A DNA stretch of 35,761 nucleotides from assembly GCA_023622055.1 (NCBI GenBank), contig JAMNZY010000105.1, positions 1 to 35,761 of the forward strand, written 5' to 3'. Positions within the stretch are counted from its first letter, which is position 1. Each line of letters opens with the position of its first letter. The notes beneath the pieces were generated by a model. It was not told the DNA's origin, did no database searches, and saw only the letters and a program-made list of their open reading frames with translations. Below are positions 1-35,761 of the stretch, in pieces. This DNA comes from Bacillota bacterium. Lineage in GTDB: Bacteria; Bacillota; Thermosediminibacteria; Thermosediminibacterales; Tepidanaerobacteraceae. The position numbers and the translations under genes were made by a program.

Positions 1-393
<393 letters not shown>

Positions 394-394
394 A

Positions 395-754
395 TTGGTA
401 GTAGCTGAAAGAGAATTACAAAGGAGAAATTATTATAGAGAAAGAGCACATCACCACGATATATACCCACAACAGAGAAAGACACCAAATCATAAATTAC
501 AGTATATATGCAGACTTATTGCAGTTGCCCTTTTGTTTTTTTTGCTATTGTACAGATTCTGCATCATTACCGAATGCCAGTACAAAGTGGAGAAACTCCA
601 ATCTGAAATTGAAGAAATCAACATGCAAAATGAACGTCTAAAGGTGGAAATAGCCAATCTCAAATCTGTAGCCAGAATTGAAGATATTGCCAAAAACAAA
701 TTAAATATGAAAGAACCGGATAGTCAACAAATAATATATTTAAATGAAAATTAG
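395..754 (+). CDS. ftsL: Cell division protein FtsL
   Basis: FtsL is a small bitopic septum protein that bridges DivIB/DivIC and the SpoVE/PBP synthase pair. The product has a basic cytoplasmic N-terminus, one membrane helix (RLIAVALLFFLLLYRFCII, about residues 40-58) and an outer coiled coil rich in E, I and L (VEKLQSEIEEINMQNERLK). This is the normal FtsL/DivIC layout at about 119 aa. The track starts at GTG 386, but TTG 395 is preferred: AAAGGGTGA ends about 5 nt before it and it follows the rsmH stop directly. FtsL sequences diverge fast, so the name rests on size, topology and position between rsmH and the PBP gene. Confidence 0.85.
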   Translation: MVVAERELQRRNYYRERAHHHDIYPQQRKTPNHKLQYICRLIAVALLFFLLLYRFCIITECQYKVEKLQSEIEEINMQNERLKVEIANLKSVARIEDIAKNKLNMKEPDSQQIIYLNEN

Positions 755-776
755 TGTAGATGTAGGTGAAAGGTAG

Positions 777-2852
777 ATGTCGGTTCCTCAAATCGTAATT
801 AAAAGGAGATTGGTTGTGCTCCTTTTATTTTCATTAATGCTTAGTTTTATATTAATGGGACGGGTTTTCTGGATTCAGTTTGTCTTGGGTGATGAACTGA
901 AAGACCGAGCCCTTAGCCAATGGACAAGTGACGTTCCCATAGAACCAAAGCGGGGGACCATATACGATAGAAACAAGAATCCCCTTGCCATTAGTGCAAC
1001 GGTAGATACAGTTGTGGCAAGTCCCCCTGATATTGAAGACATAGAGAAAACTGCCAGACTGCTGGCTGAAGCTTTGGACATGGATAAAGACAAGCTGGAA
1101 GAGACTTTAAAGACAGCTAAGGAACAAAAAAAAGGGGCAATATACATAAAGCGGAAGATAAGCGATGAAGAGTCAGAAGCAGTAAGAAATCTAAACTTAA
1201 AGGGCATATATTTTACTAAAGAAAATAAAAGGTTTTACCCTGAAAGGAACTTATGCTCTCATGTATTGGGCTTTACGGGTATAGACAGCCAAGGCCTTGA
1301 TGGAATAGAATTAATTTATGAAAAATATCTCAAAGGGACTCCGGGAAGAATCGTATCTGAAAAAGATGCTTTGAGCAGAAAGCTCCCTTTTGGCACTGAT
1401 AAATACATACCACCAGAAGATGGCTTGGATTTAATCCTAACTATTGATAAAATTATACAGCACATTGCGGAAAGAGAATTGGAAAAGGCTTTAGCCCAGC
1501 ACAATGCCAAAAGAGGTACGGTTATAGTCATGGATCCCAAAACAGGAGAAATACTTGCTTTAGCCAATAAACCTGATTATGACCCAAATAATTTCGGTCA
1601 GTACCCCCAGAAACTTTGGCGAAATGCTGCCGTATCAGATGTATATGAACCCGGCTCTACCTTTAAGATTGTAACAGCATCTGCGGCGCTGGAAGAAGGG
1701 GTTGCTAGACCGGAGGATAAGTTTTACGATCCTGGTTACGCTATTGTTTCAGGAGTTAGAATAGGCTGTTGGTATCATGGAGGTCATGGCAGCCAAACTT
1801 TTATTCAACTGCTGGAAAACTCCTGCAATCCAGGTTTTGTAGATTTGGGAATGAAGCTAGGCAAAGACAGAATGATGAAGTATATTAAAGGTTTCGGTTT
1901 TGGTGATAAAACTGGAGTGGACTTACCAGGAGAAGCTAGAGGCCTTCTCGACCCAACCAAAGTGGGGCCTGTTGAATTGGCCACAATATCTTTTGGTCAG
2001 GGAATTTCAGTGACACCTATTCAGCTAATCACAGCCCTTTCTACAATAGCCAATGACGGAAAATTAGTCCAACCTCATGTGGCAAAGGCAATTGTTGACA
2101 AAGACGGAAATACTATCCATGAGTTTTCTCCCGCTCCTTTGCGTCAGGTAGTGTCCTATGAAACGGCTCAAGAAATGAAGAAGATTTTAGAAAGCGTTGT
2201 GACCAACGGAACAGGTGGCAGGGGCAAGGTGGAAGGTTACAGAGTTGCAGGTAAGACCGGTACAGCTGAAAAATATGTGCCGGGAAAATACGTGGTTTCA
2301 TATATGGGATTTGCTCCTGTTGATGATCCTAAATTAGCCATCTTGGTAATCATAGATGAGCCCTCCGGCGGGTTAATCTACGGCGGCACCATAGCAGGGC
2401 CAGTTTTCCAGAAAATATTGGCTGATTCATTAAATTATCTGGGGATAGAACCTGAAATTGAGTTTATTGAAGAAAAAGAGTATATTATAGTTCCGGATTT
2501 GCGCAACCTGTACATTGAAGATGCTAGAAAGATATTATTGCAAAACGGCTTATCTGCCCGGGTAGAAGGGGAAGGGTATGTAGTAACAGAGCAGGTACCC
2601 ATGCCTGGTGCACAAGTTAATAAAAATACCACTGTACTGCTGAAAGTATCAGATTCAAAGACTAACAAAGATCCCGTGACCATTCCCGATTTAACAGGCC
2701 GAACTGTCAAGGAATCCACTGATATATTAAATGCTATTGGACTGAATATAGAAATAGTGGGAAGCGGTTATGCTGTCAATCAAAACCCACCACCAGATGT
2801 AGAAGTGGGTTTGGGAACTACAGTGAGAGTTGAGTTTTCCCAAAATCCATAA
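777..2852 (+). CDS. spoVD: Class B penicillin-binding protein, SpoVD/PBP2B type, with two PASTA domains
   Basis: This is a DD-transpeptidase that crosslinks peptidoglycan at the septum and, in spore formers, in the spore cortex. It has an N-terminal membrane anchor (about residues 11-34), a PBP dimerisation domain, then a transpeptidase domain with STFK at 294-297 (acylated serine 294), SCN at 349-351 and KTG at 493-495. Two PASTA repeats follow, beginning near IIVPDLRNL and VTIPDLTGR. At 691 aa it is a full-length member. B. subtilis has two neighbouring genes, pbpB (two PASTA domains) and spoVD (one). Here a single gene fills the slot and has the two-PASTA tail, so it may serve both vegetative and sporulation septa. 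That dual role is inference. The partner is the SEDS protein at 8100. Confidence 0.92.
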   Translation: MSVPQIVIKRRLVVLLLFSLMLSFILMGRVFWIQFVLGDELKDRALSQWTSDVPIEPKRGTIYDRNKNPLAISATVDTVVASPPDIEDIEKTARLLAEALDMDKDKLEETLKTAKEQKKGAIYIKRKISDEESEAVRNLNLKGIYFTKENKRFYPERNLCSHVLGFTGIDSQGLDGIELIYEKYLKGTPGRIVSEKDALSRKLPFGTDKYIPPEDGLDLILTIDKIIQHIAERELEKALAQHNAKRGTVIVMDPKTGEILALANKPDYDPNNFGQYPQKLWRNAAVSDVYEPGSTFKIVTASAALEEGVARPEDKFYDPGYAIVSGVRIGCWYHGGHGSQTFIQLLENSCNPGFVDLGMKLGKDRMMKYIKGFGFGDKTGVDLPGEARGLLDPTKVGPVELATISFGQGISVTPIQLITALSTIANDGKLVQPHVAKAIVDKDGNTIHEFSPAPLRQVVSYETAQEMKKILESVVTNGTGGRGKVEGYRVAGKTGTAEKYVPGKYVVSYMGFAPVDDPKLAILVIIDEPSGGLIYGGTIAGPVFQKILADSLNYLGIEPEIEFIEEKEYIIVPDLRNLYIEDARKILLQNGLSARVEGEGYVVTEQVPMPGAQVNKNTTVLLKVSDSKTNKDPVTIPDLTGRTVKESTDILNAIGLNIEIVGSGYAVNQNPPPDVEVGLGTTVRVEFSQNP

Positions 2853-2894
2853 GGTTAAATTAAACTATCAAATACATGTTTAAAGAGGGTTAAT

Positions 2895-4370
2895 ATGAAC
2901 ATTAGAGAACTGATAAAGATTTTGCCAGAAGTAATTTCTGTAGAAGGACCAACTAATTTAGAGATAAATTCTGTTACAGATGATTCCAGACAAATAAAAG
3001 AAGGGGCTCTGTTTGTTGCAGTGCTCGGTGAAAATTTCGATGGCCACCATTTTATACATGAAGTCATAAAGGCTGGAGCTAAAGCAGTAATTGGGGAAAA
3101 ACCAAAACCTTTATACATGGCAAAGGATATAACTTATATTAGGGTTAAAAATAGCCGAAAAGCTCTAGCTATTTCCGCAGCCTGGTTTTACGGTTTTCCT
3201 GGTGAAAAATTAAAGCTTATTGGAGTTACGGGGACCAGTGGCAAAACCACAACTACCTATCTTATCAGGGCAATGCTGAAAGAAGTTGGGGTTACCTCGG
3301 GTGTGATTGGCACCATCGGGAATATTATAAATGACCACAAACTGCCTACATCATTTACCACTCCCGACCCATTAAAATTAAACGAGCTATTTTCACAAAT
3401 GTTGGAGCAAAATATAGAATATGTGGTGATGGAGGTATCATCCCATTCCCTAAAACTTCACCGAGTAGAAGGGTTAAAATTTGAGGTAGGGGTCTTTACC
3501 AACCTGACTCAAGACCACTTAGACTTTCACAAAACCCTTGAGGACTATTTTTGGTCAAAGCAAAAACTTTTTCTGCAATCTAAGCGGGCTGCGATTAATA
3601 TTGATGACAAAAGCGGCAAGAGGCTGTTAAGTACCATTGATATTCCCTTACTTACTTATGGCATTGAAAATCCTGCTGACCTTATGGCCCAAGACATGCG
3701 TCAGACCAGTGAAGGAGTTTTTTACAATCTTGTCTACAAAGACAAAAAATATCCGGTTTTCTACGGAGTACCTGGTCGTTTTAGTGTCTACAATTCTCTT
3801 TCAGCTTTAGCGACAGGTATTATCCTAGGCTTTCCCATAGAGACTTTAATAACTGCTTTGAAAAAAGTAAAAGGAGTTCCAGGCAGGTTTGAGCTCATTA
3901 AAAATGATAAGGATATTACTGTTATTGTCGATTATGCTCACAAACCAGACAGCTTAAAAAACGTCCTATTGACAATTAAGGAATTCTGCAAAGGCAAAAT
4001 TATAACTGTTTTTGGCTGTGGCGGAAATAGAGACAAGGGGAAGAGACCTATCATGGGCCAAATAGCTTCAGAGCTATCTGATTATACGATTATTACCTCA
4101 GATAATCCGAGAAATGAGGATCCAGAGGCTATTATACGGGAGATTGAAAGGGGAGTAGTTGGCAAAAACTTTGTAAAAATCACTGACCGGAAAAAGGCTA
4201 TACAGCAAGGATTAAAGATGGCCCAAAAAGGAGATGTTGTCTTAATTGCTGGAAAAGGCCACGAGACTTATCAGATAATCGGCGATAAAAAAATACATTT
4301 TGATGATAAAGAGGTTGTAAAAGAGTTTTTTAATGGCGGAGGGCCCTCAGATGAAGACATTAAATATTAG
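2895..4370 (+). CDS. murE: UDP-N-acetylmuramoyl-tripeptide synthetase MurE
   Basis: MurE is a cytoplasmic ATP-dependent ligase that adds the third amino acid to UDP-MurNAc-L-Ala-D-Glu. The P-loop GTSGKTT lies at 113-119, followed by the central Mur ligase domain and a C-terminal domain with DNPRNEDP beginning at residue 403. The DNPR motif marks enzymes that use meso-diaminopimelate, so mDAP-type wall is predicted. At 491 aa it is full length. The ATG at 2895 follows AGAGGG with suitable spacing. The 3' end overlaps murF by 20 nt, which suggests translational coupling. Confidence 0.95.
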   Translation: MNIRELIKILPEVISVEGPTNLEINSVTDDSRQIKEGALFVAVLGENFDGHHFIHEVIKAGAKAVIGEKPKPLYMAKDITYIRVKNSRKALAISAAWFYGFPGEKLKLIGVTGTSGKTTTTYLIRAMLKEVGVTSGVIGTIGNIINDHKLPTSFTTPDPLKLNELFSQMLEQNIEYVVMEVSSHSLKLHRVEGLKFEVGVFTNLTQDHLDFHKTLEDYFWSKQKLFLQSKRAAINIDDKSGKRLLSTIDIPLLTYGIENPADLMAQDMRQTSEGVFYNLVYKDKKYPVFYGVPGRFSVYNSLSALATGIILGFPIETLITALKKVKGVPGRFELIKNDKDITVIVDYAHKPDSLKNVLLTIKEFCKGKIITVFGCGGNRDKGKRPIMGQIASELSDYTIITSDNPRNEDPEAIIREIERGVVGKNFVKITDRKKAIQQGLKMAQKGDVVLIAGKGHETYQIIGDKKIHFDDKEVVKEFFNGGGPSDEDIKY

Positions 4371-5736
4371 GGAAGTCGTTGAGGCTGTTGGTGGGAAGTA
4401 TTTCTGTAGAGAATTTGATATATCGATAAAAGGCGTTTCTACGGATTCCAGGACAATAAAAAAAGATGACCTGTTTGTGCCTTTGGCAGGACCTAACTTT
4501 GACGGTCATGATTTCATAAGGAAGGCCGTTGAAAAAGGTGCTGGTGCTGCCCTTTGTGAACAAAGCAAAAAGATGAAAGTTGAAGGCTTACCTGTCGAGA
4601 AAATCATCTTTGTGGACAACACCCAGTTAGCACTGTTGAGCCTAGCTGCTTATTACAGAGCCCTTTTTGACATACCTTTTATTGCCGTAACAGGCAGTGT
4701 AGGCAAAACCACCACGAAAGAAATGATTGCAGAGATATTAAATACCAGATTTAATGTTTTAAAGACACCAGGGAATTTAAACAATGAAATAGGCTTACCT
4801 CTTACCCTTTTTCAATTGGATGATTGTCACGATATGGGCGTGGTAGAGCTGGGAATGAGTGGTCTGGGAGAAATTCAAAGACTGACAAATGTGGTAAAGC
4901 CCAAAGTGGCTGTTATAACAAATATAGGCGTTGCACATATAGAAAAGCTGGGAAACAAACAAAACATTGCACGGGCCAAGATGGAAATACTGGAGCCTCT
5001 TACAAAAAATGATATTGCGGTGCTTCATGCCGACAGTGTGGAATTATGGAACGAAAAAGACAAGATAATACCTAAAGCGGTATTCTTTGGCCGGGAGCGG
5101 GGCCATATCAGAGCAAAAAACTTAGTATCTGATGATACAGGAGTTCAGTTTGACATATACGGCTGTTACGGTGAGATAACATTTAAGATGACACTTCCGG
5201 GAATTCACAATGTAAATAATGCTTTGGCTGCCATTGCAGTAGGTTTTGAATTGGGCTTAACCAAAGAAGAAATACAATGGGGTTTGCAAAACTTAAAATT
5301 GCCAGAGATGCGGCTTCAACTAAAAAAATCCTTTTTTGGAGCTGAAATAATCGACGATGCATATAATGCCAATCCAGACTCCATGAAAGCTGCCCTGGAG
5401 CTCCTGTGTCAGAGAGGACAGGGGAAGAAAAAAGCTGCTGTGTTGGGGGACATGCTGGAGCTAGGCAATTTAGCCGAAGATGCCCACTTTAAAATCGGTG
5501 AATATGCGGCAAAGAGAGCGGACAAAATTATTGCCATAGGCAATTTTGCTGAAAGTATAAAAGCTGGAGCGCTGCGAGGGAAAATTGACAGCACCTGTAT
5601 CTATACATTCCCAACAGTAAAAGAGGCATCATTGGAAATACAAGACCTTGTAAAAGATTGTGATATAATTTTGGTGAAAGCTTCTCGTGGATTGAAGTTG
5701 GAACAAATAACGGAACTATTGGTCAGGAGGTCTTAA
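4351..5736 (+). CDS. murF: UDP-N-acetylmuramoyl-tripeptide:D-alanyl-D-alanine ligase MurF
   Basis: MurF attaches D-Ala-D-Ala to the UDP-MurNAc tripeptide, finishing the soluble pentapeptide precursor. It has the three Mur ligase domains: an N-terminal substrate-binding region (STDSRTIKKDDLFVPL), P-loop GSVGKTT at about 115-121, NNEIGLPLTL, and a C-terminal part with DDAYNANPDSM. The track opens at ATG 4333, but ATG 4351 has GGAGGG placed 7 nt upstream and gives a normal 461-aa protein, so I chose 4351. murF sits between murE and mraY as in many Gram-negative dcw clusters; in B. subtilis it lies elsewhere. Confidence 0.94.
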   Translation: MKTLNIREVVEAVGGKYFCREFDISIKGVSTDSRTIKKDDLFVPLAGPNFDGHDFIRKAVEKGAGAALCEQSKKMKVEGLPVEKIIFVDNTQLALLSLAAYYRALFDIPFIAVTGSVGKTTTKEMIAEILNTRFNVLKTPGNLNNEIGLPLTLFQLDDCHDMGVVELGMSGLGEIQRLTNVVKPKVAVITNIGVAHIEKLGNKQNIARAKMEILEPLTKNDIAVLHADSVELWNEKDKIIPKAVFFGRERGHIRAKNLVSDDTGVQFDIYGCYGEITFKMTLPGIHNVNNALAAIAVGFELGLTKEEIQWGLQNLKLPEMRLQLKKSFFGAEIIDDAYNANPDSMKAALELLCQRGQGKKKAAVLGDMLELGNLAEDAHFKIGEYAAKRADKIIAIGNFAESIKAGALRGKIDSTCIYTFPTVKEASLEIQDLVKDCDIILVKASRGLKLEQITELLVRRS

Positions 5737-5737
5737 A

Positions 5738-6703
5738 TTGGGTGTGGAATTTTTTACAGCTCTAGTCTCATTTATAATTACTGCTGTGCTGGGAATATTG
5801 TTAATACCAATACTAGAGAAACTCAAGTTTGGGCAAAGGGTAAGAAGTGATGGTCCTAAGCGCCATTTGTCAAAAACAGGGACTCCCACCATGGGTGGTA
5901 TTATTTTTATCCCCGCCATCGCCCTGGCAACTATGCTATTTTCAGGTATTAATATTGATACTGCGGCAGTTATTTTTTTTATGATTGGATTTGGCCTAAT
6001 AGGTTTTGCCGATGATTTTATAAAGATTATTAAAAAAAGGTCTTTAGGCCTTAGAGCCAACCAAAAACTGCTGTTTCAACTTATACTCTCAGCAGTCTTG
6101 ATAGTTTATGTGTTTTCAAACTATGCCAATCCCACGGAAATTTTAGTTCCCTTTTCAAATAGAAGGCTAGACCTAGGCCTATTTTACATTCCCTTTACCG
6201 TTATATTTATTATTTTGGGTACAGTTAACAGTGTAAATCTCACCGATGGCTTAGATGGCTTAGTCTCTGGTATCGTAGCCATAATAGGGTTTTTCTATAC
6301 AGCCCTTCTAATGGAAAGCAATTTAAATCTAGCCATCTTTAGCTGTGCCATAACTGGAGGCTGTTTAGGTTTTTTGATGTTTAATTATCATCCAGCGAAG
6401 GTTTTTATGGGAGATACTGGCTCCTTGGGCTTAGGAGGTGCTCTGGCGGCCATAACCGTTTTATCTCGCAGCCATCTTTTTCTGGCAATAGTTGGCATCA
6501 TTTTTATAATTGAAACCATTTCGGTTATTTTGCAGGTCATATCTTTTAGACTTACAGGAAAGAGAATATTTAAAATGAGTCCTATTCATCACCATTTTGA
6601 ATTGTGTGGTTGGAGCGAGCGGAAGGTAGTCCACGTTTTTTGGCTGATTACTTTTATTGCGGGGATCTTAGGACTCCTTACGTATAAGGGGGTAATTATG
6701 TAA
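5738..6703 (+). CDS. mraY: Phospho-N-acetylmuramoyl-pentapeptide transferase MraY
   Basis: MraY is an integral membrane enzyme that moves phospho-MurNAc-pentapeptide to undecaprenyl phosphate, forming lipid I. Signature segments are present in order: PTMGGI, FADDFIKI (the DD pair binds Mg2+), NLTDGLDGL, FMGDTGSLGLG and the HHHFE motif near the C-terminus. There are about ten hydrophobic segments and 321 aa, which is typical. The start is TTG 5738, with CAGGAGGT ending 6 nt upstream and the murF stop immediately before it. Confidence 0.96.
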   Translation: MGVEFFTALVSFIITAVLGILLIPILEKLKFGQRVRSDGPKRHLSKTGTPTMGGIIFIPAIALATMLFSGINIDTAAVIFFMIGFGLIGFADDFIKIIKKRSLGLRANQKLLFQLILSAVLIVYVFSNYANPTEILVPFSNRRLDLGLFYIPFTVIFIILGTVNSVNLTDGLDGLVSGIVAIIGFFYTALLMESNLNLAIFSCAITGGCLGFLMFNYHPAKVFMGDTGSLGLGGALAAITVLSRSHLFLAIVGIIFIIETISVILQVISFRLTGKRIFKMSPIHHHFELCGWSERKVVHVFWLITFIAGILGLLTYKGVIM

Positions 6704-6730
6704 TAATATAAAGAAAGGGGAAATCTGAAA

Positions 6731-8086
6731 GTGGAACTTAAGGGGAAAAATGTGCTGATATTAGGGTTGGCTCGCAGTGGTGTTGCTGCTGCTGTTGAGC
6801 TGGCAAATTTAGGGGCAAAAGTGACTGCCAGTGATTTAAAAACAAGAGATAATTTAAAGGATGCTGACAGATTAGAATTAATGGGTGTAAAGTTAGTCTT
6901 GGGAGAACATCCCCATACCCTTTTAAACGAATGTGATCTCATTGTGCTCAGTCCTGGTGTCCCCAGTGATTTAGAACTTTTATATGAAGCCAGAAAAAGA
7001 GATATACCAATTATCAGTGAATTGGAACTAGGGTTTTGGTTTGCAAAAGCCCCCATAATTGCAGTTACCGGCACAAACGGCAAAACCACGACTACCACTT
7101 TAATTGGTGAAATACTTAAAAATAATGGCAATAATATCACCTTAGCTGGTAATATCGGCATTCCTTTGATTAAAGAAGTTGAGAAAGCTGACAGCAAAGA
7201 TTATTTAGTCGTGGAAGTTAGCAGCTTTCAATTAGAAAATATAATGCATTTTAGGCCTAAAATAAGCGTAATATTAAATATCACAGAAGATCATTTAAAT
7301 CGTCACAAGACTTTTGAAAATTATATAGAAGCTAAAGCTAGGATCTTTGAAAACCAGACAGAAGAAGATTACACGGTACTGAACTATGATGACCCTATTG
7401 TTAAGTCTTTTGTCAATCGAATCAAATCAAAAATCTTTTTCTTCAGTCAAAAAGAGGAACTTCCCCGGGGTATATACGTTAAAAATGGTGTAATAGTAAT
7501 AAGAGAAAATGGAAAAATTTACCCACTGCTCAAGGCTGAGGAACTCGGGATAAAAGGCAGCCACAATTTAGAAAACGCATTGGCAGCAGCTTGTGTTGGA
7601 TGGATTTGCAAGGTTAATTTAAATAATATGGCGGAGACCCTCAAGGATTTTCACGGTGTAGAGCATCGCCTGGAGTTTGTTACAGAAATTAATAATGTTA
7701 AATTTTTTAACGATTCAAAAGCCACTAATCCCTATGCTGCTCAAAAATCTATAGAAGCTTTAAAGGAACCCATCGTACTTATTGCCGGTGGATATGATAA
7801 AAATAGCGATTATACAAATTTTGTAAAAACCTTTAATGGAAAGGTTAAAAAACTCATTCTAATTGGAGATACAGCTCCTATTATTGAAGAAACTGCAAAA
7901 GAGAATGGTTTTTTAGATATCCAAAAAGCAACTTCCTTGCAGCAAGCGGTAAAACTTGCCTATGATGCGGCAAAGCCTGGAGATGCTGTGCTTTTATCTC
8001 CTGCCTGTGCCAGCTGGGATATGTTTGAAAGTTTTGAGGAAAGGGGTCGGCTTTTCAAAGAAATGGTATATTCTTTGAAAGATTGA
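6731..8086 (+). CDS. murD: UDP-N-acetylmuramoyl-L-alanine:D-glutamate ligase MurD
   Basis: MurD is a cytoplasmic ligase that adds D-glutamate to UDP-MurNAc-L-Ala. It has an N-terminal nucleotide-binding fold (LILGLARSGVAAA), P-loop GTNGKTT at 114-120, the ITEDHLNRH segment of the central domain, and the C-terminal motif NDSKATNPYAA. Length is 451 aa, as expected. The GTG start at 6731 is preceded by AAAGGGGAAA at normal spacing. It lies 27 nt after mraY in the same operon. Confidence 0.95.
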   Translation: MELKGKNVLILGLARSGVAAAVELANLGAKVTASDLKTRDNLKDADRLELMGVKLVLGEHPHTLLNECDLIVLSPGVPSDLELLYEARKRDIPIISELELGFWFAKAPIIAVTGTNGKTTTTTLIGEILKNNGNNITLAGNIGIPLIKEVEKADSKDYLVVEVSSFQLENIMHFRPKISVILNITEDHLNRHKTFENYIEAKARIFENQTEEDYTVLNYDDPIVKSFVNRIKSKIFFFSQKEELPRGIYVKNGVIVIRENGKIYPLLKAEELGIKGSHNLENALAAACVGWICKVNLNNMAETLKDFHGVEHRLEFVTEINNVKFFNDSKATNPYAAQKSIEALKEPIVLIAGGYDKNSDYTNFVKTFNGKVKKLILIGDTAPIIEETAKENGFLDIQKATSLQQAVKLAYDAAKPGDAVLLSPACASWDMFESFEERGRLFKEMVYSLKD

Positions 8087-8099
8087 AGGAGTGATTTAT

Positions 8100-9197
8100 G
8101 TGTCCCGAAAGCCGCCGGATTTTGCTATACTCTTTACAGTATTAATCCTTGTGTGTTTCGGACTAATAATGGTATTTAGCTCCAGCAGTGTGAGAGCATA
8201 TTATTTTTACAATGACAGTTTTTACTTCTTTAAACGTCAATTAATTTGGGCTATGCTAGGTTTTATAGCAATGATATTTTTCATGAACTATGACTACTGG
8301 AAGATAAAAAAATACGAAAAACTGATAGTTTTTATTATGTTTTTATTGCTGGTGCTAGTGTTAATTCCAGGAATCGGAAAAAAGGTCAATGAAGCTCGCC
8401 GGTGGATTGGCGTAGGAGCTTTGACTATTCAACCTTCTGAAATTGCAAAACTTGGCATGATCATATATCTTTCATGCGGCTTAGAGCGGAAAGGGGAAAA
8501 GGTGCGTTCTTTTTTTGATGGCATCCTTCCTTTTTTGTTGGTTATGGGAGTAATTTGTGGCTTAATTTTAAAAGAACCCCATCTCAGCGCAACTGTTCTC
8601 ATTGGAATGACAACCTTCATCATGCTTTTCGTAGGTGGAGCCAAGATAACTCACATGATTGGTTTGGGAGCTTGTGGGTCAGTCCTTGCAGTGATGCTTG
8701 CCATCAGCAAACCTTATAGGCTAAAGCGAATACTTTCGTTTTTAGACCCATGGAAAAACCCCAGTGAAGAGGGGTACCATATCATTCAGTCTCTGTACGC
8801 ATTGGGTTCAGGTGGCCTAATTGGCGTAGGCATCGGGCAGAGCAGACAAAAATTTTTTTATCTCCCTGAGCCCCAAACAGATTTTATATTTTCAGTTATT
8901 GGAGAAGAGTTAGGATTTATAGGAGCAGCTTTTGTAATCATAGCTTTTATGTTTTTTATTTGGAGAGGATACAGGACGGCTATGGCGGCTCCAGACGTAT
9001 TTGGGAAACTTATGGCTACAGGTATAACCACCCTTATAGCTTTACAATTTTTAATAAATGTGGCGGTGGTAACGGCATCAGTGCCAGTTACCGGGATGCC
9101 ACTGCCTTTCATAAGTTATGGCGGCTCTTCACTGACTATAACAATGAGTCAGATTGGTATTTTGTTGAACATCTCAAGATATGCGGAGGTTAAGTGA
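8100..9197 (+). CDS. spoVE: SEDS-family lipid II polymerase/septal protein SpoVE (FtsW-like)
   Basis: SEDS proteins polymerise lipid II into glycan strands together with a class B PBP, here probably the SpoVD-type protein at 777. The protein has about ten membrane helices and conserved pieces ARRWIG, QPSEIAKLGMIIYLS, GIGQSRQKFFYLPEPQTDFI and the C-terminal MPLPFISYGGSS. Length is 365 aa. The track starts at GTG 8091, which directly abuts AAGGAG; GTG 8100 has that SD at 8 nt and is preferred. SpoVE is the usual name for the sporulation copy. With one SEDS gene in the cluster it could also carry the vegetative FtsW role. Confidence 0.92.
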   Translation: MSRKPPDFAILFTVLILVCFGLIMVFSSSSVRAYYFYNDSFYFFKRQLIWAMLGFIAMIFFMNYDYWKIKKYEKLIVFIMFLLLVLVLIPGIGKKVNEARRWIGVGALTIQPSEIAKLGMIIYLSCGLERKGEKVRSFFDGILPFLLVMGVICGLILKEPHLSATVLIGMTTFIMLFVGGAKITHMIGLGACGSVLAVMLAISKPYRLKRILSFLDPWKNPSEEGYHIIQSLYALGSGGLIGVGIGQSRQKFFYLPEPQTDFIFSVIGEELGFIGAAFVIIAFMFFIWRGYRTAMAAPDVFGKLMATGITTLIALQFLINVAVVTASVPVTGMPLPFISYGGSSLTITMSQIGILLNISRYAEVK

Positions 9198-9198
9198 A

Positions 9199-10314
9199 AT
9201 GTCCCCACAAAAAATTATTTTAGCCGGTGGTGGGACCGGTGGGCATATATATCCAGCAATAGCCATTGCAGAAGGCTTAAAAAAAACTTTTCCCGATTAT
9301 GAAGTACTCTTTGTAGGAACAGACAGGGGTCTTGAAAAAGAATTAGTTAAAAAGGCAGGCTTTCCTTTAAAGACTATAAGGGTAAAAGGCTTTCGACGTA
9401 AACTGTCCTTAGATACTCTTATATCAATTAAAGAATTAGTCCATGGTGCTATTGATTCCTTTAGCCTAATAAAAAAGGAAAAACCCGATATAGTTATTGG
9501 GACGGGAGGTTATGTGGCAGGTCCTGTCCTGTTTTTTGCCTCCATTATGGGAATCCCTACTGCTGTCCACGAGCAAAATGTCACTCCTGGTGTTACAAAT
9601 AAAATACTGTCTCGCTTTGTAGACAAAATATTTATAAGCTTCTCCGATTCTATCAAATACTTTCCAAAAGAAAAGACCTTTCTCGTAGGAAATCCGGTAA
9701 GAAGTGAAATATCAAAAGGCAACCGCCATACTGCCCTCAAAAAGTTTGGCCTCTCTTCTGACATTCCTGTGGTTTTGAGCTTTGGTGGCAGTCAGGGGGC
9801 AGCCCGAATAAATGATGCCATCTGCCATATGATAGAAGTCATAAAGGATACTAGAAAATTTCAGTTGATACACATAACAGGTAAAAATCACTATGATAAT
9901 ATAAAAAATGCTCTGGCAAATAAAGGAATAACCCTAGATAGGTTAGGACATATTATTGTAAGGCCATATATTTATGAGATGCAAGATGCCTATGCGGCAG
10001 CTGATCTAGTTATTTCTCGAGCTGGAGCTCTCACCATATCTGAACTCAGCGTCTGCGGAAAACCTGCAATTTTAATACCCCTTCCCACAGCAGCCAATAA
10101 TCATCAAGAATACAATGCCAGATACATGGAAAACGAGGGTGCTGCTGTAGTCTTGCATGAGGATAAACTATCAGGGGAAAGTCTTATCAGAACCATAGAA
10201 GATATAATTTTTGATGAGAATCGTTTACATAAGATGTCCATGGCCAGCAAAAATTTAGCGATGGAAGATGCTGTTGAAAAAATTCTGGCGGAAGTACTGA
10301 AACTGGTAAAGTAA
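9199..10314 (+). CDS. murG: Lipid II synthase MurG (undecaprenyl-PP-MurNAc-pentapeptide GlcNAc transferase)
   Basis: MurG is a peripheral membrane glycosyltransferase that adds GlcNAc to lipid I to make lipid II. The N-terminal loop GGGTGGHIYPA lies near residues 10-20, followed by GGYVAGPV, HEQNVTPG, the second glycine loop SFGGSQGAARIND and the donor-binding region SRAGALTISEL with PLPTAANNHQ. Length is 371 aa from ATG 9199. The track start at 9181 is less likely: GGAGG sits 9 nt before 9199, and 9199 comes one base after the spoVE stop. It is the last gene before a roughly 130-nt gap and candidate promoter. Confidence 0.95.
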   Translation: MSPQKIILAGGGTGGHIYPAIAIAEGLKKTFPDYEVLFVGTDRGLEKELVKKAGFPLKTIRVKGFRRKLSLDTLISIKELVHGAIDSFSLIKKEKPDIVIGTGGYVAGPVLFFASIMGIPTAVHEQNVTPGVTNKILSRFVDKIFISFSDSIKYFPKEKTFLVGNPVRSEISKGNRHTALKKFGLSSDIPVVLSFGGSQGAARINDAICHMIEVIKDTRKFQLIHITGKNHYDNIKNALANKGITLDRLGHIIVRPYIYEMQDAYAAADLVISRAGALTISELSVCGKPAILIPLPTAANNHQEYNARYMENEGAAVVLHEDKLSGESLIRTIEDIIFDENRLHKMSMASKNLAMEDAVEKILAEVLKLVK

Positions 10315-10344
10315 GTGAAATATTTACTTAGGGTTTACATTGTG

Positions 10345-10373
10345 TTAATATGAATTTGTACAAGCATTATAAT
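10345..10373 (+). promoter_or_regulatory. Candidate sigma-A promoter for murC
   Basis: TTAATA at 10345-10350 and a consensus TATAAT at 10368-10373 are 17 bp apart in the gap between murG and murC. The -10 is perfect and the -35 matches 4 of 6. It would supply murC and murA, and possibly divIB, independently of the upstream operon. No terminator is visible after murG, so read-through also seems likely. Confidence 0.5.
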
Positions 10374-10446
10374 AGTAACACCTTTGATTATTTTGCATAA
10401 TATATTATATACATCATTGTTTAGTCTCATGGAAGGAGCGAATACT

Positions 10447-11853
10447 TTGACAGGGAATGTTAATCGAATTCATTTTATCGGAATCGGCGGTTCAGGCATG
10501 AGCGGTATAGCAAAAATATTGATGAATATGGGATATACTATTTCAGGTTCTGATTTAAAAGTTTCAGAAGCTTTGATTCGACTAAAAGACGCAGGTGCTA
10601 AGGTCTTTATCGGCCATCATGTTTCAAATGTCAAAGGAGCAGATTTAGTAGTTGTGTCTTCTGCTATCCCAAAAACTAACCCGGAGTACGTTGAAGCTAT
10701 AAAATTAAATATTCCGGTTGTGCACAGGGCTGACATGCTTAGTTTGCTGATGAAGTCCAAGAAAGGGATTGCTGTATCTGGCGCCCATGGCAAAACAACG
10801 ACAACTTCAATGATATCCCTGATCATGGAGAAAAATGGATTCGATCCCACTGTCATAATCGGCGGTGAATTGAATGATATTGGGGGCAATGCCACTTTGG
10901 GAAATGGGGAATTTCTTGTAGCGGAAGCAGACGAAAGTGACGGCTCCTTCATGAAACTAAAACCTTATATTGCCGTAGTGACAAATATTGAAAATGACCA
11001 TATGGATTATTATAAAAATATGGAAAATATGAAAAAGGCTTTTAAGACATTTATAAACAATGTTAAACAAGACGGCTTCATTGTTTTGGGAAATGACAAT
11101 GAATATGTCCGTGAGATGATAAAAGATATAGATAAAGAGTATTATACCTTCGGAATAAATCATAATTCGGATTTTAAGCCTAAAAATATAAGAATGGAAG
11201 GTTTTTTAACCCGTTTTGATATATATTTTAGAGATAAATTTTTAGGGGAATATGAGCTAAATGTTCCTGGCCTGCACAATGTTTTTAATGCTACCGCAGC
11301 TGTTGCGGTGGGAAATCGCCTGGGAATAAGCACAGATGGCATGAGAGAAGCCATTAAGACTTTTCAAGGGGTTCAACGTCGGTTTCAAGTAGTAGGGGAT
11401 ATAGAGGGAATAAAAATAATTGACGACTATGCCCATCACCCTACTGAGATAAAAGCTACACTAAAAGCCGCCAGAACCTGTAAACCGAGAAAAATTTATG
11501 CCATCTTTCAACCTCATAGATACACGAGAACTCAAAACCTGGTAAAAGAATTCGGTTCAGCTTTTGGTGATGCAGATGAGATAATCTTAACAGATATTTA
11601 CAGTGCAGGGGAAAAGCCTATTAATGGAGTATCCTCTGAACTTATAGCTGAATCATTAAAGGATAACGGGAAAAAAGTGGTGCTAATTAAGAAAAAAGAG
11701 GATATCCCAGATTATATCATCGATAAAGTAGCGCCAGGAGATTACATTTTGACTATTGGTGCAGGAGATATAAGTGATACAGCCTATAGCATAGTTTACA
11801 AACTAAAATCTTTCCCCAAGGAGGTAATTGGCAATATTCCGGAGGTGAATTAA
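10447..11853 (+). CDS. murC: UDP-N-acetylmuramate:L-alanine ligase MurC
   Basis: MurC adds the first residue, L-alanine, to UDP-MurNAc. Visible are the N-terminal Rossmann loop FIGIGGSGMSG, P-loop GAHGKTTTT from about 112, EADESDGSF, NIENDHMDYY, and the C-terminal DDYAHHPTEI with FQPHRYTRT. The track ORF begins at 10384, but that extension (MIILHNILYTS...) is not MurC-like and overlaps the space just after the -10 box. TTG 10447 has GGAAGGAG 8 nt upstream and gives a standard 468-aa protein. B. subtilis keeps murC far from its dcw cluster, so its presence here is a lineage difference. Confidence 0.93.
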   Translation: MTGNVNRIHFIGIGGSGMSGIAKILMNMGYTISGSDLKVSEALIRLKDAGAKVFIGHHVSNVKGADLVVVSSAIPKTNPEYVEAIKLNIPVVHRADMLSLLMKSKKGIAVSGAHGKTTTTSMISLIMEKNGFDPTVIIGGELNDIGGNATLGNGEFLVAEADESDGSFMKLKPYIAVVTNIENDHMDYYKNMENMKKAFKTFINNVKQDGFIVLGNDNEYVREMIKDIDKEYYTFGINHNSDFKPKNIRMEGFLTRFDIYFRDKFLGEYELNVPGLHNVFNATAAVAVGNRLGISTDGMREAIKTFQGVQRRFQVVGDIEGIKIIDDYAHHPTEIKATLKAARTCKPRKIYAIFQPHRYTRTQNLVKEFGSAFGDADEIILTDIYSAGEKPINGVSSELIAESLKDNGKKVVLIKKKEDIPDYIIDKVAPGDYILTIGAGDISDTAYSIVYKLKSFPKEVIGNIPEVN

Positions 11854-11859
11854 GCGGGG

Positions 11860-13122
11860 ATGTATATTATTCAAGGAGGAGAGGCTCTTTCTGGGAAAAT
11901 AAGGGTACAGGGTTCTAAAAATTCCAGCCTTCCAATTTTAGCTGCAACTATACTAAATGGTAAAAAAAACACAATCTGCCATGTGCCGAAAATCAAGGAT
12001 ATAGAAGTCATGAACCAGATACTATCACACTTAGGTGCAAATATAGCTGTAAAGGATAATGTCCTTGAAATAGACTCTAAAAATGTAAACAAGTTTGATG
12101 TACCTGAGCACTTGATGAGAAAGATGCGCTCATCTATTGTGCTGATGGGAGCCTTGCTTGGCAGATTCGGAAGAGCTAAAGTATCATATCCGGGCGGTTG
12201 CGAAATAGGTCCAAGACCAATTGATTTACATTTGAAAGGCCTTTCTTTAATGGGTGTAGATTTTAGCGGGGGACATGGTTTTCTCAATGCAAAGACCGAT
12301 GGATTAAAAGGAGCTGACATACACCTGGACTTTCCAAGTGTAGGTGCCACCGAAAATTTAATGCTGGCTGCAGTCCTTGCAGAAGGAACTACTATAATTA
12401 GAAATGTGGCAAAAGAACCTGAAATAGTTGATTTGCAAAACTTTTTAAACAGAATGGGTGCTCATGTAAAAGGAGCGGGTACAGATACAATAAAGATTGA
12501 AGGCTGCCGAATAGAAGACTTAAAACCCGTCAATAACTACACCATAATACCAGACAGAATAGTTGCGGGGACATACCTGGCAGCAGCAGCAATTACAAGG
12601 GGTCGCATTCAGCTTACCAACGTTATTTCCGAACATTTAGAGCCCATCCTTGCCAAATTAAGAGAAACTGGGTGTGTGATAAACAGTAGGAATGGTGAAA
12701 TTGAATTATATGTTGACAGACCCCTAGTTTCATTGGACAGTATCAGAACACTGCCATATCCTGGTTTTCCCACAGATATGCAAGCACCCATGATGGCCTT
12801 TCTGGCCACGGTTGAAGGGACTTCTATACTCACAGAGACAATTTTTGAAAGTAGATTTAAACATGCTCAAGAACTAAGGAGAATGGGTGCCGATATTACC
12901 ATAAATGGCAATACGGCTATAATAAAAGGAGTTAAGCAACTTTCCGGTGCAATAGTTGAAGCTAAGGATCTAAGGGCGGGTGCCGCTCTGATTTTAGCTG
13001 CTCTAGCTGCTAAAGGAGAAACCATTGTAGAAGGGGCCTCCTATGTAGAACGAGGATATGAAAATATAGAAGGAAACCTGGCAGCTCTGGGGGCTAAAAT
13101 TGTCAAAAAAGACAAAATATAA
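11860..13122 (+). CDS. murA: UDP-N-acetylglucosamine 1-carboxyvinyltransferase MurA
   Basis: MurA transfers enolpyruvate from phosphoenolpyruvate to UDP-GlcNAc, the first committed step of peptidoglycan synthesis. K20-N21 in QGSKNSSLP and the catalytic loop PGGCEIGPRPIDLH, with Cys114, are present. A cysteine at this place is what fosfomycin alkylates, so sensitivity of the enzyme is expected from family knowledge. The C-terminus has RAGAALILAALAAKG and GYENIEGNL. At 420 aa it is full length. It follows murC by 6 nt and stands where B. subtilis has murB; no murB is seen in the window. Confidence 0.94.
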   Translation: MYIIQGGEALSGKIRVQGSKNSSLPILAATILNGKKNTICHVPKIKDIEVMNQILSHLGANIAVKDNVLEIDSKNVNKFDVPEHLMRKMRSSIVLMGALLGRFGRAKVSYPGGCEIGPRPIDLHLKGLSLMGVDFSGGHGFLNAKTDGLKGADIHLDFPSVGATENLMLAAVLAEGTTIIRNVAKEPEIVDLQNFLNRMGAHVKGAGTDTIKIEGCRIEDLKPVNNYTIIPDRIVAGTYLAAAAITRGRIQLTNVISEHLEPILAKLRETGCVINSRNGEIELYVDRPLVSLDSIRTLPYPGFPTDMQAPMMAFLATVEGTSILTETIFESRFKHAQELRRMGADITINGNTAIIKGVKQLSGAIVEAKDLRAGAALILAALAAKGETIVEGASYVERGYENIEGNLAALGAKIVKKDKI

Positions 13123-13148
13123 TATAAATATTTCAAAAAGACATTTAT

Positions 13149-13170
13149 TTACTGTAATTTTTTGCAGTAA
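13149..13170 (+). other. Small hairpin between murA and divIB
   Basis: TTACTG and CAGTAA form a 6-bp inverted repeat with a 10-nt, T-rich loop, followed by TGTTATTTTT. It may be a weak or partial terminator or a processing site. The stem is too short for a confident terminator call. Confidence 0.3.
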
Positions 13171-13205
13171 TGTTATTTTTACTAAAAAAAAGGACAAGTG
13201 GTTGT

Positions 13206-14012
13206 ATGGATAGAAGGAATCAAGCTAGATATTATAATTATGGCAATAGAAGAAAAAGGAAGATTAACTATAAAAGACTATTGTTGTCACTAGCTTTTTT
13301 ATGTATAATAACATTGATGCCAATGGTTTGCAGCTCTTTTTTTGCGATAAAAAACATACAAATTCTCGGAAATGAGACTATACCCACTGAGGAGATTTTA
13401 GCAGCCGTTGATAATTATTATGGTATGAACTTACTTTCAATAAAAGAAAAACAAATTATAGATGCCTTGCAGGCTACAATACCAATAAAGGATGTAAATG
13501 TTCACTATAAACTCCCAGATACTCTGTTGTTGGAAGTGGAAGAAAGAGAAATTGCAGCTGCTTTAAATTATTTAAGTAGTTTTGCTTTAATAGATACCCA
13601 AGGCATTACTGTTAAATTCGTATCAAGGCTTGAAACCTATGAAATACCAGTTATTACTGGTTTAAAAGTAATTGATGCTAAGATCGCAAAAAAGCCAGTA
13701 TTTGAAGGGGATTCCGCCCATTTTGAAGTCTTGCTAAAATTAATAGAGACTGCAAAACCAATATTACACGAGCTTTCAGAAATCAACCTGGTTATCGATG
13801 GCAACAATGAACCATCTTTTTATTTATATACGCTAGATGGCTACCAGGTTTTTTTAGGAAAATGGGATGATAAAAAAATAACAACTATGCAGGAACTGTT
13901 GGCAGATCTTAGAGATAGAAATATAGGCAAAGGCTTGCTGGATATAAGTCACAATACACCAATTTTCAAACCGTTTTCAAACAGTGACAGTCGGAGAGGA
14001 GGTAAGCAATGA
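13206..14012 (+). CDS. divIB: Cell division protein DivIB/FtsQ
   Basis: DivIB is a bitopic septal protein that works with FtsL and DivIC to control septal peptidoglycan synthesis. It has a basic N-terminus (NRRKRKINYKR), a single membrane helix (LLLSLAFLCIITLMPMV) and a POTRA domain that begins IKNIQILGNETIPTEEIL, then the FtsQ/DivIB beta domain. The track start ATG 13170 lies inside the preceding hairpin and has no SD. ATG 13206 gives 268 aa and a typical short basic tail, with only a weak AAAGGA about 12 nt upstream, so the start is moderately certain. The stop overlaps the next start (ATGA). Confidence 0.87.
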   Translation: MDRRNQARYYNYGNRRKRKINYKRLLLSLAFLCIITLMPMVCSSFFAIKNIQILGNETIPTEEILAAVDNYYGMNLLSIKEKQIIDALQATIPIKDVNVHYKLPDTLLLEVEEREIAAALNYLSSFALIDTQGITVKFVSRLETYEIPVITGLKVIDAKIAKKPVFEGDSAHFEVLLKLIETAKPILHELSEINLVIDGNNEPSFYLYTLDGYQVFLGKWDDKKITTMQELLADLRDRNIGKGLLDISHNTPIFKPFSNSDSRRGGKQ

Positions 14013-14737
14013 AGGAAAATACAAAAGCGCACTTTATGATAGCAATTATCAGCTTTTTATTGGGCTTAATGCTTGTTGCTCAATTTAGGAGTGTGCAGAC
14101 AGATGGAAATGTAACTTCCATTCAGAGAGCTCAGGAGCTTTCCACACAGTTAAAGACAGTTACCGAAGAACGGGATATGTATAAAAGGGAATTAGTGGAG
14201 CTTCGAAATAGAATAACTGAATACGAAAATGCTGCTTCTGAAATAAGCAGTTTTACTGAAGCTATGAAAAAGGAATTAGAAAAAGTACGAATGCATGCGG
14301 GATTAATAGCAGGCACCGGTCAAGGTGTAGTTATTACACTAGATGACAGCATCCTACCAAGGCAACCGGGAGAAGATCCAAATCTGTTCCTAATTCACGA
14401 TGAAGACCTGTTGAAAGTAATAAATGAACTATTTGCTGCCGGGGCTGAGGCAGTGTCAGTAAACGGGCAGAGAATAATAACAACAAGTGAAATAAGATGT
14501 GTAGGGCCTACCATCATTATTAATTCAGTCAAACTTGCACCTCCATTTGTTATCCATGCGGTGGGAGACCCTGAAATCTTAGAAACAGCACTGAAAATGC
14601 GCGGTGGAGTTATAGAATCTCTACAAGTCTTTGGGATTCAGGTAAGTATAAAAAAGCAGGATAAAATCGAGATTCCCGCTTATACCGGCCCCATTCAATT
14701 TAAGTATTTAAAACCTGTTAAGGCAGGTGAAAAATAA
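14009..14737 (+). CDS. DUF881 family protein (YlxW/YlxX-like), division-cluster membrane protein
   Basis: This is a membrane-anchored protein of unknown function regularly found between divIB and ftsA in Firmicutes. It has one N-terminal helix (FMIAIISFLLGLMLVAQF), a coiled coil around residues 40-90 (LSTQLKTVTEERDMYKRELV), and a DUF881 domain with GQGVVITLDDS, NELFAAGAEAVSVNGQRI and AIGDPEIL-like AVGDPEILETAL. B. subtilis carries two such paralogs (ylxW, ylxX); only one is present here. GGAGGT precedes the ATG and the 4-nt overlap with divIB indicates coupling. Confidence 0.87.
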   Translation: MKENTKAHFMIAIISFLLGLMLVAQFRSVQTDGNVTSIQRAQELSTQLKTVTEERDMYKRELVELRNRITEYENAASEISSFTEAMKKELEKVRMHAGLIAGTGQGVVITLDDSILPRQPGEDPNLFLIHDEDLLKVINELFAAGAEAVSVNGQRIITTSEIRCVGPTIIINSVKLAPPFVIHAVGDPEILETALKMRGGVIESLQVFGIQVSIKKQDKIEIPAYTGPIQFKYLKPVKAGEK

Positions 14738-14738
14738 T

Positions 14739-15092
14739 ATGTTATATGTCCTCATAGGGCTTCTTTTAGGTTTGTTGATAGGTTTTTATTCCCCTATTAC
14801 AGTGCCTACCATTTATGCCCCATATGTATCCATCTCAATTTTGGCTGCCCTCGATTCGGTTTTTGGCGGTATCAAAGCCTTAGAAGAAGATAGTTTCGAT
14901 ATTAATATTTTTATAACAGGTTTTTTTAGCAACGCATTAATGGCAGGGCTGTTAGCGTATTTTGGAGATAGATTGGGAATACAGCTCTACCTTGCCGCCA
15001 TTTTTGCTTTTGGTGTAAGGATATTCCAAAATCTTGCCATAATACGCCGAAGTATAGTGAAGAGGTTATTTTTAAAAAATAATAAAAAATAA
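14739..15092 (+). CDS. sbp: Small basic protein Sbp (DUF1290 family)
   Basis: This is a small integral membrane protein conserved just upstream of ftsA; its function is not established. Three to four hydrophobic segments can be seen: MLYVLIGLLLGLLIGFYSPI, YVSISILAALDSVFGGI, IFITGFFSNALMAGLLAYFG and LAAIFAFGVRIFQNLAII, with a basic C-terminus. ATG 14739 is favoured over the track's GTG 14727 because AGGTGA sits about 9 nt before it and the ATG follows the DUF881 stop by one base. Length is 117 aa, normal for the family. Confidence 0.87.
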   Translation: MLYVLIGLLLGLLIGFYSPITVPTIYAPYVSISILAALDSVFGGIKALEEDSFDINIFITGFFSNALMAGLLAYFGDRLGIQLYLAAIFAFGVRIFQNLAIIRRSIVKRLFLKNNKK

Positions 15093-15122
15093 AAAGGAAA
15101 ATCCAATTCACATGTTGAATTT
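15093..15122 (+). promoter_or_regulatory. Candidate sigma-H promoter for ftsA-ftsZ
   Basis: AAAGGAAAA (15093-15101) and GTTGAATTT (15114-15122) match the sigma-H consensus RnAGGAwWW and RnnGAATww at every defined position, with a 12-bp spacer. It lies 45 nt upstream of ftsA. In B. subtilis one of the ftsAZ promoters is sigma-H dependent and boosts FtsZ at the start of sporulation, so position and sequence agree. Confidence 0.68.
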
Positions 15123-15167
15123 TAATATGTAAAGCGACCTGCCCAACAGGCAAGGGGAGGTGTAAGT

Positions 15168-16385
15168 TTGGGAAAAGGCAACATTATAGCCAGTTTAGAT
15201 ATAGGAACATCAAAAATTTGTTGCATGGTTGGAGAAATAACTCCTTCAGGAAATATAGACGTATTGGGATATGGAATATCTCAAGCAGCAGGAATTAAAA
15301 AAGGTGCTGTTATAAACATAGATTTAGTGGTTCATAGTATAAGAGAAGCAGTTGAGCTGGCCCAACAAATGTCAAATACCAAAATCACCCATGTAGTTAT
15401 AGGGTTGTCGGGAGGCAATATTACACTGCTTAATAATCGTGGAGTTGTTGCCATTCCCAGAAACGACAGAGAGATAAGTCCCCAAGATGTGGAAAGAGTA
15501 ATACAGGCTGCCAAAATAATGGCAATACCCTATGACAGGGAAATTATAGATGTTATACCTAGAGAGTTTATCGTTGACGGCTGCGATGGCATTAAAGATC
15601 CTGTAGGGATGTTGGGAACAAGGCTTGAGGTTTCAGCATGTATAGTAGTAGGCCTGCTGACGGCAATACAAAATATTGCCCGCTGTGTGCAAAAAGCGGG
15701 CTTATCTGTAGAATCCATGATTTTAAAACCCCTAGCTGCAGCGGAAATGTTTTTGACGGATGATGAAATGAATATGGGAGTGGCATTGGTAGATGTAGGA
15801 GCTGGAACTACTGAAATAGCTGTGTTTCAAGAGGGATGCATTAGTGCTTATGATATGATTCCCATAGGGGGAAATTTAATTACAAATGACATAGCTATTG
15901 GTCTCAGGCTCCCATATGCGCAAGCAGAAGAAGTCAAATGCAGATATGCTTGTGCTTTATCGAGCCTTGCCTATGATAAGCCAGATATAGAAATACAGAG
16001 TTTAGGAGATGCTGTGCCTAGAAAAATTTCCCAGAAGGATTTAGCAGCAATTGTTGAACCCCGTGTTCAAGAAATTTTGTCTTATATTGTCAATAGTATT
16101 GCGGGGTTTAATTTAAAGACCATGTTGCCTGCCGGCATAGTTTTTACCGGCGGTGGTCTTGTACATATTAAAGGATTTCTTGAAATGTCTAAAGGGTTAT
16201 TCGAATTTCCCGTGAGAATAGGAATTACAGATTCATATGGTGAGGATCAGACATTTACGGTAGCTTTGGGTCTTCTACATTACGTTATTAAACATAAGGC
16301 TTTTAATTTAAATTCTACCATGAAAGAAAGGTCGGCTTCCGGATTTTTAGAAAGGGCAAAGCGATTTTTGAGAGAGTATTTTTAA
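15168..16385 (+). CDS. ftsA: Cell division protein FtsA
   Basis: FtsA is an actin-like ATPase that tethers FtsZ filaments to the membrane. The phosphate-1 loop SLDIGTSKICCMVGE, the SHS2/1C insertion (HVVIGLSGGNI), the phosphate-2 loop VDVGAGTTEIAVF and the adenosine loop IVFTGGGLVHIKG appear in order. The C-terminal amphipathic helix is SGFLERAKRFLREYF. Length is 405 aa. The start is TTG 15168 with GGGGAGGTG upstream. ftsZ follows, with its SD placed just after the ftsA stop. Confidence 0.95.
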   Translation: MGKGNIIASLDIGTSKICCMVGEITPSGNIDVLGYGISQAAGIKKGAVINIDLVVHSIREAVELAQQMSNTKITHVVIGLSGGNITLLNNRGVVAIPRNDREISPQDVERVIQAAKIMAIPYDREIIDVIPREFIVDGCDGIKDPVGMLGTRLEVSACIVVGLLTAIQNIARCVQKAGLSVESMILKPLAAAEMFLTDDEMNMGVALVDVGAGTTEIAVFQEGCISAYDMIPIGGNLITNDIAIGLRLPYAQAEEVKCRYACALSSLAYDKPDIEIQSLGDAVPRKISQKDLAAIVEPRVQEILSYIVNSIAGFNLKTMLPAGIVFTGGGLVHIKGFLEMSKGLFEFPVRIGITDSYGEDQTFTVALGLLHYVIKHKAFNLNSTMKERSASGFLERAKRFLREYF

Positions 16386-16403
16386 CATTTGGGAGGTATT
16401 GAC

Positions 16404-17456
16404 GTGCTTGATTTTGATGTAGAATTAGAACAATTCGCTAATATCAAGGTCGTAGGAATCGGCGGCGGTGGCAATAACGCAATAAATAGAATGATAGATG
16501 CAGGCCTGAAAGGAGTAGAGTTTATTGCGGTTAATACTGATGCCCAGGCTCTTTATTTATCCAAAGCCGATAAAAAAATACAAATAGGCGAAAAGCTCAC
16601 TAAAGGCCTTGGTGCAGGCGCCAATCCTGAAATAGGCAAAAAAGCAGCTGAAGAAAGCAGAGACCTAGTCGAAGAAACCCTTAAAGGGGCGGATATGATT
16701 TTTATTACAGCAGGAATGGGCGGGGGCACCGGTACTGGTGCAGCACCAGTAGTAGCTGAAATATCCAAGAGTCTTGGAATATTAACAGTAGGTGTTGTGA
16801 CAAAGCCTTTTACTTTTGAAGGAAAAAGGCGTCAGACCAATGCGGAAATGGGCATAAATGAAATAAAAAACAATGTGGATACTTTGATTACCATTCCAAA
16901 TGATAGATTGCTGTCCATAGCAGAAAAGAAAACTTCTATTATCGACGCTTTTAAAATGGCGGATGACGTATTAAGACAAGGTGTTCAAGGAATTTCAGAT
17001 CTAATTGCTGTCCCTGGTTTAATTAACTTAGATTTTGCAGATGTCAGGACCATAATGTTAGATACAGGGCTGGCACATATGGGAATAGGCAGGGGCTCTG
17101 GTGAAAATAGAGCCACTGAAGCAGCAAAACAGGCTGTATCAAGTCCCCTACTTGAAACTTCAATAGAAGGGGCAAAAGGCATACTGTTAAATATTACTGG
17201 GGGCGCAAACCTAGGTCTGCTTGAAGTCAATGAGGCAGCAGAGCTCATTTCGTCGGTTGCCGACCCTGAAGCCAACATAATTTTTGGTGCAGTAATCGAT
17301 GAAAGTCTGCAAGATGAGATTAGAATTACAGTAATAGCTACAGGCTTTGACAAACCCAGAGAAAAATCTTTGGATATAGAAGAATTCGAGGTAGGAAGTT
17401 TTATGGATGAAGACCTTGATATACCAGCGTTTTTAAGGAGAAATAGAAAGCGATAA
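16404..17456 (+). CDS. ftsZ: Cell division GTPase FtsZ
   Basis: FtsZ is the tubulin-like GTPase that forms the division ring. The nucleotide-binding loop GGGTGTG is at 106-112, the T7 synergy segment is INLDFAD, and the conserved C-terminal peptide that binds FtsA is [15 protein letters not shown] 16404, 7 nt after GGGAGGT, is preferred over the track's TTG 16389, which overlaps that SD; the protein is then 350 aa. The variable linker between core and tail peptide is only about 20 residues and is acidic, shorter than in B. subtilis. A strong terminator overlaps the stop codon. Confidence 0.97.
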
Positions 17457-17488
17457 GAGCACAAAAAAATGTGCTCTTTATTTTTTTC
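17455..17488 (+). terminator. Rho-independent terminator after ftsZ
   Basis: A 9-bp perfect stem, AAGAGCACA with TGTGCTCTT, has an A6 loop and is followed by TATTTTTTT. It ends the dcw transcript and separates it from spoIIGA. Confidence 0.9.
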
Positions 17489-17500
17489 TAAAGGCAAGAA

Positions 17501-17542
17501 CTGACATTTTTTTGATTCTTTTAATGTTAAAATAATCATAAT
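17501..17542 (+). promoter_or_regulatory. Candidate spoIIG promoter region
   Basis: Two overlapping candidates lie here. CTGACA (17501-17506) and TAAAAT (17528-17533) are each 5 of 6 but 21 bp apart. TTGATT (17512-17517) and CATAAT (17537-17542) are 19 bp apart. The B. subtilis spoIIG promoter is known for an over-long spacer (about 22 bp) activated by Spo0A~P, so the first arrangement would fit that type. I could not find convincing 0A boxes by eye. Confidence 0.42.
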
Positions 17543-17599
17543 GGACAAGAACAACGAATATAGATTTTTTATAGACTGGACTTTTTAAGAGGAGGGCAT

Positions 17600-18502
17600 A
17601 TGGTTTTATATTTTGATGTAGTGCTATTAATAAATCTTTTGATGAATTACATGATACTATATTTTGTTGCATTGGTTTTAAACTTAAATAAAACATTTTC
17701 CAGGATGATTCTTGGAGCAATACTTGGATGTTTGTTTTTGCTAAGTGTTGTTTCAGAAAAATTTGCAGCACTACAATCTTTTCCTGTGAAAGTAGCAATC
17801 TCAGCAGTCATGATTTTAGTTACCTTTCAGCCTAAAAGCTTCAGAGATTTTTTAAAGGTCCTCAGCTTTTTTTATCTGATATCTTTTATGACGGGCGGTG
17901 GTGTCTTAGCATTTTTTTATTTACTTAATCTCAGACAAAATCCAATAACCGATGCTCTCATATTTAATAATATTTCAGTTCCATGGTGGATATTACTTGT
18001 TTCAGCCCTTACACTGTTTTTATTTTTAAAACATCTATGGCCACTATTGTACAATATATTATCCAAGGATACATTTTTGGCTCTTACCACAATAGTAATC
18101 GAGGATAAACCCATAGAAATTAAAGGCCTCATCGACACAGGTAATGATCTTTTTGACCCTGTATCCAACTACCCTGTCATAATTGTAGAATTAGATGCCA
18201 TAAAAGACGTTTTCAGCAAAGATTTGCAAGCAATCCTTGAAAAAGGTCCAGAAGAGAACCTTGCGACCTTGGGAGAAATTTTAGGGAATTCAAACTTGGC
18301 CAATAGGTTTAGAATAATTCCCTACGAAAGTATCGGCAAACGAAAAGGCTTAATGATAGGATTTAAACCAGATATAGTCAAAATACAGCACAATGATAAA
18401 ATCAAAACAACAAAAGAAGCAGTTATAGGAATATATCAGAGGGTCCTTTCACCTGAGGGAACTTATAGGGCTCTCTTGAATCCCGTCCTTTTAAATGAAT
18501 GA
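17600..18502 (+). CDS. spoIIGA: Sporulation sigma-E processing peptidase SpoIIGA
   Basis: SpoIIGA is a membrane aspartic protease that cleaves the pro-sequence of sigma-E in the mother cell after a signal from the forespore (SpoIIR). The N-terminal half has about five hydrophobic helices, and the C-terminal half carries the protease motif LIDTGN with Asp179. At 300 aa it is close to the B. subtilis protein. ATG 17600 follows AGAGGAGGG. It is directly upstream of its substrate gene sigE, 29 nt away, the standard spoIIG operon. Confidence 0.95.
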   Translation: MVLYFDVVLLINLLMNYMILYFVALVLNLNKTFSRMILGAILGCLFLLSVVSEKFAALQSFPVKVAISAVMILVTFQPKSFRDFLKVLSFFYLISFMTGGGVLAFFYLLNLRQNPITDALIFNNISVPWWILLVSALTLFLFLKHLWPLLYNILSKDTFLALTTIVIEDKPIEIKGLIDTGNDLFDPVSNYPVIIVELDAIKDVFSKDLQAILEKGPEENLATLGEILGNSNLANRFRIIPYESIGKRKGLMIGFKPDIVKIQHNDKIKTTKEAVIGIYQRVLSPEGTYRALLNPVLLNE

Positions 18503-18513
18503 AAAAATTCATT
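18498..18513 (+). other. Small hairpin over the spoIIGA stop codon
   Basis: AATGAA and TTCATT form a 6-bp inverted repeat with an A4 loop spanning the spoIIGA stop, just upstream of the sigE SD GGGGGAAGGA. Any role in adjusting sigE translation is speculative. Confidence 0.3.
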
Positions 18514-18531
18514 AGGGGGAAGGAATAGTAA

Positions 18532-19251
18532 ATGCTAAAGTTTAAAAAAATAAAATTAGCAATTATAAAGTTGTTAAAACAACTGGGCATATTAAAAAAG
18601 TCCGTAATTTACTACATCAGCGGCAGTGAAGCATTGCCACCTCCGCTTACTGTTGATGAAGAAATATTCTACTTGCACAAACTGGAAAAGGGAGATTCAG
18701 GTGTAAAAAGTGTTTTAATTGAACGCAACCTTAGATTAGTTGTTTATATTGCTCGCAAGTTTGAAAATACAGGAGTAGGTATTGAAGATTTAGTATCTAT
18801 TGGAACTATTGGCCTTATAAAAGCCATTAATACTTTTGATCCTAATAAAAAAATAAAGCTTGCTACATATGCTTCCAAATGCATCGAAAACGAAATATTA
18901 ATGTACTTGAGGCGGAATAATAAAACTAGAGTAGAAGTGTCTTTTGATGAACCTCTAAACATCGATTGGGACGGAAACGAACTATTATTGTCAGATATAT
19001 TAGGCACTGATAATGATATGATATACAAGTATATTGAGGATGAAGTAGATAGAGAGCTCCTTAAAGAAGCTATGAAGAGACTATCCCAACGGGAGCAGTG
19101 CATTATAAAACTTCGCTTTGGATTAAATGGAGGAGTTGAAAAAACACAAAAAGAGGTGGCAGACCTTTTAGGTATTTCACAATCATATATTTCCCGCCTT
19201 GAAAAGAAAATTATAAAGCGTCTTAAAAAAGAAATGGTTCGCATGATGTAA
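18532..19251 (+). CDS. sigE: RNA polymerase sigma-E factor precursor (mother cell)
   Basis: Sigma-E drives early mother-cell gene expression in sporulation. The first 27 residues form a basic, amphipathic pro-sequence ([19 protein letters not shown]) that ends at the tyrosine pair in [14 protein letters not shown]. By alignment with B. subtilis, cleavage by SpoIIGA would fall between Tyr27 and Tyr28. Region 2 ([29 protein letters not shown]) and region 4 ([31 protein letters not shown]) are intact. Length is 239 aa, and SD GGGGGAAGGA precedes the ATG. Confidence 0.97.
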
Positions 19252-19266
19252 TTTAATAGAAAGCAT

Positions 19267-19296
19267 GTATAAAAACCTCTCCCTATGGCAAAACTT
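19267..19296 (+). promoter_or_regulatory. Sigma-F-type promoter for sigG
   Basis: GTATA (19267-19271), a 15-bp spacer, and GGCAAAACTT (19287-19296) match the forespore sigma-F consensus GYWTA-N15-GGNNANAMTR at every defined position except the last. In B. subtilis sigG is first transcribed by sigma-F and then by sigma-G itself. The predicted start is near 19302, about 30 nt before the sigG TTG. Confidence 0.75.
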
Positions 19297-19329
19297 TAAA
19301 TGAAAACTTGGGAAGACAGGGGGAGGTTT
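19273..19329 (+). promoter_or_regulatory. Leader hairpin that hides the sigG ribosome binding site in read-through RNA
   Basis: AAACCTCTCCCT (19273-19284) pairs with AGGGGGAGGTTT (19318-19329) over 12 bp with one G-U. The right arm contains the whole sigG SD; the left arm lies in the spacer of the sigma-F-type promoter. RNA arriving from spoIIGA-sigE would contain both arms. RNA begun at the sigma-F start would contain only the right arm and stay open. Confidence 0.7.
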
Positions 19330-19331
19330 CT

Positions 19332-20105
19332 TTGATTGTAAATAAAGTTGAAATATGTGGAGTAAATACATCTAAACTCCCAGTGCTTTCCAATGCCAAA
19401 ATGCGAGAACTTTTTTTACAAGTTAAAAAGGGAGACAAAGAAGCACGGGAAAAACTAATAAATGGCAATCTTAGGCTCGTATTGAGTGTAATCCAAAGGT
19501 TTAACAATAGAGGAGAATATGTAGATGACCTGTTTCAAGTAGGCTGCATAGGGCTTATGAAAGCTATAGATAACTTTGATTTAAGCCAAAATGTGAAGTT
19601 TTCAACATATGCTGTGCCTATGATAATAGGTGAAATTAGAAGATATCTTAGAGACAACAATCAAATTAGAGTTAGCAGATCTTTAAGAGATATTGCATAT
19701 AAAGCTCTTCAAGTGAGAGATAGTTTAATTACAAAAAATTCTAGAGAGCCATCTATAAGCGAGGTAGCTAAAGAAATGAATATGCCTAGTGAAGAGATAG
19801 TTTTCGCATTGGATGCTATTCAAGAACCCATTTCACTTTTTGAACCCATTTACCATGATGATGGAGATCCTATTTTTGTAATGGACCAAATTAGTGATGA
19901 AAAAAACAAGGATGACCAATGGCTCCAAGGTATTTCAATTAAAGAAGCAATGCAAAAATTAGGTGAAAGAGAGAAGAAGATTTTGAATTTGAGATTTTTT
20001 GAAGGAAAAACTCAAATGGAAGTTGCTCAAGAGATCGGTATATCACAAGCACAAGTTTCACGACTTGAAAAGGCAGCACTTAAACACATGAGAAAATATA
20101 TTTAA
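19332..20105 (+). CDS. sigG: RNA polymerase sigma-G factor (forespore)
   Basis: Sigma-G directs late forespore transcription. The N-terminus NKVEICGVNTSKLPVL is the diagnostic sigma-G start, followed by region 2 (NGNLRLVLSVIQRFNNRGEYVDD in pieces, QVGCIGLMKAIDNFDL), region 3 (SRSLRDIAYKALQVRD) and region 4 (KTQMEVAQEIGISQAQVSRLE). The track begins at TTG 19308, but that would put the SD inside the protein. TTG 19332, 5 nt after GGAGG, matches the family N-terminus and gives 257 aa. The UUG start and masked SD both point to tight translational control. It has no pro-sequence, unlike sigE. Confidence 0.97.
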   Translation: MIVNKVEICGVNTSKLPVLSNAKMRELFLQVKKGDKEAREKLINGNLRLVLSVIQRFNNRGEYVDDLFQVGCIGLMKAIDNFDLSQNVKFSTYAVPMIIGEIRRYLRDNNQIRVSRSLRDIAYKALQVRDSLITKNSREPSISEVAKEMNMPSEEIVFALDAIQEPISLFEPIYHDDGDPIFVMDQISDEKNKDDQWLQGISIKEAMQKLGEREKKILNLRFFEGKTQMEVAQEIGISQAQVSRLEKAALKHMRKYI

Positions 20106-20120
20106 TATGGAGATGATAAT

Positions 20121-20285
20121 ATGAAATTGTTTTTAAATAGATTTGCCGTATTTGTACTAGCATTGCTTTTGTTCATGAATTTCTACATTGCTCCCAAAAG
20201 CATAGTAGCATATAACACTAAAAATTTAACCTCCATGAATGTTGTAGCAAAAAATTATATTGTTAAAAGTGTCAGTGGAAACTAA
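20121..20285 (+). CDS. 54-aa membrane or secreted peptide downstream of sigG
   Basis: This ORF is too short for the supplied track. ATG 20121 follows GGAGATGA with good spacing and is only 15 nt after the sigG stop. The product starts MKLFLNRFAVFVLALLLFMN, a basic residue plus a long hydrophobic core, then APKSIVA and a polar tail of about 24 residues. It looks like a signal peptide (possible cleavage after IVA) or a single-span protein. The ORF ends at the sigG terminator, so it would be co-transcribed with sigG in the forespore. I do not recognise the family; function is unknown. Confidence 0.6.
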   Translation: MKLFLNRFAVFVLALLLFMNFYIAPKSIVAYNTKNLTSMNVVAKNYIVKSVSGN

Positions 20286-20309
20286 GGCCTAAAAGGGCCT
20301 TGTTTTTTT
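20284..20309 (+). terminator. Rho-independent terminator after sigG and the 54-aa gene
   Basis: AAGGCC and GGCCTT form a 6-bp stem with a 6-nt loop, followed by TG and T7. The stem begins inside the stop codon of the small ORF. Confidence 0.85.
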
Positions 20310-20316
20310 CACATTT

Positions 20317-20345
20317 TTAAGATTATGTGAATATAATACTATAAT
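20317..20345 (+). promoter_or_regulatory. Candidate sigma-A promoter for ylmC
   Basis: TTAAGA (20317-20322) and consensus TATAAT (20340-20345) are 17 bp apart, directly after the sigG terminator. A second TATAAT begins at 20332. I saw no good sporulation-sigma match here. Confidence 0.45.
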
Positions 20346-20384
20346 AATGTTATTTTCGTTTAATCATGGAAGGGGGTTATGACA

Positions 20385-20642
20385 ATGATGAAGACTTCTG
20401 AATTGAGGCAAAGGGAAGTTATAAATATAGTCGATGGCAAGAGGCTGGGCTATGTGACGGATTTAGATATAGATTTGGAAAAGGGCATGATAAAATCCAT
20501 AATTATTCCTGGCCACAGTAAAATATTTAGCCTGTTTTCAAAATCTGGAGATTATGTAATTCCATGGGAGCAAATCAAGACAATCGGTTCTGATGTGATC
20601 CTTGTAGAATTACCAAACTATATGAGTTCCGGCAAAGTCTAA
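20385..20642 (+). CDS. ylmC: YlmC/YmxH family PRC-barrel sporulation protein
   Basis: This is a small PRC-barrel protein of the YlmC/YmxH family, restricted to endospore formers; its molecular role is unknown. Family traits are KTSELRQREVINIVDGKRLGYV in outline, DLDIDLEKGMIKSIIIPG, and VIPWEQIKTIGSDVILV. Length is 85 aa from ATG 20385. The track's ATG 20379 is too close to the SD GGAAGGGGG; ATG 20385 (8 nt) or ATG 20388 (11 nt) are better. Its place just after sigG is the same as in B. subtilis. Confidence 0.88.
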   Translation: MMKTSELRQREVINIVDGKRLGYVTDLDIDLEKGMIKSIIIPGHSKIFSLFSKSGDYVIPWEQIKTIGSDVILVELPNYMSSGKV

Positions 20643-20655
20643 AGTTTTAACTTGC

Positions 20656-20684
20656 TTTATATTTGCCATAAAAAACAGTATAAT
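20656..20684 (+). promoter_or_regulatory. Candidate promoter for nrdR
   Basis: TTTATA (20656-20661) and TATAAT (20679-20684) are 17 bp apart. The -10 is embedded in ACAGTATAATGT, an imperfect palindrome (ACA-N-TATA-N-TGT). A repressor site for NrdR itself is conceivable but not shown. Confidence 0.42.
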
Positions 20685-20707
20685 GTTTATAACAAGGAGG
20701 TGGCAGT

Positions 20708-21163
20708 ATGAAGTGCCCTTTTTGCGGCAATATGGAAAGTAAGGTTATGGACTCAAGACCCACTGAAGAAGGGACAATTATTAGGAGACGCCGGGAATGC
20801 CCATCATGTAAAAAGAGATTTACCACGTACGAAAGGGTAGATGAACTGCCTTTAACCGTTATTAAAAAGAGTGGAATGCGGGAAGTTTTTGATACCCATA
20901 AAATAATAAATGGTTTACTTAAAGCTTGTGAGAAACGGCCTATTTCTATCGAAATGATTCAAAACATTGCTAATGACATAGAAAAAGAACTTAAAAACAA
21001 CATGGAACAGGAAGTGGAAAGTAAAAGAATCGGAGAAATGGTCATGGACAGACTCAAAGAAATAGATGAAGTGGCTTATGTAAGGTTTGCGTCAGTTTAT
21101 AGACAATTCAAGGATATTGATTCTTATATTGAAGAAATCAAAAGATTAAAACAGGATAGATAA
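20708..21163 (+). CDS. nrdR: Transcriptional repressor NrdR
   Basis: NrdR represses ribonucleotide reductase genes and senses ATP/dATP. An N-terminal zinc ribbon has the pairs CPFC (Cys3, Cys6) and CPSC (Cys31, Cys34) with RRRREC and RFTTYERV, and an ATP-cone domain runs from about residue 49 ([12 protein letters not shown]) to [14 protein letters not shown]. Length is 151 aa, exactly typical. AAGGAGGTGGC gives a strong SD. It lies 14 nt upstream of the radical SAM gene, so the two are probably co-transcribed. Confidence 0.96.
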
Positions 21164-21177
21164 TTTTTGGAGGAATC

Positions 21178-22908
21178 ATGTCTGCAAAAAAATATAATGA
21201 GAACATGCGCAAATTCTTATCCAGGGAAAAAAATTTTTTGCCCATAAAAATTAAAGGATCTGTACCCATAAATGTGGCATTAGTATATCCCAATACATAC
21301 CATATGGGAATGTCTAATCTGGGTTTCCATTCGATTTACTATCAGATAAATTCCAGAGACGATGCACTATGTCATAGAGCCTTTATGCCAAAAAGCACTG
21401 GAAATACAAATGATATTTATACTCTGGAAGGGGACAAACCTTTAAATGAATATGATATAGTGGGATTTTCAATTTCCTTTGAGTTAGACTATATCAATAT
21501 AATAAAAATCCTTGAATCTGCCCATATCTCTGTTTTTTCCCAAAATCGCAACAGACCATTGATAATGGCAGGAGGCCCTGCAGCTACTTTTAATCCTGAA
21601 CCTCTATCTCCCTTTGTAGATTTTTTTGTTATAGGTGAGGGAGAAGAGGTAATTCATGAAATATTAGAAGAGTATAAGAGATTTCAAAGTAGGGACAAGC
21701 AGGAGATTCTGGAAGCACTATCTCAAATAAAGGGCGTTTATGTCCCGGCTTTTTACAAAATAACATATGATAAACAGGGAAAGGTTTTGGATATTAAAAA
21801 CGATGACTTTGTTTCCAGCTCTGTTTCAAAGCGTTGGGTGAGAGACTTAAACAAATACAATACAGAATCTGTAATTTTAACACCATATACTGAATTTAAA
21901 GACATGTTTCTGATAGAAGTATCTAGGGGATGTGGAAGAAATTGTAGATTCTGCATGGCAGGATACTGTTATAGAGCGCCCCGCTACAGGACGTTAGATA
22001 AGGTTTTAGAGCGGGCAGAATTTGGCTCAAAGTACAAAGACAAAATAGGTCTTGTGGGAGCAGCAATATCAGATTATCCTTATATTGACCAGCTAGCTGA
22101 GAAACTGATAGAGATGAATATTAAATTTTCCGTGTCCTCTTTACGGGCAGATACCTTGAGAGAGCCCCTCATGAATGGTTTGGCCTTCAGTGGCCATAAG
22201 ACATTGACTATAGCACCGGAAGCAGGTTCAGAAAAGTTAAGGAAAGTGATAAATAAGGGGATAACCGATGAAGATGTAATAAACTCCGTTAAATTGGCAC
22301 ACAATTTTGGTGTCAATAACGTAAAATTGTACTACATCATTGGTTTGCCCGAGGAAACTGAAGATGACTTGAAGGAAATGGTACATTTTTTAACATTTTT
22401 AAAGGAATACATGAAAGGCATAGGCAATAAATTGGGCACAATGACTGTTAGTGTAAATCCCTTTATTCCCAAGCCATTTACGCCTTTTCAGTGGCTTGGA
22501 ATGGAACCTGTAAAATTGCTAAATGACAAAATTAACTTCCTTCAAAGCCGGCTGAGACCTATGGGAATCAAGGTGATTTTTGAAAGCCCTCGCCTTTCAG
22601 AAATTCAATCAGCCCTTGCTCGAGGGGATAGACATACAGGCCTTTTACTCTATGAGATTTATAAAAAAGGTGCCACCAACTCTGCTTATAAAAATGCTGA
22701 AATTGAAGGAAAAAATATAAGCTATTATGCTCACCGTCAATTAGACCACGATGACATTTTGCCATGGAGCCACATAGATATAGGATTAAAAAAAGAATAT
22801 TTTATCTCCGAATACAATAAGGCATTAGAAGGCAAACATACAGCAAGATGCACAGATGAAAAGTGCAGGACCTGTAAAATCTGCCAAAATAAAATAATCG
22901 AGGTGTGA
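21178..22908 (+). CDS. B12-binding-fold radical SAM protein, function unknown (TIGR03960-like)
   Basis: This is a two-domain radical SAM enzyme. The N-terminal part resembles a cobalamin-binding fold (NVALVYPNTYHMGMSNLGF, MAGGPAATFNPEP, FFVIGEGEEVIHEIL) but shows no DxHxxG cobalamin ligand motif. The radical SAM core has CGRNCRFC with cysteines 252, 256 and 259 for a 4Fe-4S cluster, then APEAGSEKLRKVINKG and IGLPEETEDD. The last 20 residues hold four more cysteines (CTDEKCRTCKIC), a possible second cluster or zinc site. It resembles the family paired with a DUF2344 protein in clostridia, but no such partner gene is here. Start ATG 21178 follows TTGGAGGAATC. The substrate is unknown. Confidence 0.82.
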   Translation: MSAKKYNENMRKFLSREKNFLPIKIKGSVPINVALVYPNTYHMGMSNLGFHSIYYQINSRDDALCHRAFMPKSTGNTNDIYTLEGDKPLNEYDIVGFSISFELDYINIIKILESAHISVFSQNRNRPLIMAGGPAATFNPEPLSPFVDFFVIGEGEEVIHEILEEYKRFQSRDKQEILEALSQIKGVYVPAFYKITYDKQGKVLDIKNDDFVSSSVSKRWVRDLNKYNTESVILTPYTEFKDMFLIEVSRGCGRNCRFCMAGYCYRAPRYRTLDKVLERAEFGSKYKDKIGLVGAAISDYPYIDQLAEKLIEMNIKFSVSSLRADTLREPLMNGLAFSGHKTLTIAPEAGSEKLRKVINKGITDEDVINSVKLAHNFGVNNVKLYYIIGLPEETEDDLKEMVHFLTFLKEYMKGIGNKLGTMTVSVNPFIPKPFTPFQWLGMEPVKLLNDKINFLQSRLRPMGIKVIFESPRLSEIQSALARGDRHTGLLLYEIYKKGATNSAYKNAEIEGKNISYYAHRQLDHDDILPWSHIDIGLKKEYFISEYNKALEGKHTARCTDEKCRTCKICQNKIIEV

Positions 22909-22911
22909 GCC

Positions 22912-23724
22912 TTGGCTTTCAAACTAAATTATAAAGGAACCATTGCTTATCTTACTATACCATCTTTTGAGGAAACTGGCCTCGTGAAACACGGTTTTTC
23001 TACCCGTTTAGGTGGAGTCAGCAGTCCACCGTACCATGAGTTAAATTTGGGTTTTAAAAAAGAAGATGACAGAAAAAACGTGCTAGAAAATTACAGGCTT
23101 TTCTGCGAAGCCCTGGATATTAATCAAGAAAATCTCGTAGCCTCAGATCAGGTCCATAAAGATAAAATTCATGTGGTAACTTTTGAAGATAGAGGAAAGG
23201 GTATATTTAAGGAATCAGATATAAAAAGTACAGATTCACTAATAACAAAAGACAGACAAGTAGCCTTAGTGACATATTATGCTGACTGTGTGCCGTTGTT
23301 TTTCTTGGATGTAAAAACTCCTGCCATAGGCCTTACTCATGCAGGATGGCGAGGCACTGTCAGCAAAATAGGCCAAAAGACAGTGCTTAAAATGATGAAA
23401 GAATTTGGCTCTATACCAAAAAATATATTAGTAGGCATAGGGCCATGCATAAAAATCTGCTGTTATGAAGTTGATGAGCCGGTTGTAGAAAATATAAAAA
23501 GAGCCTTTAGCTACTGGGATGAACTAATTCAGGAAAGGGGTAAGGGAAAGTGGATGCTGGACTTGGTCCTGGTCAATAAGAAACAATTGGAGGAAGTGGG
23601 AATAAGTCCAGAAAACATCACGGAAAGTGGTTTTTGCACATCCTGCAATAATGATTTATTTTTTTCATACAGAAAAGATAAGGGCCAAACAGGCAGTCTC
23701 GCTGCAGTTCTTCAATTGATATAG
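22912..23724 (+). CDS. pgeF: PgeF/YlmD family laccase-domain protein (YfiH-like)
   Basis: This family is reported both as a purine nucleoside phosphorylase/adenosine deaminase and as a peptidoglycan-editing factor; B. subtilis YlmD is a member. Expected metal ligands are His82 (SDQVHKD), Cys126 (YADCVPLF) and His143 (THAGWRGT). GFSTRLGGVS and GIGPCIKICCYEV are also characteristic. Length is 270 aa. The start is TTG 22912, after GAGGTG that overlaps the end of the radical SAM gene, so translation is probably coupled. In B. subtilis ylmD also follows ylmC. Confidence 0.9.
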   Translation: MAFKLNYKGTIAYLTIPSFEETGLVKHGFSTRLGGVSSPPYHELNLGFKKEDDRKNVLENYRLFCEALDINQENLVASDQVHKDKIHVVTFEDRGKGIFKESDIKSTDSLITKDRQVALVTYYADCVPLFFLDVKTPAIGLTHAGWRGTVSKIGQKTVLKMMKEFGSIPKNILVGIGPCIKICCYEVDEPVVENIKRAFSYWDELIQERGKGKWMLDLVLVNKKQLEEVGISPENITESGFCTSCNNDLFFSYRKDKGQTGSLAAVLQLI

Positions 23725-23729
23725 GTAAA

Positions 23730-23759
23730 GTATATTTTTAAAAGCCTACGGGTAACATA
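23730..23759 (+). promoter_or_regulatory. Sigma-F/sigma-G-type promoter for the DUF1614-spoIIP operon
   Basis: GTATA (23730-23734), a 15-bp spacer and GGGTAACATA (23750-23759) fit GYWTA-N15-GGNNANAMTR with a single mismatch. The geometry is identical to the sigG promoter in this window. Forespore transcription is therefore predicted for the two genes downstream. Confidence 0.6.
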
Positions 23760-23792
23760 AAGACAGACATTTTCCTAGAAAGGAGAATAACA

Positions 23793-24488
23793 ATGCCCGT
23801 AGGTGTAATTCTATTGCTATTGATAGCAATTCTGATTTATTTCGGCCTACTACAAAGGGTATTAGATAGAATGCATATGACCGACAGTATGGCAATGATA
23901 TTTATTGGCCTTATGGTAGTCGGCAGCTTTTTGCCAAATATTCCCTTAGGAAGTCAAATGTCCATAAATATTGGCGGCGGTGTTATCCCTATTATTTTAG
24001 CTGTTTATCTTATACTTACTTCAGATTCCAATCAAGAGAAATTTAGAGCAATCCTGGCATCATTAATAACTGGTGTTGCAATTTTTGTAGCGGGCAAGCT
24101 ATTGCCTGCTGAACCGGGCACTATGATTATTGACCCAATTATAGCATTTGCAATTCTTGCAGGAATAGTAGCATATATTTTTGGCCGCTCCAGAAGAGGT
24201 GCCTTTATAGCAGGTATCCTAGGCATAGTCATAAGCGACTTAATTTCTGCGCTGGGTATAGCCGGAACACCTGTGGGAACAACAATAGGAGGAGCCGGGA
24301 TTTTAGATGCAGCTGTTATTTCAGGCGTTATTGCAGTTGGGCTGTGCGAAATAGTGGGGGAGACTGGAGAAAAACTTATGGGGGGAAGTTGGGCCAAGAA
24401 AAAATCAGAGGAGTCTTCACTGGCCAGCAGCTTAGTCAGGCAAAAAAATTCTCAAGAAGAAGGTGAAAACAGTGAAGAATCCCGATAG
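23793..24488 (+). CDS. DUF1614 family polytopic membrane protein
   Basis: This is an integral membrane protein with about seven hydrophobic helices, starting VGVILLLLIAILIYFGLL and ending DAAVISGVIAVGLCEIVGE. Glycine-rich turns include NIGGGVIPI, IAGTPVGTTIGGAG and FGRSRRGAF, and there is a polar cytoplasmic-looking tail. The overall shape fits DUF1614, whose function is unknown. ATG 23793 follows GAAAGGAG. The 3' end overlaps the SpoIIP-like gene by 17 nt, so the two are probably made together. A sigma-F-like promoter upstream suggests a forespore role; this is inference. Transport or scaffold functions are both possible. Confidence 0.75.
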   Translation: MPVGVILLLLIAILIYFGLLQRVLDRMHMTDSMAMIFIGLMVVGSFLPNIPLGSQMSINIGGGVIPIILAVYLILTSDSNQEKFRAILASLITGVAIFVAGKLLPAEPGTMIIDPIIAFAILAGIVAYIFGRSRRGAFIAGILGIVISDLISALGIAGTPVGTTIGGAGILDAAVISGVIAVGLCEIVGETGEKLMGGSWAKKKSEESSLASSLVRQKNSQEEGENSEESR

Positions 24489-25677
24489 AGGTAAAAAACT
24501 TGTAAGCGCAGCAATTGTTTTTGCCCTTATCCTTTGGTTTTTCTGTCCCACTGCTTTTGCTGAAGAGGAAAGAGAAAAAGGATATTATGTGGTTTACGAA
24601 GAAGGAACCAACAAAAAAATATTTTCCACAGCAAGAGTACTGCATGTAGGTGACCAGTATTTAAACGAAGAAAACAAATTATATGAAATTGTTAAAATCT
24701 CTGGAGACAAGGCTTATGCAAAATTTAAGGAAAAGGTAGATATCGAGGCAGCTTTAAATTATCCCGGTTCAGATAGTATGGCGGATATTTCTGGAGACAA
24801 CTCTATCTCATTAGAAGCTGCTAGTGCAAAGAAAGAGAAAGTGGTAGCTATTTACCATACTCACAGTGATGAGTCATATATCCCGACTGACGGCAAAGCT
24901 AGCATACCTCACAACGGAGGTATTTATAAAGTTGGTGCTGCCCTAAAGGCAGCATTAGAAGAAAAGGGTATAAAGGTAATCCAATCTAGACAATCCCATG
25001 ACCCTCATGATTCTATGGCCTACCAAAGGTCCCGTCGCACTGCTGCGGAACTTTTGAAAAGTGGCGCTGATGCTCTCATCGATATCCATCGTGATGCAGT
25101 ACCTGCAGAGGAATATTTAGGGAATGTGAACGGACAATCTCTTGCAAAGATTCAGCTGGTGGTAGGCCGTCAGAATCCTCAAATGGAGGCTACAGATAAT
25201 TTTGCCAAACAGCTAAAGGCTACTGCTGACAAAAAATATCCAGGTCTTGTAAAGGGAATTTTTTACGGTAAAGGTGCATACAATCAGGATTTATCTCCGA
25301 GAAACATACTAATTGAGGCGGGAACTTATACAAATTCGAGATTTAAGGCCCAAGATGGCGCCAATATGATGGCAGATGTTATTGCCACAACACTTTATGG
25401 TGAAGATTACGCAAAAGAGGCTGCTCCCAGTAAAGGCACAACTACAAAAATACCGGGAGAAGGGGGAGGCGCATCTAGAGCCCTACTGTGGATTTTAGGA
25501 ATATCAGCTTTAGGATTTGGAGCCTACATGTTAATTTCTACTGGTGGTATCAACGAACTTACTGCAAAAGTTAAGCGGTTTTCCAGCAGGGAATTTGCCA
25601 ATTTTCTAGGTGCAAAAATGTCGAAATCAGATGAAGATAAGAAGGAAAGTGACGACCGAGAAGAAAAAGACCATTGA
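24472..25677 (+). CDS. spoIIP: SpoIIP-like sporulation amidase with an extra C-terminal membrane anchor
   Basis: SpoIIP cuts septal peptidoglycan during engulfment, acting as amidase and endopeptidase together with SpoIID. A signal-type segment (about residues 9-30, ending PTAFA) is followed by a roughly 85-residue N-terminal region, then the SpoIIP catalytic domain with YHTHSDESY (His129, His131), IDIHRDA (His206) and ILIEAGT (Glu282). These fit a zinc amidase fold. A second hydrophobic helix (LLWILGISALGFGAYMLIS, about 337-357) and a charged 40-residue tail follow; classical SpoIIP lacks these. GTG 24472 with AAGGTG 6 nt before it is preferred over 24463. It may be a forespore-expressed relative rather than the orthologue of B. 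subtilis SpoIIP. Confidence 0.82.
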   Translation: MKNPDRGKKLVSAAIVFALILWFFCPTAFAEEEREKGYYVVYEEGTNKKIFSTARVLHVGDQYLNEENKLYEIVKISGDKAYAKFKEKVDIEAALNYPGSDSMADISGDNSISLEAASAKKEKVVAIYHTHSDESYIPTDGKASIPHNGGIYKVGAALKAALEEKGIKVIQSRQSHDPHDSMAYQRSRRTAAELLKSGADALIDIHRDAVPAEEYLGNVNGQSLAKIQLVVGRQNPQMEATDNFAKQLKATADKKYPGLVKGIFYGKGAYNQDLSPRNILIEAGTYTNSRFKAQDGANMMADVIATTLYGEDYAKEAAPSKGTTTKIPGEGGGASRALLWILGISALGFGAYMLISTGGINELTAKVKRFSSREFANFLGAKMSKSDEDKKESDDREEKDH

Positions 25678-25720
25678 GATGAAATTAGACTTTTAAGGTA
25701 AGCTAATTGGGGGAGTAAGT

Positions 25721-26161
25721 TTGAAAGTTATTTATTCTAGCTATTGGGGCAGCTACCTTGCCATGGTAGCTGCTTCCTTGCATATAGGCCGCATTAAAAC
25801 AAAAAAAGATTTCACCCTCCATTTGTTTAACAACGTAAAGGACCACGAACTGGGAGAGCTGATACCTGTTGGCAAAGATGATGAAGGGCGAGAAGTATTT
25901 GTAGTAGGCGCTAAAAAGTCAGGTACAATTCTAGAAAAAACTTTGAAGGGAGTAGCCGAAACCTATGGTTTTTCAGCTGACTCGGTTGTATTTATTGATC
26001 TCAATCATTTTTACAATAGCCTACTTGGACTGGGTGTTTTTCTTATTAGAAGATTAAACTTGGTTTCAATTGGTACAAGACTTGTAGTAAAAGGCATAGA
26101 TTATGTAAAGTTAAAAAAGGTAGTTGACAGTGTAAAATACAAACCTTGTATAAGAGAATAG
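25721..26161 (+). CDS. DUF3189 family protein, first of a tandem pair
   Basis: This protein of unknown function is homologous to the next gene along its length. The N-terminal strand-loop-helix reads MKVIYSSYWGSYLAMVAASLHIG, and the C-terminal part includes RRLNLVSIGTRLVVKGI. Compared with its neighbour it lacks the Cys and His-Ser-Ser of the loop (SSYWGSYLA against CCYGSAHSS). It starts at TTG 25721 after GGGGGAG. It lies 43 nt behind the SpoIIP-like gene with no terminator between, so it may belong to the same transcript. DUF3189 genes tend to occur in spore formers, but no role is known. Confidence 0.72.
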   Translation: MKVIYSSYWGSYLAMVAASLHIGRIKTKKDFTLHLFNNVKDHELGELIPVGKDDEGREVFVVGAKKSGTILEKTLKGVAETYGFSADSVVFIDLNHFYNSLLGLGVFLIRRLNLVSIGTRLVVKGIDYVKLKKVVDSVKYKPCIRE

Positions 26162-26171
26162 AGGTAGGGAG

Positions 26172-26648
26172 ATGAAAATATTTTACTGTTGTTACGGCAG
26201 TGCACATTCATCGGTAGTTGCAGCATCAATTCACTTGGGACTGTTGCCTTCAAATCGGGTACCCACATTTAGAGAGTTTATAGTGTTGCCTCATTATGAT
26301 AAGACAGAGTCTTTTGAGATAGGAACACCCTTTTATATGGGGAAGGACGAATATAATTCTGAGATTTTTATATTGGGTATGGGAAGTGAGAGAAAATTAG
26401 TAAAAAGGGCCATATTGAGTTTTTTAACTCATGCAGGGATAAACACTCAGGATGTAATGATTATAGACACTTTAAAAAACGTGAACTTAATAACAAAAAT
26501 AGGAGGTTTTGCCTCAAGGAGATTGGGTTTAGTTACAATAGGGAGGCCACTTACCATATTGGGCATTCAGCAAAGATATAGAGATTTTGTTAAACTTGTG
26601 ATGCAAGTGAAAACTAAAGAACAAAATATGTTGACCCAACTTGACTAA
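26172..26648 (+). CDS. DUF3189 family protein, second of a tandem pair
   Basis: The 158-aa product begins MKIFYCCYGSAHSSVVAAS, a beta strand, a loop with Cys, His and Ser, and a helix, which is the conserved core of DUF3189. The rest has EIFILGMGSERK and SRRLGLVTIGRPLTILGI, matching the first copy (FVVGAKKSG; RRLNLVSIGTRLVVKGI). The loop looks like a ligand or phosphate site, but that is a guess. ATG 26172 follows AGAGGTAGGGAG, 10 nt after the first copy. der comes next after a 90-nt gap. Confidence 0.75.
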   Translation: MKIFYCCYGSAHSSVVAASIHLGLLPSNRVPTFREFIVLPHYDKTESFEIGTPFYMGKDEYNSEIFILGMGSERKLVKRAILSFLTHAGINTQDVMIIDTLKNVNLITKIGGFASRRLGLVTIGRPLTILGIQQRYRDFVKLVMQVKTKEQNMLTQLD

Positions 26649-26658
26649 ACTGTGTTTT

Positions 26659-26686
26659 TTGACAATAATATTGGTGCAGGTAATAA
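26659..26686 (+). promoter_or_regulatory. Candidate sigma-A promoter for der-gpsA
   Basis: A perfect TTGACA at 26659-26664 is followed after 16 bp by the weak -10 TAATAA (26681-26686). A 6-bp inverted repeat ATCAGT/ACTGAT lies further down in the der leader. Position fits a promoter for the housekeeping gene der; the -10 is the weak point. Confidence 0.38.
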
Positions 26687-26738
26687 CCGCTAATTTTAAT
26701 CAGTGTTTTACTGATAAGATACAATGGGGGCTTGAAAA

Positions 26739-28058
26739 ATGAGTTTTATTGTAGCCATTGTTGGCAGGCCCAATGTAGGCAAGTCAACTCTTTTTAACAG
26801 AATAATGGGAAGAAGAATTTCCATAGTTCACGATAAACCAGGTGTAACTCGCGACAGGATATATGGAGAGACCGACTGGAATGGGAAACATTTTACACTA
26901 ATAGATACTGGAGGCATTGAGCCATCGTCTAGTGATATTATATTAAGGCAAATGAAACGACAGGCGGATTTTGCCATTGACACTGCAAATTTAATTTTGT
27001 TTATGGTTGATGCAAAAGAGGGTATGACCCATGCTGATTTAGATGTGGCTCAAATGTTGAGAAAAAGCGGTAAGCCGGTTATATTAGTTGTAAACAAAGT
27101 AGATAATTATAGTGAAACATATCATAATTACGAGTTTTATCAGTTAGGTTTTGGTGATCCTATATATATTTCGGCTGTCCATGGGTTGGCCATTGGTGAT
27201 TTGCTGGATAAAATAACCGATTATATAGAAAAACAAGGTGATAATCCAGAAGATGAGGATATTACCAAGGTGGCCATAATAGGCAGGCCCAATGTGGGAA
27301 AGTCATCCCTTATAAATGCCTTATTAGGTGAAGAAAGGGTTATTGTCAGCGATATTCCGGGCACTACTAGAGATGCCATTGATACATACTTTGAAATCGG
27401 CGGAAAAAAGATGCTTTTCATCGACACAGCAGGTCTTAGGAGAAAAAGTAAAATCAATGAAGATGTGGAGTACTACAGCAGTGTAAGGGCCATAGGAGCT
27501 ATTAATCGTGCCGATGTAGTGCTTATGGTATTGGATGCCACTGAAAAAATAACAGAGCAGGATAAGCGAATTGCAGGCATAGCCCATGAAGCTGGTAAAG
27601 CCACTATAATTGCCGTAAACAAATGGGATTTAGTAGAAAAAGACACATATACCGTCCAAGAATTTAATAACAGAATCAGAACCGAATTAGCTTTTATGCA
27701 GTATGCGCCAATTGTTTATGTATCAGCCAAGACAGGACAGAGAATTAATCGCATTTTTACACTAATTGATACTGTCATGGAAAATTACACCCTCAGAGTG
27801 AAGACAAGCACGCTAAACAATTTAATAAATGAGGCTACAGCCATATCTGAACCACCTACCATAAAGGGAAAAAAATTGAAGATATTTTATGCTGTACAGA
27901 CAAGCGTAAAACCACCTACTTTTGTCTTTTTTGTCAATGATACAAAACTATTTCATTTTTCATATGAGAGATATTTAGAAAATACTCTCCGCCAAGTATT
28001 TGGATTTGAAGGGACTCCCATAATAATAAAACCCCGACAAAAGAAAGGAAGCGACTAA
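26739..28058 (+). CDS. der: Ribosome biogenesis GTPase Der (EngA)
   Basis: Der is an essential GTPase with two tandem G domains that helps 50S subunit assembly. G domain 1 has GRPNVGKST, DTGG and NKVD; G domain 2 has GRPNVGKSS, DTAGLRRKSK and NKWD. The C-terminal KH-like domain ends FGFEGTPIIIKPRQKK. At 439 aa it is full length. It is 2 nt upstream of gpsA, the same pairing as in B. subtilis, where spoIVA also lies a little further on. Confidence 0.97.
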   Translation: MSFIVAIVGRPNVGKSTLFNRIMGRRISIVHDKPGVTRDRIYGETDWNGKHFTLIDTGGIEPSSSDIILRQMKRQADFAIDTANLILFMVDAKEGMTHADLDVAQMLRKSGKPVILVVNKVDNYSETYHNYEFYQLGFGDPIYISAVHGLAIGDLLDKITDYIEKQGDNPEDEDITKVAIIGRPNVGKSSLINALLGEERVIVSDIPGTTRDAIDTYFEIGGKKMLFIDTAGLRRKSKINEDVEYYSSVRAIGAINRADVVLMVLDATEKITEQDKRIAGIAHEAGKATIIAVNKWDLVEKDTYTVQEFNNRIRTELAFMQYAPIVYVSAKTGQRINRIFTLIDTVMENYTLRVKTSTLNNLINEATAISEPPTIKGKKLKIFYAVQTSVKPPTFVFFVNDTKLFHFSYERYLENTLRQVFGFEGTPIIIKPRQKKGSD

Positions 28059-28060
28059 TT

Positions 28061-29095
28061 GTGTTAAAAGTTGCAATTATTGGTGCTGGCAGCTGGGGCA
28101 CTGCTTTAGCACATGTAGCGGCAGAAAACAATAACAGCACATATCTGTGGGTTAGAAGACGAGAGTTGGCGGATGAGATAATTAAAACCAGAGAAAATAG
28201 ACCATACTTACCAGGTGTAAAGATTTCGCCAAAAATAAATATATCAACGGATCTGGAGGAAGTAGTATCTGAAGCTGATATTATAATAGTGGCAGTGCCA
28301 TCTCAAGCTGTGAGAACTATGGCAAGGAAAATCAGCAATTTTATAAAAGATGACGTTATTGTTACCAGTGCATCAAAAGGCATTGAACTAAACAGCTTAA
28401 AGCGCATGTCAGAAGTTTTGGCGGAAGAGCTTGAAAATGTTAAGACTCAAAACATTGTTGCCTTATCTGGCCCCAGTCATGCTGAAGAGGTAATTAAAAA
28501 TTTACCCACAGCTATTGTGGCAGCTTCTTCGGGAGAGCAGGCAGCTGAAAAGGTTCAAGATGTTCTTATCAACTGTAATTTTCGAGTCTATACAAATAGC
28601 GACGTTATAGGAGTGGAACTAGGAGGAGCTTTAAAGAATATAATTGCAATTTGTTCTGGGATTTCCGATGGACTAGGCCTAGGAGATAACACCAAGGCGG
28701 CATTGATGACCCGTGGCATAGTTGAAATTACCCGCCTTGGGGTAAAATTAGGGGCATCCCCTGCCACCTTTTCCGGTTTATCAGGAATTGGAGATTTAAT
28801 AGTCACATGTAGCAGCGATTTTAGTAGAAATCGAAGGGCAGGTATACAAATTGGTCAGGGGAAAACTGTAGAGGAAGTTATACAATCTACCAACATGGTA
28901 ATTGAAGGCATAAATACAACTAAAGCAACTTTTTTGCTGGCACAAAAGCACAAAATAGAAATGCCCATAACTGAACAAGCATACCTGGTTCTTTTTGAAG
29001 GAAAAGACCCAGAAGTGGCGGTAAAATCCTTGATGAGCCGAGTTGGCAAACATGAACACGAAGATATAATTACACAAAAATTTATTAATTATTAA
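28061..29095 (+). CDS. gpsA: Glycerol-3-phosphate dehydrogenase [NAD(P)+] GpsA
   Basis: GpsA reduces dihydroxyacetone phosphate to sn-glycerol-3-phosphate for phospholipid synthesis. The NAD(P)-binding loop is GAGSWGTALA, followed by VAVPSQAVR, the substrate region ALSGPSHAEE, the catalytic-lysine helix GALKNIIAICSGISDG and GLSGIGDLIVTC. Length is 344 aa, near the family norm. The start is GTG 28061, with AAAGGAAG about 10 nt upstream. The gene ends in a strong terminator overlapping its stop. Confidence 0.96.
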   Translation: MLKVAIIGAGSWGTALAHVAAENNNSTYLWVRRRELADEIIKTRENRPYLPGVKISPKINISTDLEEVVSEADIIIVAVPSQAVRTMARKISNFIKDDVIVTSASKGIELNSLKRMSEVLAEELENVKTQNIVALSGPSHAEEVIKNLPTAIVAASSGEQAAEKVQDVLINCNFRVYTNSDVIGVELGGALKNIIAICSGISDGLGLGDNTKAALMTRGIVEITRLGVKLGASPATFSGLSGIGDLIVTCSSDFSRNRRAGIQIGQGKTVEEVIQSTNMVIEGINTTKATFLLAQKHKIEMPITEQAYLVLFEGKDPEVAVKSLMSRVGKHEHEDIITQKFINY

Positions 29096-29126
29096 AAACG
29101 TGGAAACTCATTTCCACGTTTTTTTA
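29095..29126 (+). terminator. Rho-independent terminator after gpsA
   Basis: AAAACGTGGAAA and TTTCCACGTTTT form a 12-bp perfect stem with a CTCA loop and a T tract. It closes the der-gpsA unit and isolates spoIVA. Confidence 0.92.
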
Positions 29127-29135
29127 CTTTTTAAG

Positions 29136-29163
29136 TAATAAAGATTTAGCCTTGTCATATATA
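29136..29163 (+). promoter_or_regulatory. Weak candidate sigma-E promoter for spoIVA
   Basis: TAATAAA (29136-29142) and CATATATA (29156-29163) resemble sigma-E elements KMATATT and CATACAnT with a 13-bp spacer, one short of usual. spoIVA is a sigma-E gene in B. subtilis, and this is the best match I can see between the gpsA terminator and the gene. Confidence 0.25.
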
Positions 29164-29277
29164 TATACTGTAGATTTAAGTCAACTACCCCTCCTCAGGA
29201 AATTCGGATAAGCTTAAGGCCAAAAACCAAAAATTTGTGTCTATGAAAGGGGGGGACTACAAAAGGGAGGGAAAGGG

Positions 29278-30756
29278 ATGGAAAAATTTAATCTATTTAA
29301 TGATATCATAGAAAGGACCGGAGGGGATATTTATATTGGTGTAGTAGGTCCTGTAAGAGCTGGTAAATCCACTTTTGTAAAAAAATTCATGGAGCTTATG
29401 GTAATACCTAACATAACCGACGCCAACTATCGCTCAAGAGCAAAAGATGAGCTGCCCCAGAGCGGTGCAGGCAGAACAATCACCACAGCAGAACCCAAAT
29501 TCATCCCCAGTGAAGCAGTAGAAATAACTTTTAAAGAAAATATTAAATTTAGAGTGAGATTAGTAGATAATGTAGGCTATACAGTAAGAGGTGCCTTGGG
29601 GTATGAGGATGAAAATGGGCCCAGGATGGTAAGTACACCTTGGTTTGAAGAAGAGATTCCTTTTCAAGAAGCTGCCGAAATTGGAACAAGAAAAGTCATA
29701 GAAGAACACTCTACCATAGGCCTAGTAGTAACTACTGATGGTTCAGTCACTGAAATTTCAAGAGAAAACTATGTAGAAGCTGAAGAAAGAATTATAGAAG
29801 AGCTAAAAGCCATAGGTAAACCCTTTGTTGTGGTACTAAATACTAGCCGCCCCTTTGATACAAAAGTAGCGGATATGCAGCAAGAGTTAGAAGCTAAATA
29901 TGATGTGCCGGTGCTTCCTTTTGACTGTCAGCAGCTGACCGTTGAAGACATATATAAGATATTGGAACAAGTTTTGTATGAATTTCCTATTATGGAAATT
30001 AATGTGCGGATGCCAGGGTGGATACAAGTACTTGAAAAAGACCATTGGTTGAGAAGGCAATTTGAAGATTCAGTAAAGGACACCATGAAGGATGTAAAGC
30101 GGTTAAGAGATATGGAGAAAACCGTTGATGCTTTAAGAACATATGAATTTGTAGAAAAGGTTGAAATTAGGGAAATGAATCTAGGTCTAGGCACTACAGA
30201 AATAATTATGGATGCGAAAAAAGATTTATTTTACAAAGTTTTAAGCGAAATATCGGAACTTGAGATAACATCAGAAAAAGACCTTTTGGAACTAATGGGT
30301 GAGCTGACCAAAGCTAAGAAAGCTTATGACAAGGTAGCACAAGCATTAGAAGATGTTCAAAAAACAGGTTATGGGATAGTGCCGCCTCAACTGGATGAAA
30401 TGACATTGGAAGAACCAGAGATTGTTCGCCAAGGGTCAAGGTTTGGGGTAAGGCTCAGGGCAATTGCCCCCTCAATTCACATGATAAAAACCAATATCCA
30501 GGCGGAAGTATCGCCTATAATCGGCACTGAAAAACAAAGTGAGGAATTAATAAAATATCTAATGAGTGAATTTGAAAGCGACCCATCAAAACTTTGGGAA
30601 ACAAATCTTTTTGGCAAATCATTAAATGATTTAGTAAGAGAGGGCATACAAAACAAATTGGCAAATATGCCAGAATCAGCTCAAGATAAGATTCAAGAGA
30701 CTTTGCAGCGCATTGTCAATGAAGGCAGTGGTGGCCTCATCTGCATAATACTGTAA
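29278..30756 (+). CDS. spoIVA: Stage IV sporulation protein A, coat morphogenetic ATPase
   Basis: SpoIVA polymerises with ATP hydrolysis on the forespore surface in the mother cell and forms the base layer of the coat. A Walker A motif GPVRAGKST starts at residue 24, and the protein shows the characteristic DNVGYTVRGALGYEDENG, TDGSVTEI and the C-terminal GGLICIIL that contacts the SpoVM-coated membrane. At 492 aa it matches the B. subtilis length. ATG 29278 follows GGGAGGG. It is a single-gene unit between two terminators. Confidence 0.97.
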   Translation: MEKFNLFNDIIERTGGDIYIGVVGPVRAGKSTFVKKFMELMVIPNITDANYRSRAKDELPQSGAGRTITTAEPKFIPSEAVEITFKENIKFRVRLVDNVGYTVRGALGYEDENGPRMVSTPWFEEEIPFQEAAEIGTRKVIEEHSTIGLVVTTDGSVTEISRENYVEAEERIIEELKAIGKPFVVVLNTSRPFDTKVADMQQELEAKYDVPVLPFDCQQLTVEDIYKILEQVLYEFPIMEINVRMPGWIQVLEKDHWLRRQFEDSVKDTMKDVKRLRDMEKTVDALRTYEFVEKVEIREMNLGLGTTEIIMDAKKDLFYKVLSEISELEITSEKDLLELMGELTKAKKAYDKVAQALEDVQKTGYGIVPPQLDEMTLEEPEIVRQGSRFGVRLRAIAPSIHMIKTNIQAEVSPIIGTEKQSEELIKYLMSEFESDPSKLWETNLFGKSLNDLVREGIQNKLANMPESAQDKIQETLQRIVNEGSGGLICIIL

Positions 30757-30760
30757 AATG

Positions 30761-30813
30761 AAAATAAGTTAAGTTAAGGTGCTAGTCACCATTAGCTTAA
30801 CTTATTTTATTTT
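30761..30813. terminator. Long, probably bidirectional terminator after spoIVA
   Basis: AAAATAAGTTAAG and CTTAACTTATTTT form a 13-bp perfect stem around a 22-nt loop that itself contains GGTG/CACC. A T-rich tract follows on the + strand, and an A-rich stretch before the stem would serve the opposite strand. Confidence 0.82.
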
Positions 30814-30880
30814 CAGCCCTAGATAATTTTAGTAGAAGGATTTTTATGCAAAAAATAGAACTTAATCTGTATTTCAGCAG

Positions 30881-30909
30881 TTGATACATGGGAGATTATA
30901 AATTATATT
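30881..30909 (+). promoter_or_regulatory. Sigma-A promoter for the acylphosphatase-rarA-cheB unit
   Basis: TTGATA (30881-30886) and TATATT (30904-30909) are 17 bp apart, each 5 of 6. They lie 50 nt upstream of the acylphosphatase start and after the spoIVA terminator. Confidence 0.62.
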
Positions 30910-30958
30910 AATAGTAACAGAGATGCTCAAACGTGACTAGCGGTAGGGAGGTTTTTAA

Positions 30959-31234
30959 TTGAAAAAATCTGCTTACATCTACCTATATGGCATTGTCCAG
31001 GGCGTAGGCATGAGATATCAAGTATTCAGTAAGGCTACGAGTCTCGGCTTATTTGGGTATGTAAAGAACATGTCAGATGGAAGTGTTAAAATTGAAGTGG
31101 AAGGAGAGGAAACAGCTATATTATCCCTTGTGGATTTCATAAAAAAGGATGTAAGGTGGGCAAAGGTAGAAGATATTGAAATAGAATGGGAAGATTGTAA
31201 GAACAAATACAAAAGCTTTGAGATTTTAGGGTGA
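30959..31234 (+). CDS. acyP: Acylphosphatase
   Basis: Acylphosphatase hydrolyses carboxyl-phosphate bonds of small acyl phosphates. The loop GIVQGVGMRY contains the phosphate-binding Arg19, and Asn37 in YVKNMSDGSVKIEVEGEE positions the attacking water. Length is 91 aa, standard for the ferredoxin-like acylphosphatase fold. The start is TTG 30959 with GGGAGG about 8 nt upstream. The end is 5 nt from the rarA start and rarA's SD overlaps its stop, so the two are coupled. Confidence 0.93.
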   Translation: MKKSAYIYLYGIVQGVGMRYQVFSKATSLGLFGYVKNMSDGSVKIEVEGEETAILSLVDFIKKDVRWAKVEDIEIEWEDCKNKYKSFEILG

Positions 31235-31239
31235 AAAAA

Positions 31240-32568
31240 ATGAGTAATCAAACATCAATCTTCGATAAAGAGGAAAGAATATCAGGTCCCCTTGCTGACA
31301 GAATGAGGCCAAGAAACCTTGATGAGTTTGTAGGCCAAGAACACCTGTTAGGTGAAGGCAAGATACTTAGAAAGCTCATTGAAAGTGACAGCATTACTTC
31401 TATGATACTTTGGGGACCGCCTGGAGTAGGGAAAACAACCCTGGCAAGGATCATCGCTGAGAGAACCAATGCAAAATTTGAAAACTTCAGTGCTGTGCTT
31501 TCGGGAATTAAAGAGATAAGAGAAGTTATGAAACAGGCTGAGAGAAATCGGCTATACGGACAACGGACACTACTTTTTATCGATGAAATCCACAGATTTA
31601 ATAAATCACAGCAAGATGCTTTTTTGCCTTATGTGGAAAAAGGGGATATTATCCTAATTGGTGCTACCACAGAAAATCCTTCCTTTGAATTAAATTCTGC
31701 TCTCCTTTCACGGTCAAAGGTTTTTGTACTCAAACCATTAAAACCTGAGGATATTATAGTTTTGCTAAAAAAAGCCTTAAAAGACGAAAAACGCGGCCTT
31801 GGCGCCATTAAAATACATATTGCTAATGAAACTCTGGAAAAAATTTCTGTGTATGCCAATGGTGATGCCAGAGTGGCTCTTAACACATTGGAATTAGCGG
31901 TGCTTAGCACAAACCCTTCGTCAGATGGCGTAATTAGAATTACAGATGAGGTACTCAAAGAGGCTTTTCAGAAAAAGACCCTCATATACGACAAAAAAGG
32001 TGAGGAACATTACAACTTGATTTCTGCTTTTCACAAATCAATCCGAAACAGTGACTGCGATGCGGCTATATACTGGTTGGCCCGTATGCTGGAAGCAGGA
32101 GAAGACCCATTGTATATAGCAAGGCGCATGATTCGCATTGCTTCAGAGGATATTGGATTAGCTGATCCTAAAGCTATAGAACAAGCTGTTGCAGCCTTTC
32201 ACTCAGCTCATTTTATTGGTATGCCAGAGTGTAGTACAAGCTTGGCGCAAGCTGCAGTCTATCTGGCACTGTCACCTAAATCAAATGCCCTATACACAGC
32301 TTATCTTGAAGCAAAAAAAGACGCTTTAGAAACTATAGCTGAGCCTGTTCCGATGCATATAAGAAATGCTCCTACCAAGCTGATGAAAGAATTAGGCTAT
32401 GGTGAAGGGTATAAGTATGCCCATGATTTTGAGGACAAGGTGGCAGCTATGCAGTGCTTGCCTGATAACTTGTCTGGCAAGGAGTACTACCGTCCGACAA
32501 CTTCAGGTGAAGAAAAATTGTTTGGAAAGAGAAAAAGTCAAATTAAACAGCTGCAAAAGGATAAATAA
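31240..32568 (+). CDS. rarA: Replication-associated recombination protein A (RarA/MgsA AAA+ ATPase)
   Basis: RarA is a clamp-loader-like AAA+ ATPase acting at stalled replication forks. PLADRMRPRNLDEFVGQ is the typical N-terminus, Walker A is GPPGVGKTT at about 59-67, and Walker B is LLFIDEIHRFNKSQQD. The sensor region (GATTENPSFELNSALLSR) and the tetramerisation domain (EDIGLADPKA, LALSPKSNA) follow. ATG 31240 is 5 nt after AGGGTGA and preferred over GTG 31231. Length is 442 aa, normal. Confidence 0.95.
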   Translation: MSNQTSIFDKEERISGPLADRMRPRNLDEFVGQEHLLGEGKILRKLIESDSITSMILWGPPGVGKTTLARIIAERTNAKFENFSAVLSGIKEIREVMKQAERNRLYGQRTLLFIDEIHRFNKSQQDAFLPYVEKGDIILIGATTENPSFELNSALLSRSKVFVLKPLKPEDIIVLLKKALKDEKRGLGAIKIHIANETLEKISVYANGDARVALNTLELAVLSTNPSSDGVIRITDEVLKEAFQKKTLIYDKKGEEHYNLISAFHKSIRNSDCDAAIYWLARMLEAGEDPLYIARRMIRIASEDIGLADPKAIEQAVAAFHSAHFIGMPECSTSLAQAAVYLALSPKSNALYTAYLEAKKDALETIAEPVPMHIRNAPTKLMKELGYGEGYKYAHDFEDKVAAMQCLPDNLSGKEYYRPTTSGEEKLFGKRKSQIKQLQKDK

Positions 32569-32593
32569 AAATTATATTGTTTCGGAGGCAATC

Positions 32594-33643
32594 ATGATTG
32601 AAAAAATACGAGTATTAGTTGTAGATGATTCTGCATTTATGAGGAGATATATTTCTGACATAATAAACAAAGAGCCTGATATGGTTGTCATCGACTGGGC
32701 AGGAGACGGAGATACAGCCATAAAAAAAATAATATCATTAAATCCCGATGTGATAACATTAGATGTAGAGATGCCTGTAAAAAACGGCCTTGAAGTTTTG
32801 AAAGAAATTAAAGATATAACCAATGCAAAAATTATCATGTTAAGCGGTTTAACAACTGAAGGCTCTGCAACTACTGTTGAAGCTCTGAGTATAGGTGCCT
32901 TCGACTTTGTTGAAAAACCCAGCGGAGCGTCTCTAAATCGAATTTCAGCTATGAAAAGGGACTTACTTACTAAAATACGGCATGCTTATTATGCAAAAGT
33001 AAAAAAGGCAGTGAAAAAACCTGTTAGAAAAGAACAGGACACTATTAAAACACCAAAAAAAGCAACAGGGCAAATTGAAGCAGTGGTTTTAGGGGCGTCA
33101 ACTGGAGGACCTAAGGTCTTATATGATGTTATAACGAAGTTTCCACGGGACATAGGTGTGCCAATATTTGTGGTGCAGCATATGCCGTCAGGATTTACGA
33201 AAGCATTTGCAGATAGACTGGACAAACAAGCAAATCTCAAAGTTGTAGAGGGGCGACACGAAGAGGATATAAGGCCAGGAGTGGTATATATTGCACCTGG
33301 CGGATATCACATGATAGTTGGACAAGGTAAAATCTTGCTGGACACATCACCTCCTGTCCATGGAGTTAGACCAGCAGTTGACAAACTTTTTATTTCTGCT
33401 GCAAAAATATATAAGGAAAAAACTCTTGGATGCATTTTTACAGGTATGGGGAGAGATGGAGCTGAGGGAGTAAAGGCAATTAAAGCCAAAGGTGGCTTTA
33501 CCATTGCCCAGGATGAAGCGACCTCAGTTATATACGGTATGCCAAAAGCAGCTTTTGAAACAGGCTGTGTTGATATGGTGCTTCCTGACTATGAAATTGC
33601 CCAGGAAATAGTAAGACTGATTAAAACAAATAAACAAAACTAA
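32594..33643 (+). CDS. cheB: Chemotaxis-type protein-glutamate methylesterase CheB, orphan
   Basis: CheB demethylates (and deamidates) chemoreceptors when its receiver domain is phosphorylated. The receiver domain has the acidic pair at DDSAF and phospho-acceptor Asp57 (LDVEMPVKNG). A basic linker follows (about 120-160), then the esterase domain with Ser169 (GASTGGPK), His196 (VQHMPSGF) and Asp288 (FTGMGRDG). All catalytic residues are present in 349 aa. The track ORF starts at 32399 inside rarA; ATG 32594 has CGGAGG 6 nt upstream and is the true start. No cheA, cheR or receptor gene is nearby. Confidence 0.93.
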   Translation: MIEKIRVLVVDDSAFMRRYISDIINKEPDMVVIDWAGDGDTAIKKIISLNPDVITLDVEMPVKNGLEVLKEIKDITNAKIIMLSGLTTEGSATTVEALSIGAFDFVEKPSGASLNRISAMKRDLLTKIRHAYYAKVKKAVKKPVRKEQDTIKTPKKATGQIEAVVLGASTGGPKVLYDVITKFPRDIGVPIFVVQHMPSGFTKAFADRLDKQANLKVVEGRHEEDIRPGVVYIAPGGYHMIVGQGKILLDTSPPVHGVRPAVDKLFISAAKIYKEKTLGCIFTGMGRDGAEGVKAIKAKGGFTIAQDEATSVIYGMPKAAFETGCVDMVLPDYEIAQEIVRLIKTNKQN

Positions 33644-33663
33644 ATTTGTGAAAGGAAGACAGT

Positions 33664-34617
33664 ATGCTAACTGACGTAAAAGGGATTCAAGTGGGCCATG
33701 CCCAAAATTATGAGGCCGGCACAGGTTGTACAGTCATTTTATGCAAAGATGGTGCAGTAGCAGGAGTAGATGTGCGGGGAGGAGCTCCTGGAACCAGGGA
33801 AACAGATTTGCTGTCACCAGAGAATTTAATAGAAAAAGTCCACGCCATTTACTTAGGCGGTGGCAGTGCCTTTGGTTTAGACGGAGCATCAGGGGTTATG
33901 CATTTTTTAGAGGAAAACAAGATAGGCTTTGATGTGGGAGTGACTAAAGTACCTATAGTTCCTGCAGCTGTAATTTTTGATTTGAATGTGGGGGATTATC
34001 GAATAAGACCGGATTTTAAGATGGGATATGAAGCCTGCCTCAATGCTAAAAGTGTGGACAATGCCTCTGGAAACGTAGGTGCTGGGACGGGAGCTACTGT
34101 TGGCAAATACTTGGGCGACGAGTTTTCTATGAAGGGTGGCCTAGGCACATATTCCATTAGAATTGGAGATTTAGTAGTAGCTGCTTTGGTAGTTGTAAAT
34201 TGCCTAGGAGATGTGGTGGATCCTGCTACTGGCGAAATTTTAGCAGGAGCTTTAAACGAAGGGAAGACAGGATTTGCAAATACCATAGAGACAATAAAGA
34301 AAGGCTTTATGTCACAAAATATTTTTTCTGGCAATACTACTATTGGAGTAGTAGCGACAAATGCTCTCTTATCAAAGGCTCACGCAAAAAAGGTTGCATC
34401 AATGGCCCACAACGGCTATGCGAGAGCTATTAGGCCAGTTCATACAATGGCAGATGGAGACACAATATTTTGTCTTTCCTTAGGAGAGGTTAAAGCTGAT
34501 GTTTCTATTGTTGGGGTCTTAGCAGCTGAAGTAGTGGCAAAGGCGATAGTTAATGCTGTAAAAAGTGCTGAACCTCTATACGGCAAAATGGCATACAAAT
34601 CATTTGCCATCAGTTGA
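33664..34617 (+). CDS. P1 family peptidase (DmpA/BapA-like, peptidase S58)
   Basis: This belongs to a family of self-processing aminopeptidases of the Ntn-like DmpA fold. Conserved pieces are VRGGAPGTRETDLL, AIYLGGGSAFGLDGASGVM, GNVGAGTGATVGK and SGNTTIGVVATNA. By analogy with DmpA the chain is cut before a nucleophile, here probably Thr225 in NTT, into roughly 224- and 93-residue subunits. Length is 317 aa. ATG 33664 follows AAAGGAAG. It comes 20 nt after cheB with no terminator between. The natural substrate is unknown. Confidence 0.87.
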   Translation: MLTDVKGIQVGHAQNYEAGTGCTVILCKDGAVAGVDVRGGAPGTRETDLLSPENLIEKVHAIYLGGGSAFGLDGASGVMHFLEENKIGFDVGVTKVPIVPAAVIFDLNVGDYRIRPDFKMGYEACLNAKSVDNASGNVGAGTGATVGKYLGDEFSMKGGLGTYSIRIGDLVVAALVVVNCLGDVVDPATGEILAGALNEGKTGFANTIETIKKGFMSQNIFSGNTTIGVVATNALLSKAHAKKVASMAHNGYARAIRPVHTMADGDTIFCLSLGEVKADVSIVGVLAAEVVAKAIVNAVKSAEPLYGKMAYKSFAIS

Positions 34618-34649
34618 TATTATCGTGAGCAATAAAAAATGAAAAAATG

Positions 34650-34678
34650 TCACATTACCCCCTTTTGCTGCATAGAAT
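34650..34678 (+). promoter_or_regulatory. Sigma-E-type promoter for yunB
   Basis: TCACATT (34650-34656) matches KMATATT at 6 of 7, and CATAGAAT (34671-34678) matches CATACAnT with one mismatch. The spacer is 14 bp, as in known sigma-E promoters. yunB belongs to the sigma-E regulon in B. subtilis. The predicted start near 34685 leaves a leader of only about 15 nt. Confidence 0.72.
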
Positions 34679-34699
34679 AGACAGGAAGGGGGTTTTTTT
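34657..34699 (+). terminator. Terminator hairpin overlapping the yunB promoter and ribosome binding site
   Basis: ACCCCCTT (34657-34664) and AAGGGGGT (34686-34693) form an 8-bp perfect stem with a 21-nt loop, followed by T7. The left arm fills the sigma-E spacer and the right arm is the yunB SD. For RNA coming from the peptidase gene this is a terminator; RNA begun at the yunB promoter lacks the left arm. Confidence 0.72.
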
Positions 34700-35347
34700 A
34701 TGTTTAGAGTCCGGCGGCTTTTAAGGACTTTAAAGCCTATAACCCTTAGACGTTTTCTCTTTTTTCTTGTCATAATAATGTTTTACTTGATTTTTAATTA
34801 TGTTGAAAACAGTTTGACGCCAAATATAATGGCTATAGCTGAAGCTCAAGCGAAAAACATAGCTGTAGAGGCTATTAATAAAACAGTAAAAGAAAAAATA
34901 GCAAAAGATGTGCAGTATAAAGATTTAATTTCAATACATAAAGATACTAGTGGGCAGATAACATTAGTTCAAATAAATACAATAAAAATAAATCAATTGG
35001 AAGCTGATACAATATTAGAAGTGATAAATGTTTTACGTGAGGCAACAATGGAGGGTGTTTCACTGCCTATAGGAGCTGCCACAGGAAGCAAGCTGTTTTC
35101 AAGGTACGGCCCAAAGATTAAAGTGCCATTGATACCCGCCGGAACAGCCCAAGTAAATACAATTGAAGCTTTTGAAGAAGCCGGAATAAACCAAACTCGC
35201 CACAGAATTTTATTTCAAATTATAGCTGATATACGAATAGTGCTGCCTTATATAGATTCAGTAATAACTGTTAAAACAGATGTTCCGTTGGCGGAAACCA
35301 TAATAATAGGAGATGTCCCGGGAGCACTACTCAATTTTAGATATTAA
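34700..35347 (+). CDS. yunB: Sporulation protein YunB
   Basis: YunB is a mother-cell sporulation protein needed for normal spore formation; its biochemistry is unknown. It has a basic N-terminus, one membrane helix (FLFFLVIIMFYLIFNYV) and an extracytoplasmic domain with EAQAKNIAVEAINKTV, LPIGAATGSKLFSRYGPKIKV and ADIRIVLPYIDSVITVKTDVPLAETIIIGDVPG in pieces. Length is 215 aa, slightly under the B. subtilis protein. ATG 34700 comes 7 nt after AAGGGGG. No terminator is seen after it; the 150 nt before the rRNA promoters hold only a short hairpin GCTGATT/AATCGGC. Confidence 0.88.
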   Translation: MFRVRRLLRTLKPITLRRFLFFLVIIMFYLIFNYVENSLTPNIMAIAEAQAKNIAVEAINKTVKEKIAKDVQYKDLISIHKDTSGQITLVQINTIKINQLEADTILEVINVLREATMEGVSLPIGAATGSKLFSRYGPKIKVPLIPAGTAQVNTIEAFEEAGINQTRHRILFQIIADIRIVLPYIDSVITVKTDVPLAETIIIGDVPGALLNFRY

Positions 35348-35497
35348 TTTATATAACAAAGAAAAATGGTGAAATTAAAAGGATACACGAGAAGAAAGAA
35401 TTACACCTTGTGAGATTGGGAATGGGAAAATTGAAGTTAAAATTGGCATGTGGTATATTAATCAACGTCGGCTGATTCGCAAAAAATCGGCAAGCAG

Positions 35498-35526
35498 TTG
35501 ACACGGTGAAAACAATCTGGTATAAT
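35498..35526 (+). promoter_or_regulatory. rRNA operon promoter P1
   Basis: TTGACA (35498-35503) and TATAAT (35521-35526) are both perfect and exactly 17 bp apart, as expected for an rrn promoter. Confidence 0.9.
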
Positions 35527-35550
35527 TGCATACTGTCAGACGAAAAAGTC

Positions 35551-35579
35551 TTGACAACAAAAATAAAATGTTGTAGAAT
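35551..35579 (+). promoter_or_regulatory. rRNA operon promoter P2
   Basis: TTGACA (35551-35556) and TAGAAT (35574-35579) are 17 bp apart. It lies 53 bp downstream of P1, forming the tandem arrangement common in rrn operons. Confidence 0.85.
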
Positions 35580-35599
35580 GAAAGTCCAATCTGATTAAG

Positions 35600-35619
35600 T
35601 GGTCTTTGAAAACTGAACA
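35600..35619 (+). promoter_or_regulatory. rRNA leader antitermination element (boxA-like)
   Basis: GGTCTTTGAAAACTGAACA closely resembles the conserved leader box of Firmicutes rRNA operons, where boxA recruits Nus factors. It stands between P2 and the 16S gene, about 90 nt before the mature end. Confidence 0.75.
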
Positions 35620-35706
35620 GTGTTATGCCTGTAAGGTTAAGGCATATAAAGATTTTTGAAATAAAGCCATGATAATCAAACTCGAAGAGTTTTAGTTTTT
35701 TAGAAT

Positions 35707-35761
35707 TAACATGAGAGTTTGATCCTGGCTCAGGACGAACGCTGGCGGCGTGCCTAACACA
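35707..35761 (+). rRNA. rrs: 16S ribosomal RNA, 5' end (partial)
   Basis: AGAGTTTGATCCTGGCTCAG, the universal 5' 16S segment (E. coli positions 8-27), begins at 35714, so mature position 1 falls near 35707. GACGAACGCTGGCGGCGTG follows. The gene runs off the window after about 55 nt. Confidence 0.97.

Follow-up and report, generated by a model that had tools for sequence, protein, structure and literature searches.

The stretch of DNA analysed here (the window, 35,761 nucleotides) carries a gene for a DUF1614 membrane protein that overlaps a gene for a SpoIIP-family amidase, and comparison with relatives shows two SpoIIP lineages with a predicted membrane helix at opposite ends of the protein and different predicted promoter classes. 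The window operon probably encodes a SpoIIP that is made in the forespore under sigma-F soon after polar division, with DUF1614 as its likely membrane partner. Clostridia-type spore formers widely share this sporulation operon of two genes, which appears to supply the young spore with a membrane-anchored wall-cutting enzyme of its own. The features of the locus are as follows:

23730..23759, forward strand: sigma-F-like promoter GTATA-N15-GGGTAACATA (consensus match, conserved across orthologous loci)
23793..24488, forward strand: DUF1614/YphA-family polytopic membrane protein, 231 amino acids (PF07758 and PF24124, both above cut-off)
24472..25677, forward strand: SpoIIP-family amidase, 401 amino acids, GTG start with AAGAAGGTG upstream (PF07454, TIGR02867)
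24472..24561, forward strand: N-terminal signal segment of SpoIIP, residues 1-30, likely cleaved after AFA (residue 30); A-x-A/EE is kept in close relatives (slash, cleavage position)
24562..24756, forward strand: conserved region typical of the DUF1614-linked SpoIIP type, residues 31-95 (alignment)
24757..25386, forward strand: SpoIIP catalytic domain, residues 96-305 (profile match coordinates; His/Glu motifs)
25480..25536, forward strand: predicted C-terminal transmembrane helix ALLWILGISALGFGAYMLI, residues 337-355 (kept in 96/96 complete DUF1614-linked SpoIIPs)
25537..25674, forward strand: charged tail, predicted cytosolic, with an EFANFLG motif at 25591-25611 (sequence)
25721..26161, forward strand: DUF3189 gene, syntenic neighbour, possibly in the same operon (PF11385; order kept in relatives)
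26172..26648, forward strand: second DUF3189 gene, syntenic neighbour (PF11385)

The DUF1614 and SpoIIP reading frames overlap by 17 nt with the SpoIIP start at GTG 24472, which has AAGAAGGTG 6 nt upstream; an alternative start at GTG 24463 is worse placed. An earlier note on this DNA had described a polytopic DUF1614 gene overlapping a SpoIIP-like amidase gene, and this description is borne out by the overlap and by the family matches. The pair lies in a cluster with the order ftsA-ftsZ-spoIIGA-sigE-sigG-nrdR-radical SAM-pgeF-DUF1614-SpoIIP-DUF3189-DUF3189-der-gpsA-spoIVA, in which ftsA, ftsZ, nrdR, the radical SAM gene, pgeF, der and gpsA are presumed identities, named by reading their sequences without a family match. 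In many relatives (e.g., L067 and L074) a YIEGIA gene (PF14045) follows SpoIIP and a DUF512 protein gene precedes der. Neither was found at 25677-26739 of the window, and YIEGIA was not found in the source genome, a MAG that is 82.8% complete.

The association between the two genes was examined in three sets of genomes. Among 41 relatives, each DUF1614 match of this type above the family cut-off adjoins SpoIIP. A DUF1614-only search of genome contigs, made with no selection for SpoIIP, returned 80 loci, 78 of which had enough DNA, and SpoIIP was adjacent at 77 of these 78 (75 passed a scripted gap test; L176 and L183 are adjacent too and failed it only through over-long ORF starts). The lone exception, L169, has DUF1614, a 161-aa ORF and YIEGIA without SpoIIP; the ORF, at 6623-7108 of that locus, has no Pfam match and occupies the place of SpoIIP. 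A phylum-wide even sample of 101 genomes gave 81 matches of this type, with SpoIIP adjacent or fused at 78 of 79 after the unresolved ones had been read; the remaining three matches were L226 (cut by a contig end), L236 in G046 (a divergent DUF1614 alone) and L237 (not DUF1614 by profile). Another DUF1614 subfamily, which scores upward of roughly 170 bits in some genomes, was left out of these counts. Rare co-occurrence, which the earlier note had named as speaking against its proposal, is not what this tabulation gave: adjacency is about 98% across dozens of families. Chance adjacency was considered and rejected. SpoIIP is missing from two near-complete relatives, G012 and G039, and so are DUF1614 and spoIVA; the pair therefore goes with sporulation there. 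Some genomes hold two DUF1614-SpoIIP pairs (L094 and L095 in G035; L233 in G082 and L235 in G118). The spoIVA match of one relative falls into two segments, the second of which contains stops (G001:C12:37622-38149), maybe an assembly error.

One lineage has the DUF1614 and SpoIIP domains joined in one protein, seen in four genomes (L092, L205, L230 and L231) and probably the outcome of a single fusion event. The two fused proteins that were examined lack the C-terminal helix, and an N-terminal helix ties SpoIIP to DUF1614 instead.

The window DUF1614 protein scored 40.9 bits against PF07758 (cut-off 23.9), which all 80 aligned homologues match, and 35.2 bits against PF24124 YphA (cut-off 28), which 73 of the 80 match at E<=0.01. 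Its AF2 model (pLDDT 91, pTM 0.80) has seven membrane-length helices, and the motifs GRSRRxAF, GGAGxFD and GETRERLQGG are conserved in relatives. A Foldseek search of the model against the PDB gave a best E-value no lower than 0.78, no PDB sequence relatives were found for either DUF1614 or SpoIIP, and a literature search for papers naming DUF1614 found none. The earlier note had proposed DUF1614 as a partner of SpoIIP, and synteny and fusion both favour this; a structural model of the natural fusion L205 contributed no confident interface, because it resolved into two domains with a pTM of 0.41 and hence no confident arrangement of DUF1614 relative to SpoIIP. We regard DUF1614 as the likely membrane partner of SpoIIP, and we infer physical contact between the two as well as forespore expression of this SpoIIP. 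Alternatively, DUF1614 could be an independent forespore membrane protein (e.g., a transporter) that shares only its timing with SpoIIP and forms no complex with it. DUF1614/YphA proteins do occur without this SpoIIP (the B. subtilis YphA family, L169 with YIEGIA, and the divergent protein of G046), many charged residues are conserved in DUF1614, and the model has no confident interface, all of which is in keeping with independence. Set against this are the near-constant adjacency with overlapping genes and the fusion accompanied by loss of the C-terminal helix, so that we consider an independent DUF1614 unlikely, although it keeps appreciable weight.

The window SpoIIP matches PF07454 with 217.1 bits (cut-off 24.4) and TIGR02867 with 191.1 bits (cut-off 123.15). 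Residues H131, H206 and E282 are invariant among 24 aligned members of the DUF1614-linked group and, judged from their motifs, would be equivalent to H142, H222 and E309 of C. difficile; with these catalytic His/His/Glu motifs present the protein is a predicted amidase. The N-terminal segment, the region of about 85 residues after it, and the second helix with a charged tail that the earlier note had listed are all present, but that region is a usual feature of DUF1614-linked SpoIIPs rather than extra. In a fused homologue strands are predicted with low confidence in the part corresponding to residues 31-95. An EF-NFLG-like motif recurs in the predicted cytosolic tail of many DUF1614-linked relatives.

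The same note had called the amidase doubly anchored. Two hydrophobic segments are indeed there, but double anchoring is in doubt, as the N-terminal one (hydrophobic part about residues 10-25) resembles a cleavable signal peptide. It ends TAFA/EEE, an A-x-A/E-E pattern is found again in the nearest relatives, and the segment is thus probably cleaved in this lineage. By a crude count, an AxA-type signal motif occurs in 39 of 98 DUF1614-linked SpoIIPs vs 7 of 39 in the other group (Fisher 0.016). Many DUF1614-linked SpoIIPs have no clear AxA site, and some may therefore keep both anchors. The proposal that both ends of the window SpoIIP stay anchored in the forespore membrane draws on these relatives and on the two hydrophobic segments; given the AFA/EEE site here and its counterpart in close relatives it seems doubtful to us. 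The best reading is a cleaved signal peptide with one lasting C-terminal anchor; the catalytic domain would then lie outside the producing cell and the charged tail in its cytosol.

The earlier note had suggested looking for a second, classical spoIIP, and a PF07454 search of the genome did find one other SpoIIP, cut by a contig end and located upstream of lepA. In relatives the corresponding classical spoIIP lies between gpr and lepA, and in one of them gpr (PF03418) upstream and lepA downstream were confirmed. Since the classical copy was found upstream of lepA, the window SpoIIP is an additional copy; the idea that it is a lone classical spoIIP moved to this place was considered and rejected. 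In a quick tree of 100 SpoIIP catalytic domains, in which deep forks are weak, the DUF1614-linked SpoIIPs form one clade (SH-aLRT 99, stem length 1.19), and gpr-linked and other copies fall outside it. Three extra copies that do not adjoin DUF1614 (L101, L128 and L134) fall inside the clade. Every complete DUF1614-linked SpoIIP has a predicted C-terminal transmembrane helix, and no member of the gpr-linked group does; within the set that is not DUF1614-linked only L101 and L128 have one, both members of the DUF1614-linked clade. With its DUF1614 linkage, C-terminal helix and separate clade, the window SpoIIP does not belong to the classical gpr-linked group.

The promoters of the two lineages were compared using the published consensus sequences quoted in PMC3416734, with the sigma-F -35 element loosened to GYWTA and sigma-A added. 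In the window, sigG is preceded by GTATA-N15-GGCAAAACTT and DUF1614 by GTATA-N15-GGGTAACATA, and the earlier note was correct that the two share the same geometry. Taken alone, the sigma-F-like site of the window beats chance by a modest margin only (shuffle p 0.01-0.035); the positive controls in the window gave p 0.005 (sigG, sigma-F) and p 0.01 (yunB, sigma-E). Upstream of DUF1614 at 75 loci, matches at p<=0.05 against shuffles were found for sigma-F at 33, sigma-G at 21, sigma-E at 2 and sigma-A at 0, counts that are to be read with the overlap of the sigma-F and sigma-G consensus sequences, the self-chosen spacer ranges and the non-independence of related loci in mind. At 33 non-redundant loci sigma-F sites were present in 16 and sigma-G sites in 11, and the sigma-F figure compares with 6 of 180 control upstream regions of the same loci (Fisher 1e-10). 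The 25 gpr-linked spoIIP genes had sigma-E sites at 11 and sigma-F sites at 0, and the two linkage groups differ for sigma-F (33/75 vs 0/25, Fisher 1e-5) as well as for sigma-E (2/75 vs 11/25, Fisher 2e-6). The same test upstream of gpr gave no match; the ORF starts used there are probably inside the gene. At 20657-20687 of the window, upstream of nrdR, there is a strong sigma-E-like match (reached by 0 of 200 shuffles) that is similar to a sigma-A -10 element as well.

A forespore-made SpoIIP is well supported at the sequence level because DUF1614 operons are enriched in sigma-F sites and gpr-linked spoIIP genes in sigma-E sites, and this sequence evidence points to forespore vs mother-cell expression of the two SpoIIPs. 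The forespore-made amidase of the earlier note thus stands as far as promoter sequences go, with conserved sigma-F-type sites and rare mother-cell or vegetative promoters, but it is not unique, as C. difficile also has a forespore SpoIIP. The window SpoIIP would then probably serve engulfment or the remodelling of the germ cell wall and not a later step. Alternatively, it could work late and leave engulfment to the classical SpoIIP: sitting in the inner spore membrane and controlled by sigma-G no less than by sigma-F, it would modify the germ cell wall or the cortex or take part in germination. The sigma-G matches at 21 of the 75 loci would suit such timing. From its gene numbers we suspect that CD2636-CD2634 of C. 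difficile corresponds to this locus without spoIIP. That operon encodes two membrane proteins plus one hypothetical protein and is reported to be sigma-G dependent (PMC3789822). Sigma-F nevertheless outscores sigma-G in the full and the non-redundant sets, DUF1614 loci repeatedly show the GG of the sigma-F -10 element, and SpoIIP is reported to act in engulfment in both model species (PMC6934232); a late role appears improbable.

In the preferred reading, sigma-F would drive SpoIIP production in the forespore soon after polar division. The signal segment would export the protein across the forespore membrane and the C-terminal membrane helix would stay there; because SpoIIP is exported with this helix kept, its amidase domain would be presented from the forespore side, facing septal or intermembrane peptidoglycan. 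The mother cell would use a sigma-E promoter to make the classical, gpr-linked SpoIIP with its N-terminal anchor. For the other components of the DMP engulfment machinery, SpoIID and SpoIIM, the genome gave four SpoIID-family and two SpoIIM-family matches, assigned at family level.

Most descriptions of engulfment involve a single SpoIIP, which in B. subtilis is attributed to the mother cell. To our knowledge B. subtilis has the gpr-linked SpoIIP only; it has both YphA-family and YIEGIA proteins, and the window DUF1614 matches the YphA family above cut-off. Compared with this classical SpoIIP of the gpr-spoIIP locus, the window protein is of the same Pfam/TIGR catalytic family and keeps the catalytic His and Glu motifs, but it falls in a separate clade, is DUF1614- rather than gpr-linked, has a C-terminal membrane helix and a shorter N-terminal region without a match to Pfam positions 1-73, and its gene has a sigma-F-type instead of a sigma-E-type promoter. 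We tentatively suggest that most Clostridia-type spore formers might use a pair of ancient SpoIIP lineages to open the attack on the septal wall from either side, one N-anchored in the mother cell (sigma-E) and one C-anchored in the forespore (sigma-F) and held or controlled by DUF1614. If so, B. subtilis would be without the forespore half of the pair and the model species would be the exception in its phylum, the reported C. difficile difference in the SpoIIP-making cell would gain evolutionary context, and DUF1614/YphA would gain a testable role.

In C. difficile, SpoIIP is reported to be sigma-F dependent and is proposed to act on the forespore side with SpoIID opposite (PMC3789822, PMC6934232, PMC6221140). 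The window protein resembles it in being predicted to lie on the forespore side, across from SpoIID; the C. difficile gene (CD2469), however, is gpr-linked (CD2470 is gpr) and is the only spoIIP discussed in the parts of those papers drawn on, whereas the window gene is a second, DUF1614-linked copy beside a classical one. B. anthracis is reported to have two spoIIP genes, one under sigma-F and one under sigma-E (PMC3789822), a likeness in that two genes follow different compartment sigma factors. The arCOG02159/pfam07758-SpoIIP-YphB neighbourhood was reported by Makarova et al. (2015), who suggested a membrane-remodelling complex (PMC5898192). The gene neighbourhood and the idea of a complex are common to both accounts, and the portion of that paper drawn on is without a lineage split, anchoring, promoters or fusions. 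Nor did the portions consulted of the literature on forespore and classical SpoIIP describe a two-lineage split in anchor and promoter. A forespore SpoIIP (C. difficile) and the DUF1614-SpoIIP neighbourhood (2015) were thus already known; the apparent novelty is the division of SpoIIP into two lineages that differ in anchoring and in the compartment predicted for each.
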